DNA of 64,000 nucleotides from Hydrogenophaga sp. PBL-H3. Lineage in GTDB: Bacteria; Pseudomonadota; Gammaproteobacteria; Burkholderiales; Burkholderiaceae_C. Positions 1 to 64,000 of the stretch are shown here, in pieces. Both the position numbers and the translations under genes were made by a program. The stretch covers positions 62,001 through 126,000 of the forward strand of contig NZ_CP044973.1 in the NCBI RefSeq assembly GCF_010104355.1, written 5' to 3'. Positions within the stretch are counted from its first letter, which is position 1, and each line of letters starts with the position of its first letter. Below the pieces are notes generated by a model. It did not search any database, was not told where the DNA came from, and saw only the letters and a list, made by a program, of their open reading frames with translations.

Positions 1-1
1 C

Positions 2-1582
2 ACGGGCGCAATCGGAAGCGATTCAAAGCGCGTGGGCGCCTACGACTTTGGCTATCTCACATCAGGGCACCAAAAGGCGGCCCCGGTGCAAGTTTTCGAT
101 AACGGGAGGGCAACGTACTTCCAGTTCCGAGCGGGTGAAGCGATCCCAGCGATCTTCGCCAAAGTGGCGGGGGTTACTACCCTGCTGGTTCCCGAACACG
201 AAGGCCCCTACATCAAGGTGCCAAGTGTTCATGGCGAGTTCACCCTCCAGCTGGGCCGATCCCAGGCCATGGTTGTTCATGGTGATGGCGTTCGCTTGGA
301 CGCGCCAGCCATTTCAACCGTTTCGCCCTCGGGTATGAAGGCTCCCTACATGGGCGGCCAAGTTGCACCCGGAACGCGGCTGGTTGCAAGTCTTGCTAGC
401 CAGGCTCCAGCGATTGTTGATGACGCAGAAGACCGCAACAGCTACGCAACACCTGTAAAAGGCGATCGGGTGCAGTGGGGCACGGGCGAAGCTTCCACCC
501 AGTCGTACGCTGTTTGGTTTGGCAAGGGCCGTTCGATCCTTGGCCCCCAGGGTAAGGCCCTCCTTGTCAAGTTGGCAAAAACCTCACCGCCTGGCACCAC
601 ATTCACCCTGGTGGGACGCGATGACGATTCGCTGAAGGAAGGGATCGAGCAGGCGCGCGCCGAAGCGATGCGCAAGCAGATGATCCTCGGCGGGGCTCCC
701 GCGTCTGCCATCGTCATGAAGAACGCGGTGACCGGCAAGGTGGAGAACGGGCTTTGGGAGTCCAACGTCCTCGTGGAGACACCTGCGCCACGCCGCGCAG
801 CGTACACCGCGTCTGCAGAAGCCGCACAAGGTCGAGGCGCTGTCTCGTCGAACCTTGAGTCTTTGGTTCGCCAGGGCGTGCTCTCACTGGCGCAAGCAAA
901 CGCATTGATGGCCAGCAAAGGCATCAGCGCTCCTCAAGCTGTGAACGGGCCTGCTGTGGATGTTCCCCCAGGTGGATACAACATGCTTGCGTCCGACAGG
1001 ACAGTCCATGGGACTGTCTCGCGGTGGGCGAATGCCCTCGGCTACACCGTGGTCTGGGAAGTGCCTCAAGAGCTCGACGCGCAAGTCAGTGGTGACGCCG
1101 CCATCAAGGCTTCAACCATGAAGGAAGCACTTGAGCGCCTTCTCTCCGGCCTTCGCAAGGCTGGGTACCACATCGATGCGACCGTCTACAGCAACCGGGT
1201 GATCCGATTCTTGCCGGCAGGTACACCGACGACGACGAAAGAGCCAGAGGCTCGACCCGCTCCAACAAACAGCATTCCGACGCAAAAAGTTGAGCAAGCT
1301 GCAGCAACGAACGGAAACAGGTACGAAGCCGCCTCGTCCTCATGGGTGGTCAGCGCTGAAGATAAGAGCATTGAACAGTTGCTAAACCGGTGGGGTCGCG
1401 ATTCGAACTGGTCTGTTGTATGGAATGCCAAGGACACGGTGCCAATCACCGGAAACGCTGTGATCGATAAGCCAAGTTTCCTGACTGCCGCAGACCAAGT
1501 GATTGCCCAGGCGGGTAGCGCGGGCTACAGGGTCAGAGCAGTGGCATATGCAAACAACACGCTGGTCGTCAGCAGCTACTGA
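2..1582 (+). CDS. Pilus outer-membrane protein, VirB9-like / OmpA-like / double TcpQ (PilL-like), 5' end cut by window
   Basis: The frame is open from the first bases. A GTG at 32 is possible, but no signal peptide follows it, so the true start is probably upstream of the window. Counting from base 32, residues about 15-90 resemble the VirB9/CagX N-terminal domain (motif ATYFQFRAGEAIPAIF). Residues about 158-250 resemble an OmpA-type peptidoglycan-binding domain (YAVWFGKGRSILGPQGKALL). Residues about 315-395 and 437-516 are two TcpQ-like domains, as in toxin-coregulated-pilus Q proteins. This is the PilL position of R64/PAPI-1-type pilus loci. The likely role is to anchor or pilot the PilN secretin in the outer membrane; that role is inferred from the domains and the position first in the operon. 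The fusion of all four modules is notable. Confidence 0.75.
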   Translation, partial: TGAIGSDSKRVGAYDFGYLTSGHQKAAPVQVFDNGRATYFQFRAGEAIPAIFAKVAGVTTLLVPEHEGPYIKVPSVHGEFTLQLGRSQAMVVHGDGVRLDAPAISTVSPSGMKAPYMGGQVAPGTRLVASLASQAPAIVDDAEDRNSYATPVKGDRVQWGTGEASTQSYAVWFGKGRSILGPQGKALLVKLAKTSPPGTTFTLVGRDDDSLKEGIEQARAEAMRKQMILGGAPASAIVMKNAVTGKVENGLWESNVLVETPAPRRAAYTASAEAAQGRGAVSSNLESLVRQGVLSLAQANALMASKGISAPQAVNGPAVDVPPGGYNMLASDRTVHGTVSRWANALGYTVVWEVPQELDAQVSGDAAIKASTMKEALERLLSGLRKAGYHIDATVYSNRVIRFLPAGTPTTTKEPEARPAPTNSIPTQKVEQAAATNGNRYEAASSSWVVSAEDKSIEQLLNRWGRDSNWSVVWNAKDTVPITGNAVIDKPSFLTAADQVIAQAGSAGYRVRAVAYANNTLVVSSY

Positions 1583-1596
1583 GATTCAAGGAAAAC

Positions 1597-1998
1597 ATGA
1601 TGAACGCAAAACATTTCGCAATGGCATGCCTGGTTGTTTATTCCACTGTCGGTCATGCCCAGGTCATCCGCGTGGTGCCGGAAGCATTCCCGATTCAGGG
1701 CTCACCAGCCACTTTACCCATCCGGCCAATGGAGAAGGCACCGCCGCCGCCAGTCGACCGCACATTGTCAATCAAGGCGGGTGACCTGATTTCTCCGCGC
1801 ATTGTTGAGTGGGCCCAGCGCAATGGGTACTCGCTCACGTGGGAAGCAGGTGAGTTCCGCAGCGGAGCTGACCTTGTGCTCACCGACTCCTTTGAAAAAT
1901 CACTCGAAGCCTTCCTTGGATCTATGCGCTTCAACAAAGTGCAGCTCGAAGCAGAAATCTTCGCCAACAACGCTGTTCGCATCCTGGAGGTCAAGTGA
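1597..1998 (+). CDS. Small exported TcpQ-domain protein
   Basis: A protein of 133 residues with an N-terminal signal peptide (MMNAKHFAMACLVVYSTVGHAQ), a proline-rich linker and one TcpQ-like domain (about residues 55-133). That domain is similar in layout to the two TcpQ modules of the gene before it. The purine-rich stretch just before the ATG pair at 1597/1600 can serve as ribosome binding site. The stop codon overlaps the GTG start of pilN, so the two are translationally coupled. The probable job is secretin assembly or stability at the outer membrane. The function is inferred from domain and context; the family has no enzymatic role. Confidence 0.65.
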   Translation: MMNAKHFAMACLVVYSTVGHAQVIRVVPEAFPIQGSPATLPIRPMEKAPPPPVDRTLSIKAGDLISPRIVEWAQRNGYSLTWEAGEFRSGADLVLTDSFEKSLEAFLGSMRFNKVQLEAEIFANNAVRILEVK

Positions 1999-3668
1999 AC
2001 TTTATCAAGCACACCGTAGCGCTGAGCGCAGTGGCCGTCCTGGGTGGCTGCTCAACCTCCACCCTCACGCCAATCACGCAGGGCGTGAATGCCGTTCAAG
2101 CGGAAAGCGACCGCGCAAATGCCAACCTGCGGTCCGGAACTCCCATTGAACGCAGTGACGATAGCTTCATCCGTCGATCCACCAAAGTCTGGGTGCCGAT
2201 CAGCAAGGTGGACGCAAAGATCGCTCCTGCCGCTGCTGCAGCACTGGGCCGCGACCTCGCAGTCAATCGCCGGTTTTCAGGCTTGAGCGAGATGGGTGCC
2301 TACATCACGCAGTTGACCGGTGTGCCGGTCAACGTGGCCAGCGCTGCTCTCAAGGCCAGCGTTGAAACAATGACCAGCGCCGGCGCTGAGGCTGCGGCCA
2401 GCAATTCGGGGACCCCTGGCTCGGCCTTGCCTCCTCCATCTCCCCTGCCGATGCCAATGCCTATGCCCAGCATGCCGGGCGCAATCGGTGCGCCAGCAAC
2501 CGCGACCTCGCAGGTGGCCTCCATCGTTTACACGGGCAAAGTGTCGGGATTTTTGGACCTCGTCGCAGCTCGCTACGGTGTCAGCTGGGAGTGGGCCAAC
2601 AACGGTATCCACATCTTCAAAACGAAGTCCCAGACCTTCCGCCTCGCCGCGCTACCTGGTGACACCAGTTTGGCGAGCAAGGTAGGTACCCAGTCCAACA
2701 ACGCCACTGGCAGTACGCAAGGAAGCCAGGCCAGTGGCTCTTCCAACAGTGAGATGCGCGCCGGCGTTGAGTTTGCTGGTTTGAGTGTCTGGAAAGGCAT
2801 TGAAGACAGTATCAAGACCATGCTGTCTCCCGCTGGCAAGCTGGTTGTGACCTCTGCTACGGGCACGATTACCGTCGAAGACACGCCAATGGTGCTCGAC
2901 CGCGTCGGCAAGTTCATTGAAGACCAAAACAAAGCGTTGTCACGCCAAGTGGTGATCAATGTCCGTGTTCTGGCAGTCGACATCTCCAAGTCAGAGCAGT
3001 ACGGCATCAACTGGGACATGGTCTATCAGAACGTGAACCGTGGGCTGGGCCTGAGTCTTGCAAACAGCAATCCTCTTATTGGTGGCTCGAATCTTGCACT
3101 CAGGGTGCTGTCCGGCTCTATGTTTGACGGCTCATCAGCCATGATTGAAGCGCTGTCCAAGCAAGGTCGCGTTTCACAGGTGACCTCGGCGTCTCTGGTC
3201 ACGATCAACAACCAGCCCGCGCCAATTCAGGTTGGGCGGCAAACCGCCTATCTTGCGTCGAGCACGACCACCATTGGAACTGGTGGCGCCGGCAACACTG
3301 TCACGCTGCAGCCTGGTCAGGTCACCACGGGATTCAGCATGAACATGCTGCCCCACATCCTGGACTCCAAGCGATTGATGCTCCAGTACTCGGGCGATAT
3401 CTCGACGCTCACCAACCTGGCTACGGTGAACTCGGGTGGTTCTTCCATTCAAACGCCTGAGATCGACACTCGTAACTTCCTTCAGCGCACCTTCCTCAAC
3501 AGTGGCGAAACCCTTGTCGTGACAGGCTTCGAGCAGTTCGCCTTGAACGGCGATACGCAAGGTGTTGGGCATGCAGAAAACCTTGCGCTGGGTGGCCGGC
3601 TTAGTGCAACAAATACTCGCACTGTGCTTGTGGTGCTCATCCAGCCCGTGGTGGCAGGTGGTCTGTAA
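1995..3668 (+). CDS. pilN: PilN secretin lipoprotein of the thin pilus
   Basis: A 557-residue outer-membrane secretin. It begins at a GTG overlapping the previous stop. The lipobox is VLGGC with Cys19 as lipidation site. After N-terminal N-domain-like regions and a proline/methionine-rich linker (about residues 140-165), the C-terminal half is a secretin gate domain, ending with the typical segment around VVTGFEQFALNGD and TRTVLVVLIQPVV. R64 PilN has the same design: a lipoprotein multimer forming the channel through which the pilus crosses the outer membrane. The stop and the start of pilO overlap (TAATG at 3666-3670). Confidence 0.9.
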   Translation: MNFIKHTVALSAVAVLGGCSTSTLTPITQGVNAVQAESDRANANLRSGTPIERSDDSFIRRSTKVWVPISKVDAKIAPAAAAALGRDLAVNRRFSGLSEMGAYITQLTGVPVNVASAALKASVETMTSAGAEAAASNSGTPGSALPPPSPLPMPMPMPSMPGAIGAPATATSQVASIVYTGKVSGFLDLVAARYGVSWEWANNGIHIFKTKSQTFRLAALPGDTSLASKVGTQSNNATGSTQGSQASGSSNSEMRAGVEFAGLSVWKGIEDSIKTMLSPAGKLVVTSATGTITVEDTPMVLDRVGKFIEDQNKALSRQVVINVRVLAVDISKSEQYGINWDMVYQNVNRGLGLSLANSNPLIGGSNLALRVLSGSMFDGSSAMIEALSKQGRVSQVTSASLVTINNQPAPIQVGRQTAYLASSTTTIGTGGAGNTVTLQPGQVTTGFSMNMLPHILDSKRLMLQYSGDISTLTNLATVNSGGSSIQTPEIDTRNFLQRTFLNSGETLVVTGFEQFALNGDTQGVGHAENLALGGRLSATNTRTVLVVLIQPVVAGGL

Positions 3669-4981
3669 TGTCCAAGGTTGAAACCGTCGAGTACGGCGGC
3701 GCGACCCTTGTCACGGGACTGCTCTGGCAGCCTCTGGCCGGGTCCAACCCGAGCGAGCGTCTCTCTGAGATCAAGGGGTACGGAAAGGAACTGAACCTCG
3801 ATCTGCAGGTTCTGCAACGCGAGAACCTTTGCGTGGGAATGGCAAAGTCCAGTTCGAGCAAAGGGAGTGCTGCCGTAAAGCGCGGTGCTGTGTCACTGGC
3901 GGCCGCGCTTTCCACAAAGATGCACGAGCAACACAATGCTCGCGACTTCATCCTAGTGATGGAGATCGACAGCGGTGTGTGGTACTACCTCGCTCAGAAA
4001 GATGGCGTCATCCTCCCCGACGGAGATCAGGTGTACGGGGAAGAGGATGTCATCAAGTCCCGTTTCTACCAAGACGCCAGCTTGGGCGAGTGGACCCACT
4101 CGATCGTTCCCGGCCACTGGGGAATCTCTGGTTCGCTTGAGGCGCCGCAGCTCGAGCAGATCCTACCCCTTACCGGGAAGGGCAAGGGCAAGCTGAACTC
4201 CGCGAAGGATTGGCGCCTCGAGCCCATTTCCGTCAGCGCAGGCCAACTCCTAGCCGCCAACTTGAAGCCGATTGCCGTGTTGGTGGGCGTCATTCTGGCT
4301 CTCACCGTGGGCTTCGATCAATTCAAGAAGTGGCAGCGAGATCAGGCTATCGCTGAGGCCGCGCGCCTTGCAGCCGAACTCGCAGCCATGCAACCAGCTG
4401 TCATCCCGCGTCCACGTCCGTGGGGCGAGATCCCTCACGCTGCCGATCTGATGGCGGGGTGCATGCGCGCAACGGCTGGTGTGAAGTTGTTCCCCGGCAA
4501 CTGGGATCTGGTTGGCTTGAACTGCTCGAACGGGGTAGTGACCATTTCTTGGCGTCCTCGTGCATACGGGTGGATCGAGCACCTCAAGCAGGTCGTTCCC
4601 GATGTGGTGATCTCGCTTGACGGAAGCCTTGCGTCCAGCACCAAGGCGCTTCCTCAGTTCCCCGCGGCCAATGACGAGGATCTATACACCGCGAATGAGC
4701 GCCTGGTTGTGATGTATGCAGCGGCACAGCGCTTCGGAGTGAAGTTCGGCGCAACACCCGCTGTGTCTCAAGCTCCCCAGCTGCTCCCTGGCCAGGGCGC
4801 TGTACCTCAGGAAGTTCCGCTTTGGGAAGAGGTCGGCTGGAAGGCAGAGGGGGTCACTCTGCCAGAGACAGTGCTTGCTGCACTCGACGGCAACGGTTTC
4901 CGCCTTCGCTCCATGAGCGGTCAATGGGTCAATGGTCAATTCATTTGGACGATGGAAGGTTCGCAATATGTACGCAAATAA
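3668..4981 (+). CDS. pilO: PilO pilus accessory protein
   Basis: A 437-residue protein with a cytoplasmic N-terminal half, one transmembrane segment near residues 198-215 (PIAVLVGVILALTVGF) and a periplasmic C-terminal half. This is the layout of the PilO accessory family in conjugative type IVb pilus operons. It is expected to form part of the inner-membrane alignment complex linking PilQ/PilR to PilN. It overlaps pilN by one base upstream and pilP by 14 bases downstream. The assignment rests on length, topology and strict operon order; no catalytic motif is expected. Confidence 0.8.
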   Translation: MSKVETVEYGGATLVTGLLWQPLAGSNPSERLSEIKGYGKELNLDLQVLQRENLCVGMAKSSSSKGSAAVKRGAVSLAAALSTKMHEQHNARDFILVMEIDSGVWYYLAQKDGVILPDGDQVYGEEDVIKSRFYQDASLGEWTHSIVPGHWGISGSLEAPQLEQILPLTGKGKGKLNSAKDWRLEPISVSAGQLLAANLKPIAVLVGVILALTVGFDQFKKWQRDQAIAEAARLAAELAAMQPAVIPRPRPWGEIPHAADLMAGCMRATAGVKLFPGNWDLVGLNCSNGVVTISWRPRAYGWIEHLKQVVPDVVISLDGSLASSTKALPQFPAANDEDLYTANERLVVMYAAAQRFGVKFGATPAVSQAPQLLPGQGAVPQEVPLWEEVGWKAEGVTLPETVLAALDGNGFRLRSMSGQWVNGQFIWTMEGSQYVRK

Positions 4982-5552
4982 GTTCTCAGGCCTCTTGGCT
5001 TTTCTCTCGTGCACCGTTTCTTTGGGTGCCTCGCTGGCCCAAGCGCAGGAGGTTCCTTCAACGGCACTAGCCAGCGTTCCTCCAGCTTCGGTGCCCTCTG
5101 TTACCACCGCCCCTCCATTGGCGTTGCGTACCAGCGAGTCTGCGAACCTCATTGCAGAGATCAATGAGCGCATGAGTGTCATGCAGGCTCGGCTGGCGGA
5201 GCTTGAGTTGCAGGCCAAGATCGCGGCCAAGAACGACGAGATCCGTCGCTTCGGCAAGCAGCCCGAGGGAATCGATGAAGGCTTCACGCCAGCCGTCATG
5301 GAAATCAGTGGTGTCGATGGAAAGCTGATGGCCAACCTGATGGTGCAGGGCGGAAACATCCAGACGGTGCGTGTTGGTGACAAGGTGGGTGGCTGGGACA
5401 TCAAGTCGATTTCTATCGACTCTTTGACCATGTCCCGCGGCAAGGAAACCAAGCGCTTGAGCTTCGGCAGCTTTGTGCAGAGCCCGCAGCCAGCTGCACC
5501 ACAGGGACCTCAGGTTCCCGGCATGGTCCCTGGAATGCCCTTTCCACGCTGA
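4968..5552 (+). CDS. pilP: PilP pilus biogenesis protein
   Basis: The start chosen is the ATG at 4968. It has a GGAAGG ribosome site eight bases upstream, and translation from it begins directly with a signal peptide ending in SLAQAQ; an earlier ATG at 4932 would add 12 residues before that. The mature protein has a coiled-coil region rich in Glu/Leu/Ala (about residues 50-90) and a small C-terminal beta domain (GVDGKLMANLMVQGGNIQTV), as in PilP of thin-pilus loci and related GspC/PilP periplasmic adaptors. It probably bridges PilO and the PilN secretin. It overlaps the end of pilO. Confidence 0.8.
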   Translation: MYANKFSGLLAFLSCTVSLGASLAQAQEVPSTALASVPPASVPSVTTAPPLALRTSESANLIAEINERMSVMQARLAELELQAKIAAKNDEIRRFGKQPEGIDEGFTPAVMEISGVDGKLMANLMVQGGNIQTVRVGDKVGGWDIKSISIDSLTMSRGKETKRLSFGSFVQSPQPAAPQGPQVPGMVPGMPFPR

Positions 5553-5591
5553 GCATCCCCCAAACGTCATCGGTTCCGGAGCTATTCGAAC

Positions 5592-7091
5592 ATGAAAGTA
5601 TTGACTGCCAAAGGCGGTGAGATCTCCCTGACGGACGAGCTTCGTTCGATGGTTGCGTATCTCGATGACGGACGGTTGTTCATCTCAAAGTCGCACGTGT
5701 TCAACCCGCATGTGCGAGGGTTCGTCTCACGCTTGGAACATCAGGGCAAAAAATTTCAGATTCAACATTGCGACCTCGCCGTTATTGCAGGGTATTACGA
5801 GAGCACTGCAACTTCCGAAACGCAATCCAACATGCAGGTTGTTGCACGTCAGCTATTCGAACGAGCAGTCGAGCAGCGGGCTTCTGACATCCATATTCGG
5901 GTGAGTACCCGCCGTCGCACAGAAATCCTATTTCGCATCCACAACGATTTGACGTTCATTGAGGAGCATACGTTCGAATACGGTGATCAGCTGTGCACGA
6001 CCATTTTCCAGGCCATGGCTGACGTATCCGACGCGACGTTGGAAAAGCTGAACAGGCAGGACGCACGGATCTCTGAACGAACCAAGATTCCCGAGAAGTT
6101 GGATGGCATCAGGATCGCAACTTCGCCCCAGGTGGACGGATTCATTTTCGTTCTGCGACTGCTCTACAACGATGCAAATGATGATCTTGACCTGGCACGT
6201 TTAGGGTTCCACCCCGAGCAGTGTCTGGCGATTGACACACTGAAAAAGAGCACGAGTGGCGTGGTGGTTATCGGTGGGCCGACTGGCTCGGGTAAATCCA
6301 CGACTCTCCAGCGCACGCTTGGCTCCATCATCGCAGACACCGAAGGCCGCAAGCACATCATCACGGTGGAGGATCCACCGGAGTACCCAATTCCCGGCGC
6401 GGTGCAGACCCCTGTCACCAATGCTTCGACTGAAGAAGAGCGCTCAAGGGAGTACCAAAAGGCAATCAAGGCCTCCATGCGGCTCGATCCCGACATCATC
6501 ATGTTGTCGGAGGTGCGAGACACCCCTAGCGCACGCCTTGCCGTCCAGGCTGCAATGACTGGCCACCAGGTGTGGACCACGCTGCATGCCAACAATGCAC
6601 TGGGCATCATCGACCGCTTGATCGACCTCGGAGCAGATGCCGCGAACGTGATGGACCCCAGCACCATCGCAGGGTTGCTCTGCCAGCGTTTGGTGAAGGT
6701 ACTTTGCCCCCATTGCAAAAAGCCGCTGACCGAACATACCGATCGTGTTCCACGTGAGGCGCTGGAACGCTACCTGAGCATCCTCAACATTTCCTCTGTA
6801 TTTATCCAGGGCGAGGGCTGCCCGCATTGCCGCAACAGCGGTACAGCTGGTCGCACGGTGGTTGCTGAGGTTATTCCAACGGACGAACGTCTTATGCAGT
6901 ACCTGCGTGACAAAGATCGTCTTAGCGCTCGGGAGTACATCACCAAGGAGCTTGGGTGCCTCTCGATGCTGGACCACACGATCCAGAAAATCAATGCCGG
7001 ACTGGTGGATCCCTACCTTGCGGAAGATGTCGTTGGAATGCTGGTCACTCCAATCGTCCATGCGCCTCGGCGCCTTGAAGCGGTGGCTTGA
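5592..7091 (+). CDS. pilQ: PilQ pilus assembly ATPase (GspE/PilB family)
   Basis: A 499-residue secretion-type hexameric ATPase that powers pilin polymerisation at the inner membrane. Visible motifs are the Walker A GGPTGSGKST (about residues 227-236), the Asp box ITVEDPPEYP, the Walker B region DIIMLSEVRD, the His box TLHANN, and two CxxC pairs (LCPHCKKP and CPHCRNSG) that resemble the zinc finger of GspE-type assembly ATPases. The zinc pairs separate it from the PilT-type ATPases further down the operon. A GGAG lies about 11 bases before the ATG. The stop is followed within two bases by pilR. Confidence 0.9.
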   Translation: MKVLTAKGGEISLTDELRSMVAYLDDGRLFISKSHVFNPHVRGFVSRLEHQGKKFQIQHCDLAVIAGYYESTATSETQSNMQVVARQLFERAVEQRASDIHIRVSTRRRTEILFRIHNDLTFIEEHTFEYGDQLCTTIFQAMADVSDATLEKLNRQDARISERTKIPEKLDGIRIATSPQVDGFIFVLRLLYNDANDDLDLARLGFHPEQCLAIDTLKKSTSGVVVIGGPTGSGKSTTLQRTLGSIIADTEGRKHIITVEDPPEYPIPGAVQTPVTNASTEEERSREYQKAIKASMRLDPDIIMLSEVRDTPSARLAVQAAMTGHQVWTTLHANNALGIIDRLIDLGADAANVMDPSTIAGLLCQRLVKVLCPHCKKPLTEHTDRVPREALERYLSILNISSVFIQGEGCPHCRNSGTAGRTVVAEVIPTDERLMQYLRDKDRLSAREYITKELGCLSMLDHTIQKINAGLVDPYLAEDVVGMLVTPIVHAPRRLEAVA

Positions 7092-7093
7092 TC

Positions 7094-8173
7094 ATGAATG
7101 AAATCGAGCTCAAGTATGCCCGTTGGGTTTTCCGGAACGGCACTGACCAGCGAAAGCGTGTGTGGAAAAAGCTCGCAAAGCTACTTTCCAACGGCGTCCA
7201 GCTCATTGAAGCGCTGGAGACGATGCGCGACCGTCGGGTTGTCCTCAAGGGCCCCAAGGAACCTGTCGCGGTCGCCCTTACTGAGTGGTTGCGCCGTCTG
7301 AAGAATGGTAGCCGCTTGTCTCAGGCCATCGAGGGATGGGTGGGTTCGGATGAGCAAATGTTGATTTCAGCTGGCGAACAGTCTGGTGAAGTTGACGCAG
7401 CACTGAACTCCACCACAGAGATCATGGATGCCAAACGGAAGATCCGAAGCGCGGTCATTTCCGGCCTTGCCTACCCGGGCTTCATGATGCTCATCGCGTT
7501 CGCCGTTCTCGTGATGTTCAGCTACAAGATCATCCCGGAGTTTTCGCAGATCGTCCCCTACGAGAAGTGGCAAGGGTTGCCAAAGATGATGGTGGACTTT
7601 GCGAACTTCGTAAGGTCCTGGATGCTTCTGCTTGCGGCTGTCCCTGTCTTGGCCATCACAGCCTTTGCGCTGAGCCTTCCACGCTGGAAGGATGGTTTGA
7701 GGATCAAGCTGGACCGATTCATGCCCTACAGCATCTACCGGATGCTGCACGGCAGCACCTGGATGATCAGCTTTGCCGCCCTTGTGTCAGCTGGTGTGCG
7801 ACTTGAGAACGCCTTGGGGCAACTCATGGAGGGTGCATCACCGTGGATGCAGGTTCGCATCCAGGCGTGTCTCCGAGGGATGAAGTCAGGACTGAATCCA
7901 GGCGACGCTTTGCTCAAGACGGGATACGGCTTTCCCGACCCCGAAATCATTGATGACCTGGGTGTCTACGCACGCCTTTCAGGATTCGATGCCGCTTTGG
8001 CCACCATCGGCCGCGAGTGGATCAGCGAGTCGGTCGAACAAATCCAAACCATGATGAAAGTGGTATTTGGTGTAAGCGTTCTCATTGTCGGTTTGTTCAT
8101 TGCCTTGATGGTTGGTGGACTCATCGGCATGGAACTTCAGATGACCGCAATCATGCAAGGAACCTACCGGTGA
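7094..8173 (+). CDS. pilR: PilR inner-membrane pilus platform protein (GspF/PilC family)
   Basis: A polytopic inner-membrane protein of 359 residues with the two-repeat T2SSF layout. Each half has a cytoplasmic helical domain followed by hydrophobic segments (about residues 128-150, 175-197 and 325-348). Motifs such as LIEALETM and AGEQSGEVDAAL are typical of the family. It is the docking platform for PilQ and the pilin subunits. The ATG at 7094 is preferred; a TTG at 7088 in the same frame overlaps the pilQ stop. Confidence 0.88.
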   Translation: MNEIELKYARWVFRNGTDQRKRVWKKLAKLLSNGVQLIEALETMRDRRVVLKGPKEPVAVALTEWLRRLKNGSRLSQAIEGWVGSDEQMLISAGEQSGEVDAALNSTTEIMDAKRKIRSAVISGLAYPGFMMLIAFAVLVMFSYKIIPEFSQIVPYEKWQGLPKMMVDFANFVRSWMLLLAAVPVLAITAFALSLPRWKDGLRIKLDRFMPYSIYRMLHGSTWMISFAALVSAGVRLENALGQLMEGASPWMQVRIQACLRGMKSGLNPGDALLKTGYGFPDPEIIDDLGVYARLSGFDAALATIGREWISESVEQIQTMMKVVFGVSVLIVGLFIALMVGGLIGMELQMTAIMQGTYR

Positions 8174-8199
8174 CCAATCTTTTTACCAACGGAGAAACT

Positions 8200-8739
8200 A
8201 TGAACTCGAAAATGACTTTGAAACCCCTGAAGAAGCAAGCCGGCATGACGCTGCTGGAATTGATCGCGAGTCTGTCCGTGGTCGCCGTCGTGGTCGTCGG
8301 TGCTTTGTCCCTTTACCAAAGTGCCACCGCATCTCAGCGCACAACCCAGATTACCCAAGATCTGACTGCGATTCGTGCTGCAACCAAGCAGATGTGGCAA
8401 GGCCAGGGCACGTTTGGCGCTAACGGCACGAGCTTGAACGACGTGTTGGTGGTGTCGAAGAAAGTGCCCACCACGATCCGCGTGGACACCACTACTGCTC
8501 CAGACACCCTGACGCATGCCGCCAACGGCACCGTCAACATTACCTCCAGCGTGACTACCTTCGACGTGGCCCTGACCAATATCGAAGAAGACCTTTGCAT
8601 TCCGATGCTCACCGGCGCCCAGGGGTGGGTCAGCGTGACGGTTGCCGGTTCCGCTGCGATCACGGCTTTCCCCATCGCCCCTGCGACTGCCGTTACGGCG
8701 TGTGCGACGGGCACCGTTGTGACCTTCCGCGGCAACTGA
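8200..8739 (+). CDS. pilS: PilS major prepilin
   Basis: A 179-residue prepilin. The ATG at 8200 has a GGAG six bases upstream; the frame stays open further 5' but has no better start. The class III leader is KKQAG followed by MTLLELIASLSVVAVVVVGA, so cleavage falls after Gly and Glu sits at position +5, as type IV pilins require. The C-terminal domain has two well-spaced cysteines (EDLCIPM and TACATG) that could form the D-loop disulfide. It would be the major subunit of the mating pilus. No prepilin peptidase gene is visible in the window, so processing must depend on a gene elsewhere. Confidence 0.88.
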   Translation: MNSKMTLKPLKKQAGMTLLELIASLSVVAVVVVGALSLYQSATASQRTTQITQDLTAIRAATKQMWQGQGTFGANGTSLNDVLVVSKKVPTTIRVDTTTAPDTLTHAANGTVNITSSVTTFDVALTNIEEDLCIPMLTGAQGWVSVTVAGSAAITAFPIAPATAVTACATGTVVTFRGN

Positions 8740-8800
8740 CCCTCATTGATCCATCGCCCCCCCTAACCATTGGGTGGGCAAATTCAAAGCCAGGAAAGCC

Positions 8801-9742
8801 ATGCTTCAGTCTCTCAAGTTCAAAGACATCTATCTGGGTAGAAGCCGCGCGTTGCTGTCCGGCGTTCCGAACACCAAGGACCCGGTGAGTGCTCCGGTCG
8901 GCACTGAGCAAGATTTGGCTGAACTTCGCAGGGAGTGCGAGGCCATTGAAGCGGTGACCTCGCGAGAGGAGTTTCCGGTGCGATGCGGAAACGTTGCCTA
9001 CCGCGCGTCTGTGATGCAGACGCTGGAAGAGCGGGTGTATGTCTTGCGCCGCATGCCAGAGTCCATCCTCAAGCCAGAAGATTTGAGCATTCACCCGGGC
9101 TATGTGGAGAAGTTGACCCGTCCCGGCTTGAGCGGGCTGGTGGTTGTTGCAGGTCCCTTCGGACAGGGAAAGACCACTACTGCCTCTTCAATCGTTGCTG
9201 CGCGTCTCTGCAAGTTCGGTGGTGTTGGAGTGACGATCGAAGATCCGCCTGAGATGCCGCTCGAGGGTAATCATGGTGAGGGCGTTTGCTACCAGACGTG
9301 GGCAGAACGTGGCGAATTCGGAGAGGCTTGCCGCAAGGCTGCGCGCTGGGCTCCCAGCATTCTCCTTATCGGCGAGATCAGGGAACCAGAAGCAGCAGCA
9401 GAAGCGTTGCGTGCGTCCATTAACGGCAGGCTTGTGTTTTGCACTATTCATGCTGACTCCGTCCCGATGGCAATCGAACGGATCTACTCGCTGGCCGTCG
9501 GCGCCATAGGGAACCCAGAAGACGCGGCGGGCCTGCTGGCCAACGGCTTGCTCGCTGTGATGCACCAAAGGCTTGAAGGGGAGCCGCGCAAGCCGAAACT
9601 GGAGTTCCTCTGGCTTGGAGAGCAGGATTGCGTTGGAGTGCGCAACACCATTCGACAGCGTAAGTTCGACCAGGTCGGTAATGAAGTGAAAGCGCAGCTC
9701 AATCGCACTCTCGTGCACCTGCCCGCATCAGCGAAGGTCTAA
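8801..9742 (+). CDS. PilT-type ATPase, diverged (first of two)
   Basis: A 313-residue ATPase of the PilT/PilU group. The ATG at 8801 has AGGAAA at good spacing; an in-frame GTG at 8774 is less likely. Motifs are Walker A AGPFGQGKTTT, Asp box TIEDPPEMPL, Walker B ILLIGEIREP and His box TIHADS. The N-terminal domain is short and poorly conserved, and no CxxC zinc pairs are present, so it is not an assembly ATPase. It probably retracts or regulates the pilus. PAPI-1-type loci have one such gene; here a second, better conserved copy follows after pilM. Confidence 0.75.
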   Translation: MLQSLKFKDIYLGRSRALLSGVPNTKDPVSAPVGTEQDLAELRRECEAIEAVTSREEFPVRCGNVAYRASVMQTLEERVYVLRRMPESILKPEDLSIHPGYVEKLTRPGLSGLVVVAGPFGQGKTTTASSIVAARLCKFGGVGVTIEDPPEMPLEGNHGEGVCYQTWAERGEFGEACRKAARWAPSILLIGEIREPEAAAEALRASINGRLVFCTIHADSVPMAIERIYSLAVGAIGNPEDAAGLLANGLLAVMHQRLEGEPRKPKLEFLWLGEQDCVGVRNTIRQRKFDQVGNEVKAQLNRTLVHLPASAKV

Positions 9743-9743
9743 C

Positions 9744-10202
9744 GTGGTCCCTATCTGGATTGCAGCAGTGTTTCTGGCGTTGGTGACTTACTACGTCGGC
9801 CAGGACATCCCCCGCAAAGAGGCTGTGAGCGTCGCGGCAATGGCGGATGTCTCTGCTACCAACTTCCTCGCCTACCGCCAGGCGGTCAGGAACTACATAA
9901 CCGCTAACCCCGGTGCAACTGGAACGATCGACGATGCATCGTTGGTCCCGCACTGGTTGCCGGGCTATATACGCCGCGCTGAGTGGACCAATCTCATAAC
10001 CGGTGGAACTCTCTACATCTACTCTACGACTGTCCTAAGCCCAGGGACAGTGGGAAGCATCTCGCAAAAAACAGCGGAGTCGATTTTGGTCGGCACCAAG
10101 AATCCTACAACTGGTCGGTTGCAAACGGCCACAGGTAACGACACCGGTATCAACCTCCCTGCTGCCATCGCTGGCGGCGCCCTTGTAATGATGGGTCTTT
10201 GA
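9744..10202 (+). CDS. pilM: PilM pilus biogenesis protein
   Basis: A 152-residue protein starting at GTG one base after the previous stop, with AAGG upstream. It has an N-terminal hydrophobic helix (WIAAVFLALVTYYVG) that can act as membrane anchor, followed by a periplasmic domain with a conserved-looking segment (FLAYRQAVRNYITANPGATG). This matches the PilM family of R64-like thin-pilus operons, a small anchored protein essential for pilus formation but of unclear mechanism. In R64 the gene lies before pilN; here it sits between the two PilT-type ATPase genes. Confidence 0.7.
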   Translation: MVPIWIAAVFLALVTYYVGQDIPRKEAVSVAAMADVSATNFLAYRQAVRNYITANPGATGTIDDASLVPHWLPGYIRRAEWTNLITGGTLYIYSTTVLSPGTVGSISQKTAESILVGTKNPTTGRLQTATGNDTGINLPAAIAGGALVMMGL

Positions 10203-10205
10203 GAA

Positions 10206-11261
10206 ATGCATATTCAAAACACGCTCGAACGGCTGCTCGAATCAGATCGGGTGTTCACTGACATCATGCTGGAGCAGGACGCTCCCTTGATGTTGAAGAC
10301 GCCTCGGGGCTGGGTCGCTGCAGGGATTGACTTCATCCCCACGGTGAGTCACATCAATGAGTTCATGGAGCAGCTGGACACCAACTGGGAATCCAAGATC
10401 GTTCACGCAGAGGTCAACCGCCCCTTCGTGATCAATGAACGCCGCCTACGCGTCAACGCCTACCTTGCCAATGCGGGTGAGAAGCGCATGCTCTCGATTC
10501 GCAAGATTCCAACAAAAACACCAGACATCCAGTCCAGCGGCCTGCCATCGGGCCTGCGCATTATTCTGGATCATCCGTCTGGCTTGGTACTTATCTCCGG
10601 GCCCACGGGTTCGGGCAAGACGACTTCGATGGCCGCAATGGTTGACTCGATCAACTCAATGCGCCCCGCGCACGTGATCACCATTGAGGATCCTATCGAA
10701 TACAAGTTCGAGCGGAAGAAGGCGGTTTTTTCGCAACGCGAGGTTGGGTCGGACTGCGATTCATTCCTCGACGGCGTTCGTGCGTCCATGCGGCAACGAC
10801 CAGACGTCATTGTGATTGGCGAGATTCGTGATCGCGAAACTGCAGAGCAAGCTTTGATCGCCGGTGAATCAGGGCACCTCGTGATTGGAACGCTTCATGC
10901 GAGCTCCGGCGTTGGCACCATCAACAAAATGCTCTCGTTCTTCAAGGACAACGAGCGGGAAGGCCGACTCCAGTCGCTGGCCACATGTCTTTTGGCGGTG
11001 ATCAATCAGACTTTGATTCCCAAGAAAGGCGGCGACGGCTACGCCCTGGCGGTGGACTTCATGGCAAACCACAAGCGCGAATATTCGAAGCTTCTGGGTT
11101 CGCCAGAACAGCTGCAGAACAAGCTTGACCGCGGAGATGACGTTTCGGTCAGCCTCGGTGCCTCCGCTTTGCGACTCATCCAGGAAGGTGTCGTCACCAA
11201 GGCAGACGCAGTGAAGGCAGTCATGGCCAACGCGGCAGCTTATGAGGCCGTTCGGGCCTGA
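10206..11261 (+). CDS. PilT/PilU-type pilus retraction ATPase (second of two)
   Basis: A 351-residue ATPase with strong PilT features: Walker A SGPTGSGKTTS, Asp box TIEDPIEYKF, Walker B DVIVIGEIRD and His box TLHASS, plus an N-terminal PAS-like domain (about residues 1-100). It is expected to drive pilus disassembly or retraction, or to support the other ATPase as PilU supports PilT in chromosomal systems. The start ATG lies three bases after the pilM stop. It is clearly closer to chromosomal PilT than the ATPase at 8801. Confidence 0.85.
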   Translation: MHIQNTLERLLESDRVFTDIMLEQDAPLMLKTPRGWVAAGIDFIPTVSHINEFMEQLDTNWESKIVHAEVNRPFVINERRLRVNAYLANAGEKRMLSIRKIPTKTPDIQSSGLPSGLRIILDHPSGLVLISGPTGSGKTTSMAAMVDSINSMRPAHVITIEDPIEYKFERKKAVFSQREVGSDCDSFLDGVRASMRQRPDVIVIGEIRDRETAEQALIAGESGHLVIGTLHASSGVGTINKMLSFFKDNEREGRLQSLATCLLAVINQTLIPKKGGDGYALAVDFMANHKREYSKLLGSPEQLQNKLDRGDDVSVSLGASALRLIQEGVVTKADAVKAVMANAAAYEAVRA

Positions 11262-11344
11262 GCGCACGTAGTCCTACAACCCATGCGTGATGGTTTCCCT
11301 CCACTACGCGCAGGATCCTCAATACAGAGTTGGAAGCAGACATC

Positions 11345-12877
11345 ATGAAACTGATTCACAAGCGCGGTTCGATTCTTCGCGCAACACACCAGCGCGGTTT
11401 GACCCTTATCGAACTACTTCTGGCTCTCGGAATTTTGGGTAGTGTGATCGCTGGTGTTACCCAGCTTGTCCAATCAGCGGGCGATGATGCAAAGCTGTCT
11501 GTGACTGCCTTGCACACGAAGACTGTCGGCGACGCCGCAGCTCAATACATCAGGGACAACCACGCTGCTGTCCTTGCGGCGGCCACTGCATCTACGCCGG
11601 CGCTGATTCGGGTATCCGATCTCATCACAGCGGGCAACCTTACAGCAGGCTTTTCTTCAACAAACCCAGCTGCGCAGGCGACGTGCGTACTGGTTCTTGA
11701 GACCGCTGTCGGACGCCTGTCCGGCCTTGTAATCACCGAGGGCGGAAACGCATTCGACGATCTCAGTCTGGGGCAGGTTGCAGCGACCATTGGAGGCTCC
11801 GGGGGTGGTCTTTACTCCACCGCACCCACGACCGCACGTGGAGCAATGGGCAACTACAGTTTTGCGGTGGGCGCATTTGGCAACCCGAACCATTTGGGGC
11901 AGCGGTGCGACGGAACCGCTGGCAACATCACTGTGGCCGCTGGGCATCCAGTTATGGCACTCTGGTTTGAAGATGGCGCGGCACAGGCAGCGACGTTGTA
12001 TCGCGATCCCGTCTCTGGAGCACCAAGCCTCAACACAATGAACACTCCCATCCTTATGGGCGCGGCCACGATCCAGGCTGCGGGATCGGCGTGTGCAACA
12101 AATGGCGCGATCGGGCGCGATGCTTCCGGTGCAGTCCTCGCATGCGAGAGCGCTGTATGGAAGAAGGGCGGTAGCGCATTCTGGGAAGACCCAGTTGCTA
12201 CGGCCGCCGGGCTCCCCCTGTGCAACGCGGCCTCCGTCAATCAGACGCGAGTAGTTCAGACCCCCAGTATCGGTGTTGGGCCCCGAGCGTTCACCTGCAA
12301 TGGTGCTGGATCATGGCTTCCATTGGGTGTCGATGATGCTGGCAATCTTGCCGTGGCGGGCACCGCCACCATGGGTGGGCTCATGCTGACCACAATCAAC
12401 GTTGAAAACACGGCGTGCCCAGCTAATGGCCGTGTCTCCCGCAACGCTGCAGGCGCCACGTTGGAGTGCGATTCTGGCGGTTGGAGACGCAGCGTAAAAA
12501 CGAGCGGTGACACGATGACCGGGACGCTCAACGTCAACAACGACACGTGGGGCCTGATCATGCGGAGCGCTGCAGGTGCCGACAACAATACTCCTCAAAC
12601 GGCGACCTCGTCGGCCTACGTGAACGACATCTACCTGCGGTCCATTGGGCGGTGGGCCAGCACGCTTGGGGCTGCTGATCTTGCGCCCAACATGTACCAG
12701 GCTTGGGCCTATGGCGGATACAACTGGTACAACTATCCAGGTTGTGCAGCAGGCTACACAGCGGTGTACAAGTCTCACGACTCGGGTTGGGACAACCCTT
12801 CGCAGGGCGGCAGCAGTGCCGTGGTGTGGAAAACACTCTGCGCCCGTGGCGTTGGAACTACCGCACCCAATATTTGA
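11345..12877 (+). CDS. pilV: PilV minor pilin / tip adhesin
   Basis: A large (510-residue) pilin-like protein. The ATG at 11345 is preferred over a TTG at 11330. The leader is HQRG followed by LTLIELLLALGIL, with Glu at +5. The long C-terminal part contains repeated cysteine-flanked modules (SACATNGAIGRDASGAVLAC and TACPANGRVSRNAAGATLEC) and ends in a Trp/Tyr/Gly-rich domain. This is the plan of PilV tip proteins, which in R64 choose the recipient by binding surface sugars. I see no inverted shufflon repeats or alternative 3' cassettes after it, so it looks like a fixed adhesin. Confidence 0.8.
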   Translation: MKLIHKRGSILRATHQRGLTLIELLLALGILGSVIAGVTQLVQSAGDDAKLSVTALHTKTVGDAAAQYIRDNHAAVLAAATASTPALIRVSDLITAGNLTAGFSSTNPAAQATCVLVLETAVGRLSGLVITEGGNAFDDLSLGQVAATIGGSGGGLYSTAPTTARGAMGNYSFAVGAFGNPNHLGQRCDGTAGNITVAAGHPVMALWFEDGAAQAATLYRDPVSGAPSLNTMNTPILMGAATIQAAGSACATNGAIGRDASGAVLACESAVWKKGGSAFWEDPVATAAGLPLCNAASVNQTRVVQTPSIGVGPRAFTCNGAGSWLPLGVDDAGNLAVAGTATMGGLMLTTINVENTACPANGRVSRNAAGATLECDSGGWRRSVKTSGDTMTGTLNVNNDTWGLIMRSAAGADNNTPQTATSSAYVNDIYLRSIGRWASTLGAADLAPNMYQAWAYGGYNWYNYPGCAAGYTAVYKSHDSGWDNPSQGGSSAVVWKTLCARGVGTTAPNI

Positions 12878-13031
12878 CACCTGCTCACGGTATGTTGCGC
12901 GGCCAATGGTGAGGCTTTGAGGTGAAACCGGGTTGTTGGCGGGGTCGACGTGACGCACGAACCCGCCAAACTTCTCCCATGAACCGGATCACCTCCACAC
13001 CCGCGCCCAGCTATGCCCCGGGAAAAGCACA

Positions 13032-13787
13032 ATGAAACGCCAAACCGCCATGTTTGGTGCTCCTGAGGTGCAATCTGAAAGTCGGCTGATCCTCCCCGAA
13101 GGCAGCGCCGGGAAGAGCCCATCCAGGCGCCGCATGCTTCGAACGCTTCTTGCAGCGGGTGGCCTGGCTGCAGGGGGGCTTGCTGCTCCCTCCATCGTCC
13201 TCGCAAGATCAGTGCAGCCACCAGTCGGTGCGCCGCAGCCAAACAGCGCGGCGGACTTTTGGACAGCTCCCCGGTGGGTCTGGCTCACGAGGCCTGCAAC
13301 GGGAGAGCAAATACGCCAGGTCTATTGGCGCGACGGCTATCTGATCCAAGCCGGCTATGAAGCCGTCTCGTGGTTCATGAGGGATGTCCGGTTTGATCGC
13401 ATGCTCAAGGCGAAGGACCGGCGAATATCCAGTGCGCTGGATGCAGGTCGCATCAAGCCTGAGCATCTCACGCCGTGGATGCTCATGGACCCAGTAATCC
13501 TGGACATTCTCTACGCGTACTGTGCGTGGCTGCAGGGCTTCGGCATCAATCAGCCGGTCGTTCTCACATCGGCACTCCGGCACATGCTGACGAATGCAAT
13601 GACGGAAGGTGCGGCACGCGACAGCTGGCACGTCAAAGGTGGCGCTGCCGACATCGTTATCCCGAGTGTCCCAACGGCGATCGCAGCGGCCTTTGGCAAG
13701 TGGCTCTCGGGCGGCGGTGTGGGGCTCTACGCCAGCAAGAACTTTGTTCACCTCGACCGTGGCCGCGTTCGAGCCTGGGCAAGCTGA
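13032..13787 (+). CDS. Tat-exported M15-type peptidoglycan peptidase
   Basis: A 251-residue protein. A twin-arginine signal (SRRRMLRTLLAAGGLAAGG, about residues 31-49) suggests folded export to the periplasm. The catalytic domain resembles the M15/DUF882 (MepK-like) murein peptidases: His200 and Asp207 in HVKGGAAD and His240 in HLD fit the zinc ligands. It probably opens the murein locally for the pilus. R64-type loci use a lytic transglycosylase (PilT of R64) for this, so a peptidase here looks like a functional replacement. It is 154 bases after pilV and may be in the same transcript. Confidence 0.75.
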   Translation: MKRQTAMFGAPEVQSESRLILPEGSAGKSPSRRRMLRTLLAAGGLAAGGLAAPSIVLARSVQPPVGAPQPNSAADFWTAPRWVWLTRPATGEQIRQVYWRDGYLIQAGYEAVSWFMRDVRFDRMLKAKDRRISSALDAGRIKPEHLTPWMLMDPVILDILYAYCAWLQGFGINQPVVLTSALRHMLTNAMTEGAARDSWHVKGGAADIVIPSVPTAIAAAFGKWLSGGGVGLYASKNFVHLDRGRVRAWAS

Positions 13788-13942
13788 TTCGTTGGCCAGA
13801 CGCAAGCCGGGAGTCAACGCTTTTTGAGCAAGCGCATCTCTGGTTCGCGCACACCATGAGCGCGGCTCCACGGTGACCAGTTTGGGTTGATGTCAAACCC
13901 GCTCCAGCCTATACTCGATTCCGATTCGCTCAACTGAGCTTT

Positions 13943-13996
13943 CGTGTGCCTTGTGCACGCTTTCACCCATGCGGGCTACACCCGCAGGGGGGTAGT
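13943..13996 (+). promoter_or_regulatory. Hairpin leader element, copy 1
   Basis: Two adjacent hairpins followed by a G-run: CGTGTGC (13943-13949) pairs with GTGCACG (13953-13959), then TTTCACCC, then TGCGGG pairs with CCCGCA (13970-13986), then GGGGGG. It is the 5' leader of the gene at 14015 and matches the plan of the other leader copies in this window. Confidence 0.55.
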
Positions 13997-14014
13997 CCAT
14001 AACCGGAAACAGTT

Positions 14015-14224
14015 ATGACCATCCTCCTCACAATCGTCGCCTTCTTCGCTTTTGTTGCATTCATTGTCCAGCGCAACAGCAAGGCACATGCAGAACATTC
14101 CGCTCACAACGGAAGTCCAGACTTCGATCATCACGATGACGATGTCCACCAGCACCAGCACCAGCACCAGCACCAGCACCAGCACCAGCACCAGCACCAG
14201 TACTACGCCGACGACGACGTTTGA
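14015..14224 (+). CDS. Small membrane protein with a His-Gln repeat tail
   Basis: A 69-residue protein. Residues 2-18 are one transmembrane helix (TILLTIVAFFAFVAFIV), followed by a polar linker rich in His/Asp (DFDHHDDD) and nine exact His-Gln dipeptides encoded by a perfect hexamer repeat, then YYADDDV. The plan suggests a membrane-tethered tail able to bind metal ions, but no family is recognised and this is inference. It sits behind a hairpin leader and just before the glycine-zipper gene. The repeat could vary in copy number by slippage. Confidence 0.5.
   Translation: MTILLTIVAFFAFVAFIVQRNSKAHAEHSAHNGSPDFDHHDDDVHQHQHQHQHQHQHQHQHQYYADDDV
14147..14200 (+). repeat. Nine perfect CACCAG tandem repeats
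   Basis: Fifty-four bases made of nine identical CACCAG units inside the coding frame of the small membrane protein, encoding (His-Gln)9. The units have no spacers, so this is a microsatellite-like coding repeat. Confidence 0.95.
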
Positions 14225-14255
14225 ACGCGTGCGACAGTAGGTTCTTTCACTCTTT

Positions 14256-14306
14256 CAACCCTGCAGGGAATTCCTCCCTGCAAGGGGGGATTCCCCTTCT
14301 TTTTTC
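14256..14306 (+). promoter_or_regulatory. Hairpin leader element, copy 2 (terminator-like)
   Basis: CAACC, then GCAGGG pairing with CCCTGC (14263-14281), then AAGGGG pairing with CCCCTT (14282-14298), followed by a T-run (14300-14306). The second hairpin has the form of an intrinsic terminator but lies only 17 bases before the ATG of the next gene, so it could be an attenuator. Confidence 0.6.
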
Positions 14307-14322
14307 CATCGAAGGCAATCCC

Positions 14323-14877
14323 ATGAAAACCGTTCTGTTCCAAAACTTCCTGCAACTTCCCCGCGCCTTCAAGGCAGTGGTGTTCGCAGAAATCTTCTCT
14401 GTCCTCGTCTTGGCCATGACCTTGATGCAACCAGCTCCGGCTGCTGCTCAGTCCGGCAACGTGTACGGGACCAACCAGGCGCAGAAGTACTCCTCTACAG
14501 AGGATGCTCTTGTCGTTCAGGTGACCTTGCGGCAGGTCGAGACGAGCTACCAGGCCCGCACCATCGGCGCTGCTGCTGGTGCTGGCCTTGGGGCTCTGAT
14601 CGGACGCAGTGCCGCCAACAACACCACAGCCACCTCATTGGGTGCTCTTGTGGGTGGATTGTTGGGCGACCGTGCGGCTGCCATGACCTTGGGGGCCCAG
14701 GCCCAGGAGATCGTGCTCCAGGTGTTCACACCCGGTAAGCAGCCGCGTATCGTCACGATCGTCCAGCCTGCACCGTTTGACCGTATCGTCGCTGGCGAGT
14801 CGGTCTACCTGATCAATACCGCAGGTGCTCTGCGCGTGGTCAGGAAACTGTCGATGCCCGTCGCGTACTACCGCTGA
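14323..14877 (+). CDS. Exported glycine-zipper protein
   Basis: A 184-residue protein with a signal peptide (LVLAMTLMQPAPAAAQ, cleavage near residue 42). Residues about 80-125 form a glycine-zipper hairpin (AAAGAGLGALIGRSA, LGALVGGLLGDRAA), as in SlyB/glycine-zipper 2TM outer-membrane proteins. No lipobox cysteine is present. The likely location is the outer membrane or periplasm; a structural or stress role is guessed from the family. The ATG at 14323 has AAGG upstream; the open frame before it is leader. It is followed by a strong terminator. Confidence 0.7.
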   Translation: MKTVLFQNFLQLPRAFKAVVFAEIFSVLVLAMTLMQPAPAAAQSGNVYGTNQAQKYSSTEDALVVQVTLRQVETSYQARTIGAAAGAGLGALIGRSAANNTTATSLGALVGGLLGDRAAAMTLGAQAQEIVLQVFTPGKQPRIVTIVQPAPFDRIVAGESVYLINTAGALRVVRKLSMPVAYYR

Positions 14878-14887
14878 TGAGCAGACA

Positions 14888-14932
14888 AAAAAAGCCCGGT
14901 GTCCTCTCAAGGACCCGGGCCTTTTTTTTTTT
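14888..14932 (+). terminator. Intrinsic terminator
   Basis: GCCCGG...CCGGGC stem with an inner GTCCT/AGGAC-type arm, preceded by an A-run and followed by a run of at least ten T. It ends the glycine-zipper transcript and, read on the other strand, could also end the gene at 14949-15731. Confidence 0.85.
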
Positions 14933-14948
14933 GGTCTCCTGGAGTGCG

Positions 14949-15731
14949 CTAGTTCATGCCTTCGAGGCTGCGGTTTGCCTCATCCGCCGGTGTGTAGATC
15001 TCCAGCGTCACCTTGCGCCTCTTGCCGCGCGCGAGCGTGATCGCCTTGTCATGCTTCTTGGCCCTCTTCTCCTCAAAGATCACCACCTGGTCCGCATAGT
15101 CGATCAGGCTCTCCTGCAGCGGCCGACTGTTCCGCGTCTCGGGCTTGCCCATGTAGGCCACCGGTACGAAGCGGCTCAGGCACCAGTCATGGAGCCGCCA
15201 TGGCGTCTTGGCGTTGCAGCTCGACACGAGGGTCCACGTGGGCAGGGGTGAAACAAGCTTGGCTACTGCCTTGCCGACTATGGCCTCGGGCGCCGTATCT
15301 GCACCGATGAAGGTAACGAAGGCGCCGGTGCGCCACGTTTCAAACCGCTCAAGACAGGCATCGATGAAGCGCTCGGGCAGGGCGAGATCGCCAAGTCCAG
15401 CTTTGATGTCAGAGAGCTCAGCGCTCATGAGGTTGAGGTCACTTCGCTGCAGTGCCAGCATGCCCAGACCAGAAATGAGAATCGAAGGCCGAACCATGTT
15501 CCAGTCCGAACGCCAGGCGTCCTTGCGCAGCCGCGAATAGCGCTTTGCTTCCTTGAAGGTCGGCGAGTGCAGGATGTAGTCGCGGTGTGTCGGGTGCAGG
15601 GGCATGAATTTGGCGGATTCATACCAGTGCAACAGCGACGCGTACACATGCTGAACTCTGGGTTCGCCCTCCCCAGCTGGCACCCATGGACCAAAAAAGG
15701 AAGTTTTCAGGAGTTCGTCGGCTAGGTTCAT
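14949..15731 (-). CDS. Hypothetical protein
   Basis: A 260-residue protein on the minus strand, the only gene in this block that faces the pilus operon. The ATG at 15731 has GGCAGGT just upstream; the frame extends further but without a good start. There are no membrane segments or signal. The C-terminal part (SLIDYADQVVIFEEKRAKKH, then ITLARGKRRKVTLEIY) has the alternating pattern of a Rossmann-like nucleotide-binding fold, loosely like SLOG/DprA-type proteins, but this is a weak hint. I do not recognise the family. Confidence 0.6.
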   Translation of the reverse strand: MNLADELLKTSFFGPWVPAGEGEPRVQHVYASLLHWYESAKFMPLHPTHRDYILHSPTFKEAKRYSRLRKDAWRSDWNMVRPSILISGLGMLALQRSDLNLMSAELSDIKAGLGDLALPERFIDACLERFETWRTGAFVTFIGADTAPEAIVGKAVAKLVSPLPTWTLVSSCNAKTPWRLHDWCLSRFVPVAYMGKPETRNSRPLQESLIDYADQVVIFEEKRAKKHDKAITLARGKRRKVTLEIYTPADEANRSLEGMN

Positions 15732-15884
15732 ACCTGCCAATCTACGTGCAAATCGACGGTGATTTGCTCGGGCTACGATGCCTTTCCCATGCATTGGCCA
15801 CGGCTGCCACAAAAGTGGCCCGGATGCTTTGACCGAACGCACGGGCGCCCCTATCATCACGACTGTTCGGCATCCTTTGCCATC

Positions 15885-16046
15885 GCTGTTCTCGTGACAG
15901 CCTTCAACACCTGACCTGCCTCGCAAGGCGCAAGAGCTACACGCTTTTGTTTTCGGTCATCCCTTTCGCACCATCTTCATCACCTGCACTGCAGTCGTGC
16001 GTGGGTTGGCGCGTGTTCGGCGGCGTTCCGCCGCCTGGAAATTTTC
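15885..16046 (+). promoter_or_regulatory. Leader region of the three-gene operon, with hairpins
   Basis: The region holds GCTGT...ACAGC (15885-15901) followed by TTCAAC, a GCC/GGC hairpin (15918-15928) and, just before the ATG at 16047, a GGCGGCG-TTC-CGCCGCC hairpin (16019-16035). The first part resembles the leader copies elsewhere; the last hairpin is different. Confidence 0.4.
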
Positions 16047-16301
16047 ATGAACTACAAAAACTTGTACAGCAAAGCTGTGACGGCGCACGCCATGGGCGAG
16101 TCGCTTGTCCTCGAAGGGGGAGACACTTCTGTCGCGGTCTTCCCCTGTGGAGGACTGCAGCTTCAGATCCTGCCCTTGGTTCCCAAGGGTCAGGGTCGAG
16201 TCATCTGTGAGGATGATTTTGAACAGTTCGCAGCTGTGAAGTGGGAAATCCATCCCAACTTCCGCGCGCTGATGAACACACTGGGAGAACAACGTGGTTA
16301 A
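16047..16301 (+). CDS. Hypothetical protein, operon gene 1
   Basis: An 84-residue soluble protein (begins MNYKNLYSKAVTAHAMG). No signal, membrane segment or recognisable domain is seen. It starts a three-gene operon in which each start overlaps the previous stop. The family is unknown. The leader hairpins upstream link its expression to the other accessory genes of this region. Confidence 0.55.
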   Translation: MNYKNLYSKAVTAHAMGESLVLEGGDTSVAVFPCGGLQLQILPLVPKGQGRVICEDDFEQFAAVKWEIHPNFRALMNTLGEQRG

Positions 16302-16677
16302 AAACTACTTTGCCATCGAAAAACCCAGGAAGATCCAGATCGCGATCCCAGGCTACGACTGTGGCGCCGTCCTGAAAGATCAGGAGCGGCGTCGCAAGGA
16401 ACGCTCTGTGCGTGAGATGAAGGCCAAGCAGCGTCACGCTGCCCAGTCAAACTCACCTGCAGCGGTCCAATTGCCACCCGTGGTCACCAAGAACGAGGTG
16501 CCTCAAGTGGTGCCGGCCCAAGTGGTTGCTCCAGCGATGGCGCAGTCACCTGCAGACGAAGTGCTGGATGAGGAAATCATGAGCTTGAATGCGGCCGCCT
16601 CCAGTGCGGTCGACGAACAGGCTTTCGGTGAACTCATGGACGCGTTCGGTTGCGATCCTTCGAATGGAGGCGCGTGA
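16294..16677 (+). CDS. Hypothetical protein, operon gene 2
   Basis: A 127-residue protein starting at a GTG that overlaps the previous gene by eight bases. Its N-terminus is basic (KDQERRRKERSVREMKAKQR, about residues 29-48), the middle is Pro/Val-rich and low in complexity, and the C-terminal third is acidic and Ala-rich. This suggests a partly disordered protein that may bind nucleic acid through the basic stretch, but no family is recognised. Confidence 0.55.
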   Translation: MVKNYFAIEKPRKIQIAIPGYDCGAVLKDQERRRKERSVREMKAKQRHAAQSNSPAAVQLPPVVTKNEVPQVVPAQVVAPAMAQSPADEVLDEEIMSLNAAASSAVDEQAFGELMDAFGCDPSNGGA

Positions 16678-17069
16678 TGCGAATTGCCCACTTCAACCAT
16701 TTCGTCAACGTTGCTGACAAGCCCAAGAGCATCGAAGAACAACTGCGATGTGGCGAGCTCATTGATGTCACTGCCTATGCCGGGAAGTTCCTCGGTGCAC
16801 GGCGGGTCTTCATCGATTCGCGCGTCCATGAGCGATTCGTTGAGTGGAGCAGTGCAGCGGTACGCCGCCACGCTGTTCACCGCGAGGCTCAGCATCGGCT
16901 GGCCAGCTTGCTCGAAGCCAGCGCCTACGCGGCGCAGGTCAACGGCGGCAGCAGCTTTGTTGCCCGCGCGATCGACACGGAAGGCCCGGAAAGAGTGTGT
17001 ACACGCCACATCTTCCAGCTGAGAAACGTCGAGTGCGGGGCACGCCCAGCCTGGCTCATCACGATCTGA
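16677..17069 (+). CDS. Hypothetical protein, operon gene 3
   Basis: A 130-residue protein starting at an ATG that overlaps the previous TGA (TGATG). It is mainly alpha-helical by composition (HRLASLLEASAYAAQVNGGS). No known motif or signal is seen. It ends the operon, and a terminator follows 27 bases later. Function unknown. Confidence 0.55.
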   Translation: MRIAHFNHFVNVADKPKSIEEQLRCGELIDVTAYAGKFLGARRVFIDSRVHERFVEWSSAAVRRHAVHREAQHRLASLLEASAYAAQVNGGSSFVARAIDTEGPERVCTRHIFQLRNVECGARPAWLITI

Positions 17070-17095
17070 TCAACCTACCTTCAACCTGAACCGAA

Positions 17096-17122
17096 GGCCC
17101 CTGTGAAAGCAGGGGTCTTTTC
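17096..17122 (+). terminator. Intrinsic terminator
   Basis: CCCCTG pairs with CAGGGG around a six-base loop, followed by TCTTTT. It closes the three-gene operon at 16047-17069. Confidence 0.75.
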
Positions 17123-17267
17123 CCAGGGCATGCGCACAGCGTGTCACTGCGGAAAGACGGCAGACCTCTCCGGGGTGCTGCCGCTTTCGTCATTCGCATG
17201 AGCACCCTCGGGGCTCCGAATGTCGGCCTGCGCTTTAACGCACAGGTCGACCGTTAACAACTCTTTT

Positions 17268-17325
17268 CAACCTTCGCGGGAATGCAAGCCACTCCCGCAA
17301 GGGAGAGGTGTGTTTCCCGCTTTTC
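17268..17325 (+). promoter_or_regulatory. Hairpin leader element, copy 3
   Basis: CAACC, then GCGGGA pairing with TCCCGC (17276-17298), then GGGA pairing with TCCC (17301-17318) and a CTTTT tract, 20 bases before the ATG of the DarB-like gene. Further hairpins lie upstream (CGGCAG...CTGCCG near 17158-17185). Confidence 0.55.
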
Positions 17326-17344
17326 CTTTCAAACGGAGAAACAC

Positions 17345-20300
17345 ATGGCAGCTTCTGCTCAACGCAACTCCCACAACAGCGAAAGCAACGTGTGGATGGG
17401 TGGCCTCACATTGGACGACTTCGAGATCCCCTCGAAGAAGACCCCAATCGCAGTGGTCTCCTCCGTCATCACTCAGGTGGTGTTCGACATGGCTGACGCC
17501 AGGTCGAATGCTCCGGAGGAAGACGGAAAAATCGAACTGCTCGACAGCTCGTTCGCACCCGAAGACGATGCCCTGGGCACTGTCCTCGACCAGGTGTTGA
17601 ACGGCTGGGGCACGGAGAGCAACGATCTGGACTTTCAGGACCGCAGGGCCCTGTGGCCCTTGACGGTTTCTGACGACTATCGCCCCTCGGCCTCGGCCGA
17701 GCAGCGCGCCAGGGACAACATCAGCGCAATCAGGCTGGTCAAGAGCTTGTCGCAAGACAAGCGCAAGATCAGTGTGGACGAAATGGTGCAGCTGCTGAAG
17801 TTCAGCGGGTGGGGTGGAACCGCAAGGATCTTCTCGCCCGATGGCTCCACGCCGCACGCATTCTCCGCACTGCGCGACGAGCTCAAGTCGGTCACAACCG
17901 ATGACGAGTACGCCGCCATGCTGAGTTCAGTGAACTCCGCGTTTTTCACAGACCCGCACCTGGTGCAGGTCCTGTGGAAGATCGTGGCCAAGCTGGGCTT
18001 TGAAGGCGGACGCGTGCTGGAACCCTCAGCCGGCGTTGGTCACATCATCGCTGGTATGCCGCAGGAAATGGCGGCAAAGAGCGATATCACTGCGGTCGAA
18101 CTCGATCAGGTGAGTGCAGCAATGCTCGAGGCAAGTTTCGCGCCCTACGGACTGCAGGTTCACGCCTGCGGACTGGAGAAGGCGAAGCTGCCCTCGGCGT
18201 TCTTCGATTTAGTCATCGGCAACGTGCCGTTTGGCAAGTACAAGTCGATGGACACAAGCAAGGCGCCCTACGCAGACTGGAGCATCCACAACTACTTCCT
18301 TGGAAAGTCGGTGGATCTGGTTCGCCCAGGGGGCCTCATGGTGCTCATCACAACGAAGTCAACGCTGGACAGCGAAAAGGACGCGCATCGTGAGTGGATC
18401 TCGGCTCACGCCGAACTGCTGGGTGCGTTCCGCCTGCCAACCATGGCGTTCGAATCGTTTGCTCATACGCAAGCGGTCACCGACATCCTGGTGTTCAAGC
18501 GTCGTGAGACGCCGGACTATCAGGCATCACCGATTTGGCGTGACACGTTCGATGCAAAGCAGGAGCTGTTCAAAGCGAACGAACCTGCGAGCAAGAGCGT
18601 CTACAACCGCCACGCTGGCCGCTCCACGCAAGTGGGCAGCAAGATCAACGGCTACTACCTCCGACACCCCGATCACATCGTGGGCAAGCTGGCGTGGCAA
18701 TCGGGTCAGTATGGCGAGAAGGCCGTTCCAGTCTTCGACGGCAACGTTGAGGAAATGGGCGAAATGCTCAGCCATCTGGTGGAAACCAAGATTCCGAAAG
18801 GGGTCTACCAAGCACGTGCAGACGCCGGCGTGCCCAACCTCGTGAGCGCGATGACGCGTTACGCGAACATCACCCAGGTCACACCGGGGTCGTTCGTTTT
18901 GCGTGACAACCGCATCTGCGTGAGCGAGGGTGAAGAACTGCTCGATTTGGATGGTCTGTACTCCGGCACGGCGCGCAAGCGCATGCTGGGCATGATCGAC
19001 ATCCGGGACGCCGCGCTTGCGGTGATCAGTTTCCAGGCTGGCTCGGACGATGACGAACAGTTGGCAGTGTTGCAGAAGCGTCTTGGGGCGACCTATGACG
19101 CGTACGTGGCCCAGATGGGGTTCCTGAGCACCACGGCCAACAGCCGTGTGATGCGGGGTGACCCCAACTGGCCGCTGATGCTCGCGCTGGAGATCTGGGA
19201 CGATGAGAGTGCCAAGGCCGAGAAGGCTGACATTTTCACGAGACGCACTGTTGGCCAACCGGTGCTGCCTGAAAGGGTGGACACCGCGAAGGATGCGATG
19301 CTGATCAGTCTGGCCCTCTACGGTCAGATCGTCCTCAAAGACATGGCGCTTCGCACCGGTAAGCCGGTGATGGAAGTGGTCAAGGAGATGAACAACACCG
19401 GCATCGCGTTTCGCGACCCGGTGCTCGCACGTTGGGTGCCTGCAGATGAGTACCTGTCTGGCCACATTCGCGAAAAGATCGGTGAGGCGAGAGCCGCCGG
19501 TCCTGCGTACGAGGAAAACATCAAGGCGTTGACCGAAGTACTGCCCGCCGATCTCGGCCCAGCAGAAGTCGAAGCGCGCTTGGGGGCACCGTGGATTCCA
19601 GTCGAGGTGGTGAAGCAATTCGCCACCGAGCTTGTGAATGACACACGGGCCACGCTGACGGTCACCTTTGACGCCACCACGGCAACGTGGAGTGTCAAGT
19701 CGACCAGCTACAACCTGGAGTACGTGGGCGACCACACGCTGCAGAAAACGAAGTGGGGCACCGACAAGCGCTGCGCGCTGGTGCTGGTGGAAGCTGCTCT
19801 CAACCAGCAGCCGCCCACGGTCAACATGACCATCAACGGCACCGTGATGGTGGACCCGCAAGCAACGCTGAATGCACGTGAGAAGTGGCAAGCCATTCGC
19901 GACCAGTTCCGTAACTGGATCTACCGTGATGACGCGCGCCGCGATGCACTGCTTCGCTTGTACAACGATGAGTTCAACCAGGTTGTTCCGCGCAAGTTCG
20001 ATGGCTCGCACCTTCACCTCCCCGGGATGAGTGCTGCCGTGGTCCCGTACCCTCACCAGAAGGACGCGATCTGGCGCATCGTGGTCAATGGCAACACCCT
20101 GCTGGCGCATTGCGTCGGCGCGGGCAAAACCATCACGATGATCGCCGCAGGCATGGAGCTGCGTCGGCTTGGCAAAGCACGCAAGCCGCTGCACGTCGTG
20201 CAGAACTCGACGTTGGAGCAGTACTGCGCTGAAGCGGTTCGTCTGTACCCACAGGCGAAGGTGCTGATGGCAACGAAAGATGACCTCGCGGGCGACAAAC

Positions 20301-22504
20301 GTCGCACGTTCGTGGCCAAAGTGGCAACAGGAGATTGGGACGCTGTCGTGATGACGCAATCCAGTTTCGAACGCCTGATGCTCAGCCCTGAGCGCCAGGA
20401 AACGTTCATCGATCAGATGTTGAGTGAGGCTCGCGTTTCACTTATGCTGACGCAGGATTCAGGCGCAAAACGTTCCATCAAGGAGCTGGAGCGCAGGATG
20501 AAAGACTATGAGGCCAAGCTTCAGCGTGTGGTGGAAAACGGCAAGGCCGATGACACTGCAATCTGGTTTGACGACCTCGGCGTGGACCAAGTCTTCATTG
20601 ATGAGAGTCACGCGTACAAAAACCTCGGAAGAGTCAGCAAGATGCCCCGCATGGCGGGTTTGCCGAACGTGGCGAGCCAGCGTGCATTCGATGTCTTCAT
20701 GAAAACGCGAGTGATCATGGAGATGCGTGGAGGCAAGGAAGAGGGAGTAGTGATGGCCACGGCCACGCCAATCTCCAACAGCCTGGCCGAGTTCCACACG
20801 ATGCAGGTGTACTTGCAGCCCAAGACGCTCAAACGCTACGGCATCTACGAGTTCGACGCCTGGAGCGCAAGCTTCGGGGAGAGCGTCACCGGCATTGAAC
20901 TGGCTCCCGATGGAAGCGGGTTCCGAACAGCAACTCGTTACTCAAGGTTTGTCAACCTTCCGGAACTCATGGCCATCTTCAAGGGGGTGGCTGATGTGAA
21001 AACGAAGGCGATGCTGAAACTGCCGACTCCCGAAATCATGGGTGGACGTCCGCAGGTGTGTTCGGCTCAGCCAAGCGAGGTACTGAAGGAGATCATCGGT
21101 TCGTTGGTCAAGCGTGCAGACGCCATCCGCGAGCGACGTGTGAAGCCTGAAGAAGACAACATGCTGGCCGTGACCAACGATGGTCGACGTGCAGCACTGG
21201 ACGTGAGGATGGTCGCCCCTGGCCTCCCATTCGACCCCAACGGTAAGCTGGCCAAGGTCGCTGAAAACGTGCATCGCATCTGGCAAGAAGGTGCAGCGCG
21301 GCGTCTGACGCAACTGGTGTTCAGTGATCTGGGCACGCCCGGTGGTTCGGGGTTCTCGGTGTACGAAGAGGTCAAGCGCCTTCTCGTGCTCAAGGGAATT
21401 CCAGCAAACGAGATCGAGTTCATTCAGAGCCACAGCAGCGACACCGCGAAAGCGAAGTTGTTCAAGCGGGTTCGGGAAGGTTCGGTCCGCGTCTTGCTGG
21501 GCTCCACGGCCATGATGGGTACAGGCACAAACGTGCAAACGCTACTCAAAGCTTCGCATCAGATAGACGCCCCATGGCGGCCGTCGGATGTTGAGCAGCG
21601 AGACGGTCGCGCAGACCGCCAAGGCAACACATGCGAGAGCATCGAGTTGTGGCGCTACGTGACAGAAGGATCGTTCGACGCGTACAGCTGGAATCTGCTG
21701 GACGTGAAGGCGCGATTTATCGACCAGGTGATGACGGCGGAAGCCGGTCTGCGCTCGGTGGAAGACATCTCGATGACGGCTCTGTCGTACGCCGAGATCA
21801 AGGCGATCGCCTCCGGCAACCCACTCGTGCTCGAAAAGGCTACGGTGGACGCCACGGTGCAAAAACTCGCTTTGAAGTTGGACCACTACGAGCAGGATCG
21901 CTGGCGCATGGGCCGTCGCAAGACGGAACTGCAAAAGCGCCTGGACTACATCGAGAAATCGATGGACAAGTTCGATGCGGTGGGCAAGGAAGCGAGCGGT
22001 CTCACAACCGCTGTGCGCTTCACGCCTTGCACGTCGACGGCATCTGCAGCGATGGCCACGGAAGTAGACAACTGCCAAGCCTTGGGATCCGCCATCAAAG
22101 CGGTGAGCAAGGTGTTGGTCGGCACCAGAACGATCGCGACCTGCGGGTCGTTCGAGCTGGAGATTGACAAGTACCTCGGTACTTCTGATCTGGTGGTTGT
22201 TGACACCGTGACGGGCACGCGAGTGTCTGTTCGCCGTCCGAACCTGCATGACCACGCTGGTGTGGGTGCATCGGTGTACGAATCTGTCAAAGGCTTCGCG
22301 AGCCTGCCGGCGAGCATGCGCGAGGAATTCGGTCGCAAGACTGAAGAAATCGCGGGTATCACCGCCATGCTGACGCAGGACTTCGAGTTCGGCGAGCAGC
22401 TGCAGGCGGCGCGCACGCGGCAACGCGAGATCGAGGCAGCCCTCGATCTGGACAAGGCCACCGAAGGCTCCCAGGCAATGGGTGCTCAGGCCGAAGCCAA
22501 CTAA
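17345..22504 (+). CDS. DarB-like DNA methyltransferase / SNF2-type helicase fusion
   Basis: A 1719-residue protein. The start at 17345 follows CGGAGAAAC; the open frame before it is leader. The N-terminal part carries an adenine-methyltransferase fold: motif I VLEPSAGVGH (about residue 222) and motif IV DLVIGNVPFGKY (about 286). The second half is a superfamily-2 helicase: Walker A HCVGAGKTITM (about 925), motif II FIDESHAYKN (about 1085), motif III MATATPISNS and motif VI QRDGRADRQGN (about 1420), then a coiled-coil tail. Methylase-helicase fusions of this size include DarB of phage P1, which protects incoming DNA from type I restriction. The same anti-restriction role during conjugation is inferred. 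Asn replaces the usual first residues of NPPY in motif IV only partly (GNVPF), so activity is plausible. Confidence 0.8.
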   Translation: MAASAQRNSHNSESNVWMGGLTLDDFEIPSKKTPIAVVSSVITQVVFDMADARSNAPEEDGKIELLDSSFAPEDDALGTVLDQVLNGWGTESNDLDFQDRRALWPLTVSDDYRPSASAEQRARDNISAIRLVKSLSQDKRKISVDEMVQLLKFSGWGGTARIFSPDGSTPHAFSALRDELKSVTTDDEYAAMLSSVNSAFFTDPHLVQVLWKIVAKLGFEGGRVLEPSAGVGHIIAGMPQEMAAKSDITAVELDQVSAAMLEASFAPYGLQVHACGLEKAKLPSAFFDLVIGNVPFGKYKSMDTSKAPYADWSIHNYFLGKSVDLVRPGGLMVLITTKSTLDSEKDAHREWISAHAELLGAFRLPTMAFESFAHTQAVTDILVFKRRETPDYQASPIWRDTFDAKQELFKANEPASKSVYNRHAGRSTQVGSKINGYYLRHPDHIVGKLAWQSGQYGEKAVPVFDGNVEEMGEMLSHLVETKIPKGVYQARADAGVPNLVSAMTRYANITQVTPGSFVLRDNRICVSEGEELLDLDGLYSGTARKRMLGMIDIRDAALAVISFQAGSDDDEQLAVLQKRLGATYDAYVAQMGFLSTTANSRVMRGDPNWPLMLALEIWDDESAKAEKADIFTRRTVGQPVLPERVDTAKDAMLISLALYGQIVLKDMALRTGKPVMEVVKEMNNTGIAFRDPVLARWVPADEYLSGHIREKIGEARAAGPAYEENIKALTEVLPADLGPAEVEARLGAPWIPVEVVKQFATELVNDTRATLTVTFDATTATWSVKSTSYNLEYVGDHTLQKTKWGTDKRCALVLVEAALNQQPPTVNMTINGTVMVDPQATLNAREKWQAIRDQFRNWIYRDDARRDALLRLYNDEFNQVVPRKFDGSHLHLPGMSAAVVPYPHQKDAIWRIVVNGNTLLAHCVGAGKTITMIAAGMELRRLGKARKPLHVVQNSTLEQYCAEAVRLYPQAKVLMATKDDLAGDKRRTFVAKVATGDWDAVVMTQSSFERLMLSPERQETFIDQMLSEARVSLMLTQDSGAKRSIKELERRMKDYEAKLQRVVENGKADDTAIWFDDLGVDQVFIDESHAYKNLGRVSKMPRMAGLPNVASQRAFDVFMKTRVIMEMRGGKEEGVVMATATPISNSLAEFHTMQVYLQPKTLKRYGIYEFDAWSASFGESVTGIELAPDGSGFRTATRYSRFVNLPELMAIFKGVADVKTKAMLKLPTPEIMGGRPQVCSAQPSEVLKEIIGSLVKRADAIRERRVKPEEDNMLAVTNDGRRAALDVRMVAPGLPFDPNGKLAKVAENVHRIWQEGAARRLTQLVFSDLGTPGGSGFSVYEEVKRLLVLKGIPANEIEFIQSHSSDTAKAKLFKRVREGSVRVLLGSTAMMGTGTNVQTLLKASHQIDAPWRPSDVEQRDGRADRQGNTCESIELWRYVTEGSFDAYSWNLLDVKARFIDQVMTAEAGLRSVEDISMTALSYAEIKAIASGNPLVLEKATVDATVQKLALKLDHYEQDRWRMGRRKTELQKRLDYIEKSMDKFDAVGKEASGLTTAVRFTPCTSTASAAMATEVDNCQALGSAIKAVSKVLVGTRTIATCGSFELEIDKYLGTSDLVVVDTVTGTRVSVRRPNLHDHAGVGASVYESVKGFASLPASMREEFGRKTEEIAGITAMLTQDFEFGEQLQAARTRQREIEAALDLDKATEGSQAMGAQAEAN

Positions 22505-22511
22505 AACGGAG

Positions 22512-22545
22512 AGCCCTCCCAGTCTCAAGACTGGGGGGGCTTTTT
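22512..22545 (+). terminator. Intrinsic terminator
   Basis: AGCCCTCCCAGTCT pairs with AGACTGGGGGGGCT across a two-base loop, followed by TTTTTC. It lies eight bases after the DarB-like stop codon. Confidence 0.9.
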
Positions 22546-22725
22546 CTTTGCCTGTCGTTTGTTGAGTGCACCTGCATCGGGTCGTGCCACTGGCAGTGAT
22601 CGGGGTCTACCACAACACTTGCGATGACCAACATTTGGGGCCACGGCTGCCTAGATTTCCGGCATTCTGTTCAAACCCGCATCACGCTTGAGGTTCCGCG
22701 CAGGTTGGCCCACCTCACGGGCACG

Positions 22726-22748
22726 TTATCCCAGCTCTCTGTGGATAA
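22726..22748 (+). other. Facing DnaA-box-like sites
   Basis: TTATCCCAG at 22726-22734 is one or two changes from a DnaA box, and TGTGGATAA at 22740-22748 is a perfect DnaA box in the opposite orientation. They lie in about 570 bases without a convincing gene (22546-23123). A single pair is weak evidence for an origin; no Rep gene is near, though a DnaB helicase is 4.4 kb away. Confidence 0.35.
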
Positions 22749-23059
22749 CTATTTTGTTGCCGGATGTGTTGCGGTCGACATTGAGCCACACCAGCCGAAC
22801 AAATCCTTGGCGCAGGGGGCGGTTGTGTGCTGCGTATGACCGGGCCGGGCCCACCCGAGCCGACGGCGACAAGTGGCCCAGATGGGCGGACAGTTGCGCG
22901 ATGCTGGGCTACATTCAAACCCGACCTCTGCCCTCAAGGCATGCCTGTCGGCCCCGTGCTGACGTTTACCTACGACTTCGCCCCCTCTTTTGCGGGTCGA
23001 GGTCAAGACCACTTTCCTGTTTCGCCGGCGTCGAGTCGGCAAGCAGCGGTCCATTCTTC

Positions 23060-23105
23060 CAACCCGCGCCGGGGCACAGCCTGCCCCGACCGGGTGCGCT
23101 GCCGC
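23060..23105 (+). promoter_or_regulatory. Hairpin leader element, copy 4
   Basis: CAACC, then CGGGGCA pairing with TGCCCCG (23070-23088), then a G-run (CCGGG), upstream of the gene at 23124. This is the same plan as the other leader copies. Confidence 0.45.
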
Positions 23106-23123
23106 CTCTGTGCATCTCTTCAG

Positions 23124-23795
23124 ATGAGCATGAACAAAGAACAGCAGATCCACACCTACGCCAATGACCTGATGGTCGGGCGAAGCAGCCTGGCCAAGTC
23201 GCTCGGGCAACTCAACCGCTGGTGTCTCACTGGGCGCTGGGCGCCTGACGTGCAAGCGCAGCAGATCCAGGCGGTGCAGACCATTTTCCAGAACCGCGAC
23301 GTTGGCCATCTGCTGATGGCGGCCCACGGAAAGACGCGTTGGCCCGCCTTCTTCGGACAGTCGCCCTACGGCGAAGTCTTCGCCTTGCTGAATCTGGCGA
23401 TGGCCGGTCTCAGCTACCGGCGTGAGCACAACCAGGTCGAACGCACGCTTCACGAGGCAATGTTCGCCCACGTCGCGCCCGCGGCCGCACTCGCGCGCGC
23501 AGCACTGAACGACAAAGGCCGCGCCAATCGCTACCCGCGTCTGCTGGACGGCATGCGTGAAGTGGCCATCTTGTCGCACACCGAGGCCGACGCAGCGCTG
23601 CGTATTCTGTTGCGCATGCATCCTGATGACCGCAGTTCGGCCGCGCCGTCGTCAGAGGCGGCAGCCCACTTCGGTGGCAACCTCAGGATCGTGCACCAGG
23701 TGCTGCTGCGTCGCGAGGTGCAGCGCCAGCGCCGCGCGCGCATGAAGGTCCAAAACGAACAGCGCATGCTGCAGGAGGAACAGGTCGCGGCCTGA
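23124..23795 (+). CDS. Hypothetical protein
   Basis: A 223-residue, strongly helical, Arg/Ala-rich protein (begins MSMNKEQQIHTYANDLMVG) with a basic C-terminal helix (REVQRQRRARMKVQNEQRML). No signal or membrane segment is present. ATG at 23124 or 23130 could start it; no strong ribosome site is visible for either. The family is not recognised. It stands alone between the hairpin leader and a terminator. Confidence 0.6.
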   Translation: MSMNKEQQIHTYANDLMVGRSSLAKSLGQLNRWCLTGRWAPDVQAQQIQAVQTIFQNRDVGHLLMAAHGKTRWPAFFGQSPYGEVFALLNLAMAGLSYRREHNQVERTLHEAMFAHVAPAAALARAALNDKGRANRYPRLLDGMREVAILSHTEADAALRILLRMHPDDRSSAAPSSEAAAHFGGNLRIVHQVLLRREVQRQRRARMKVQNEQRMLQEEQVAA

Positions 23796-23810
23796 TCACT
23801 TCAACCAAAC

Positions 23811-23843
23811 AACCCCCGGGGCGCGAGCTGCCGGGGGTTTTTT
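23811..23843 (+). terminator. Intrinsic terminator
   Basis: AACCCCCGG pairs with CCGGGGGTT around a GC-rich loop, followed by TTTTTT. It ends the gene at 23124-23795. Confidence 0.9.
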
Positions 23844-24024
23844 CGTTGTGTCGGCGCTGTGCACGGGCAGATCGAACACGGATCGGTGGCCACCCGCGCG
23901 ACGCACGGCACTTCCGCTGGATTCAAAGTCACAGATCGGCCAAGCACAAAGACAAAGCCCCCGGGGCCATGGGCGTGGCCAGCGGGGGTGTTCAGGAGGC
24001 GGGGGATTGAGAGAAGGGCAGCGA

Positions 24025-24873
24025 TCAGTGCACGGCTGCGTGAGCGGGAATTCGCGAACGGGCGTGGCGCGGCTCCAGCCGATCGCCCATCACGCAGCGT
24101 GTCAATCGCAGGCACTCGGCGCGCTTGGCAGCGGTGGCCACGTCCAGGGTGTCGAACGTGCGTCCCATCCAGGTGTAGCGCACGGTCTTGAAGAAGAAAC
24201 GCCGAACCTTCTTGCGCTCAATGGGAGCGCTCTCGGCGCGCATGAGCAGCTGCAGGCGGCGTGCCTCGAAGTCCACGTGCAGGTCGTGCAGGATGTCGTT
24301 GGGGTTGAGGCTCAAGCGGTTGGCCTTGCGCCAGCCCTTGGCGAAAAATTCGTGCTGTCCCATCTCGAAGATGTAGGCGCGCACCGACTCATGCACCAGC
24401 GGGTTTTTGGGGTCGATGCGCAGCAACTCGGCCAAGGCGGCGTTTTGCAGAGCGACGTCACCGCAGTGGTAGGCCAGTTGCTCGATGCCGGTGGGGCGGC
24501 TGGCCGCGCGCTGGGCCAGGGTGCCGATCAGCGGGATGTCGCTCACACCCTGTAGCGGGGCAGGGCCTGAGGCCACGTCCAGCTCGGACGGAACGACGTC
24601 CGCCGGCATGAGATCGCTGGCGAACTGCAGCGAGTCACGGAAGTCGCGCGGCTTCTCGTTGTGCCGGACCACCTTGACCTCGGCACGGGAGCTCGCCGGC
24701 GCGGCCGAAGTCTGGCCAGCAAACGAGGCGACCGGGAACAGGGACAGAAGGCTCTTGAGCAGCATGGCGTGATTGGGATGAGTGAGCAGAGGCCGCTCTA
24801 CGCGACACGATGACCAAATTCTGGCCGCCATCGCAACGAACCTTGCCGCGCCAACGCATGCAACTTCGTTCAT
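24025..24873 (-). CDS. Hypothetical exported or membrane-associated protein
   Basis: A protein of up to 282 residues on the minus strand. The ATG at 24873 has AGAGG five bases upstream. An internal ATG at 24765 would give a classic signal peptide (MLLKSLLSLFPVASFAGQTS, then AAPASS), so the real product may start there (246 residues). The body is soluble and charged, with a helical segment around GIEQLAYHCGDVALQNAALA that may be a TPR-like hairpin. No family is recognised. It is divergent from the gene at 25232, and the two share a near-identical upstream motif. Confidence 0.55.
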   Translation of the reverse strand: MNEVACVGAARFVAMAARIWSSCRVERPLLTHPNHAMLLKSLLSLFPVASFAGQTSAAPASSRAEVKVVRHNEKPRDFRDSLQFASDLMPADVVPSELDVASGPAPLQGVSDIPLIGTLAQRAASRPTGIEQLAYHCGDVALQNAALAELLRIDPKNPLVHESVRAYIFEMGQHEFFAKGWRKANRLSLNPNDILHDLHVDFEARRLQLLMRAESAPIERKKVRRFFFKTVRYTWMGRTFDTLDVATAAKRAECLRLTRCVMGDRLEPRHARSRIPAHAAVH

Positions 24874-24907
24874 TGCCACCTCTTGACACCGGCCTGAACC
24901 GAGGTAA

Positions 24908-25128
24908 CTTTAATTACCAACGAAGCGCCTTTCTGCAGCTCCCCCTCTACCCTCCCACACCTATGCGCCGAACCCCCCTTTTGATAAACCTTCTTTCTCC
25001 CCTTCATCCCACCTTGCACCATGGCCGAGGCGGTGTCCGAGCTCCGCATCCTCTTCACGCAACGAGAGAAGAGGTCTATCAGGAAGGAGGGGGAGTTCTG
25101 GCGAATGCCATACGATTGGTAATTAAAG
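24908..25128. repeat. 13-bp inverted repeat between divergent genes
   Basis: CTTTAATTACCAA at 24908-24920 is exactly inverted as TTGGTAATTAAAG at 25116-25128. Similarity continues inward imperfectly (an AGGGGGAG block follows at similar distance in both copies). Each copy faces outward toward one divergent gene. The left copy also forms a small palindrome, GGTAA-N6-TTACC. This could be a shared operator/promoter or element ends. Confidence 0.6.
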
Positions 25129-25231
25129 ATAGTGGTCTGCTACCGCTCCTGGTGGTGGAGAGCTTCAGCATTCGCACCGCGCGTGTGCTAGGCAGCCGGC
25201 CTTTCTTCCAGTTGCAGCCAGGTTGAGCACC

Positions 25232-25762
25232 ATGTCCATCTACTTCCACCAGTCAACGGCGGGCGGCCTCGGTGAGATTCCACCGGACGCCGACTTTCTG
25301 GTTCTGCTCATCACCCGCGAAGAGGTGGAGGCGGGACATGTTGGACGCTGCGTAAGCGATCTCTTGACGCTCAGCACCGACCAGGCGCTGGTGGCGCGCT
25401 TCGTCCACGGGGTCTCCTTTTCGGTCCTGGGCTACGAGGACGACCCGCGCCATCTCTACGCCGTCCCTGAGTTCAAGGTGTTCCTGCAGGCCCTGAATCA
25501 GCAATGGCCTTACTGGATTCACTTCCTCACGCCCGAACCCGACATGTGGCGCGTGGTGTTGTTGTCTCTCCTGCCCGATGCCAAGTCGGTCGACCTGGGG
25601 GATGGACGCAAGGTTCTCGAATACGACCGCTACGCTTTCAAGTTGACGCTGGACCACCTCGTGAATGCCGTGAACAACCTGCACCTGCACATGCGCCTGG
25701 ACGTAAAGGCCCGCGCCACCATCGTTGACGCGACGTTCAAAGTGATCCAAGCGACCTTCTGA
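25232..25762 (+). CDS. Hypothetical protein, first gene of the dnaB operon
   Basis: A 176-residue soluble protein, starting at the ATG at 25232 (TTG at 25223 is an alternative). It begins MSIYFHQSTAGGLGEIPPDA and has an alternating hydrophobic/charged pattern consistent with a compact alpha/beta fold. No motif is recognised. It is co-oriented with the recombinase-like gene and dnaB and may be the first gene of that transcript. The shared inverted motif about 100 bases upstream probably holds its promoter. Confidence 0.6.
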   Translation: MSIYFHQSTAGGLGEIPPDADFLVLLITREEVEAGHVGRCVSDLLTLSTDQALVARFVHGVSFSVLGYEDDPRHLYAVPEFKVFLQALNQQWPYWIHFLTPEPDMWRVVLLSLLPDAKSVDLGDGRKVLEYDRYAFKLTLDHLVNAVNNLHLHMRLDVKARATIVDATFKVIQATF

Positions 25763-25832
25763 GCCCACTGCCTGCACGCGCCCCCGATAACCATCTCGCC
25801 TGATACCCCGACACGACCGAAGCAGATCCACC

Positions 25833-27158
25833 ATGTCCACCAAAGAAACAAAGCCGGCTGCCGGCGAACGCAAACCAAAGCCAGCCGCCACCCTAACGGG
25901 CGCCGAAGAGCTTTTCGAAAACTGGTGTGAGAAAGTGCAGCAACGGGAATCGCTCGCCGACGCGACCAAGAATGTCAACAAGGTCATGTGGAGGGCCTAT
26001 GCCGAGTGGCTCGTCGACCAAGGCATAGCCGGCTGGCCAGCGGCCACGGCGGAGACGATCAACAAGTTCTTGAATGGCGCGGCGCCGGGGAAAAACAGCC
26101 GCCGCAATACGCTCAAGGACAACGTGATGTCCAACTTCACCCGCCAGCGTTACTGGCGCATCCTGCGGGGCGTCTACCACCATGCAAGCGGGCAGGGCTG
26201 GATCGAGGACAACCCATGCATCGGCATGGATGACGCGGTGCCCCACATTCTCGGCCGCGACCTCCAACCTCAGGTACTGCCCCCGGGCCTGTTGGCGCTG
26301 CTGCAAGACCAGCACCTGCTGCGCGCGGTCCACGCGCCCAACCCCGAGCGCCCCGGTGACTGGACGGCCTTGCGCGACCGCGCCGCCATGGCGCTGCTGA
26401 CCGAGTGCGGGCTCACCACTGCAGAACTGATCGCGCTGCGTGGCAAAGACCTGGCCGTGGGAGAAACCGCGCTGATTCTGGCCATGCAGAACACCCGCAG
26501 CGCGCAACGTTCGTTGGGGGGTGACAGGCGAGACCCGCTGGCGACGCTCACGCCTGAGGACAACCCCGCTGGAGCCCGCCACCCCGGGGCACCGGTGCGA
26601 CTGGACGTGCCAAGTTCAAGCGACACGGTGAGTCGCTCCTTTGAGCTTAGCGACGGTTGCGCCAGTCTCGTGCTGCCGTGGGTAGCGCTGCGCGAGCAGC
26701 TGCTGCTGCGCCACGCCGCCAGCTGCAAGAACCTTCGAGATCTCAAGGCATATCTCGCCAAACACGGGCTTGGGGAAGCATTGCTGCCCTCGCGCCAGGG
26801 CATGAGCACCGCGACGCCGATGCCAAAAATGGTCCCTGCCACCGTCTACCACCTGGTCAAGCGAACCTTCGCAGGGATTTTCAAAACACCGCAGGGCGCA
26901 ACACTCAACAAGCGCAAGGAAGGCGTGAAGGTCGCGCAAGGGGCATCCATTGTGCGCAACAGCCTCATCCAGCAGTGGGCCCAAACCCTCGGTGCGGCCG
27001 CGGCCATTGAGCGTGCTGGCTTCGAGCGCGCCGATTCATTGCGGGTAGCCGCCTCCCTGCTCGCGCCTGTGGTTGCGCCAGATGAACCGGGCGGTGCCAG
27101 CACCGGAGCCAAGGTCAGGCAGGGCCGCCCTCGCGCCGCAGAGCTTGCCAAAAAGTAA
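25833..27158 (+). CDS. Tyrosine-recombinase-like protein, probably inactive
   Basis: A 441-residue protein with a SAM-like core-binding N-terminal domain (about residues 25-125; KVMWRAYAEWLVDQGIAG) and a catalytic-domain-like region (LRDRAAMALLTECGLTTAEL, about 180-200). In active XerC/D-type enzymes the sequence GLR-x-x-E supplies the first catalytic Arg; here it is GLTTAE. The H-x-x-R box reads ASIVR with no His, and no LGH...Y ending is visible. It therefore looks like a DNA-binding relative without catalysis. It lies directly before dnaB (33 bases), which suggests a role in replication or regulation rather than integration. Confidence 0.6.
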   Translation: MSTKETKPAAGERKPKPAATLTGAEELFENWCEKVQQRESLADATKNVNKVMWRAYAEWLVDQGIAGWPAATAETINKFLNGAAPGKNSRRNTLKDNVMSNFTRQRYWRILRGVYHHASGQGWIEDNPCIGMDDAVPHILGRDLQPQVLPPGLLALLQDQHLLRAVHAPNPERPGDWTALRDRAAMALLTECGLTTAELIALRGKDLAVGETALILAMQNTRSAQRSLGGDRRDPLATLTPEDNPAGARHPGAPVRLDVPSSSDTVSRSFELSDGCASLVLPWVALREQLLLRHAASCKNLRDLKAYLAKHGLGEALLPSRQGMSTATPMPKMVPATVYHLVKRTFAGIFKTPQGATLNKRKEGVKVAQGASIVRNSLIQQWAQTLGAAAAIERAGFERADSLRVAASLLAPVVAPDEPGGASTGAKVRQGRPRAAELAKK

Positions 27159-27191
27159 GTTTTCAAGCAAAAACCACCAGCGAGATCCACC

Positions 27192-28748
27192 TTGAGCCAA
27201 GACGACTTCGATGATGTGACCGTTCCCTCCATGCGAGATGGGAGCGGGAATCTGTTTTCCGGGCCCGCGCCCACGGCCCGCGAGCCGGGCATTCCTGCTC
27301 CTCGCAGGTCGGGTGGAACGTCCTTTGCTGACTCGCACTTTTCTGGTCCATCGGAGCACTACCCACCATTCGATTCGATGGAGCCAGATCCCCAGACCGC
27401 CGCGCTGCGACTGCCGCCGCACTCGATCGAGGCCGAGTCCAGCGTGCTGGGCGGCCTGCTGCTGGACAACGCATCGTGGGACAGGGTGGGCGACATGCTG
27501 CGCCCAGACGACTTCTACCGGCACGAGCACCGGTCGATTTTTGAGGCGATCATGTCGCTCATCAACGCAAACCGAGCGGCCGACGTGGTGACCACCTACG
27601 AGCGCCTGCAGGGCATCGGCAAGAGCGACGCCGCCGGCGGGTTGGCCTACCTCAACTCGCTCGCTCAGTACGTCCCCAGCGCGGCCAACATCCGGCGCTA
27701 TGCCGAGATCGTGCGTGAGCGTGCCGTCCTGCGCCAGCTGATCGCAGCCAGCGATGACATCGCCACTGCCGCCTTCAACCCCAAGGGTAGGGAGGTGGCC
27801 ACCATCCTGGACGAAGCCGAGCAGAAGATCTTTCACATCGGCGAGCAGGGCTCCCGCATGAAGGACGGGTTTCAGTCGATGGAGAGCCTGGTGGTGACCC
27901 TGCTCGACGATGTTGTCGAGCGCTCAGAAAATCCCCAGGATGTGACGGGGCTGCGCACAGGCTACATCGATCTGGACAGGATGACTTCGGGCCTGCAGGC
28001 CGGTGACCTGGTCATCCTTGCCGCGCGCCCGAGCATGGGCAAGACGGCCCTGGCCATCAACATCGCGGAGCACGTCGCTTTGCACGAACGCAAGGCTGTC
28101 GCAGTTTTCTCGATGGAGATGGGGGCCTCCCAGCTTGCCGTGCGTATCGTGGGCTCCATCGGACGCATCAACCAATCGAACATGAGGTCCGGCAAACTCA
28201 CCGACGATGAGTGGCCGCGCCTGACAGAGGCGGTCGAGCAGTTGCGTGGCGTTTCCCTGCACATCGACGAGACGCCGGGGCTGCGCTCTGGCGAGCTTCG
28301 CGCGAATGCCCGCCGCTTGGCGCGCCAGTGTGGCGGACTGGGGCTGATCGTCGTGGACTATCTGCAGCTGATGACCGGAAGCACCAGCGAGGGCGACAAC
28401 CGAGCGGCCGAAATTGGTGAGATTTCGCGCAGCTTGAAGATGCTGGCCAAAGAACTTCATTGCCCGGTGATTGCCCTGTCCCAGCTCAACCGCAGCGTGG
28501 AGACCCGCACCGACAAACGCCCCATGATGAGCGACTTGCGCGAGTCGGGCTCCATCGAGCAGGACGCCGACATCATCATGTTCATCTACCGCGATGAGTA
28601 CTACACCAAAGAAGCGTGCAAGGAACCAGGCGTTGCCGAAATCATCATCGCCAAACAGCGAAATGGACCCACGGGCATCGTCAAACTGTCGTTCATAAAT
28701 CAGCTTACGAGGTTCGAAAACCTCGCATGGTCGGGGGCTGACGTATGA
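27192..28748 (+). CDS. dnaB: DnaB-type replicative DNA helicase
   Basis: A 518-residue helicase with the DnaB plan: N-terminal helical domain (PPHSIEAESSVLGGLLLDN, about residues 76-94) and C-terminal RecA-like domain with Walker A ARPSMGKTALA (about 276-286), DnaB motif 2 LIVVDYLQLM, and the family ending AKQRNGPTGIVKLSF. About 60 residues of low-complexity sequence precede the core. The start is TTG at 27192, with an ATG at 27231 as alternative. It would unwind the plasmid replication fork. The stop overlaps the start of the next gene (ATGA), so they are co-translated. Confidence 0.92.
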   Translation: MSQDDFDDVTVPSMRDGSGNLFSGPAPTAREPGIPAPRRSGGTSFADSHFSGPSEHYPPFDSMEPDPQTAALRLPPHSIEAESSVLGGLLLDNASWDRVGDMLRPDDFYRHEHRSIFEAIMSLINANRAADVVTTYERLQGIGKSDAAGGLAYLNSLAQYVPSAANIRRYAEIVRERAVLRQLIAASDDIATAAFNPKGREVATILDEAEQKIFHIGEQGSRMKDGFQSMESLVVTLLDDVVERSENPQDVTGLRTGYIDLDRMTSGLQAGDLVILAARPSMGKTALAINIAEHVALHERKAVAVFSMEMGASQLAVRIVGSIGRINQSNMRSGKLTDDEWPRLTEAVEQLRGVSLHIDETPGLRSGELRANARRLARQCGGLGLIVVDYLQLMTGSTSEGDNRAAEIGEISRSLKMLAKELHCPVIALSQLNRSVETRTDKRPMMSDLRESGSIEQDADIIMFIYRDEYYTKEACKEPGVAEIIIAKQRNGPTGIVKLSFINQLTRFENLAWSGADV

Positions 28749-29902
28749 GCCAGCTTTTCGCAGCGCTGGACGCCCGCGGTGAAATTCGATTTGTGGGGGA
28801 CGTGCAGCGAGGTGCGGCATGCGCCTGCTTCTGTCCCGATTGTTCCAGCCCGCTGATCGCGCGTCAAGGCACGGAAAAGGAATGGCACTTCGCGCACGAA
28901 GGAGGGCAAGAGCGTCCCGAGTGTCTGGTTGGAGCGCAGAACCTCTTGCGCCGCTTTTGCATGGAGCATCTGCAGTACCTTGCACTGAGCGGGCCATTGA
29001 CCCTGCCGCCATGCCGAATCTTCGCACAACTTACGACCGCCTACTTTCGTGGCCACGAGCCGATTGAAGTCGCCGAACAGTTCATGGGATCGGTTCGTTG
29101 GGAAGAACGCCCCGCTCGTGACGCAGCCGCCGGCACCGCGCGACTCACCTCAGGCGTTGAAGTGGTCGTGTTGATTCACACCCATGAGGGCACTCCCTCC
29201 CACCTACTGAGCGCGGGGCAGGAGGTCGCCTCCGTTGCCTACTTCCTGCCGCCTCCCGACCCGGCCGCGCGTCGAGACGCAGCGTCGCTAGTCGCCCACA
29301 TCGAGGGCCACGGCAAATTCCTGTGGCTCCACCATCCTCTGCTCAAACAACTGCACGCGCAGGCCATGGCAAGGCTACAGCAACGGTCAGACGAAGCAAT
29401 GAAGGAAGCGAACGCACGCCTCAACCACCAGGCAGGCATCACAGCTGCTCAACGCTGGGGCAAAAGTGCCCAAATGTTGCGTGAGCGCATGCACGGCGGT
29501 GGACAGGAAGGCAACGAACCTCCTGCGCCGCCGCCGCCCCCACCGTCTTATCCGATGGCACCTGGACACGCGCCATTGGCCAGCTTCCAGTTTTTCGAAC
29601 TGAAGTCTGGTGATGCGTGGGTGGTGTATCCGATGGACCCGGAGTTCGTGAAGCGAGCTTGCACGCCTGAACTCATCGCGGCATGCGGGCCCGGGGCAAA
29701 AATGTACGGTGTCGCTCCCTATCCAGAGCCCTACGAGGGTTGGGATGAAATGCTCCCGCCCAGCGTTGGTCGAAGTGATCTCGAAAACGGCATGTACTGG
29801 GTCCCTCAACCGCTGAACGCGGCCATGTTTCTGAGCCCCCGTTCCGCTCGCACTGATTCAAACAGGGACTGGAATTCGTTCCTCGCGAATGATCCCCCAT
29901 AG
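28745..29902 (+). CDS. CoiA-like protein with N-terminal zinc finger
   Basis: A 385-residue protein overlapping the dnaB stop by four bases. The N-terminus has the CoiA-family signature CPDCSSPLIARQGTEKEWHF followed by AHEGG and a Cys, which fits the zinc finger and HFAH motif that precede the nuclease-like domain of CoiA proteins. The rest is not clearly a CoiA nuclease domain: there is a helical region, a proline run (PPAPPPPPPSYP, about residues 258-270) and a C-terminal domain of unknown type. A DNA-processing partner of the DnaB helicase is inferred from the coupling. CoiA proteins elsewhere act in DNA uptake and recombination. Confidence 0.6.
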   Translation: MSQLFAALDARGEIRFVGDVQRGAACACFCPDCSSPLIARQGTEKEWHFAHEGGQERPECLVGAQNLLRRFCMEHLQYLALSGPLTLPPCRIFAQLTTAYFRGHEPIEVAEQFMGSVRWEERPARDAAAGTARLTSGVEVVVLIHTHEGTPSHLLSAGQEVASVAYFLPPPDPAARRDAASLVAHIEGHGKFLWLHHPLLKQLHAQAMARLQQRSDEAMKEANARLNHQAGITAAQRWGKSAQMLRERMHGGGQEGNEPPAPPPPPPSYPMAPGHAPLASFQFFELKSGDAWVVYPMDPEFVKRACTPELIAACGPGAKMYGVAPYPEPYEGWDEMLPPSVGRSDLENGMYWVPQPLNAAMFLSPRSARTDSNRDWNSFLANDPP

Positions 29903-29989
29903 TCGCTGGTGCGCCGAGCGGAATACCGCGGTGCTGCTTGAGAGAGCGATGAAAAACGTACAGACAGTTTTCACCACCTAACGCCGACT

Positions 29990-30120
29990 GGCCTGATTGG
30001 GTTGCGCGCCAGGCTCACTTCGCTCATCCTTCACCCACCTCTCGCTTTCGCGAAAGAAGCGTGTCATTGCACGCAATCAACCTTCCTGCTGGGATCACTC
30101 CCAACAGGGGTGCTCCTTTC
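29990..30120 (+). promoter_or_regulatory. Hairpin leader element, copy 5 (long form)
   Basis: Begins with the box GGCCTGATTGGGTTGC (29990-30005), whose GCCTG can pair with CAGGC just after. Then GCGTG pairs with CACGC (30059-30074), CAACC follows at 30078, CTGcTGGGA pairs with TCCCAaCAG (30086-30107), and a short GGGG/CTCC hairpin ends it. It precedes the gene at 30153. Confidence 0.6.
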
Positions 30121-30152
30121 AGGTTTTCAACAAGAAAAAGAAAGGAGTACAC

Positions 30153-30527
30153 ATGACCTTTGATATCACTGTCTTGGTCGCTCTCGCGCCTGGTCTGCTC
30201 GCTGCATCCATGGTGCTGCTTGTCGCTGTTCCACTGCTATATCGGACAAGGACGGTGCAAGCCGTCCTCGAATCCGTTGTACTGGTAGGTCGGCTACAAG
30301 AAATCACGCACGAACTGTCGTGGGTCGGTGCTGGTTTTGCTGCTCTGGTGGGATACACCGAAAAGGACAGCTTCCTGTACCTCGTGACCGTCCTGTGGTT
30401 TGCACTGTTTGCCGCGATTTCAACTGCTCTGGCGTATCGCGTTGCGGCACTCCAGAAGCTGGAAACGTCTGCTGCGCAGCGCCTCATGCAGCCCGTCAAG
30501 AAACAGCGTCGCCGCAAGACAATCTGA
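30153..30527 (+). CDS. Small membrane protein, module A copy 1
   Basis: A 124-residue protein starting at an ATG with a perfect AAAGGAG six bases upstream. It has two hydrophobic regions (about residues 5-27, VLVALAPGLLAASMVLLVAVP, and 75-98, LVTVLWFALFAAISTALAY) and a basic C-terminus (KKQRRRK). The layout, its leader and its downstream partner are repeated at 31512-32116. No known family. It is probably an inner-membrane protein with a cytoplasmic basic tail. Confidence 0.6.
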   Translation: MTFDITVLVALAPGLLAASMVLLVAVPLLYRTRTVQAVLESVVLVGRLQEITHELSWVGAGFAALVGYTEKDSFLYLVTVLWFALFAAISTALAYRVAALQKLETSAAQRLMQPVKKQRRRKTI

Positions 30528-30596
30528 AAAGATAGCCTTGCGGTGCACGGAACACTTGGCGCACCGTAGGGTCCACCCTACAATCAGGACAACACA

Positions 30597-30806
30597 ATGG
30601 AAGTCACACAACAGATCATGTCAAACGTTGACGCTTTGAAGATCATCATGCTCCTCGGCATAGTTGCGGCGACGCCGCTTTGCTTTTTGCTGCATCGATC
30701 GAACAAGGAGTTGGCGGAGAAGAACCGCCGTTTGGAATCTCTGGATGACGATATCGAACTGGGCACCCAGAACGACATCGAGGACAAAAGAGCGCACGCC
30801 GCGTAA
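30597..30806 (+). CDS. Small membrane protein, module B copy 1
   Basis: A 69-residue protein with one transmembrane helix (IIMLLGIVAATPLCFLL, about residues 16-32) followed by a charged cytoplasmic tail containing SNKELAEKNRRLESL. The same tail motif (SNKVLAERNRLAQHR) occurs in the protein at 31946. The pair with the gene before it is therefore a duplicated two-gene module. A terminator follows. Function unknown. Confidence 0.55.
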   Translation: MEVTQQIMSNVDALKIIMLLGIVAATPLCFLLHRSNKELAEKNRRLESLDDDIELGTQNDIEDKRAHAA

Positions 30807-30840
30807 GCGCTGCGTTCACGAGCCAGAAGCTCACAACAAC

Positions 30841-30876
30841 AAGCCGCCCCGGGGACAACCTGGGGCGGCTTTTTCT
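30841..30876 (+). terminator. Intrinsic terminator
   Basis: AAGCCGCCCC pairs with GGGGCGGCTT, followed by a TTTTTC tract. It ends the first A/B module. Confidence 0.9.
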
Positions 30877-30934
30877 TTACACATGCTGGCCGAAAGGCTT
30901 CCTGCCACGTTCCAGCTCACGCACAAAAACCACC

Positions 30935-31207
30935 ATGGAAACTCACCGCATGCTCGCATTGAGCACAGCACATCTTGCGCAAGCAACCCTCGAGAAGGGC
31001 GCTGACGCGTTCCAACGACTTTCGGCCTTCGAAAAGGGCGAGTACGGTTGGTTCGTCTACGTACCCGAGCCACAGCTGCTTGAAGAACTCGTGGAGGGTC
31101 TGACCGAAGACGTGGCCGCCTGCATCCGCCTTGCGGCAGCGCAGGACATGCAATGGATCATGTTTGACCGCGATGTCGATGTGATCGACCAGCTGGCCAG
31201 CCATTGA
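30935..31207 (+). CDS. Hypothetical protein (possibly DUF5983-like)
   Basis: A 90-residue soluble acidic protein, encoded between the two copies of the A/B membrane module. The C-terminal part (QDMQWIMFDRDVDVIDQL) resembles the ending of DUF5983 proteins, small plasmid- and phage-associated proteins of unknown role; I hold this match loosely. A terminator follows within 60 bases, so it is probably a single-gene transcript. Confidence 0.5.
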   Translation: METHRMLALSTAHLAQATLEKGADAFQRLSAFEKGEYGWFVYVPEPQLLEELVEGLTEDVAACIRLAAAQDMQWIMFDRDVDVIDQLASH

Positions 31208-31262
31208 CGCAACACCGGCTCGACACCGGTCCCCATCGGGAAAAGTCGGGAGAAGAAGAGAG

Positions 31263-31294
31263 AGGCCGCGCGGGTAACTGCAGCGGCCTTTTTT
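31263..31294 (+). terminator. Intrinsic terminator
   Basis: AGGCCGC pairs with GCGGCCT, followed by a run of six T. It ends the gene at 30935-31207. Confidence 0.8.
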
Positions 31295-31327
31295 CTTGTC
31301 TGCTCCAAGCCCTCACCGGTGGATGGT

Positions 31328-31455
31328 GGCCTGATCGGGTTGCGGCGGCTGGGCGGCGCCACGACACTACACGCACTTCGCCTTCGCGACGTAGCGTCCC
31401 TCGTGGACGCATTCAACTTCACCCTGCTGGGATCTACCCAGCGGGTGGCTCCTAT
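31328..31455 (+). promoter_or_regulatory. Hairpin leader element, copy 6 (long form)
   Basis: Box GGCCTGATCGGGTTGC (31328-31343), then GCGTCC pairs with GGACGC (31394-31410), ATTCAACTT, and GCTGGG pairs with CCCAGC (31426-31442) inside a CCC/GGG clamp. It is closely parallel to copy 5, and precedes the second A-type membrane protein. Confidence 0.6.
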
Positions 31456-31511
31456 GCAGATTTCACATCTCACAGGAGTCCAAAATAGAAGCCCCTCAAG
31501 AACTCACCGTT

Positions 31512-31949
31512 GTGGCCCCCGCTGTGGTGGTCGGTGTCCTGGCCGTTTTGCATCGCTTCGGCGCCCGCATCGCGGCCTGGGCTGACGCCGTGTTGAGCGA
31601 GCCTATCAAGGTCGAACTGCTGCGTGACTCGCTGCTGAACATTGCATACATCGGCTCGGCCGTTGGTGCTTTGGCCGGCGACGAAACGCAGCTGTTCACC
31701 TGGTTCGTCACCTTCTCATGGTTTGCGGCGTTTCACGTGTTCTCTCTCGCTGCAGTTGACCGCCTGGTGCAACTGAATGCGCAGAAGGACCGCGAGATGC
31801 TTTTGGCCGCAGCAAGCCTGCACCGCAAGACCGCTGGCACTGTCCGGTCCATCGTTCGCGATGAACTGGCTCGCGCCAATGGAACAAAACCACCGAGTAG
31901 TCGCTCAGCGCCCGTGCGTGTTGATGCCTACAATGAAACCATCACATGA
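31512..31949 (+). CDS. Small membrane protein, module A copy 2 (possible AUA start at 31485)
   Basis: A 145-residue protein from the GTG at 31512, with an N-terminal hydrophobic segment (PAVVVGVLAVL) and a second one (WFVTFSWFAAFHVFSLAAV), then a charged tail. The GTG has no ribosome site. A good AGGAG lies at 31474-31478, six bases before an in-frame ATA at 31485, exactly where the paralogue at 30153 has its ATG. Either AUA is the start or a former ATG has mutated. It overlaps the next gene by four bases (ATGA). Confidence 0.6.
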   Translation: MAPAVVVGVLAVLHRFGARIAAWADAVLSEPIKVELLRDSLLNIAYIGSAVGALAGDETQLFTWFVTFSWFAAFHVFSLAAVDRLVQLNAQKDREMLLAAASLHRKTAGTVRSIVRDELARANGTKPPSSRSAPVRVDAYNETIT

Positions 31950-32116
31950 CAGCACTCTCACAACTTGCCATGAACGCCATTCAACTCACCATGCTCGCCG
32001 CGATCATTTGCCTGATTCCCGGCTGGCTGTGGATGAAGAAGTCCAACAAGGTCCTGGCTGAGCGAAACCGCTTGGCTCAGCACCGCCTGGAGCTGATGGC
32101 CACCCGCTACGACTGA
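31946..32116 (+). CDS. Small membrane protein, module B copy 2
   Basis: A 56-residue protein that overlaps the previous stop. It has one transmembrane helix (LTMLAAIICLIPGWLWM, about residues 14-30) and the tail motif SNKVLAERNRLAQHR shared with the 69-residue protein at 30597. Because both the A and B genes recur in the same order with the same leader, I regard this short gene as real. A terminator follows 22 bases later. Confidence 0.6.
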   Translation: MTALSQLAMNAIQLTMLAAIICLIPGWLWMKKSNKVLAERNRLAQHRLELMATRYD

Positions 32117-32137
32117 ACAACCAGTCTGGCAACCACA

Positions 32138-32170
32138 GGCCGCATCGGGCAACCGATTGCGGCCTTTTTC
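32138..32170 (+). terminator. Intrinsic terminator
   Basis: GGCCGC(A)TCGG pairs with CCGA(T)TGCGGCC around GCAA, followed by TTTTTC. It ends the second A/B module and also occupies the first-hairpin position of leader copy 7. Confidence 0.85.
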
Positions 32171-32180
32171 ACACCCTTTT

Positions 32181-32220
32181 CAACCTCCCGATCCGGGCAT
32201 CTTGTCCCGGTGGGGGCATG
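32181..32220 (+). promoter_or_regulatory. Hairpin leader element, copy 7
   Basis: CAACC at 32181, then CCGGG pairs with CCCGG (32193-32210), then TGGGGGC. It lies ahead of the DUF7007-like gene. The preceding terminator hairpin takes the place of the first hairpin. Confidence 0.5.
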
Positions 32221-32252
32221 GCGCGCGTGTCGGGGCACAGAGCAACTTTCCC

Positions 32253-32858
32253 ATGAACACCATTCCCAAAATCACCACGACCCCGTGGGACAGGCCTGAT
32301 GACGTGACTTTCCTGAACAAGGAACACACTGTCCTCAGGGTCTCAACACCTTCACATGGCGGCATCGGCGTACACAAAAGTCAGCAGATGCCCGCGCACC
32401 TGGCCAACGGCATCGATGAAGGCGGATTCCTCTGGTACGAAGAGGACTCCCACTGGTCTCTCGTTGTGCTGGCGTTTCCAGACCTCTTCGAGGAACGGGT
32501 GCGCGAGAGCGCCAAGACAACAGCGGCCAACTGGTATCCAGATGAGTACATGGCGCACTTCGGCGTGACGCTCAGCATTGAGGAATCGTCGACGCTTGCC
32601 CAGCGCGATCGAGATCTGCGCTTGGCCAACAAATTCACGGTGAGCTCTGCGTTCTCCGACACAACGTGGAACGTGCCGAAGGGTTTTGTATACGCCTCTG
32701 GCTACAGGAAATCCGACGGTGCACACCAAGGCTTTCTGGTTCCGAAGGAACAATATGTGAACCCTCATGAACTGGTGCTCGACGACTACCCACGATGGAG
32801 CCCAGACAAGAGCTTCCCGTACATGAAAGCGGCCGAAACAACACCGGCAGCCTCCTAA
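32253..32858 (+). CDS. DUF7007-like protein
   Basis: A 201-residue soluble protein. The N-terminal half has TPWDRPDDVTFLNKEHTVLR, then STPSHGGIGVHKSQQMP and GGFLWYEEDSHWSLVV; the combination TPW...STPSHGG...WYEED is the signature I associate with DUF7007, a domain found in plasmid-borne proteins of unknown function. The ATG at 32253 is chosen because the sequence before it is leader. It sits alone between leader copy 7 and a terminator. Other plasmid genes with this domain often lie near conjugation functions; the role is unknown. Confidence 0.6.
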   Translation: MNTIPKITTTPWDRPDDVTFLNKEHTVLRVSTPSHGGIGVHKSQQMPAHLANGIDEGGFLWYEEDSHWSLVVLAFPDLFEERVRESAKTTAANWYPDEYMAHFGVTLSIEESSTLAQRDRDLRLANKFTVSSAFSDTTWNVPKGFVYASGYRKSDGAHQGFLVPKEQYVNPHELVLDDYPRWSPDKSFPYMKAAETTPAAS

Positions 32859-32886
32859 CCGGCGCAAGTTGTCGGATCTCTCACGA

Positions 32887-32922
32887 ATGGCCCAGCTCAC
32901 TGCATGTGAACTGGGCCTTTTT
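32887..32922 (+). terminator. Intrinsic terminator
   Basis: GGCCCAG(C)TCAC pairs with GTGA(A)CTGGGCC around TGCAT, followed by TTTTT. It ends the gene at 32253-32858. Confidence 0.9.
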
Positions 32923-32967
32923 ACTTGTGGGTCTCTGGCTCGTTGCGCTAAACTTCAGGCTTACCAC

Positions 32968-33078
32968 GGTGTTTACACCTTGTGCAGTTTCCTAACTGCA
33001 GTCAACTTTGACTTGTCGTTATGACCAGTCCGCTGCTACCAGATAGCAGTCAACACAGTTCTCTCACTGTCCGCAGTG
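32968..33078 (+). other. Array of four short hairpins in non-coding DNA
   Basis: In 111 bases there are four perfect stems: GGTGT/ACACC (32968-32979), TGCAGTT/AACTGCA (32983-33000), CTGCTA/TAGCAG (33033-33049) and CACTG/CAGTG (33065-33078). The second and third are each followed by GTCAAC or TCAAC. This fills the otherwise empty 300-base stretch before the gene at 33225 and may be a structured RNA or a single-strand DNA structure. Confidence 0.5.
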
Positions 33079-33224
33079 TTTGAACAGAGTGCACGCTGGC
33101 CCCCAGTCGTGCCTCGCCACACGTGATGTGGTTCTCCTTGTCGGCCGCGTCGTTCCTTGTGGGTCTTGCTTCGTTTGCAGGATCCAGAAGGGGCGACGTG
33201 CCCGACAACCCTTAGGAGAGTTCC

Positions 33225-33428
33225 ATGTCCACGACCAAGAATGCGTCGATCCGTGAGCCGTTTGCCGCGTCGGTCCTTGTACAGGCCGGCGTTCCCGCCA
33301 AAGATGTCGTCTGGTTCAACCGCCTCACGCCAGCTGCAAAAATGCAGGCACTGGTGACAGAGCGCGGCAATGCCGTCCGTGAAGCTGTTCGCAACTTCCT
33401 CGGTGGCAGCCAGCCGACCTTGGCCTGA
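33225..33428 (+). CDS. Small hypothetical protein
   Basis: A 67-residue soluble protein (begins MSTTKNASIREPFAASVLVQ) with a TTAGGAG ribosome site nine bases before the ATG. It is mainly helical, and no motif is recognised. The few bases before the start (CAACCCTTAGGAGAGTTCC) match almost exactly the sequence before trbJ at 53011, so the two share a translation-initiation region. A hairpin terminator follows. Confidence 0.55.
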   Translation: MSTTKNASIREPFAASVLVQAGVPAKDVVWFNRLTPAAKMQALVTERGNAVREAVRNFLGGSQPTLA

Positions 33429-33446
33429 GCAAACACTGGTCACCCT

Positions 33447-33481
33447 CAATAGCCCGCGGCTTCTAAAGTCGCGGGCTATTG
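33447..33481. terminator. Hairpin, probable terminator
   Basis: CAATAGCCCGCG pairs with CGCGGGCTATTG, with only a weak T tract (GCTGTTTC) after it. The long GC-rich stem directly after the small gene suggests termination or transcript protection. Confidence 0.65.
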
Positions 33482-33515
33482 CTGTTTCTCGACCTCCTAT
33501 TTCTCCTCTCTCATT

Positions 33516-33657
33516 GGCCGGATCAAGTTGCCCTCGGCACGCACGTCGCGCACAATCTCATCACTCGGTTTTACCGTTGGACAGTCTTGTGCTGTCAGTC
33601 AATCAACCCATTGGGGCCCCAGCTGCCCCATGGGGGCCTGGTGTCCCTCTTTTTTTG
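33516..33657 (+). promoter_or_regulatory. Hairpin leader element, copy 8 (long form)
   Basis: Box GGCCGGATCAAGTTGC (33516-33531), whose GCCG can pair with CGGC downstream. Then GACAG pairs with CTGTC (33580-33596), CAACC lies at 33604, a CATtGGGG/CCCCATG hairpin follows, then a G-run pairing with TCCC and a run of seven or eight T (33649-33656). The last hairpin looks like an intrinsic terminator ten bases before the ATG. Confidence 0.6.
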
Positions 33658-33665
33658 AGATCACC

Positions 33666-34280
33666 ATGAGCCACCCCTCCGATGTCGTCTTCAACAACAT
33701 GCGCGCAGTGATCGAGGCCCCCGGCTTCCCTCTGCTCGTTGCATACAAGAACGACTTCTACAAACACGACCGCCATGAGCTTCGTCGCACCTTCAGCGAG
33801 GAGATCACCTACCTGTGGATCGTGCGCGACTCTGGCACCCACCTGTACCCACTGCACATCGACAAACGCGTTTGCCAAGAAGCGGATGCCGCACTGAGCA
33901 TGGACGGCCCCCGCAAGCTGTACGTGGTCACACCGACCTCCGTACAGGAGATTGATCTGGCCAAGGCCAGAAGTCTGATGAGCACGTTCAACTACGAGGT
34001 CAAGAATGGCTTCGTGATGAAAAACAAGTCGACCAACCTTGCCAGCGTCTGGCCCACCACTGAGTGGGTGAAGGGTCAACTCAAGGGCCGAGTGATCTAC
34101 TTCTCGGACAGCCCCAAGGACCACCTCACCCACCTTGATCGCATCGCACTTCGGCGCATCGCTGTCCACGAAGTGATCCATCTGACAGGCAGCATCTTCA
34201 CCCCGGTCATTGCGGTGACCTTCAACGGTGAAGACCTGATGCACGAAGAAGAACTCCAGGACGACGAGTGCATCGCATGA
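33666..34280 (+). CDS. Hypothetical protein
   Basis: A 204-residue soluble protein (begins MSHPSDVVFNNMRAVIEAPG). It contains TEWVKGQLKGRVIYFSDSP and an acidic C-terminus (MHEEELQDDECIA). No signal, membrane segment or known domain is seen. It starts right after the T-run of leader copy 8, and its stop overlaps the next start (ATGA), so the two proteins are co-produced. Confidence 0.6.
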   Translation: MSHPSDVVFNNMRAVIEAPGFPLLVAYKNDFYKHDRHELRRTFSEEITYLWIVRDSGTHLYPLHIDKRVCQEADAALSMDGPRKLYVVTPTSVQEIDLAKARSLMSTFNYEVKNGFVMKNKSTNLASVWPTTEWVKGQLKGRVIYFSDSPKDHLTHLDRIALRRIAVHEVIHLTGSIFTPVIAVTFNGEDLMHEEELQDDECIA

Positions 34281-34552
34281 TGACCTCCTGGAATGCTCCC
34301 CCGCGCACCCTGGTGGTGAAACCCGGCATGATCGACGCCTGGGGCATGACTCTGCTTGCAGAAGACTGCGCCAACGTCCTGCAGGTTGAGACCCCCGAGG
34401 GCTACCTGATCAAGGTCGTGCCGATAGAACAAGACCTGGGCGGGCAGCCGACCGATCTGCGCGACTTCCTCCAAGAGGCAAGACGCACCCATCGCGATTG
34501 GCTTCTTGTACAGACCACGCCGACGCCTGTGATCCCGACACTCATGCAGTGA
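34277..34552 (+). CDS. Small hypothetical protein
   Basis: A 91-residue protein starting at an ATG that overlaps the stop of the previous gene; a second ATG follows at 34280 and an in-frame GTG lies at 34268. It is soluble and has a compact alternating pattern (VLQVETPEGYLIKVVPIEQD). No family is recognised. It is co-translated with the 204-residue protein and probably partners it. Confidence 0.5.
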   Translation: MMTSWNAPPRTLVVKPGMIDAWGMTLLAEDCANVLQVETPEGYLIKVVPIEQDLGGQPTDLRDFLQEARRTHRDWLLVQTTPTPVIPTLMQ

Positions 34553-34661
34553 CGAATCGCAGCGAAGGACTGCAACCAGTGCTTCCACTTGGCCCTTCGG
34601 CCAGGTGGATTCCTTGAGCTTCTCCACCGAAGGGGCTGAAGGAATCCGGCACGCCGCATTC

Positions 34662-34727
34662 GCTGTCCCCGTGACAGCCTTCATCAGAACCCACCGGGAA
34701 CACCACCCGCTGGGGCAGGTGTTCCCG
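34662..34727 (+). promoter_or_regulatory. Hairpin leader element, copy 9
   Basis: GCTGTC pairs with GACAGC (34662-34678), then AGAACCC, then a ten-base stem CGGGAACACC / GGTGTTCCCG (34695-34727). The first hairpin matches GCTGT...ACAGC at 15885. It precedes the gene at 34742. Confidence 0.55.
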
Positions 34728-34741
34728 CTTCAGGAAACACC

Positions 34742-35095
34742 ATGGAAAACTCAATCACCCAGATCGCAGACGACCGATTTGATCAAGAGATCATCGCCGG
34801 CGACCCTAGTCGATACGACGCCATCGAGATTCATCCTGTCCGCGACTTTCTGTCGGGACAAGTGGATCAAGGAACGTGCGTTGAAGTCGACTATGTTTCA
34901 CCCAACTTCATCTCCACCTACCTGCACTGCAAGCAAGGTGGCGTGGAGTGCATTGGCGATCACCCCTCCTATGCGTTGGCCAAGGCCTACGCTCAGGAGA
35001 TGTCCGCCAAGTACGACTGGCCGATCAACGATTTTGTGCCCAAGCAGTTTCACGCTGCTTTGCCCACGCATGAGCTCGACACGGCTGGCGCCTGA
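34742..35095 (+). CDS. Hypothetical protein
   Basis: A 117-residue soluble acidic protein (begins MENSITQIADDRFDQEIIAG). It includes DHPSYALAKAYAQEMSAKYD, a helix that may be conserved. No family is recognised. The last 26 bases are shared with the start of a small helix-turn-helix gene in another frame, so the two are probably co-translated. Confidence 0.55.
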   Translation: MENSITQIADDRFDQEIIAGDPSRYDAIEIHPVRDFLSGQVDQGTCVEVDYVSPNFISTYLHCKQGGVECIGDHPSYALAKAYAQEMSAKYDWPINDFVPKQFHAALPTHELDTAGA

Positions 35096-35270
35096 GACGG
35101 TTCGCCAGCTCATGCGGCAGAACAACAAGACGATTCGGGGGCTTGCCCAGCAGATGAACATCCCAATGACCCGAGTTCGCCACGTGCGTGAACACGGTGT
35201 TTCGGGGTCGGCCTTCTGCCAGGACTGGCTCGAAGCCCTTGGCGCTCCGGCACCGGCGGTCTCAACCTGA
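35070..35270 (+). CDS. Small helix-turn-helix protein
   Basis: A 66-residue protein in a frame overlapping the end of the preceding gene. The segment NKTIRGLAQQMNIPMTRVRH is the pattern of an XRE-type helix-turn-helix (first helix, Ala/Gly turn, recognition helix). No dimerisation tail follows. It may regulate genes of this block. The overlap and ATG position fit translational coupling. The assignment rests on the single motif. Confidence 0.5.
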   Translation: MSSTRLAPETVRQLMRQNNKTIRGLAQQMNIPMTRVRHVREHGVSGSAFCQDWLEALGAPAPAVST

Positions 35271-35295
35271 CTCGTTCACGAAGTAACTTTCAAAG

Positions 35296-35375
35296 GGTGC
35301 CACCTGGCGCCAAAACATCATCAACCCTCCGGGCCCCAAACCCGGAAGGGGAGGGGCCTGGTTTCTCTTCGAAGA
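35296..35375 (+). promoter_or_regulatory. Hairpin leader element, copy 10
   Basis: GGTGCC pairs with GGCGCC (35296-35311), CAACC lies at 35322, TCCGGG pairs with CCCGGA (35328-35346), then an AGGGGAGGGG run with a weak partner TTTCTCTT. It precedes the gene at 35381. Confidence 0.55.
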
Positions 35376-35380
35376 AAACC

Positions 35381-36235
35381 ATGACACTCAAAATTCAAGC
35401 TGACACGTTCGCTCGCGACAATGCTCCCGCCTTCTTGGGCAAGAACATCCGCAAGTACAAGTGGTCCAGCTTCACAGGCGAAGTCGCTCACAACAGCCTC
35501 GGCGGCGTGTCCTTCGGGGCCGATGCGCAAGGCAAGGTGGTCGAGCAAAAAGAAGGCTGGACGCTGGTCAAGCTGACTGCTTCGACCTTCAAAGTTCTGC
35601 GCACGGAGTTGCTCAGCCAGGAGGTGGCGATCGGTGACACCATCGACATGAAGTTCTACAAGCTGCGTCGTTTCGATGGCTCACCAGCTGACGGCTCCGA
35701 CGACCCAGCGGTCGACGGCTGCCGTTCCTTCATGCTGACCGGGGCGAAGACCAAGTTTCCTGTGGCCGGTGAAGACCGCTACCTGGAGCACAGCTTCCCC
35801 CGCGGCAGCGAATTCCCGGTCGTGTCCAATCCCTATTTGCTCGACATGTTGCGGCAGATGGAGGAGACGGCAGTCAACAACGGCATGCGCCGCACGGTCA
35901 ACGTGTTGGTGGATGCAGGCGCCAAAAACCTCGCGTTCATTGATCCACCCGAAGAAGACTCCTGCCGCGTCGCGCCGGGGATCTCGATGGACATCAGCAG
36001 CACGAAGTTCAAGGGCCAACTGATTGTGAAGTACGACCGCGGAGCAGACACCTACGTGGTGGAACTCACCGACTACCAGTTCGGGGAAACGCAGACCATC
36101 ACCGATGTTCACTTCCCGGAATTGGGCCCTGTGCTGATTGATGCGATCGATGACGGCCGCTGGCTCAAGCCGACAATCACCATCACCAAGGCAGCGGCCA
36201 AACCGAAAATGGCTGCATCGCCGGCGCTCGTCTGA
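35381..36235 (+). CDS. Hypothetical protein
   Basis: A 284-residue soluble protein (begins MTLKIQADTFARDNAPAFLG), with an alternating beta-rich pattern through the middle (GWTLVKLTASTFKVLRTELL). No signal or membrane segment is seen. No family is recognised with confidence. It is the last + strand gene of the accessory block and ends at a perfect palindromic terminator shared with the convergent gene at 36375. Confidence 0.6.
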   Translation: MTLKIQADTFARDNAPAFLGKNIRKYKWSSFTGEVAHNSLGGVSFGADAQGKVVEQKEGWTLVKLTASTFKVLRTELLSQEVAIGDTIDMKFYKLRRFDGSPADGSDDPAVDGCRSFMLTGAKTKFPVAGEDRYLEHSFPRGSEFPVVSNPYLLDMLRQMEETAVNNGMRRTVNVLVDAGAKNLAFIDPPEEDSCRVAPGISMDISSTKFKGQLIVKYDRGADTYVVELTDYQFGETQTITDVHFPELGPVLIDAIDDGRWLKPTITITKAAAKPKMAASPALV

Positions 36236-36292
36236 GCGTCAACGCCGCACTCACTCCGACCCTTGCGGTTGAGTGGGGTGTAGGCACAAAGT

Positions 36293-36328
36293 AAAAAGGC
36301 CCTGGACTCATGAGTCCAGGGCCTTTTT
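36293..36328. terminator. Bidirectional terminator, perfect 36-base palindrome
   Basis: AAAAAGGCCCTGGACTCA is followed immediately by its exact complement. T-runs on both strands let it stop the + strand gene at 35381-36235 and the convergent - strand gene at 36375. Confidence 0.95.
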
Positions 36329-36374
36329 CGTTGTGGGTACTGCATACGCCGCCCACTGGATGTCCGCGACCCGG

Positions 36375-36746
36375 CTACATGGCCAACGCCGCCGCATCGA
36401 CGGCCTGACCCGCGCTCAAGGCCATCACCATGCGCATGACAACGCGTAGATAGTTCGCACGGTCGACCAAGCTGGTAGGCCGCAGCCAGTGCCGCAGGCC
36501 CAGTTTGTCGATCATCTCGTCCAGTTGTGGATCGAGGTGCAGCGCCGTCTTGAATTCGGGCACTACGAGATCCGGGCGCTCCTGGCGCAGCGCTGCCTTG
36601 AGTAGATCGCGCCCATAAACTGTTCCCAAGAGCCAATGCCGAGCTTCTGTGTCCGAGCCTTCGGCAGCCGCGGCGGCAGGACCGTCCGGCTCCGAGCGCT
36701 GCGGGTAGAACTGAAACGACATGTCGATATCCACGGCGTAGGGCAT
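36375..36746 (-). CDS. Hypothetical protein, paralogue 1
   Basis: A protein of about 123 residues; ATG at 36746, ATG at 36722 and TTG at 36758 are all possible starts. The core RHWLLGTVYGRDLLKAAL ... LDEMIDKLGLRHWLRP is shared with the protein at 36845 (RHWLLDSDEGRDLLKLKL ... LDHMIDLLGLRNWAKP). The two genes are thus diverged duplicates in tandem. Arg/Lys-rich helices suggest a soluble protein. The family is unknown. It is convergent with the gene at 35381. Confidence 0.55.
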   Translation of the reverse strand: MPYAVDIDMSFQFYPQRSEPDGPAAAAAEGSDTEARHWLLGTVYGRDLLKAALRQERPDLVVPEFKTALHLDPQLDEMIDKLGLRHWLRPTSLVDRANYLRVVMRMVMALSAGQAVDAAALAM

Positions 36747-36844
36747 ATGAAGCGGCAAAAGGTGGGTTGGTAATCAGTTTGGCCCTACACGTCTGCCCAC
36801 GGTCGTTAGGTGGCGGCGGGAACGTGCACTTCGGCAGCGATAGC

Positions 36845-37255
36845 TCAGCCCCGGGAAATGCCACGGAACGAAGGAGCGGAGTAGCCCAGCGAAAGCTCAG
36901 TGTGAAACTTCACGAGCGTGAAGAAAGCACCGATCTTGGCAATGAAGCCCACTGGCTTTGCCCAGTTACGCAGGCCCAGCAGGTCGATCATGTGGTCCAG
37001 ATCTGCATCCAAATGTTCGTCATTGCCGAACACCGACGTCTTCGTGCCCGGCACTTCACGCTTGAGCTTCAGCTTGAGCAAGTCGCGTCCTTCGTCAGAG
37101 TCAAGAAGCCAATGGCGGCTGCTGGAGGCTTTGACGACGGCGGCCTTGGGGCGGACGGTGGCAGTAGATTTGAACATCTTGGTGGGCACGTAGGAGGCTT
37201 CGTAGTGGGTGCGAAAGCTGCTTGCGGAGAGAGTGGCGTTGGTTGGGTTGTTCAT
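36845..37255 (-). CDS. Hypothetical protein, paralogue 2
   Basis: A 136-residue protein; the ATG at 37255 is preferred because the frame further upstream runs through the terminator of the partition operon. It has a basic N-terminal part, then the core shared with the gene at 36375 (HWLL-x5-GRDLLK and MIDLLGLRNW). Tandem duplication followed by divergence is the simplest explanation. It lies directly after the partition operon terminator and is read separately. Function unknown. Confidence 0.55.
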   Translation of the reverse strand: MNNPTNATLSASSFRTHYEASYVPTKMFKSTATVRPKAAVVKASSSRHWLLDSDEGRDLLKLKLKREVPGTKTSVFGNDEHLDADLDHMIDLLGLRNWAKPVGFIAKIGAFFTLVKFHTELSLGYSAPSFRGISRG

Positions 37256-37336
37256 CTTGTTCACCGTACTATTTGGTTGGGATGAACATAGATTCTCATA
37301 GAAGAGGTCTGTGTCAAGGGCCTGTTTCGCCTTGGC

Positions 37337-37364
37337 CAAAAAAAAGACCGGGAGAACCCGGCCT
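37337..37364 (-). terminator. Intrinsic terminator of the partition operon
   Basis: Read on the - strand, CCGGGTT..CCCGG forms a short GC stem followed by eight T. It lies just after the small gene that follows parM. Confidence 0.85.
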
Positions 37365-37402
37365 CTTGTTCGCATGGCTGCGAACGGGGTTGAGCGAAGC
37401 AG

Positions 37403-37753
37403 TCAGGAATGCGGCTCCAGGAAGCTGGTGAGATCCTCGCCGTACAACCTGGTCACGTTCTCGTTGTCACTCGACCTCAACTGCGTTGCCGCTTGTGTGC
37501 TCAATCCTTCGTTGGCTGTTGACTGGTGAGAGACCATGCCCGCCCTCGGTAAGGCAGCCGCCTGGTGCTGCACAACACCCGACCGGATGTCAAAGCCAAC
37601 CCGAAGCAGATACAGCGCTTCGCGGAATCGCGCTCTCGCGGGCAGAGAGTTGAGATAGTCGAATACATCGCCCATCGAAGGCTGGACAGTCATCTTGATC
37701 AAGATTCCGCCTGCCTCTATCTCCAGATCCTTGTCTTTGGGCTGCATTGCCAT
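37403..37753 (-). CDS. Probable ParR/StbB-type partner of ParM
   Basis: A 116-residue protein read after parM with a 23-base gap. The ATG at 37753 has TTGGAG six bases upstream. The N-terminal region (KDKDLEIEAGGILIKMTVQP) and a helical middle (FDYLNSLPARARFREALYLL) are followed by a polar tail. In ParM/StbA systems the second gene encodes a small DNA-binding adaptor that links the centromere to the filament. I see no clear ribbon-helix-helix, so the role rests on position and size. Confidence 0.55.
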   Translation of the reverse strand: MAMQPKDKDLEIEAGGILIKMTVQPSMGDVFDYLNSLPARARFREALYLLRVGFDIRSGVVQHQAAALPRAGMVSHQSTANEGLSTQAATQLRSSDNENVTRLYGEDLTSFLEPHS

Positions 37754-37776
37754 CTTCGACTCCAATCAGTTGTTGA

Positions 37777-38853
37777 TCAACGCTTGCCGGGGTGGGCGAT
37801 TTCGGCGGCGATCTGAAACCCACGAACGTTGGAGAAAACGGAGTCTGGATCCAACTCCATGATCTTGGCGAGCTTCGGATGGTGCTTGGCAATGAAGAGT
37901 TGAAAGACCTTTGCTCCGCCACCCGTCATCAGAACGGTTGACACCGCGGCCGTGCTTTCAATTGTTGAGAGCATCGCGTCGACCGACTCCCGGAGCACGG
38001 CGTCGATCGAACTCTGGAACTGGCTCATCTGGTATTCGTCGCCGGCGAGCTTGAACGACTCCGAACGATGGCGAATCGCCTCGTCAATGATCTCGATGAC
38101 TTCAAACTGGTTCTTGTAATCCGGGTCAATTTGATCCGCAACGGCATAGGCGCAGGCCAGCATCGACTTGGGATACGCGCCGGAGCGAGCCCAGTTGGGC
38201 ACACGACCTTGCGAGACAAACCAATCCAGTGTGCCGCCACCGGCATCCACGACGAGCGTCCAACCTTTGCGCGCGCCGGACTGCGGATTTTGAGCGCCGA
38301 AGTTCAACAGCGCTCCTTGCGGTTGGACCATCACCGTGACGTGATTGACTGTCACCCGCTTGAACGGACCACCTCCTGATGCCTGGCCGATCAAATGCTC
38401 TCCCAAGGCACGCTCCTTCAACGCGTCGCGGTACTCGCTGAAGTTGTTGAGCGGCAAACCCAGGACCAAGTGGTCGATCACCAGTTCATGTTCAGCGGCC
38501 GCGTCCTCTGCCATGTAGTTCAGCGCACCTCGCATCAAGGCAAGGTACTTGTCGCTGGCGCTGTAGTTGGGCAGCACACTGCGTGGCTCCTTACCCGTGC
38601 TCTGGAAAACCGAATCCTTCCCCACAAAGTAGGTCACGCCAGCCACCTCGACCATGCATCCATCTGCCCGAAGAGTGGTGGAGTCCGACATCCGCCGATT
38701 CGTGGCCACGCGCGGCGCGAGGGAAGGGAAGAGATGCGTTGAGATCTGGTTCATTCCCTCGTAGGCCTTGCGACCGTTGGTGTACTTGACGTTGAAGTAG
38801 CCGACGTCAATTGCGCGTGCGTCCACTTTCACCACTTTCATATCTCGCTGCAT
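37777..38853 (-). CDS. parM: ParM/StbA-type plasmid partition actin
   Basis: A 358-residue actin-like ATPase. The ATG at 38853 has GGAGAG just upstream; the open frame further 5' is non-coding. Actin-fold motifs are visible: phosphate 1 near AIDVGYFNVKYT, phosphate 2 VVDAGGGTLDWFV and the adenosine motif STVLMTGGGAKVF. Such proteins form filaments that push plasmid copies apart. The gene is followed by a small partner gene and preceded by repeats that fit a parC centromere, a complete type II partition operon. Confidence 0.85.
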   Translation of the reverse strand: MQRDMKVVKVDARAIDVGYFNVKYTNGRKAYEGMNQISTHLFPSLAPRVATNRRMSDSTTLRADGCMVEVAGVTYFVGKDSVFQSTGKEPRSVLPNYSASDKYLALMRGALNYMAEDAAAEHELVIDHLVLGLPLNNFSEYRDALKERALGEHLIGQASGGGPFKRVTVNHVTVMVQPQGALLNFGAQNPQSGARKGWTLVVDAGGGTLDWFVSQGRVPNWARSGAYPKSMLACAYAVADQIDPDYKNQFEVIEIIDEAIRHRSESFKLAGDEYQMSQFQSSIDAVLRESVDAMLSTIESTAAVSTVLMTGGGAKVFQLFIAKHHPKLAKIMELDPDSVFSNVRGFQIAAEIAHPGKR

Positions 38854-38923
38854 AGGAACTCTCCATGTTTTTTCCTGCACGACCTTGTGCTGCAGTGGAT
38901 TCTGTTGGCGGCCTCCACAGGTG

Positions 38924-39072
38924 GCAAACCGTTCCGGCCAGTTTGGAAGAGAAGAGTCTGGAAACATGCTCAAAACCGTCTCAAAACCGTCCCAAGAGCC
39001 CGGTGATAGCTTTTCCTCTGCGAAATCGTGTTTGGATAAGTCTGCAAACCGTCTCAAGACCTGCCCAAGACC
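38924..39072 (-). repeat. Iteron cluster upstream of parM, probable parC centromere
   Basis: Two perfect tandem copies of CTCAAAACCGT (38969-38979 and 38980-38990), GCAAACCGT at about 38924 and 39044, and CTCAAGACC / CCCAAGACC at 39053-39072. The repeats lie 70-220 bases before the parM start, where ParR-type proteins bind in such operons. Confidence 0.65.
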
Positions 39073-39299
39073 ACCTCTGGAAATCGGCAGCGCCGAGGCC
39101 TCCGCTTCCTTGATCAACCTGGATACCCCTGGAATGGGCCTGCGACGCCCACCAGCGCATCTAGATCACCCACAAGAAGGGGGCACAGTCGTTTCCATAC
39201 CCTCTTTCCGGCTGCAGTCCGCCCCCGATCGACTCAGTTGTCAACAGGCATTGGCACCGTCTTGCCCCATCCGGGATCCCACACAGAGTGATGATCAGG

Positions 39300-40360
39300 G
39301 CTTATGGAATGAGGCTTCCGGAAGAAGTCACCAGTAGTGAAACGGGCACAGAACAAATAATGGGTTCTGAACCGGCGACCGCTGAGAACGAGTTATTCAC
39401 AACAAACTGGCCGGATTGGGTTGCTGCCTGTGGTCGGGCCGCTTATCTTTCGCTCCGTGCATGTCCATGTGACATCTCAGAGGGGCTAGTTCCCTCCGCC
39501 TTCGGGATGGGTAACTCCATCCAACCTCCACCGTGAGGAACCCCTGCTGCAAGCCATGTGCATGTAGCAACACAACGAGCCTTAACTGGCCTCGTTGCCC
39601 GGTCCAGTGTGACCAGCAGCCGAGCCCTTGATGCGGAACGGAAGTGGTGAAGTCAGTTTTTTGACCTTGCCCACTAGCAACAACATCCACGGCCTGTACA
39701 GGCCTACCTGCAAGCGTCATCCCCTGCGATGGCGTTTGTGTGGCCGCGTTAGCGGAATCGTTATCTCACGTACCACGACATGATTTTGTGAGCCGGGCCC
39801 CTTGGGGTGCGGCAGCAAACGAGCGATACCGCCTGACTCTTTAGTCGGGAGCCAGTACGGCGTAATTGGGTATATGCGGGACATAGATTGTCACTGGCGC
39901 CTCCGACCAAGTCCGGGGGTGAAGTGAGAGAGATTGGGTAGCGAACAGCTACTTCCCGGGTGGTCGCCCTCTCGACCCTGTGCGCCTGTGTTGGCGTGCG
40001 GTTAACCCTTCTCAACGCGCATCACTGCGTTGAGTTGCCCTCGCAAGAGGGAATCCACGCAAGAAATCATTGCTGGGTAGGAGATGTTGCTAAAGACGAA
40101 ATCAGATTTGACTTGGGTGTGCCGTGCCTCTGGGCCTGAACAGGGGTGGATAGAGCAGGGACGTGTGAGAGAGGGGTTCGCGAGAGGTGGGGTGCATTGC
40201 GCTGTTGCACCAGGCGCGGGCGAAAAGTTGGTTTATTGAGGCGATGGGGCTTGATCTGTGCGAGCGGCTTGCAATTCGTTTGCAGGGTGCACAGGTGAAG
40301 CCCCACAGGTGGGTTTCGGGTGGGCAGGTGCTCAACCAGCCCTTGAAAAAGTTGCTTTAC
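39300..40360. other. Long non-coding, hairpin-rich region
   Basis: About 1.1 kb without a convincing gene on either strand; open frames here are short and lack ribosome sites or protein-like sequence. It contains a box GGCCGGATTGGGTTGC (39409-39424) like the long leaders, hairpins GAGGG/CCCTC and GGATGG/CCATCC (39480-39515), CTCAACGC/GCGTTGAG (40012-40035) and CCCTC-GCAA-GAGGG (40039-40052). A large structured RNA, an origin or an oriT-like region are all possible. Confidence 0.5.
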
Positions 40361-40370
40361 GTGATAAGGA

Positions 40371-41933
40371 ATGAAAGCCATGCGCGATGATGATTTCACT
40401 GGACAGCAGGATGGTTCGCCTGAGGGCGGGCCGGGCGAGGGCGAGAGCCTGAAAGCCCGTCTTGCTCGTGAGAGGGCAGAGGCGAAGAAAGTCAATGCCA
40501 GCATGAGTGCGCAGGCCAAGCGCGAAAAGCTGAGCGCACAACGCCGGCGTGCAGGTGCGGGCCTGAGCGAGGCGCTGCTCAAGGAGGTCGTGGCCCGGTA
40601 CCGCGGCGACATCAAACGCCAGGTGGCGAAGTTCATGGAGAAGACGCGCATGCCAGCCGCGACTGGCCGCGCACGGCAGGTCAGTGACAAAACGAGAAGT
40701 GACTTTGGCGACAACCTCATGCGCGCCGTCGCCCAGCTGAAGGAAATCGGGATGCCGATCCAGAACCTGAGCGACCTGAGCGGCAAGCACGCCGTCGCGC
40801 TCATCTCCTACTGGAAGGATGAAGACCAGGCGGCCGCAACCATCCAGACCAAGCTGAGCGCGCTGAGGAAGTTCTTCACGCTGGTGGGCAAGGAGGATGC
40901 ACTGCCCAAGGCCGTCAAGCTGTACGACATGCTCGCGCAGAAGGGCATCGACCACGGCGGCTTGCGCAGAACGCAGGTGGCCACCACCAGCAAGAGTTGG
41001 TCCATGAAGGGCGTCGACCCGCACCAAGTCGTCAAGGATGTGTATGCCGAGGATTCGCTCGTGGGCATCCAGCTCAAGTGTGAGGTTCTGTTCGGCATGC
41101 GCTTGAACGAAGTCCTGCACTGGCAACCCAATGCCACCGACGATCCCCGGCGCTTGCTCATCCTGGACGGAGCGAAAGGCGGGCGCGTGCGCTTTGTGGA
41201 TTACTCGAGCGACCCCGTGCGGGCGGCCCTGCAGCGCCAGCTGGTGGAGGAGGCCAAGATCGCGGCACAGATGCACCCGCGCGGCGTGTTGCTGCGCAAG
41301 CGCCAAACCGTGCAGCAGGCCAAAGACCGCTTCTACACCGTGATGAGGAAGGTGGGAGTGACCAAGGCTCAGCTGGGGGTTACCGGCCACGGCCTGCGTC
41401 ACGAGTTTGCAGCCAACCTGTACGAGGAGATCTCCGGCCTGCGTCCACCGGTGGAAGGTGTCCACACCCAACAGGAGTATGAAGACCGCCTGGGCGCGGT
41501 GGAGCAAGCCGAATTGGCAGTGTCACGGGCGCTGGGCCATGCACGTCCGTCCATCTCCAGTGCCTACAACGGCTCGCGCTTCCAGATCGCAGGCGGCAAG
41601 ATGACCCGTGAGTCCCGCATGCTGCTCAACAACCTGGTCGACGTGTTGGAGCAATCCAACGTGGCCAATGTGTTCCGTGAGTTCGCAGCCGACATCGCCT
41701 GGCTCACCGGCAGCGCCGCACTGGGGCAGGGTCTGAGCAGCGGCCAGTACATCGAGATCACCGTGCGCATGAAGGATGAGGGCGACGGCCTGCAGGGGAT
41801 GGCCGCTCGGACCGAAGCGCTGGAAGCCAAACTCAACAAGTTGGTTCAGCGCCAGATCGTGCTCAAGAGCTGGCTCAAGAGTTCCGATCCGGATCCTGCG
41901 CTCGACGGCTTCATCCGGGTGTTCGGGTGGTGA
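40371..41933 (+). CDS. Tyrosine recombinase/integrase, apparently active
   Basis: A 520-residue recombinase. The ATG at 40380 has AAGGA at better spacing than the ATG at 40371. A basic N-terminal region and a SAM-like arm domain (about residues 100-190) precede the catalytic domain, in which all key residues can be placed: Arg244 (GMRLNEVL), His340 and Arg343 (HGLRHEF), His390 (LGHARPS) and Tyr399 (SSAYNGS). A C-terminal extension of about 110 residues follows the Tyr, unusual for a simple XerC/D. It may resolve plasmid dimers or integrate the element; the neighbouring non-coding region could hold its site. Confidence 0.8.
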   Translation: MKAMRDDDFTGQQDGSPEGGPGEGESLKARLARERAEAKKVNASMSAQAKREKLSAQRRRAGAGLSEALLKEVVARYRGDIKRQVAKFMEKTRMPAATGRARQVSDKTRSDFGDNLMRAVAQLKEIGMPIQNLSDLSGKHAVALISYWKDEDQAAATIQTKLSALRKFFTLVGKEDALPKAVKLYDMLAQKGIDHGGLRRTQVATTSKSWSMKGVDPHQVVKDVYAEDSLVGIQLKCEVLFGMRLNEVLHWQPNATDDPRRLLILDGAKGGRVRFVDYSSDPVRAALQRQLVEEAKIAAQMHPRGVLLRKRQTVQQAKDRFYTVMRKVGVTKAQLGVTGHGLRHEFAANLYEEISGLRPPVEGVHTQQEYEDRLGAVEQAELAVSRALGHARPSISSAYNGSRFQIAGGKMTRESRMLLNNLVDVLEQSNVANVFREFAADIAWLTGSAALGQGLSSGQYIEITVRMKDEGDGLQGMAARTEALEAKLNKLVQRQIVLKSWLKSSDPDPALDGFIRVFGW

Positions 41934-41983
41934 GCGTGGGGTTGAGCCGATAACATCGGTGGATCAACACGCACGAGGAACCG

Positions 41984-42682
41984 ATGACACCGCAGGAATC
42001 CTATCTCCAAGATTTCGCCGCCTACCTGTTTTGGAACGTTGCAGCTGAAGAGGGCGTGGCTGGCGCGGTAGAGCGGTTTGAGTCGAACGACACAGACTGG
42101 GCTCGACGAACCCACCTCATCGAAAGGTCGCTCGAGGAAGCCGGACCGGTGAGGCTGAGTGCCGGTGACATCGACGTGCTGGTGGCCAATGCCGTGAAGG
42201 AACTTCGGCGGTACAACGCGCGCGGGGTGAACATCGCAGGCGTCATCTATGCGGATGACCGTGAAACGATGCGATCGCCAAGCGCCATGGGACTTGTCAT
42301 CCCGAAGCTGCAAGCACCCCGGGTGAGCGCGAAGACCCCGCAGAGCATGAGCGCCGTTCAGAAGACAGGCCAGCTGTGCATCCGCCACCCGCTTCCAGCC
42401 GTGGTTTTCTCATCCGTCGTGCCTGAGGAAGGGAAAAGCGTCTTTCAGGTGGCCGACACCACGCGCGCCCTGGGCTACCCCTACCCGATGTTTTTGACCG
42501 GGATCGGTGTGCACACCCTGGGTGATGGTGCCTTCGCGCTCACAGGCATGTTCATCGTGCCAATTCAGGATGACCATGCATCGGCCGCCATCAAGGCGTG
42601 CATCCCGAACTGCATGCTGGTGCGAAGCGGCTTTACAACCGGCGGACTTTGCGAACACACGTTTGAGTTCGACTGGGACTGA
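41984..42682 (+). CDS. Hypothetical protein
   Basis: A 232-residue soluble protein (begins MTPQESYLQDFAAYLFWNVA). It has several well-spaced cysteines (QLCIRH, KACIPNC, GGLCEH) and no signal or membrane segment. I do not recognise it. The ATG at 41984 follows a GAGGAACCG ribosome site. It stands between the recombinase and the Nudix gene on the same strand, with about 190 bases of empty DNA after it. Confidence 0.6.
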   Translation: MTPQESYLQDFAAYLFWNVAAEEGVAGAVERFESNDTDWARRTHLIERSLEEAGPVRLSAGDIDVLVANAVKELRRYNARGVNIAGVIYADDRETMRSPSAMGLVIPKLQAPRVSAKTPQSMSAVQKTGQLCIRHPLPAVVFSSVVPEEGKSVFQVADTTRALGYPYPMFLTGIGVHTLGDGAFALTGMFIVPIQDDHASAAIKACIPNCMLVRSGFTTGGLCEHTFEFDWD

Positions 42683-42870
42683 CCCGCAGGTGGTTTGGCG
42701 TCCGGCTCTGGCCTGACTGCGGATCGCGGCTCTGGATGGGTGTTCTCAATCTGGTAGACCGGCAGAAAAAGCAACTTTGTGCCAACACATGAATTCCGGT
42801 TGGTTGACCCCATTGAGTTCGGGCGACCACATGGCAAGCTGTGTTCACACCCGATGAAGCCAGTCACCGA

Positions 42871-43608
42871 ATGAGCCCCACGCACAACCCGCTGTCATTG
42901 CCGCTGTCATTGCCGCCCTTGCCCCTGCAGGCCAGCGCCCAGATCGATGCCTACTGGTCGCGCCCCCTCTCCAGCTTTGACCTGCACCCGCACGGCTACA
43001 ACACCTCCCTGGCAGCGCTGGGTCGCCAGCTCAGACGAAGTGCAAAGCCCGGCGCGCGCGACCTCTTCAGCCGCGCCAACATGTTCGGCCACCTCACCGC
43101 CAGCGCGCTGGTGCTCGCACCCGATGCCCATGGCGAACTGCACGCACTTCTCGTGCACCACAAAGCCAGCGGCCTGTGGCTGGTGCCTGGTGGCCACTTC
43201 GAGCGCGATGCCAGCCTGTGGGCAGCCGCGGCGCGCGAGGTCCGCGAGGAAACCGGTGTGACCCAGATCAAGGGTGTCCCACTCAACCAACCGTGGCAAA
43301 GCAACTTTCACGCGTTGCCGGACCTGCAGCAGGGGCTCGACGGCGACAGCAACCCACCGGTGTTCGACATCGACACCCACAGCATCCCGGACAACCCTGC
43401 CAAGGCTGAGAAGGCACACCTGCACCACGACTTCCTGTTCCTGGCCATGGCCGAGTCCACCAGCGCGCTCACCCCGCAGCTTGAGGAAGTGCACAACGCG
43501 CGCTGGGAGCCCCTGCGAGCGCTGGCCACCCACAAGAACCGACGCATGCAGCGCGTCATGCGCAAGTTCCAGCGTCTGTGCGACATGCCGGCGCCGGTGC
43601 GCGCGTGA
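42871..43608 (+). CDS. Nudix hydrolase
   Basis: A 245-residue protein; the ATG at 42871 is preferred over a GTG at 42841. The Nudix box reads GGHFERDASLWAAAAREVRE followed by ETG: the catalytic REVREETG core is intact, while the upstream part is one residue shorter than the usual GGHxExxD form. Nudix enzymes hydrolyse nucleoside diphosphates linked to other groups, often damaged nucleotides. The next gene is a uracil-DNA-glycosylase relative, so a nucleotide-quality function is plausible. The 3' 65 bases are repeated beyond the glycosylase gene. Confidence 0.85.
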   Translation: MSPTHNPLSLPLSLPPLPLQASAQIDAYWSRPLSSFDLHPHGYNTSLAALGRQLRRSAKPGARDLFSRANMFGHLTASALVLAPDAHGELHALLVHHKASGLWLVPGGHFERDASLWAAAAREVREETGVTQIKGVPLNQPWQSNFHALPDLQQGLDGDSNPPVFDIDTHSIPDNPAKAEKAHLHHDFLFLAMAESTSALTPQLEEVHNARWEPLRALATHKNRRMQRVMRKFQRLCDMPAPVRA

Positions 43609-43654
43609 GACCCGACATCGCGGCTTATCTGCAACTCAGAACAGGACACATCAA

Positions 43655-44326
43655 ATGAACGCAGAGAAATTTGTTCAGGCACTGGCATCGATCCGCCTGC
43701 CCAACGTGTTCAACCCCTATGCCGACCAGTGCGGGGTGCACGACCAGGCCCATGCCGCCGAGAGCCGGCGCAACTCACTTCAAAGCTACCTCGATGCCGT
43801 CCAGGCGCTGGGGGTGGACACCATCTGGATGGGGCGCGACCTGGGCCACCGTGGCGGGCGGCGCACCGGTCTGGCCCTCACGGACGAACAGCACCTCAGT
43901 TCCGTCGCGCGCCGGTACCCGGGCGCCCAGGCCGCCAAAGTCACCACCGGGCCCGTCATGAAAGAGCGCACAGCCGCAGAGATCTGGCGCCTGCTGGACC
44001 GCCTCGATGTGCCCCCGCTGCTCTGGAACGTGTTTCCGTTTCACCCCCACGAAGTGGATGCCCCGTTCACGAACCGCAAGTTCACGGCCGGAGAGCTTCG
44101 CCTCGTTGATGAGCTCAATGCGGAGTTGGTGAAGTGGCTCGGTATCCGCAGCATCATTGCGATCGGAGACGACGCCGCGCGCTACGGGGCCAAGTTCGGC
44201 GCGCCGGTGGAGCGCGTGCGCCATCCCAGCTTCGGCGGCACATCAGACTTTCGCGCTGGCATGCAGCGTATCTACAAACTGCCGGACATCGGTGCGGCCT
44301 CATCGCAGCAAGGCCCGCTCTTTTGA
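43655..44326 (+). CDS. Uracil-DNA-glycosylase-like protein
   Basis: A 223-residue protein with features of the uracil-DNA glycosylase superfamily: IWMGRDLGHRGGRRTGLALT at the active-site position (GEAPG-like motif in relatives), LLWNVFPFHPHE, then GDDAARYGAKFG and VRHPSFGG at the second motif. The water-activating residue normally in GExPG is not obvious here (MGRDLG), so catalysis is uncertain. The gene is flanked by copies of the end of the Nudix gene, which suggests it came in as a cassette. Confidence 0.65.
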   Translation: MNAEKFVQALASIRLPNVFNPYADQCGVHDQAHAAESRRNSLQSYLDAVQALGVDTIWMGRDLGHRGGRRTGLALTDEQHLSSVARRYPGAQAAKVTTGPVMKERTAAEIWRLLDRLDVPPLLWNVFPFHPHEVDAPFTNRKFTAGELRLVDELNAELVKWLGIRSIIAIGDDAARYGAKFGAPVERVRHPSFGGTSDFRAGMQRIYKLPDIGAASSQQGPLF

Positions 44327-44334
44327 GGACACGC

Positions 44335-44399
44335 GCATGCAACGCGTCATGCACAAGTTTCAGCGCCTGTGCGACATGTCAGCGCCGGTAGGTGTGTGA
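44335..44399 (+). pseudogene. Duplicated 3' fragment of the Nudix gene
   Basis: About 65 bases encoding RMQRVMHKFQRLCDMSAPVG and a stop, against RMQRVMRKFQRLCDMPAPVR at the end of the Nudix gene (43544-43608). There is no start or upstream part. It is a relic of a duplication or insertion event around the glycosylase gene. Confidence 0.8.
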
Positions 44400-44493
44400 A
44401 CGCAGCGCTCACCCATCACCGGCAAGGCCTCTTTTGCAGGGCGCTGGATTGAACACCTCACCCTTGAACGATTGATAAAAAACAAAGGCCGAA

Positions 44494-45270
44494 ATGAACA
44501 CACCGGACACGCCTCACCTGGGGACATTGCGCGCGTTGGTGGTCGCACAGCGCAACTGGGACATTGAAATCAGCGTGGAGATGACGATGTTCGAGGCAGC
44601 GTTCGGTTGCGAGATTGACCTTGAAGGAACGATAGAAGACCCCTGTGGTGAATGCATGGGTGCTGGAGCCAATATGAGTTGCCGGATTTGTGGAGGTACG
44701 GGGCGTCGCGCCAGCCGCTACTGGTCTACGGCAGTCAAGCTCCCGGTGGGCCTCAAAGACGGTCGCACGCGCATTCCCGGGTTCGGTGTCTCTACCGGGA
44801 TTGCTGGCCTGCATGGGGATCTCGTCCTCTGCGTGAGGATCAAAAAGAATGAAATGTTCCGCCTGACCAGGAGCGGCCGCCTGGATGCCTACGTACCCAT
44901 CTCGCAATGGACATGGCTGGTAGGCGGCAAGCTCATGGTCCCACTGCTCGACGGGGCAAGGCTTGTCGACTTCTCGTCCATGGACCACGAGATCAGGATC
45001 GCGGGACAGGGTTGGCCCAAGGAGCTGGGCTCCCACGAACGGGGAGACCTGATCGTCAATCTGGTACCTCAGGACTTTCGCCTGACGGTCGCGCAGCGCA
45101 AGTTCCTCGAACAGATGGCACGCGACGAACGCAACAAAGACCTGACCAGTTGGGACAGGGAGATAGAGAAGTGGGCGCAGGGCTCCGCAGAATCACGCTA
45201 CCTCCCGCCCGAACCCAAGAAGAAACCCAAACAGCAGCAGAAGACGAAAGATACGAGCCCCACATCGTAG
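44494..45270 (+). CDS. DnaJ-like protein without a J domain
   Basis: A 258-residue relative of the two DnaJ proteins downstream. It starts where their zinc region begins and has only two recognisable zinc motifs (CGECMGAG and CRICGGTG) in place of four, then the C-terminal client-binding domain (GLHGDLVLCVRI, WTWLVGGKLMVPLLDGARLV, GDLIVNLVPQ) and a Lys/Gln-rich tail. No HPD motif is present, so it cannot stimulate DnaK by itself. It may bind clients or modulate the full-length DnaJ proteins. This is inference. Confidence 0.7.
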   Translation: MNTPDTPHLGTLRALVVAQRNWDIEISVEMTMFEAAFGCEIDLEGTIEDPCGECMGAGANMSCRICGGTGRRASRYWSTAVKLPVGLKDGRTRIPGFGVSTGIAGLHGDLVLCVRIKKNEMFRLTRSGRLDAYVPISQWTWLVGGKLMVPLLDGARLVDFSSMDHEIRIAGQGWPKELGSHERGDLIVNLVPQDFRLTVAQRKFLEQMARDERNKDLTSWDREIEKWAQGSAESRYLPPEPKKKPKQQQKTKDTSPTS

Positions 45271-45313
45271 GGCCGTCCTTTTTGTCAGTCTCAGGCAGGA
45301 CTTGCGCAACGCG

Positions 45314-45709
45314 ATGGCGCAGCAAGACACCTCCATTACTGGGATGTTGGAAACAGAGTCGGGCTCTGAGCGCATGCAAGCTGCGCAAAAGGCGTGGACG
45401 AGCGCCTGCAGCCCTCATGCCATCCAGTGGCTGCTGCAGAACACCACCAACACCAAAGACACTCACCCCAGCGAGATCCTGCTCTCGCTGGGGTGGACGT
45501 GCATCGGTGGCCAGTGGAATGAGGACCGCGCTGCCACCGCGACGTTCGCGCAACGACGCACAGAAGGGCAGATGGTGGCGTTTCCCGAAGCCCCAGGCCG
45601 CCGCAAAAGCGTGAACCGCGAGAACGGGGCGGCCCACGATGGGGCTGGCCAGATGGGTGCTCACGCGTTGTATCCTCCTGTCCTAAACATCCCTCTGAGC
45701 CGCCTTTGA
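45314..45709 (+). CDS. Hypothetical protein
   Basis: A 131-residue protein starting at the ATG at 45314 (TTG at 45302 is possible). It has a segment HPSEILLSLGWTCIGGQWNE but no recognised domain, and the C-terminal third is low in complexity. The stop overlaps the TTG start of the following DnaJ gene by four bases. A conserved promoter-like sequence for that DnaJ gene lies inside its 3' end. Confidence 0.45.
   Translation: MAQQDTSITGMLETESGSERMQAAQKAWTSACSPHAIQWLLQNTTNTKDTHPSEILLSLGWTCIGGQWNEDRAATATFAQRRTEGQMVAFPEAPGRRKSVNRENGAAHDGAGQMGAHALYPPVLNIPLSRL
45660..45703 (+). promoter_or_regulatory. Shared upstream sequence of DnaJ paralogue 1
   Basis: CGCGTTGTATCCT (from about 45664) followed by a TCCT and TGAG block recurs before DnaJ paralogue 2 (CGCGTTGTATCCT from about 47364). 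Identity outside the coding region points to a shared promoter or operator copied with the gene. Confidence 0.5.
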
Positions 45710-46920
45710 ACAAGCCCCAGATGTCCCACCGAGAGGCTTATCGTGAGCTCGAACTCACGGAAGGCTTGCCTCTCGCCGAGGTCAAGACCCAGTACCGGCG
45801 TCTGGCCAAGCTCTGGCACCCCGACAAGAACAAAACCCCCGGGGCCGGCGCGCGCATGGTGCGCATCAATCTGGCCTACGAGGTGCTGTGCCTGTTTTTC
45901 AGCACGCCGTATACCGGGTACTCCACACACGACAGCGGGCAAGGATTCGCCGAAGGCGGGTTCGGTGGTTTCGATGGGTTTGGCCAGCGCGGCTACGAAG
46001 ACCACTTCACCGATGACCAACCCTTTGGTGGATCCAGGCGAAACAACACCGAACCGGTGTACGCAAAGCGGGGGCGAACGATCACCCGCAAAATCAAAAT
46101 CACACTTTTCGAGGCGGTGTTTGGCTGCAAGAGAACGGTGGAGGGGGAAGTCACCGACAACTGCTCACGCTGCGGTGGCTCGGGGCGCAAAGGGCCACAC
46201 CAGTTCTGCGAACCATGCAGGGGGCAAGGCAGGATTTTCACGAACCCCAGACACAGGTACGGGTCCATGTCGCAACGCTGTAGCGCGTGCGCGGGAAGCG
46301 GCTACCAGGAAAACAAATGCCCAGCGTGTGAGGGCTCCGGCCATGGGCACATACGCCAGTGGTCTGAGCAAGTCACCATCCCCCCGGGTGCTCACCACCA
46401 GGGGGTCGTTCGGATGCAGGGCAAGGGCGGCCAATCCAGCAGCAAATACCTCCACGGCGACCTTGTCCTCTCCATCGAGATCCTCGATCACCCGCTGTTC
46501 AGCATCACCGACCCGGCCGACGCACTGGGCGATGACAGCCTGTGGGTCATTGTTCCAGTTTCATATTGGACCTGGCTGATTGGGGGCGATGTCGTGGTCC
46601 CGCTTCTCAATGGTTCTCGCCTCGTTTCCTTCCCTGCCCACGCACAACACATCGCTGTTGCAGGTGAAGGCATGCCCACTCGCAGAGATCCAAGCAAGCG
46701 CGGTGATCTGATCGTTCAGCTCGATCCCCTCAAGCCCAACGAGGTGAGCCCCGAGCATCGCAAGATCATCGAGCAGATGGCCAGGGAGCAGGAAAACTCC
46801 CACATCACGAAATGGGACGATGACATGCGCGACTGGACATTGGGCTCAACCGAGAGCCGTTTTGGCGAAATCAAACCAAAGAAGAGAACCGCCACGAAAA
46901 GGGCCGGCCGCGCAGGGTGA
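45706..46920 (+). CDS. DnaJ-type co-chaperone, paralogue 1
   Basis: A 404-residue type I DnaJ. The J domain has HPD in KLWHPDKNKTPG (about residues 38-49). A Gly/Phe-rich linker follows, then the zinc domain with four CxxCxGxG repeats (CSRCGGSG, CEPCRGQG, CSACAGSG, CPACEGSG) and two C-terminal beta domains. The start is TTG at 45706, matching the GTG of the paralogue at 47404 (both read NKPQMS-x-REA). Plasmid-borne J proteins recruit host DnaK, possibly for replication proteins or pilus subunits; this role is inferred. Confidence 0.85.
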   Translation: MNKPQMSHREAYRELELTEGLPLAEVKTQYRRLAKLWHPDKNKTPGAGARMVRINLAYEVLCLFFSTPYTGYSTHDSGQGFAEGGFGGFDGFGQRGYEDHFTDDQPFGGSRRNNTEPVYAKRGRTITRKIKITLFEAVFGCKRTVEGEVTDNCSRCGGSGRKGPHQFCEPCRGQGRIFTNPRHRYGSMSQRCSACAGSGYQENKCPACEGSGHGHIRQWSEQVTIPPGAHHQGVVRMQGKGGQSSSKYLHGDLVLSIEILDHPLFSITDPADALGDDSLWVIVPVSYWTWLIGGDVVVPLLNGSRLVSFPAHAQHIAVAGEGMPTRRDPSKRGDLIVQLDPLKPNEVSPEHRKIIEQMAREQENSHITKWDDDMRDWTLGSTESRFGEIKPKKRTATKRAGRAG

Positions 46921-47015
46921 GGCGGGCCGGTGCAGTTCCAAACAACCCTATTGAAAAGCCCCCAACAAAGCAAACTCGGGGCGTAGGATGGTGAAAGCTC
47001 ATCAGAAACACCACC

Positions 47016-47333
47016 ATGAACGTTCTCAAAGTCACCCCTCAACAGGTGGACCTGTTTTCGCTGGTCGAGAAGGCCAACGAATCGGCCAACCCCATCTTCC
47101 TCAGGGCCAAGCAAGGCAGCGCAGTTGTCGTCTCTCAAAAAGAATGGGAAACCTTGCAGGAAATGCTGGTGATCTTTAACACGCCCGGCGTGCGGAAGGA
47201 TCTGCAAGAGGCAATAGAAAGCATCACTGCGCCACCTTCGCCCACGAGCGTCACAGACAACGCACCACGGGCCGAGCTGCAAGATCGCACTACTCCCGGC
47301 ATCGCATCAGGAAAGCAAGCGCGCAGGGGTTGA
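47016..47333 (+). CDS. Orphan YefM/Phd-type antitoxin
   Basis: A 105-residue protein. The segment GSAVVVSQKEWETLQEMLVI and the following NTPGVRKDLQEAIES match the YefM/Phd pattern (DNA-binding N-terminus, then a helix that binds the toxin). No YoeB- or Doc-like toxin gene lies next to it; its neighbours are two DnaJ genes. It may neutralise a toxin made elsewhere or act only as a repressor. The C-terminal tail is polar and probably disordered. Confidence 0.65.
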   Translation: MNVLKVTPQQVDLFSLVEKANESANPIFLRAKQGSAVVVSQKEWETLQEMLVIFNTPGVRKDLQEAIESITAPPSPTSVTDNAPRAELQDRTTPGIASGKQARRG

Positions 47334-47376
47334 AAAAAGGTGGCGGGCCGTAGGCTGTTTTCGCGTTGTATCCTGC
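47330..47376 (+). promoter_or_regulatory. Promoter region of DnaJ paralogue 2
   Basis: TTGAAA at 47330-47335 and TAGGCT at 47351-47356 (15-base spacing) resemble -35/-10 elements, and the block CGCGTTGTATCCT shared with DnaJ paralogue 1 begins at about 47364. TTGAAA with TAGCCT at 16-base spacing recurs at 49294-49321 before the DUF4189 gene. Confidence 0.4.
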
Positions 47377-47403
47377 GATCCTCAACACGCCCGTGAGGTG
47401 CAG

Positions 47404-48636
47404 GTGAACAAGCCGCAGATGTCCATCCGAGAGGCGCTAACTGCACTCGAACTCACCGAGGAGGCGACCTTGGGCGATGTCAGGCACCAGTACAGGCGCC
47501 TGGCTATGGTCTGGCACCCCGACAAGAATGCCTCGACCAGTGCCGCCACCCGCATGGTTCGCATCAACCTCGCCTGGGAGTGTGTGCTCAAGTTGTTCCA
47601 GGATTGCGTTGGCAGCGCAGACCGCGAGTTTGACGACATCAAGGTCGTAGCCGCCTTTGCAACGGTGCATCTAAACAGCGTTGGCGCCTCGAGCAACCCA
47701 TTCGACTTTTCAGGCAGTTCCAGCCCCTGGCGCTCTGCTCACCAAGAACGTCAAGACCCATTCTGGCAAGGGCAGCAGTTCTACGGCGGCACTGTGCCCG
47801 GCAAACGCGGGCGCAACATCAAACGCAAGCTCAAACTGACGTTGTTTGAGGCCGCCTTTGGCACGGTGCGAGAACTGGAGGGTGAGGTACAGGACCTTTG
47901 CACTACCTGCGGGGGGGACGGCCGCTCCAGTCGCCATGGCCGCCAGTGCACAGCATGTCGGGGAGCCGGCGCCATCCGAGCCGACCGCTCCTACAGCCAA
48001 AGGTGGAGCTCAGCCAATGTCGAGTGTCCAACCTGTCGAGGCCACGGGCAGATCTTTGAGAGTTGCAAAGCATGTGAGGGCAACGGCCTCGGCGCCATGC
48101 GCAAATGGAACACAGTTATCAAAACCCCGCCCGGGGCACGCACAGGAGACGTTCTCGTTCAATTCGGAATGGGCGGCAAGTCCAGCAGCCCCGACCTGCA
48201 AGGCGAGCTCCATTGCTCCATCGAAGTGCTGCCCCACGATTACCTCCACCTCAACGAAGATGGCGTGCTGGAAGTGAACGCTCTGGTGTCAATTTGGCGG
48301 TGGATCGCCGGGGGCGAGGTGGTTGTGCCGCTTCTAGACGGATCCCGGGTGGTGCGATTCCCGTCCATGGCTCATGAGGTGTATGTGAAAGGTGAAGGAT
48401 GGCCAACGCCAGAGGGCAAGGGAGTGCGCGGTGACCTGTTGGTCCAGATGATGCCGCTTCCGCTCGGGGAATTGACGCAGGAGCAACGCCAGGCGGTTGA
48501 TAAGCTGGCCAGCGAGGACATGCATCCATTCCTGAAGCAGTGGGATCAGGCCATGCAGGCTTGGACCCACGGCACGCAGGCCACGCGTTTTCCTGAAAAG
48601 CCCCCTCGGAAGAAGAAGGCCCCGGGCATGCCGTGA
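47404..48636 (+). CDS. DnaJ-type co-chaperone, paralogue 2
   Basis: A 410-residue type I DnaJ and close paralogue of the protein at 45706. The J domain has HPD in MVWHPDKNAST. The zinc domain has CTTCGGDG, CTACRGAG, CPTCRGHG and CKACEGNG, and C-terminal domains follow. The start is the GTG at 47404 (a GTG at 47398 is also in frame), chosen because NKPQMSIREA then aligns with the paralogue. Upstream sequence is also shared, so gene and promoter were duplicated together. The linker differs in length and composition, which suggests different clients. Confidence 0.85.
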   Translation: MNKPQMSIREALTALELTEEATLGDVRHQYRRLAMVWHPDKNASTSAATRMVRINLAWECVLKLFQDCVGSADREFDDIKVVAAFATVHLNSVGASSNPFDFSGSSSPWRSAHQERQDPFWQGQQFYGGTVPGKRGRNIKRKLKLTLFEAAFGTVRELEGEVQDLCTTCGGDGRSSRHGRQCTACRGAGAIRADRSYSQRWSSANVECPTCRGHGQIFESCKACEGNGLGAMRKWNTVIKTPPGARTGDVLVQFGMGGKSSSPDLQGELHCSIEVLPHDYLHLNEDGVLEVNALVSIWRWIAGGEVVVPLLDGSRVVRFPSMAHEVYVKGEGWPTPEGKGVRGDLLVQMMPLPLGELTQEQRQAVDKLASEDMHPFLKQWDQAMQAWTHGTQATRFPEKPPRKKKAPGMP

Positions 48637-48760
48637 GCAGTGCTGTGCGAGGCGCAAGGTGAGCAAGTTTCATTCGTCGGGGCCACCCGGGGCTGCCAGT
48701 GGGATCAAGATCTCCCTCATTCAACCGATAGAGAGGGATCTCCATTCACCAGGACCAAAA

Positions 48761-48964
48761 GTGGACGTTTCTCCCGCAGCAATGGTTGGTGCCGTCGAGG
48801 CAGCCAAACAGGCCAACACCACTCAAGAAGTGCAAGTGGCCGTCATGAAAAAGGCCATGGACATGCAGGGCGCGGGCACGCTTTCGTTGCTGCAGAGCGT
48901 CACCGGCAACCTGCCGTTGGCCACCAGTGGCAGTGTGGGCACTCAGCTCAATCTGCTGGCCTGA
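48761..48964 (+). CDS. YjfB-like protein
   Basis: A 67-residue protein starting at a GTG with AGGA six to seven bases upstream; from here the sequence begins DVSPAAMVGAVEAAKQANTT and continues QVAVMKKAMDMQGAGTLSLL, the pattern of the short YjfB family (annotated as putative motility proteins because of flagellar-gene neighbours elsewhere). An earlier GTG at 48659 would add 34 unrelated residues. The function is unknown. A plasmid copy beside chaperone genes is unexpected. Confidence 0.6.
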   Translation: MDVSPAAMVGAVEAAKQANTTQEVQVAVMKKAMDMQGAGTLSLLQSVTGNLPLATSGSVGTQLNLLA

Positions 48965-49280
48965 AAGCCTCGGCGAATTTCTGCCGATAGAGAAGCAAAC
49001 GCCCAACTCAAAACGGCGAACGCAATCCAACGCTGCGAAGGCTCCACTGTTGCTCCCATCCACCCGCGCGGAAGTCACGGGCGAGGGCGTGTATGAAGTC
49101 CAACTCACCGCAGGCAAGACTCACTACACGTGGGCCATGTTTCGCCCCATGCACCAGCGCCAGATCCTGAATGCGGCGGCGCCATCCCGGCAGGCAAGGC
49201 GCAAACCTTCCGTAGTTCGCAACGTCACCCTGAACGATAACTGCGTGAACACCATGGCCCACCGCGAGCCGGACCTTTGA
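48927..49280 (+). CDS. Possible small protein
   Basis: A 117-residue open frame from a GTG inside the YjfB-like gene. The part after the YjfB stop reads like protein (TGEGVYEVQLTAGKTHYTWA, then MFRPMHQRQI), and nothing else occupies 48965-49280. No good start or ribosome site follows the YjfB gene, so it may be translated by coupling or may be a gene remnant. The family is unknown. Confidence 0.35.
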   Translation: MAVWALSSICWPESLGEFLPIEKQTPNSKRRTQSNAAKAPLLLPSTRAEVTGEGVYEVQLTAGKTHYTWAMFRPMHQRQILNAAAPSRQARRKPSVVRNVTLNDNCVNTMAHREPDL

Positions 49281-49389
49281 TGCGAATACCCCCTTGAAAA
49301 GTCGAAGACCTTCTGTAGCCTGAGTGCAGGAAAACCGATTTCTCGAAGCCATCAGATGGCATCTCCATAAACCAACTTTTTGTGAACAC

Positions 49390-50328
49390 ATGAACCTTCA
49401 ACTGATCCTCAAGCGCGCCGTGATGGGTGCACTCCTGATGGTGCCCGCCCTGTGCATGGCCTGGGGTGCGGTGGCCGCAAACGCAGACTCTGGGACGCAC
49501 ACCTCGACCGGCTATGGCAGCGCGAGCGAGGCCGAGCAAGCGGCAGTGAAGGGCTGCGAGAAAATGGGCCTGCCCTGCTATGTCCTGATCGAAGCCGCCA
49601 ACGGCGGGGCGTTTGTCGTCTATGTCGGCAAGGATGGCTATCACGCAGCTTACGCACGAAACCCCAGCGAAGCCAACAACCTCGCCAAGGTCGGTTGCCG
49701 CAAGAACTACAAGGGGTGTGAACTCCGCACCGCTGCCTGGGACGAGGGCGCCGTCTGGCTCGCCGTGGCCAACAGCGACGGGGGCTCGTGGGTGCGCTAC
49801 AACATCACGGATCCCGAGGAAGCCCAGAAGCAGGCCATGGCCGACTGCAAGGGCAAATCGTCCGCGCCCAACACCTGCGCCATCGTGGGCAATGACGCTC
49901 ACAAAGGGCACGTGGCCATTGCAGCGTCCGAGCGAGCAAAGCTCAGCTACATCTCCGTTGCCACCGGCCGCGAAGCTGCAGCCGCTGGGGCCATGAAAGG
50001 CTGCGCGGAATTGCCCGGCAAGCCCGATGACTGCAAGGTGACTCAGCAAGTCAGCAACGACGAGTCCCTACCCACCCCAAACGCCATGAAAGCACTGGCA
50101 GCACAAGCCGAGAAGAACCGCGCCGCCAGGTTGCGCGTGAAGTCGAGCGCACCGGTTAAGACCGCGCGCACCACGTCGCGGACCACCGAGCAATACACCT
50201 GCGAGACCACCTGCACGAACGCCAGCTGCGTGAGCAGGTTCGGCGACGGCAGGATCGTGCGATGGACCGCGCAGATGAAACACGATGGCTTCAAGTGGGC
50301 TTTGGACACCAGCAACTGCGGACGCTGA
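49390..50328 (+). CDS. Exported DUF4189-repeat protein
   Basis: A 312-residue protein. The signal peptide (LILKRAVMGALLMVPALCMA) is followed by WGAVAANADSGTHTSTGYGS with SEAEQAAVKGC, the hallmark of DUF4189, and then by two more related repeats with paired cysteines (NLAKVGCRKNYKGC and QKQAMADCKGKSSAPNTC). The C-terminal domain has further Cys pairs (CETTCTNASC). Probably periplasmic or secreted and disulfide-bonded. DUF4189 proteins have no agreed function. A TTGAAA / TAGCCT promoter-like pair lies at 49294-49321. Confidence 0.7.
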   Translation: MNLQLILKRAVMGALLMVPALCMAWGAVAANADSGTHTSTGYGSASEAEQAAVKGCEKMGLPCYVLIEAANGGAFVVYVGKDGYHAAYARNPSEANNLAKVGCRKNYKGCELRTAAWDEGAVWLAVANSDGGSWVRYNITDPEEAQKQAMADCKGKSSAPNTCAIVGNDAHKGHVAIAASERAKLSYISVATGREAAAAGAMKGCAELPGKPDDCKVTQQVSNDESLPTPNAMKALAAQAEKNRAARLRVKSSAPVKTARTTSRTTEQYTCETTCTNASCVSRFGDGRIVRWTAQMKHDGFKWALDTSNCGR

Positions 50329-50382
50329 CCTTGCACGACTTCGAACCCTTCACACCACCACTCTCATATTGACGCATCTCCC

Positions 50383-50859
50383 ATGAAAAACACCACCACA
50401 TCTCACCCACGTTCAACCCGCATGCTGTTCGCCTCGCTGGCCCTGTCGATGGTCGCTCTGCTCGCCGGCTGCGACCAGGTGGCCTCGGTTGCTGAGCCCA
50501 CGCCCAAGATGGTTCCCTCCGCACAGCACATGCAGGCATGGCGCACCAAGCGTGACGGTCACCAATGGCAGTACACCAGCTTCAAGGTGGAGGACCTGAA
50601 GTGCCGCAACCTGAGCGCAGATGAAAAGGCACTCGCAGGACGCAAGATCAACACTGGCAAGTCCTTCGACGAATTCTTCGAGACCATCATTGCCTGCTCC
50701 TACAGCGTGCAGGCCGAGCGCCAGAAACACAGCTACCCCGACCAGACCGAAACGCTCAAGCGACAGGTTGATGAAGAGCAGTGGTGGATCGGTCGCACGG
50801 ACAAACCAGAAGAACGCCACTGGCGCGGCTCCATGCCGTTCCCAGGCAAGCCGATCTGA
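50383..50859 (+). CDS. Lipoprotein of unknown function
   Basis: A 158-residue protein with a signal sequence ending in the lipobox LLAGC (Cys30), so it should be lipid-anchored. The mature part is charged, with single cysteines (DLKCRN and IIACSY) and many aromatic residues (EEQWWIG). It is 54 bases after the DUF4189 gene on the same strand and may be in one transcript with it. No family is recognised. Confidence 0.65.
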   Translation: MKNTTTSHPRSTRMLFASLALSMVALLAGCDQVASVAEPTPKMVPSAQHMQAWRTKRDGHQWQYTSFKVEDLKCRNLSADEKALAGRKINTGKSFDEFFETIIACSYSVQAERQKHSYPDQTETLKRQVDEEQWWIGRTDKPEERHWRGSMPFPGKPI

Positions 50860-50877
50860 TCCCACTCAACAGCAGGC

Positions 50878-51078
50878 CTACGCGGATTCAAACCCCGCGC
50901 AGGCCTGTTTCGTTTGACGCGCACTCGCGAGTGCATCGACAATCCTGCCCACGACGGGCAATACCCGAGCATCCACGCGCGCATCTGAGCCAGCAAACGC
51001 GCCATGGGTGATCCGGTCTTTCTCGACGATGTCGGAAAAGGCTGCTGCGTAACACCGGCAGTTGTGTGCCCCGTGCAC
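50878..51078 (-). CDS. Doubtful small protein
   Basis: A 66-residue minus-strand frame from a GTG at 51078 with protein-like composition (CYAAAFSDIVEKDRITHGAF). There is no clear ribosome site, and the start overlaps a GTGTGC/GCACAC hairpin. It is included because 50860-51380 otherwise has no gene; it may not be expressed. Confidence 0.25.
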   Translation of the reverse strand: MHGAHNCRCYAAAFSDIVEKDRITHGAFAGSDARVDARVLPVVGRIVDALASARQTKQACAGFESA

Positions 51079-51161
51079 ACCAAACGTGTGCTCTCACTTC
51101 GCGTGACTGCATTCAAACCTCACCCCTTCAGGCAACACGCTTGCCCTTTGGGGCTGCTGTC

Positions 51162-51189
51162 GTCTGAAGGTTTTCTTCAACCTTCAGAC
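51162..51189. other. Perfect 11-base-pair hairpin in the leader of the gene at 51381
   Basis: GTCTGAAGGTT pairs exactly with AACCTTCAGAC around a six-base loop, without a T-run. Other stems nearby are GTGTGC/GCACAC (51055-51071), AGGCAA/TTGCCT-like (51130-51147) and GACCT/AGGTC (51318-51332). Together they make 51050-51380 a multi-hairpin leader comparable to those in the accessory block. Confidence 0.5.
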
Positions 51190-51380
51190 CTCACCCAACA
51201 GTCACAGCTTTAACGCTGCGGCGCTGTCAGCAGTTCACCACCACCACCCGCAGGGACACCAAGCTCCCAGTGGGCGCGGGTACTGCTTTCCCTGTTCACA
51301 ACATCCGCCTCGCCTCCAGACCTCCCCAGGTCCAGAGCGCATGGGTGCGGGCTTTTTGCACATCTTTCAGGAGTCAGCAA

Positions 51381-52595
51381 ATGCAAAGCAACAAGACGAA
51401 CACCGGCGCCGCTCAAAAGCCCGCTACACCGTCAGGATCAACCACCCTTACGGCTGTGTTGATCGAGTTCACCGTCAAGTGGACAACGGTTGCCGTCATC
51501 TTCACCTACAGGGTGTTGATTGCGGTGGCCATCAAAGCCGTCAAGCTTGTTTTCAGAATCGGCAAAGCCCGTGTTGCACCCGTTGCAGCAGTGGCCTCGC
51601 AGGAAATGACGACTGGCGAGATGGCATCCGAAGAGAGTGGCGATGTCTCAGTTCAGGCTGAGACTTTCCAGGCACACGAAGCCGCCGAAGAAGATGCGAC
51701 TGGATACGTCCAGACCGCTGATTTCGAAGCAGCGGACTGGACGTGCGGTCTGCCCTTGCAGCCTGCCGTAGGTGTCATCCACCTGCGCGGCTACACGGAC
51801 AGGTGCATCGTCAAGCGTGACCTCATCATCAATGAGCCACGCCTGCGCGCCATCATGAAAGGCCGCCGTTTCAGCCTGCCCGACGCCCTCTACAACCCTG
51901 TGGAAGGCACCTCGAGCATCAAGGACGAGTCGGTGGAGCTCGCTGAGGCACTCATCAACCGGATCGGCGCCGAGGCGCGCACCACAGCCATGCGCCGTGG
52001 TCGCCCCAGCAACGCTGACCAGGCTGCCCCGCAATGGGCACCGTGGGAAGAGGACGATGAGCAAGCCGCAGCACGAGAAGCAGCAGCATCTGAAGCACTC
52101 GCCTTGGCAACCGCCCAGGCAAGCGCCAAGGCGCAGGCCCAGGCGCAAGCTCTGGCCACGCTGCAAAAGACCATGGCACGCGATCAAGTGAACGCCCCCG
52201 TCCTGCCCAAACAGGTCGAGCAAGCGGTCACGCAACGCCGTGAGGAACGCCAGAAGCAGGCTGCGACCACCATCGCAAGCTCAGCCAACGTGTTCCAGGC
52301 CCAGGCCATGAAAGGAATCACCTACGTCGGTCGCATCGCTCGCAGCGGCATGACCAAGGTTGCTCCACGCAAAGGAAACCCCTACGAGGTGTTCCAGGTC
52401 GTGCTGCAGCTGGACAACGGTGCCGAAATGTCCTTCCGTGGGACGGAGATCGAGCGTGAGATGGAACGTCTGGAATGCCAGGACGGCCAGCGCATCTCGA
52501 TCACCCCGATGGGCCAGGTGCCCATTTCACTGCCAAGCGGCGGTGAAGGCACCAAGAACCTGTTTCGCATCGAAACGGAGTTCGCCAACGCCTGA
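51381..52595 (+). CDS. Membrane-anchored protein with a plasmid-type C-terminal domain
   Basis: A 404-residue protein starting at an ATG with CAGGAG seven bases upstream. An N-terminal hydrophobic stretch (about residues 24-60, TAVLIEFTVKWTTVAVIFTY) could be one or two membrane helices. The middle is acidic and then rich in Ala/Gln, with coiled-coil character. The C-terminal segment (MSFRGTEIEREMERLECQDG, then QRISITPMGQVPI) resembles the small LPD7-type module at the ends of large plasmid proteins such as TraC primases. It precedes trbJ and may belong to the transfer machinery. The function is unknown. Confidence 0.55.
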   Translation: MQSNKTNTGAAQKPATPSGSTTLTAVLIEFTVKWTTVAVIFTYRVLIAVAIKAVKLVFRIGKARVAPVAAVASQEMTTGEMASEESGDVSVQAETFQAHEAAEEDATGYVQTADFEAADWTCGLPLQPAVGVIHLRGYTDRCIVKRDLIINEPRLRAIMKGRRFSLPDALYNPVEGTSSIKDESVELAEALINRIGAEARTTAMRRGRPSNADQAAPQWAPWEEDDEQAAAREAAASEALALATAQASAKAQAQAQALATLQKTMARDQVNAPVLPKQVEQAVTQRREERQKQAATTIASSANVFQAQAMKGITYVGRIARSGMTKVAPRKGNPYEVFQVVLQLDNGAEMSFRGTEIEREMERLECQDGQRISITPMGQVPISLPSGGEGTKNLFRIETEFANA

Positions 52596-52658
52596 GCATC
52601 CCAGCAGGGACGCGAGAGCACAGCAACGAGCACGCCCCCGGGGCGCAGCTCAAACCCG

Positions 52659-52697
52659 AAAACCACCGGCCCCCCAAGGGACTGGTGGTTTTTTTTC
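52659..52697 (+). terminator. Intrinsic terminator
   Basis: AAAACCACC pairs with GGTGGTTTT, with a C-rich loop, followed by a run of eight or more T. It ends the gene at 51381-52595. Confidence 0.9.
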
Positions 52698-53010
52698 GCT
52701 GGTAAGGGGCTGGGGAGCACCGATCAATGCCGCTCGTTGCCAGCCGCGGCAAGGAGCCGGGACCATCCGAGATGTCTGCCTGCAGGCGAGATTTCAGGGC
52801 GAGTCTCGTGCCGGGGCTCCGAAGCGGGAGGGCGTTCAGATTGCGAAACACACCCCAGACCGCGCCAACGCATGGTTTTGGGTGCAAAGCCCCAAGGTGA
52901 TCCGCCTACCCGCCGCCGAACAATCTACACACGCGCACAAGGATGGCCGCGTGCCGGTGCGCACGCGACGTTTGACCGCACGCATGCCACACAACCTCCC
53001 GGAGAGTTCC

Positions 53011-53811
53011 ATGACCGCCCAGATGACGAATTCGACCTTCATCAAGCCCTTCTCGTTTGCCAAAGCCCTGATCGCCTCCTTGGTGCTGGGCACGACGCTG
53101 GTCGGCCACGCCGGCGGACCCGTGACCGGTGGTTCTTCCGAATGGACCCAGATTGCTAACAACATCGAACTGGCGGTGGCCTCGGGCGAGCAGGCGCGCA
53201 TCGTCTCCAACACGATGTTGCAGTACGAGACCCAGTTGAAGCAGTACTACAACGAGCTCAAGCAACTGGAAAAACTCACCAACGTCCCGCGCAACGCCGA
53301 TGAAATTCTCAAGCGCTTCAACTCCGTGAGCGCCTATCGGAATCGACTCAACCAGGCACAAGGTTCCGTTTCCAAGCAGGTCGAAGTCATGAAGAAGCGG
53401 ATGACAGAGGCACAGCTTGCGGGGCTGCCGTGGGAAGAATACGTGAAGCAGGAGAAGGCACTTGTGGAGCAGAAGAACGCACGCGCCATCCAGCGACTGG
53501 AGTACGAGCAAGAGGTGTTCGAAGCGGTGGAAAAGGACTACGAGTTCGCTCGCGAAATCGAGCCGCGCATCGATGAGGCCAGTGGTGTCACCGGTGCACT
53601 TCAAGTGCTCAACAAGCAGATGAACCGCTTGGTCACCCAGAACGCCAAACTCACCGAGACCATCGCCATCGGGAACTCCGAAGACCCCATGAAGATGCAG
53701 CAGGAAGCCGCGCAGAAGGCCTACGATGACAAGGTCAAGGCCTACACACGTGCGGCCAACCAGGCACGCCGCGAGCGCCAGCTCAAGTTCGGCGAAACCA
53801 TCGGCAAGTAA
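53011..53811 (+). CDS. trbJ: TrbJ/VirB5-family conjugal transfer protein
   Basis: A 266-residue protein with GGAGAG four bases before the ATG at 53011 and a signal peptide (AKALIASLVLGTTLVGHAGG). The mature protein begins with SEWTQIANNIELAVASGEQA and LQYETQLKQYYNELKQLEKL, the usual TrbJ start, and is coiled-coil-rich throughout. TrbJ is a periplasmic or pilus-associated component of P-type mating pairs. It is ten bases before trbL. The rest of a trb cluster (trbB, C, D, E and so on) is not in the window. Confidence 0.8.
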   Translation: MTAQMTNSTFIKPFSFAKALIASLVLGTTLVGHAGGPVTGGSSEWTQIANNIELAVASGEQARIVSNTMLQYETQLKQYYNELKQLEKLTNVPRNADEILKRFNSVSAYRNRLNQAQGSVSKQVEVMKKRMTEAQLAGLPWEEYVKQEKALVEQKNARAIQRLEYEQEVFEAVEKDYEFAREIEPRIDEASGVTGALQVLNKQMNRLVTQNAKLTETIAIGNSEDPMKMQQEAAQKAYDDKVKAYTRAANQARRERQLKFGETIGK

Positions 53812-53821
53812 GGCGCGCCAC

Positions 53822-55138
53822 GTGAACTCCCCCACCGCCGCCACCATGCGCTCCAACTTCTTCGCCCACACCATGGGCGCCCTGGCCGAATGGCTGGTTC
53901 TGTGGTGCGTGGCGCAGAGGAAGAGCTTCTCCGAAAACAAAACCCGCCGCCGACTGCTGGTGGTGATGGTGGGCTTGCTCGTGGCCATCGCCTCGACCTA
54001 CTCGTTCAGCCAAGGCTCGCCACCCGGTCTGGATGCCTTGGAGGTGCCCACACCGCCCACCAGCGGGACGATCGGTCAGATGCCGATGACCTCCAGCGAC
54101 ATCGTCAACCTGGCCGTCAACGCGGTGGACAGTGAGATCGACAAGCTCAAGAACAGTGCCACCCTGCAGGGCTACGGCACGCTGATCTCCGGCTTCTTCC
54201 TCGTCGCCCTCATGTCTTGGAGCGCGGTCAAGTCCTTGGCCACAGCCAAGGGCTTCGGGGACATGATCGCTGAGTGGGTGCCCATCTTCGTCTCCTTCGG
54301 CTTCGTCTATCTGTTCCTCAACAGATCCGCGCCGGCCATGATCGAGGGCTTCGTGTCATCCATCGGAACGGCCATCAGCGGCATGCCCATGTCCGGCATG
54401 GGGCCCAGCATGCGCGCCATCGCAGATCCGATGATGGAATCGATTTTCAGCATGCTCAGCGACAACACGCGTGAGCCCAGTGGGCTGGTGGAGCACCTGC
54501 AATGGGTGGGCGTGTCCATCATCAACGCGATGACACAGCTGCTCGCAATCTTCCTGCTGGTGATCGGCCTGATTGTGTCCATGGCAACCGTCATCATGGC
54601 GCACATCTCGATCGCGCTGGCCATGGCGATGGCCCCTGTGATGGTCCCCTTCATCATGTTCAAGCCGACCACCTGGATCTTTGACTCCTGGGTGAAGTTC
54701 ACCGTGGGCGCGGCGATGATGAAAGTGGTCTTTGCCTTCATGGTGAAGATCGCTGCCGCCATCCTGACTGGGGCGGCCACCATGCGCGCAACGCTGCGAG
54801 GCGACGCGTCCATGGGATACGGCGACTGGGCCACGTCCGACTTGCTGGTCCAGGCGCTGGTGGTGCTGCTGTGCCTGCTGGCCATGCTCATCCTCATGCA
54901 GACCCCGAGCATTGCAACGGGGCTGGTGTCAGGCTCGGCCGGAGGCGGTGGCTTCTCGGGCCTCAAGGGCTTCAACGGCGGCACCAGCGGACGCTTCGCT
55001 GGCAAGGCGCTGGGCCCGGACCCAACCCCACCGCCAAAGCCAGGCAAGCCCGGACCCATCACCTCATCGGCCTCGGCTGCTGGTCGAGGGCTCGGCGCCG
55101 GCATGAGCAAGTTCAAAAAGGGCGGCTCTACCCCTTGA
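53822..55138 (+). CDS. trbL: TrbL/VirB6-family polytopic membrane protein
   Basis: A 438-residue protein; GTG at 53822 with AAGG upstream, or ATG at 53846. Hydrophobic segments lie near residues 43-62, 118-137, 150-168, 238-285 (two or more helices), 295-315 and 340-362. A Gly/Pro-rich cytoplasmic tail follows. This is the TrbL/VirB6 layout, the inner-membrane channel component of type IV secretion. It directly follows trbJ, the usual pairing. Confidence 0.85.
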   Translation: MNSPTAATMRSNFFAHTMGALAEWLVLWCVAQRKSFSENKTRRRLLVVMVGLLVAIASTYSFSQGSPPGLDALEVPTPPTSGTIGQMPMTSSDIVNLAVNAVDSEIDKLKNSATLQGYGTLISGFFLVALMSWSAVKSLATAKGFGDMIAEWVPIFVSFGFVYLFLNRSAPAMIEGFVSSIGTAISGMPMSGMGPSMRAIADPMMESIFSMLSDNTREPSGLVEHLQWVGVSIINAMTQLLAIFLLVIGLIVSMATVIMAHISIALAMAMAPVMVPFIMFKPTTWIFDSWVKFTVGAAMMKVVFAFMVKIAAAILTGAATMRATLRGDASMGYGDWATSDLLVQALVVLLCLLAMLILMQTPSIATGLVSGSAGGGGFSGLKGFNGGTSGRFAGKALGPDPTPPPKPGKPGPITSSASAAGRGLGAGMSKFKKGGSTP

Positions 55139-55187
55139 TGCATCCACCAAGGGCGGTGTGTCATCGGAGGGCTTGCGCTCGATCGAA

Positions 55188-55217
55188 AACAAAAGGAGGC
55201 CTAGAGCCTCCTTTTGT
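55188..55217. terminator. Bidirectional terminator
   Basis: AACAAAAGGAGGC pairs with GCCTCCTTTTGTT around CTAGA. It lies 50 bases after trbL, and A/T-rich arms make it work in both directions. Confidence 0.8.
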
Positions 55218-55420
55218 TCGTCAGTCAAAGCAACTACTCAAGCAGTCATTTTGAGTAACTGCATCCATCTTTGAAGCGAGTATGAAGCTTCAGCAGAAAA
55301 GTTACTTTTATGCGACTCCATCTCTTGACGCCAAGGCGCGCCGTGATAATTTGAAGCAGATGAAAAACCACAAAGACACAGCGTCATTGGCAGGCGCGAA
55401 AACAGACCGATGAGGACCCC

Positions 55421-57424
55421 TTGAAACATATCGTCAATACATCCCTTGAGTTTGCGAAACGAATCGCGCTCTACTTGTTGATTGGCTTCTCTTTTGTCGT
55501 GGTAATGCTTGTTGGTGCACTCGGTACCAACAAGTCTGACTACCTCTCGACCAAGCTGATCCCGGACAACCTCGACCACACCAATGGCCAGAGCGTGATG
55601 GCGCTGTTGGTCGCGTTGATCGTGGGCGCCCTGGTCCTGGAGGCGATCCAGTTTTATGCGAGCCGCGGGCAGCGCTATCGCAGCTCAACGGTCGCACGAC
55701 TGCTCTCAAAGCCCGTGATCTTCCTCTGCGCTTTTCAGAACCTCTACTGGTGGCTGGGCACGCCCCCGAAGGCAGAAGGCGAGCGCTTTGTGATCTATGC
55801 CTACGCAGCCGTTGCCGCCGTGGCGTTCATCGCCACCCGCTGGGGCTACCTCAAGCCACGCTACCAACAACAAGCGGCCCCGGCACCGGTGCAAGGTCAG
55901 GAAGAGCAGGCCGATGTCGGCAATGTGTCTCGGCCCACCACCTCATTCAAGGACATCTACGGCTATGCGGAGATCAAGGACCGCATCAAGGATGCAGCCA
56001 ATGAAATCGTGAAGGCCGGCGCATCGAAGAAGCAGGCGCGCAACGGCATCCTGTTGCACGGCGGTCCAGGTAACGGCAAGACCGCGTTTGCCGAAGCCCT
56101 CGCCGGTGAGTTCCGCTTGCCTCTGGTGACCATGACGCTGGCCGATGTGGAGAGCAAGTGGGTGGGCGAGAAGGCCCAGCGGGTCTCCGCTGCCTTTGAA
56201 ACGGCCAAGCGCAATGCGCCCTGTGTGTTCTTCATTGACGAAATCGACTCCCTCATGTCCGAGCGCTCCAACGCTGGATCTGGTGTCGCCGAGACTCAGA
56301 ACAACGGCGTGGTCAATGCACTGCTCACGCTGATGGTCGACCTGCGCAAGTCCAAAGTGATCCTTGTGGCCGCCACCAACTACATGGATCGCCTGGACAG
56401 TGCCGGCGTGCGCGAAGGCCGCTTCGATTTCAAGATCGAGATCACCACCCCCGACCTCGAAGCGCGCGTGGGCCTGCTCAAGAAGGGCCTGCAGATGAAC
56501 GTGCCCCACATCAAGGCCGCGCCCGATGTGGTCGAGATGGTGGCTCAGCGCTGGAACGGCTTCTCCGCCAAGCGCATCCTCGCCGTCACCGAGGAACTGC
56601 CCTCGTACCTCAAGCGCAACGAACTGCGCACGCTGGGGTTCGATGAGTTCATGGGTGCGCTGCGCTCGATCCAGGGCCGCAAGGGCGTGAAGCTGGAAAA
56701 CGTCAAGCCGCTGAGCGAGCTGGTGTTCTCCCCCAACACCCGCGAAATGATCGACATGCTCATCGGCCGCATGGCCGACCCGGTGCACACCGAGAGCCAC
56801 GGCGGCACCATGCCCACCGGCGTGCTGTTCTACGGCGCTCCAGGCACCGGCAAGACCGCTGCTGCCAAAGCCATCGCCAAAGAGATCGATTGGGCCTTCC
56901 TGCCCACCACCGGCTCAGACATGGCGCGCGACACCAAGGCGCTGGAGAAGCTCTACGCCCAGGCCATGGAGATGCGCCCCTGCATCATCTTCATCGATGA
57001 GGCCGACGAACTCATGAAGGACCGCAGCAACTCCATGAGCACCGACGCAACCAACAAGCTGCTCACGCTCATGGACGGTGTGAGTGACCGGGTGCGCGAC
57101 GTGGTGTGGGTGGCCGCGACCAACCACCCCGACCAGATCGACGCCGCTCTGCTGCGCGGTGGCCGCTTCACCGAGAAGGTGGTCTTCGAGAAGCCCGGTG
57201 CCGCCGGCCTCAATGCCCACTTCCGGAGCTGGTTCGAGCGCAAGAAAGTCACGCTCGATGCCTCGCTGCACAACGTGGACTTCTCCGCCATCGTGGGTGA
57301 CGAGAGCATCGCCAACGCCGAAGCCGTGGCACAGGCCGCGCTCAACCGCGCCATTTCGCGCCGTGAGGCCAAGGTCATCGTGACCCTTGAGGACTTCGAG
57401 CGTGCCGTCATGGCGGTGCTGTGA
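55421..57424 (+). CDS. Membrane-anchored double AAA+ ATPase
   Basis: A 667-residue protein starting at a TTG (no closer ATG keeps the first membrane helix). About four transmembrane segments fill residues 12-140. Two AAA+ modules follow: Walker A HGGPGNGKTAF (about 212-222) with Walker B CVFFIDEIDSL, and Walker A YGAPGTGKTAA (about 470-480) with Walker B CIIFIDEADEL. Both have VAATN sensor-1 segments. No HExxH protease motif is present, so it is not FtsH. The layout is like Cdc48/ClpA-type remodelling motors tied to the membrane. Its place beside trbJ/trbL suggests a role in assembly or disassembly of the mating machinery, which is inference. Confidence 0.8.
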   Translation: MKHIVNTSLEFAKRIALYLLIGFSFVVVMLVGALGTNKSDYLSTKLIPDNLDHTNGQSVMALLVALIVGALVLEAIQFYASRGQRYRSSTVARLLSKPVIFLCAFQNLYWWLGTPPKAEGERFVIYAYAAVAAVAFIATRWGYLKPRYQQQAAPAPVQGQEEQADVGNVSRPTTSFKDIYGYAEIKDRIKDAANEIVKAGASKKQARNGILLHGGPGNGKTAFAEALAGEFRLPLVTMTLADVESKWVGEKAQRVSAAFETAKRNAPCVFFIDEIDSLMSERSNAGSGVAETQNNGVVNALLTLMVDLRKSKVILVAATNYMDRLDSAGVREGRFDFKIEITTPDLEARVGLLKKGLQMNVPHIKAAPDVVEMVAQRWNGFSAKRILAVTEELPSYLKRNELRTLGFDEFMGALRSIQGRKGVKLENVKPLSELVFSPNTREMIDMLIGRMADPVHTESHGGTMPTGVLFYGAPGTGKTAAAKAIAKEIDWAFLPTTGSDMARDTKALEKLYAQAMEMRPCIIFIDEADELMKDRSNSMSTDATNKLLTLMDGVSDRVRDVVWVAATNHPDQIDAALLRGGRFTEKVVFEKPGAAGLNAHFRSWFERKKVTLDASLHNVDFSAIVGDESIANAEAVAQAALNRAISRREAKVIVTLEDFERAVMAVL

Positions 57425-57494
57425 AGCCCCAAGCAAATCCACCATTCAAAACGTGAAAAGACCGATCACCGTGAACAATCAGTACGAGACACCC

Positions 57495-58025
57495 ATGATG
57501 GACACCGATGAACTGCGGCGCCTCGCCAACGACAACGCCAAAGTCTGGAAGGTGGTCGATGACGCCGTAAACAACCCGCTTCCCCTGCCCGAAGTGGACG
57601 GCAGCGACACCGAGTACGCCGGTTTGCGCGAGTGGCTTTTCACGGTGCGGCACTTCACACCCGAAGATCGACTGGACCTTTTCCGCCAGGCCTTGCTGAG
57701 CCTGAAGGAGCCCCGCGCCATCCAGTTGCTCGAAGGCGAGATCCGCATGCTGTCCACCACCACTGACAGCGGCCCGCTGGACACCGGCTCCAACCACCTC
57801 GGGGTCTACGCTGGCGCGCAGGGCCCACAGGAGCCGGTCTACACCGGTGCCCCGCGCTCGGTACTCAACCCAAAAGACCCCACCCAGCTGCGCCCGATCG
57901 GTGCTGTGGCCAGGATCAGCGAGGCGGCCGCGTATGCCGCGGTGCTCAGTGCTGTGGCCTGGGGCGCCTACCAGTTCGGCTCCGGGGCTTTGGGCGCCCT
58001 GAAAGCGGCCATACAGACTCTCTGA
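57495..58025 (+). CDS. Hypothetical protein with C-terminal membrane helix
   Basis: A protein of about 176 residues; ATG at 57495 is used, but GTG at 57453 or 57471 could also start it. The N-terminal half is acidic and helical (YAGLREWLFTVRHFTPEDRL). The last 35 residues contain a hydrophobic helix (AAAYAAVLSAVAWGAYQFGS). The stop lies four bases before the TnpB gene, so the C-terminus may have been altered by that insertion. The family is unknown; it probably goes with the AAA+ gene. Confidence 0.5.
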   Translation: MMDTDELRRLANDNAKVWKVVDDAVNNPLPLPEVDGSDTEYAGLREWLFTVRHFTPEDRLDLFRQALLSLKEPRAIQLLEGEIRMLSTTTDSGPLDTGSNHLGVYAGAQGPQEPVYTGAPRSVLNPKDPTQLRPIGAVARISEAAAYAAVLSAVAWGAYQFGSGALGALKAAIQTL

Positions 58026-58029
58026 CCAG

Positions 58030-59109
58030 GTGGACACAGTCAAGACCCTCAAGCTGCGCATCAAGGACAAGCACGCCAGCGTGCTTCGCGCCATGGCGCG
58101 TGATGTGAACATGGTCTGGAACTACTGCAACGAGACCAGCGCACGCTCGGTACGCGAGAAGGGCAAGTTCCTCAGCGGCTTCGATCTCCAGAAGCTCACC
58201 GATGGCTTCTCCAAATGCGACGGCGTCAAGGTAGGCAGCGCCACAACCCAGCAGGTGTGTGAGGAGTACGCCACAAGGCGCCGCCAGTTCAAGCGCGCCC
58301 GACTCAACTGGCGCGTGTCTAACCCGAAGTCCTCGAAGTATTCGCTGGGCTGGATCCCCTTCAAGTCCCGCGCGGTGCGCTACAAGGGAGGGCAGATCCA
58401 CTTCGCGGGCGAGAAGCTCGGGCTGTGGGACAGCTATGGGCTCGCCCGCTACGAGCTGCGCGCCGGATCATTTGCCGAGGACTCACGCGGCCGCTGGTAT
58501 TTGAATGTGCAGATCAAGGTCGCCGAGCTGGTGGGTCCGCGGCTGCCTGTGACCAGCTCGGTCGGGATCGACCTGGGCCTGAAGACATGCGCCACTGCAT
58601 CTGATGGCCGCAAAATCGAGGGCCGCTTCTACCGAGCCCTGGAGACCAGGCTGGGCATTGCCCAGCGCGCCAGGAAGAAGAGAAGGGTGAAGTCCATCCA
58701 TTCAAAGATCGCGAATCAGCGCAAAGACATGCTGCACAAGTTCAGCACGCAGATCGTTGCTAACAATGCGGCAATCTTTGTCGGTGATGTCTCCAGCGCG
58801 AAGTTGGTGAAGACGAAGATGGCCAAGTCCACGCTGGACGCGGGCTGGTCAATGCTCAAGACGATGTTGGAATACAAGAGCCGTGAGGCCGGTATCGTCT
58901 TTGTAGAGGTCCCGGAGGCCTATACAACCCAGACTTGTTCGTGTTGCGGGGCGCGGCCCCACAGCAGTCCGAAAGGTAGAGCAGGCCTTGGAATAAGAGA
59001 GTGGACCTGCGATGCTTGCGGAGCGGTCCACGACCGAGACGTCAACGCCGCCAGGAACATTCTCGCGCTCGGACATGAGCGTCTCGCAGGAGGAATCCCG
59101 GTCCTTTAG
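58030..59109 (+). CDS. tnpB: TnpB RNA-guided nuclease (IS200/IS605 family)
   Basis: A 359-residue TnpB starting at GTG. The RuvC-I Asp is Asp181 (VGIDLGLK). The zinc finger is TCSCCG...WTCDACG. The RuvC-III Asp is Asp337 in HDRDVNAARN. At the RuvC-II position, where many TnpB proteins have an E-D-L motif, this one reads IFVGDVSSAKL (Gly252-Asp253), a form seen in a distinct TnpB subgroup in which the acidic residue is thought to be supplied from another position. No TnpA is present. The 3' end carries the typical right-end sequence, so the guide RNA would read into the DNA after 59127. Confidence 0.88.
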   Translation: MDTVKTLKLRIKDKHASVLRAMARDVNMVWNYCNETSARSVREKGKFLSGFDLQKLTDGFSKCDGVKVGSATTQQVCEEYATRRRQFKRARLNWRVSNPKSSKYSLGWIPFKSRAVRYKGGQIHFAGEKLGLWDSYGLARYELRAGSFAEDSRGRWYLNVQIKVAELVGPRLPVTSSVGIDLGLKTCATASDGRKIEGRFYRALETRLGIAQRARKKRRVKSIHSKIANQRKDMLHKFSTQIVANNAAIFVGDVSSAKLVKTKMAKSTLDAGWSMLKTMLEYKSREAGIVFVEVPEAYTTQTCSCCGARPHSSPKGRAGLGIREWTCDACGAVHDRDVNAARNILALGHERLAGGIPVL

Positions 59110-59127
59110 GGCCGAGAGGATGTCAAC
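59095..59127 (+). ncRNA. TnpB right end with guide RNA scaffold
   Basis: The sequence CGGTCCTTTAGGGCCG forms a short hairpin and is followed by AGAGGATGTCAAC, the usual ending of IS605-type TnpB elements and of their omega RNA scaffold. It overlaps the stop codon of tnpB. The scaffold probably begins inside the 3' part of tnpB. Confidence 0.6.
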
Positions 59128-59283
59128 TGGGGCTATCCCGGCCGCCTGGACCGCGACAAGCGCATCGTGCTGCCTTGGCGCGGCATGCGCAAGGTGACCA
59201 TCGAGCACGCGTTCTTCGGTTCAGCACCGGTGGCGGTCTACGCTATCGACCTCGGCAGAAGTCCGTACGAAACTGTCGCCTGA
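59128..59283 (+). pseudogene. 3' remnant of a gene cut by the TnpB element
   Basis: Right after the element end an open frame without a start runs for 51 codons (WGYPGRLDRDKRIVLPWRGM, later AVYAIDLGRSPYETV) and stops at 59281-59283. It reads like the end of a real protein, so the element probably landed in a gene. The 5' part may be the 176-residue gene upstream or may be lost. Confidence 0.55.
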
Positions 59284-59432
59284 GGCTTTGTCCGGGTTGT
59301 AGAGTCCTAGCGGCCGTGCAACGCAGGCCCCCCTTTGGATTGACTCTCTGATGTACGCGGAATCGGGACGGCTACGACAAACAAGTCAAAATGTCGTAAC
59401 ATACAAACATTGTCCTGGTTCAGGAGATCATC

Positions 59433-59693
59433 GTGAGCATCAATACGTTTTCCAGCCGAGACTTCACACGCGATGTCTCAGCGGCCAAGCGCGCAACCGG
59501 CGACGGCCCCGTCTTCATCACAGACCGTGGGCGTCCTGCATTTGCGTTGCTCAAGATCGAGGACTACTACCGCATTGCCGGTCAAAGCGAGTTGTCGCTG
59601 CTCGACGTCATGGACGGTATACCGGGTGGTGAGGGAATCGACTTTGATCCGCCGCGGTTCGATCTCAAGCTCTCCGTCGCGGCGCTGGACTGA
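59433..59693 (+). CDS. phd: Phd-type antitoxin
   Basis: An 86-residue protein starting at GTG with AGGAG seven bases upstream. The N-terminal Phd/YefM DNA-binding part (FSSRDFTRDVSAAKRATGDG and PVFITDRGRPAFALLKIEDY) and a C-terminal acidic tail (GEGIDFDPPRFDLKL) for toxin binding are evident. It precedes a VapC-type PIN toxin by eight bases. ATGT-CGTA-ACAT near 59393 is a candidate operator. Together they make a plasmid-stabilising toxin-antitoxin pair. Confidence 0.85.
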   Translation: MSINTFSSRDFTRDVSAAKRATGDGPVFITDRGRPAFALLKIEDYYRIAGQSELSLLDVMDGIPGGEGIDFDPPRFDLKLSVAALD

Positions 59694-59701
59694 AAGGCGC
59701 A

Positions 59702-60115
59702 ATGTTCGTCCTGGATACCAACGTCATCTCCGAGCTGCGCCACGGGAAACTCAACCAGTCTGCGCAGGTGCGGGCATGGGCTGCAGGGCAGTCCAGCAGC
59801 AGGCTTTTCCTGTCCGCCATCTCCATTCTTGAGCTGGAGATTGGCATCCGCGCACTGGAGCGTCGCACCCCGCCACAGGGCAGTGCGCTGCGCGCTTGGC
59901 TCGCTGGGGTGCGTGTGGCTTTCGCTGGCCGGATCCTCCCGTTTACGGAGAACACGGCGCCCGTGTGCGCTTCGTTACATGTGCCCAACCCTTGTTCAGA
60001 GCGCGATGCAATGATCGCGGCCACAGCCATCGAGCACGGATTTTCAGTGGTTACGCGCAACGTGCCAGACTTTGTGAACACGGGCGTTGGCTTGATCAAT
60101 CCCTGGGATTCCTGA
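59702..60115 (+). CDS. vapC: VapC-type PIN-domain toxin
   Basis: A 137-residue PIN-domain ribonuclease. The acidic active-site residues can be placed: Asp5 (FVLDTN), Glu44 (ILELEIG), Asp102 (ERDAMIAATA) and Asp123 (NVPDF). VapC toxins cleave tRNA or other structured RNA and stop translation when the antitoxin is lost. The gene follows the antitoxin in the usual order. Confidence 0.9.
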   Translation: MFVLDTNVISELRHGKLNQSAQVRAWAAGQSSSRLFLSAISILELEIGIRALERRTPPQGSALRAWLAGVRVAFAGRILPFTENTAPVCASLHVPNPCSERDAMIAATAIEHGFSVVTRNVPDFVNTGVGLINPWDS

Positions 60116-60163
60116 CCGCATAGCGAGACGGCGTGAGTCATCCGCACTTTCGCATTGAAGGAC

Positions 60164-61171
60164 TCACTCGCCGGCGTGGTCCTCGGGGAATGGCGTGGGG
60201 AATGGAGAAGGCCGGCGATCCCGCTCAGACCTATGGATAGGTGGTTTCGGCAGCGCGAAGTACTCCATCAAACGAGTCTGGCCATGAGCACCCAGTCCGT
60301 GGCGCCTGCACTTGCCCTCCCTTGCTTCGATCGCAACCTCGCGCGCAGCCGCCACCGTGGTGGCCCCTGACTTCCCCAAGGCCTTGGTGACAGACCAGCC
60401 AAGCCAAGGTGCCAGTTCCTCGACCGCAGCGTCGTCGCCCGGCCGTTTGAGTTCGTTGAGGTTCAGGACGCCGTATTCCCACTGCGCCAAATCACCAGGC
60501 GCTGAGTGAAGCGTCATCCCCACGCACCTGAGCGTTTGCACAAGCTCTCGGATCGAGGCCTTGCCGAACTTCACGTACAGATCTCTCAATGTGTGCGACC
60601 GAAGGGCACCGACACTGTCGATTCCACGTGCGAGGCAGCGATTGACTGTGGCCGGCCGCAGCCCGAGCTCGCTGATTGGGGACTGGTCGCTCAACTTGCG
60701 CTCGGCGGCTCGCGTGCGAAAGGCCACCGCTGCGCGGTCCAGGTCCCGACGCCAAGGTTGATCGCTTTCCTTGAAAGCGAGGCCATGTTTGCCCAGCATC
60801 TCACGCAGCTGCTCGACTGTGGTTCGCCCGACATCCTTCATCCTCATCAGTTCGTCTTCGCTGGCCAGCGCCAAGTCCTCCAGACGGTAGATGTTGATTT
60901 CGAGCATTCGGTGCACCGCAGAACGGCGAATGCCAAGTTCCTCAATCGGTGTGTCGGGCGTTATTGCAGCATCGACGGAGCGCTTCTCATTCGGTGTCCA
61001 TGCGAAGGGTTCGATCTCGAGCTTCGAGGCGTCAACGCCGGCAGCTTCCGCTATGACGATGAAGCGCTTGGAACGCAGGATCCAGTCATGCAGTGCTGCT
61101 AGGCAGGCGGATAGCTGATCTGGTGGCACCGAAAGCAGGTCCCTTGTGCTTTCAAAAGAGGAGCGGCCCAT
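60164..61171 (-). CDS. Protein with two RpoA C-terminal-domain-like modules
   Basis: A 335-residue protein whose start lies six bases after the hipA stop. Residues about 73-135 (PIEELGIRRSAVHRMLEINI, DLALASEDELMRMKDVGRTT) match the helix-hairpin-helix fold of the RNA polymerase alpha C-terminal domain. A second, weaker copy lies at about 165-222 (PISELGLRPATVNRCLARGI). The N-terminal and C-terminal parts are unassigned; the C-terminus is basic and Pro-rich. It could bind UP-element DNA or compete with the polymerase. A third gene of this type in a hip operon is unusual. Confidence 0.6.
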   Translation of the reverse strand: MGRSSFESTRDLLSVPPDQLSACLAALHDWILRSKRFIVIAEAAGVDASKLEIEPFAWTPNEKRSVDAAITPDTPIEELGIRRSAVHRMLEINIYRLEDLALASEDELMRMKDVGRTTVEQLREMLGKHGLAFKESDQPWRRDLDRAAVAFRTRAAERKLSDQSPISELGLRPATVNRCLARGIDSVGALRSHTLRDLYVKFGKASIRELVQTLRCVGMTLHSAPGDLAQWEYGVLNLNELKRPGDDAAVEELAPWLGWSVTKALGKSGATTVAAAREVAIEAREGKCRRHGLGAHGQTRLMEYFALPKPPIHRSERDRRPSPFPTPFPEDHAGE

Positions 61172-61177
61172 ACCCGT

Positions 61178-62512
61178 TCAACCCCCAAAAGTTGTCACGC
61201 GATCTGAGAGATGTTTGGCGATGGTCTCCATCTCCGCGCGGTCCACGCCGGCGCGCTTCGCAAAGCTGGGCCATCGTTCGATCGCTTGCTTGATCCCATG
61301 AACCGTTTGGGGCAGTTCAGCGAGCAGCCCGAACCGATCTGCAACCTCGCGCACATCGCTCAAAGTGATCTGGTCGAAGCGTCCGTTGACCGACATCAGA
61401 TGCTGCTTGATCCATTCGTTGTCGGGGTTGAAGGCGTGCGTGATGTCGTAGGCTGGGGACAACTCCCACCGCCCCCCTTCGCGCAAGAGGAACGAGAAGT
61501 TCTTGGTGTGGTCGTCGTTGTTGACCGCCAGCACATTGAAGACCATGCGGCGCACGAGCTCAACCAGTGCGCCACGGTCCAGCTTGAGCTGCTTTGCCGT
61601 CTGGAATAGCTGGTTGTAGCTGTGGGTGGCGACCTGTTTGTAGTCCAGATGGGCCATGGCGCACAGCGTTTGCATGTGGTGGCGCTGGTCGCCATCACGG
61701 TCGAAACGTTTGGTCATGAAGTGCGCGCGGCCGTTCTCCTCCAAAAGCCGACAGGGCGACATGTCGATGTCGGCTTCGGAGGCCATGAGGTGGTAGGCGT
61801 ACTCAATGCGGCCGTACCCCTTGGACGGACCGAGAGCGTTGTCCTTGCCCATGCCGTCGAGTTTCAGCAGCCAGGCTTCAAACCCCTCAGGGATGTCGAA
61901 CTGGCCTGTACGGACTTCCTCTGTATCGGGATTCCAGGCGATGGTTGCCTTCGCGCGCGCACCGCCCGCCGAGGTGCCCACTTGGATGATCTGTTTGAGG
62001 GCTGCACTGACATGGTCCTCGCCGTCAAAATCTTCCTTCACGGCCTTGCGAGCGGCTTCCACCAATTTCCCCATATGGACAGCGGTGGGCTTGCTGGGCT
62101 TGGGCCCACGCATGGGGCCGAAGGTCAAGGCACCCATGCCACGCCTGCCCATGTAGGCCAGACGGTCCAGTGAAGTGATGGCGTCCTTGGCGATACCCTT
62201 GTCTGCCAACCAGGCGTCGATCAGCGCATTGCCGAAGTCGTCGGGCAGGGCGTCGGCCAGGAGCGCGGGCAGGCGCTTGAATGTCGGCTCGGGCAGTTCC
62301 GTGAAGATGAAGGGCTCACGGGCCTGCGCCAGGGGCATCTGCAGTGGTGCCAGTTCAATGCCGCTCTTCACCCACGTCGGGGCGTATTTGAAGGCGTAGT
62401 AGTTCTTCGTGGGCTCGCGCGCCACGGCGCCCACCAGTTTTCCCCACGCTCTGACCTCTACGGCGTCGACGCTCTGGTAGGGGGTTTGTCGCGTCTTCGT
62501 TGCTGTTGCCAT
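61178..62512 (-). CDS. hipA: HipA-type toxin kinase
   Basis: A 444-residue HipA-fold Ser/Thr kinase. The glycine-rich GTSAGGARAKATIAW, the catalytic-loop region NNDDHTKNFSFLL and the metal-binding YDIT follow in the expected order. In E. coli, HipA phosphorylates glutamyl-tRNA synthetase and causes dormancy. It follows hipB by six bases and precedes the RpoA-CTD-like gene by six bases, so the three form one operon. Confidence 0.88.
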   Translation of the reverse strand: MATATKTRQTPYQSVDAVEVRAWGKLVGAVAREPTKNYYAFKYAPTWVKSGIELAPLQMPLAQAREPFIFTELPEPTFKRLPALLADALPDDFGNALIDAWLADKGIAKDAITSLDRLAYMGRRGMGALTFGPMRGPKPSKPTAVHMGKLVEAARKAVKEDFDGEDHVSAALKQIIQVGTSAGGARAKATIAWNPDTEEVRTGQFDIPEGFEAWLLKLDGMGKDNALGPSKGYGRIEYAYHLMASEADIDMSPCRLLEENGRAHFMTKRFDRDGDQRHHMQTLCAMAHLDYKQVATHSYNQLFQTAKQLKLDRGALVELVRRMVFNVLAVNNDDHTKNFSFLLREGGRWELSPAYDITHAFNPDNEWIKQHLMSVNGRFDQITLSDVREVADRFGLLAELPQTVHGIKQAIERWPSFAKRAGVDRAEMETIAKHLSDRVTTFGG

Positions 62513-62518
62513 GGAGGG

Positions 62519-62830
62519 TCAGTCGAGTTGTGGTTTGCGGGGCTTGTAAGCGCGCTGGCGCGGCGCGTGCTTCTTCAGCATGCTCAGCGGGTCAATCGTC
62601 ACGGCGGGCTGCAACGTGGTGAGCCACTCATCGCGGTGCAGAACACGCAACACCGTCACGAACGAGGCAAGGGTTGAGCCTTCGCCGCTTTCCAGCCTGC
62701 GCACCACGTTGATGGACAGTCCAGCGTTCTTGGCCACGTCCTCAAGCGTGAGGTTCAAACGCAATCTCTGGGCGCGGATCTGCTCCCCCAGTTCGACCAT
62801 GCGTTCACTTGTAGTGCGCAAATCGTTCAT
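62519..62830 (-). CDS. hipB: HipB-type antitoxin and repressor
   Basis: A 103-residue XRE-family protein with a helix-turn-helix at about residues 25-55 (LTLEDVAKNAGLSINVVRRL) and a basic C-terminal tail (KKHAPRQRAYKPRKPQ). It should dimerise, bind the operon operator and hold HipA inactive. The ATG at 62830 is preceded by GGATA, half of the known hip operator TATCC-N8-GGATA, and a further near-match TATCC-GAATTA-GGA lies at 62932-62944. Confidence 0.85.
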   Translation of the reverse strand: MNDLRTTSERMVELGEQIRAQRLRLNLTLEDVAKNAGLSINVVRRLESGEGSTLASFVTVLRVLHRDEWLTTLQPAVTIDPLSMLKKHAPRQRAYKPRKPQLD

Positions 62831-62862
62831 AAATATCCATCAATGAATGGCAGCAAAACAAA

Positions 62863-62958
62863 TTGGCTATAACAATTCACCGATGAATTCTAATGGAAGG
62901 GCGAAGGGGACGCAACTTGTGTACGAGTAAGTATCCGAATTAGGACTGTTATAGCCAA
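62863..62958. promoter_or_regulatory. 12-bp inverted repeat upstream of hipB
   Basis: TTGGCTATAACA at 62863-62874 is exactly inverted as TGTTATAGCCAA at 62947-62958. Inside lie AATTCA-CCGA-TGAATT and TCC-GAATTA-GGA palindromes. The arrangement may be an operator with facing promoters or a recombination site. The stretch up to 63200 holds nothing else clear. Confidence 0.5.
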
Positions 62959-63200
62959 CCGCGAGGGCATATATCCGATAAGAGCCAGTTGTACGTCAGG
63001 CGCTATGCCATCAAGTTGCGGTGCACGCGAGGTCAGTGTGGAGGTAAACGCGCCTCAACGGCAGGTCAACGACCTTGTTCTGCTTCGTTGGCAGGGCATC
63101 GCTGGACTCCAGGGCCGGCACGATAGGGCGGAGCCCCATCAATCCTCAACGAACCCAGTGGCACTCAACGGCCCCGATTCGCGGAACGAGCAGATCCAAC

Positions 63201-64000
63201 ATGCGTGCCCGGAAAATCAAAAAACCAGCCCCCCACCAGCGCGAAGCATTGAGTGCCATCACCAACGCCATGAGATCTGCCAGCCGGGCGAGTGTCGTTA
63301 TGGCCTGCGGCACCGGCAAGACGCTCGTAGAAATGTGGGCGTCCCAGGCGATGGACAAAACACGCACCATCGTATTCGTGCCCACCATCAACCTGCTGCA
63401 ACAGGTATTCCATGAATGGCGGGATCAGAACAAGGGCGCGGGCGACTTCCGCGCGCTGTGCGTGTGCTCCGACAGCAGCGTAGGCACGGAACCAGAAGGG
63501 GAGGGGGGTTCCGGAGAAACCGATGAGGTAGTACTCGGCGCAGGAGATATCGATTTCCCAACGTGCACCGCCCCCGCGGTAGTGAACGCGTTCCTGAACG
63601 ATGCCAAAAAGGATCCTCACGCCCGGGCGGTGATCTTCTGCACCTACCACTCAGCGCACATAGTCGGACAGGCTATGGCAATGCGGCGCAAAGGGGACCG
63701 CAGTATCGGTCTGGGGATTTTCGATGAGGCGCACAAAACGGCGTGCGCGGTGGGCAAGCCGTTTGGGTATGCGCTATCGGATGACAACCTGCACATCGAC
63801 AAACGCCTGTTCTTTACCGCCACCCCCAGAGTTGCGGTAGCAAAAACGGTCCGCAAGAAGCAGGGGAATGCTCCGTTCTACGACATGGCGGATACCGCTT
63901 GCTACGGCGAGCAAATCTACAGGCTGTCGTTTGCTGAAGCTGCTGCCAGGGGGCTCATCGTCCCGTACAAAATCGTGATCTCGGTGATCGACGACGCGTC
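63201..64000 (+). CDS. DEAD/DEAH-box helicase, cut by window end
   Basis: The frame from ATG at 63201 is open to the end of the window and also open for some distance upstream, so the start is not certain. Motifs seen are Walker A VVMACGTGKTLVEMW, motif Ia VFVPTINLLQQV, motif II GIFDEAHKT and motif III FTATPR. This is a superfamily-2 helicase of the ResIII type, as in restriction or phage/plasmid helicases. It could be part of a defence or restriction system that continues past the window. Confidence 0.8.
   Translation, partial: MRARKIKKPAPHQREALSAITNAMRSASRASVVMACGTGKTLVEMWASQAMDKTRTIVFVPTINLLQQVFHEWRDQNKGAGDFRALCVCSDSSVGTEPEGEGGSGETDEVVLGAGDIDFPTCTAPAVVNAFLNDAKKDPHARAVIFCTYHSAHIVGQAMAMRRKGDRSIGLGIFDEAHKTACAVGKPFGYALSDDNLHIDKRLFFTATPRVAVAKTVRKKQGNAPFYDMADTACYGEQIYRLSFAEAAARGLIVPYKIVISVIDDA

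Follow-up and report, generated by a model that had tools for sequence, protein, structure and literature searches.

A plasmid hipBA locus of Hydrogenophaga sp. PBL-H3 followed by a gene for a predicted tandem alpha-CTD-like protein

In Hydrogenophaga sp. PBL-H3, the conjugative plasmid pPBL-H3_B2-1 (319.5 kb) carries a hipB-hipA pair followed by a third gene, the 335-residue product of which is, by family assignment and predicted fold, like the C-terminal domain (CTD) of the RNA polymerase alpha subunit, RpoA, a fold that binds DNA and protein. Judged from its sequence, hipBA is here a plasmid-borne type II toxin-antitoxin pair of the ordinary kind, and the third gene looks like a rare add-on to it and not like part of a new kind of toxin system. 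The strain is a linuron degrader isolated from soil, and its large plasmid was called unclassified when it was described (PMC7039861). The window referred to below is the whole stretch of plasmid DNA analysed, 64,000 nucleotides in length (bases 62001-126000 of its contig), in which the three genes lie in the order hipB, hipA, third gene on the minus strand (Table 1).

Table 1. Features of the hipBA locus, in window coordinates. The boundaries of modules 1 to 3 are approximate and are our own reading of the predicted secondary structure.
Feature	Coordinates	Strand	Description
hipB	62519..62830	-	103-aa HTH antitoxin; HTH_31 31.5 bits, HTH_3 29 bits, both above cut-off
hipA	61178..62512	-	444-aa Ser/Thr kinase toxin; Couple_hipA and HipA_C
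Third gene	60164..61171	-	335 aa; three predicted alpha-CTD-like (HhH)2 modules; PF03118 and PF14520 above cut-off, AlphaFold2 model, Foldseek
N-terminal helical region	60986..61171	-	aa 1-62, predicted long helix 17-43; common only to the Variovorax homologue
Module 1	60767..60955	-	aa ~73-135; nearest to the RpoA CTD; gap-free alignment
Module 2	60506..60691	-	aa ~161-222; alpha-CTD-like; net charge +4
Module 3	60248..60439	-	aa ~245-308; divergent (HhH)2, GLG hairpin; from predicted fold and homologue alignment
Arm 1 of inverted pair, TTGGCTATAACA	62863..62874	+	~32 bp upstream of the hipB start; candidate HipB operator
Arm 2 of inverted pair, TGTTATAGCCAA on +	62947..62958	-	perfect match to arm 1

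A preliminary description of this DNA had placed a third gene six bases past hipA in a hipBA operon, and the open reading frames bear this arrangement out. The hipB-hipA and hipA-third gene junctions both read TGA-N6-ATG, and because of these 6-nt spacers the three genes likely form one operon. The GC3 of the third gene is 0.69 versus 0.78 for hipA, a difference that hints, weakly, at a different origin. A second toxin-antitoxin pair, consisting of a Phd/YefM-like antitoxin and a PIN-domain VapC toxin (59433-60115, plus strand), converges on the third gene and lies 48 bp from its end, and a RES/Xre pair is situated just outside the window; together with hipBA, these neighbours make up a toxin-antitoxin cluster. 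A further open reading frame, for a TnpB-family RNA-guided endonuclease (58030-59109, plus strand), is flanked by an AAA ATPase/hypothetical gene pair on one side and the vapBC-type pair on the other.

The assignment of hipBA to the type II modules is based on an HTH antitoxin gene standing immediately upstream of the HipA kinase gene, at the 6-nt gap, and on the presence of both the N- and C-terminal HipA domains with intact kinase motifs. The top NCBIfam match of HipB was couple_hipB, at a score below the cut-off of that model. In HipA, the Couple_hipA and HipA_C domains (5e-50) were found at 67 bits (PF13657) and 170 bits (PF07804), and the kinase motifs (the GTSAGGARAK loop, NNDDHTKN, and AYDITHAF) are all preserved, the DHxKN and AYD motifs lining up with those of solved HipT and HipA. 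With the type II hipBA modules, such as hipBA of E. coli K-12 and of a K. michiganensis plasmid (PMC11487325), the locus shares the antitoxin-then-toxin order, the HTH HipB, the full-length HipA with its two domains and kinase motifs, and the location on a plasmid; it differs in the extra cistron downstream, which other hipBA loci are not known to have.

The third protein bears the RefSeq name 'helix-hairpin-helix domain-containing protein'. The Pfam model RNA_pol_A_CTD (PF03118) matched it over two stretches with 35 bits (cut-off 23.8) and HHH_5 (PF14520) with 28.2 bits (cut-off 27); module 1 alone scored 25.8 bits against RNA_pol_A_CTD, and the only other gene of the genome above the cut-off of that model was rpoA itself. 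With a profile made from RpoA CTDs only, module 1 reached 27.1 bits, the maximum among shuffled sequences being 4.2 (n=500), while module 2 was borderline (4.5 versus 4.3 in shuffles) and module 3 went undetected; once broader models were used, module 2 matched RpoA as well. All the leading matches in sequence searches of the PDB were RpoA. No match to the RpoA N-terminal domain was found in the third protein, and its score with the NCBIfam rpoA model was far under the cut-off.

An AlphaFold2 model built on a nine-sequence alignment (pLDDT 78) predicted three repeated five-helix modules, preceded by an N-terminal region that includes a helix of 27 residues; no family was found for this region. 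Foldseek ranked RpoA CTDs first for this model (prob 1.00), the match to 9dvt_A having an rmsd of 1.1 A over 59 residues, a TMt of 0.84, and 34% identity at a prob of 1.00. Every Foldseek E-value was at least 0.001, as is to be expected when a match takes up 60 of 335 query residues. The likeness to the alpha CTD claimed in the preliminary description therefore held in all three kinds of comparison (Pfam, PDB sequence, and Foldseek), in each of which RpoA CTDs outranked other HhH proteins; its count of two modules did not hold, since the predicted fold has three and 'double' undercounts them. A generic HhH repair protein as the best match of modules 1 and 2 was rejected on the same grounds. 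A weak match to BREX PglW covers module 1, inside the alpha-CTD-like stretch, and gives no ground for labelling the protein a defence protein. The third protein thus resembles the RpoA CTD in the fold and sequence of module 1, and similarly in module 2, and differs from RpoA in having no alpha NTD, in carrying three tandem copies, and in the replacement of R265 in modules 1 and 2.

The residues at the alpha-CTD contact positions were read from an alignment to the host's own RpoA, with which module 1 aligns without gaps. R265 is substituted in modules 1 and 2, the position of K298 is occupied by T in module 1 and by A in module 2, and that of N294 by D in module 1; the hairpin glycine G296 is retained. 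In the alpha CTD, R265, N294, and K298 contact the UP element (PMC5101437). The net charge is -3 for module 1, which is acidic, +4 for module 2, which is basic, and +1 for the whole protein. Module 1 also lacks most of the other DNA-contact residues of the 265 determinant, so that alpha-CTD chemistry is largely lost. With R265 gone from modules 1 and 2, DNA reading of the alpha-CTD/UP-element type by the third protein is unlikely. Binding to the DNA backbone or to protein is plausible.

Protein binding is what the NusA acidic repeats bring to mind: AR1 and AR2 are likewise tandem (HhH)2 domains of alpha-CTD type, serve as protein-binding modules in NusA, and formed the main weaker, non-RpoA class in the PDB profile search. 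The third protein could accordingly be a transcription elongation/termination adaptor with tandem domains that take the alpha CTD of polymerase, or another factor, as partner; AR2 of NusA binds the alpha CTD (PMC7171158), and modules 1 and 2 keep the fold but lack R265. We consider this reading unlikely, as the similarity to NusA is weak (E 0.14-0.5), the NusA core domains are absent, and the model of the NusA C-terminal acidic repeat, TIGR01954, gave no match in the third protein and only 13.2 bits, against a cut-off of 48.15, in its Variovorax homologue.

That homologue, WP_162487250.1 of Variovorax sp. WDL1, was the sole full-length relative found. Its plasmid and pPBL-H3_B2-1 were the only ones matching the third protein in a tblastn search of 72,556 plasmids. 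The two proteins are 34% identical, nearly over their full length, which argues that the third open reading frame is a real protein; the N-terminal regions are 39% identical (E 2e-3), and the same three-module architecture is predicted for both. Genomes of 84,980 species, scanned within the limits set by peptide patterns, yielded just the Variovorax strain and one Hydrogenophaga MAG contig, and the gene was absent from all 400 other Comamonadaceae scanned. A profile search found relatives of modules 2 and 3 at seven loci, all within a single genus that belongs to another family of Burkholderiales, and no more in 273 genomes of the class and 298 of the phylum. These partial relatives (L040-L046) are undescribed proteins of 250-300 residues; they contain two alpha-CTD-like modules, and a W-x2-G linker is conserved in them. 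The third gene most likely represents a family of tandem alpha-CTD-like proteins that is rare and has gone undescribed. A phage origin was rejected: no match to the third protein was found in phages and none was confirmed in viral contigs, and the WDL1 homologue gave one insignificant phage match.

The genes around these relatives differ from those at the PBL-H3 locus. The WDL1 gene (L004:7986-8948) lies directly behind ligD, with no hipA nearby, unlike the PBL-H3 gene, which follows hipA; a Ku gene and a gene for an error-prone DNA polymerase are found near it. In our reading of the open reading frames, the seven partial relatives adjoin exopolysaccharide-type genes, with genes for an outer-membrane barrel and for sugar-kinase- or isomerase-type proteins. 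The ligD and Ku neighbourhood, together with module 3 of the WDL1 protein, which has a canonical GIGKSTA hairpin and is where the HHH_5, HHH, and weak RuvA matches of that protein fall, would suit a plasmid-borne HhH protein of DNA repair or structure-specific DNA binding, unrelated to transcription. This is rather improbable, since it is a single neighbourhood, modules 1 and 2 resemble the RpoA CTD more closely than they do any HhH protein of DNA repair, and the PBL-H3 protein has a degenerate hairpin in module 3.

The preliminary description had also suggested that the third gene might tune transcription of the operon or act as part of the toxin system, a view that homologues lying away from hipA would speak against. 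The MAG contig held the only other copy adjoining hipA; over 7,334 bp it does not differ from the plasmid, so it is the same plasmid and not an independent association. HipA relatives turned up in 36 of the 400 other Comamonadaceae and in 18 of the 299 other Burkholderiales that were sampled. We examined 55 further HipA loci, taken from genomes, plasmids, and viral contigs, and none had an open reading frame matching the third protein or an alpha-CTD profile, most of these loci spanning 1.5 kb on each side of hipA, four being cut less than 0.5 kb downstream, and two viral ones being near duplicates. The homologues do lie away from hipA, and the suggested part in the toxin system is without comparative support. 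Membership of the third gene in a conserved hip system was rejected on the neighbourhoods of its homologues and of the other hipA genes; as the homologues are few, the absence of an association with hipA has low power.

It is in the light of this survey that the third protein appears unlikely to be a true component of the toxin-antitoxin system, whether as a mimic of the alpha CTD, bringing RNA polymerase to the hipB promoter or displacing it there, or as a co-antitoxin of HipA or its substrate adaptor. The equal spacers and the fact that rpoA alone shares the RNA_pol_A_CTD match in this genome speak for such a role, as does a precedent: in hipIN, as in hipBST, a Hip kinase has an extra or DNA-binding partner gene, and HipN, a HipS-HIRAN protein, is encoded downstream of its kinase (Gerdes 2021, PMC8262856). 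However, HipA of PBL-H3 is unsplit and has its own N-terminal domain, unlike in hipBST, and a HipS or HIRAN partner was rejected because the domain search of the third protein matched neither. The main text of a survey in the literature, which covered 1,239 Hip kinases, describes no alpha-CTD-like partner and no such organisation. The specific form in which the mimic, made along with the toxin, acts on RNA polymerase or on sigma/activators, whether globally or at the hipB promoter, and so couples kinase expression back to transcription, is argued from the spacing only and is highly improbable.

Upstream of hipB we found a perfect 12-nt inverted pair (TTGGCTATAACA/TGTTATAGCCAA), with arms 72 nt apart, which is a good candidate operator of HipB. 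Type II hipBA modules are autoregulated through palindromic operators at this side of hipB. The 12-mer has no further occurrence in the 4.8-Mb genome, and the chance expectation of the 12-mer in the window at one mismatch is 0.03. The pair is not kept upstream of other hipBA loci, with partial matches solely at two of them (L007 and L015). Scans for promoter and terminator consensus sequences gave results no better than shuffles.

In the reading to which we give about an even chance, the locus is an ordinary plasmid hipBA pair that has acquired an adaptor gene, now its last cistron and probably under HipB control. The third gene would have been captured behind hipA in a single plasmid lineage and would be expressed as the last cistron of an operon that HipB may regulate by binding the inverted pair. 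Its product would be an adaptor binding nucleic acid or the transcription machinery, whether DNA or polymerase: backbone contacts are probably made by the HhH hairpins, chiefly in module 2, which is basic, and at the GxG hairpin of module 3, and module 1 probably offers a surface for protein binding of the kind seen in the alpha CTD or the NusA AR domains. For the toxicity of HipA and its neutralisation by HipB, this protein is expected to be dispensable. HipBA can stabilise plasmids (PMC11487325), and linkage to it could thus favour the keeping of a neighbouring gene. What counts against the captured-adaptor reading is the tight TGA-N6-ATG junction, which is unusual for an unrelated passenger, and the net charge of the whole protein, which is only +1.

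The locus advises caution, in that an operon partner of a toxin is not automatically part of the toxin system. Should the third protein engage polymerase or DNA, this free-standing use of the alpha-CTD fold would be unusual, and a plasmid toxin locus would gain a direct handle on transcription. On present evidence, its main value is to exemplify tandem alpha-CTD-like proteins as a rare family that has gone undescribed.
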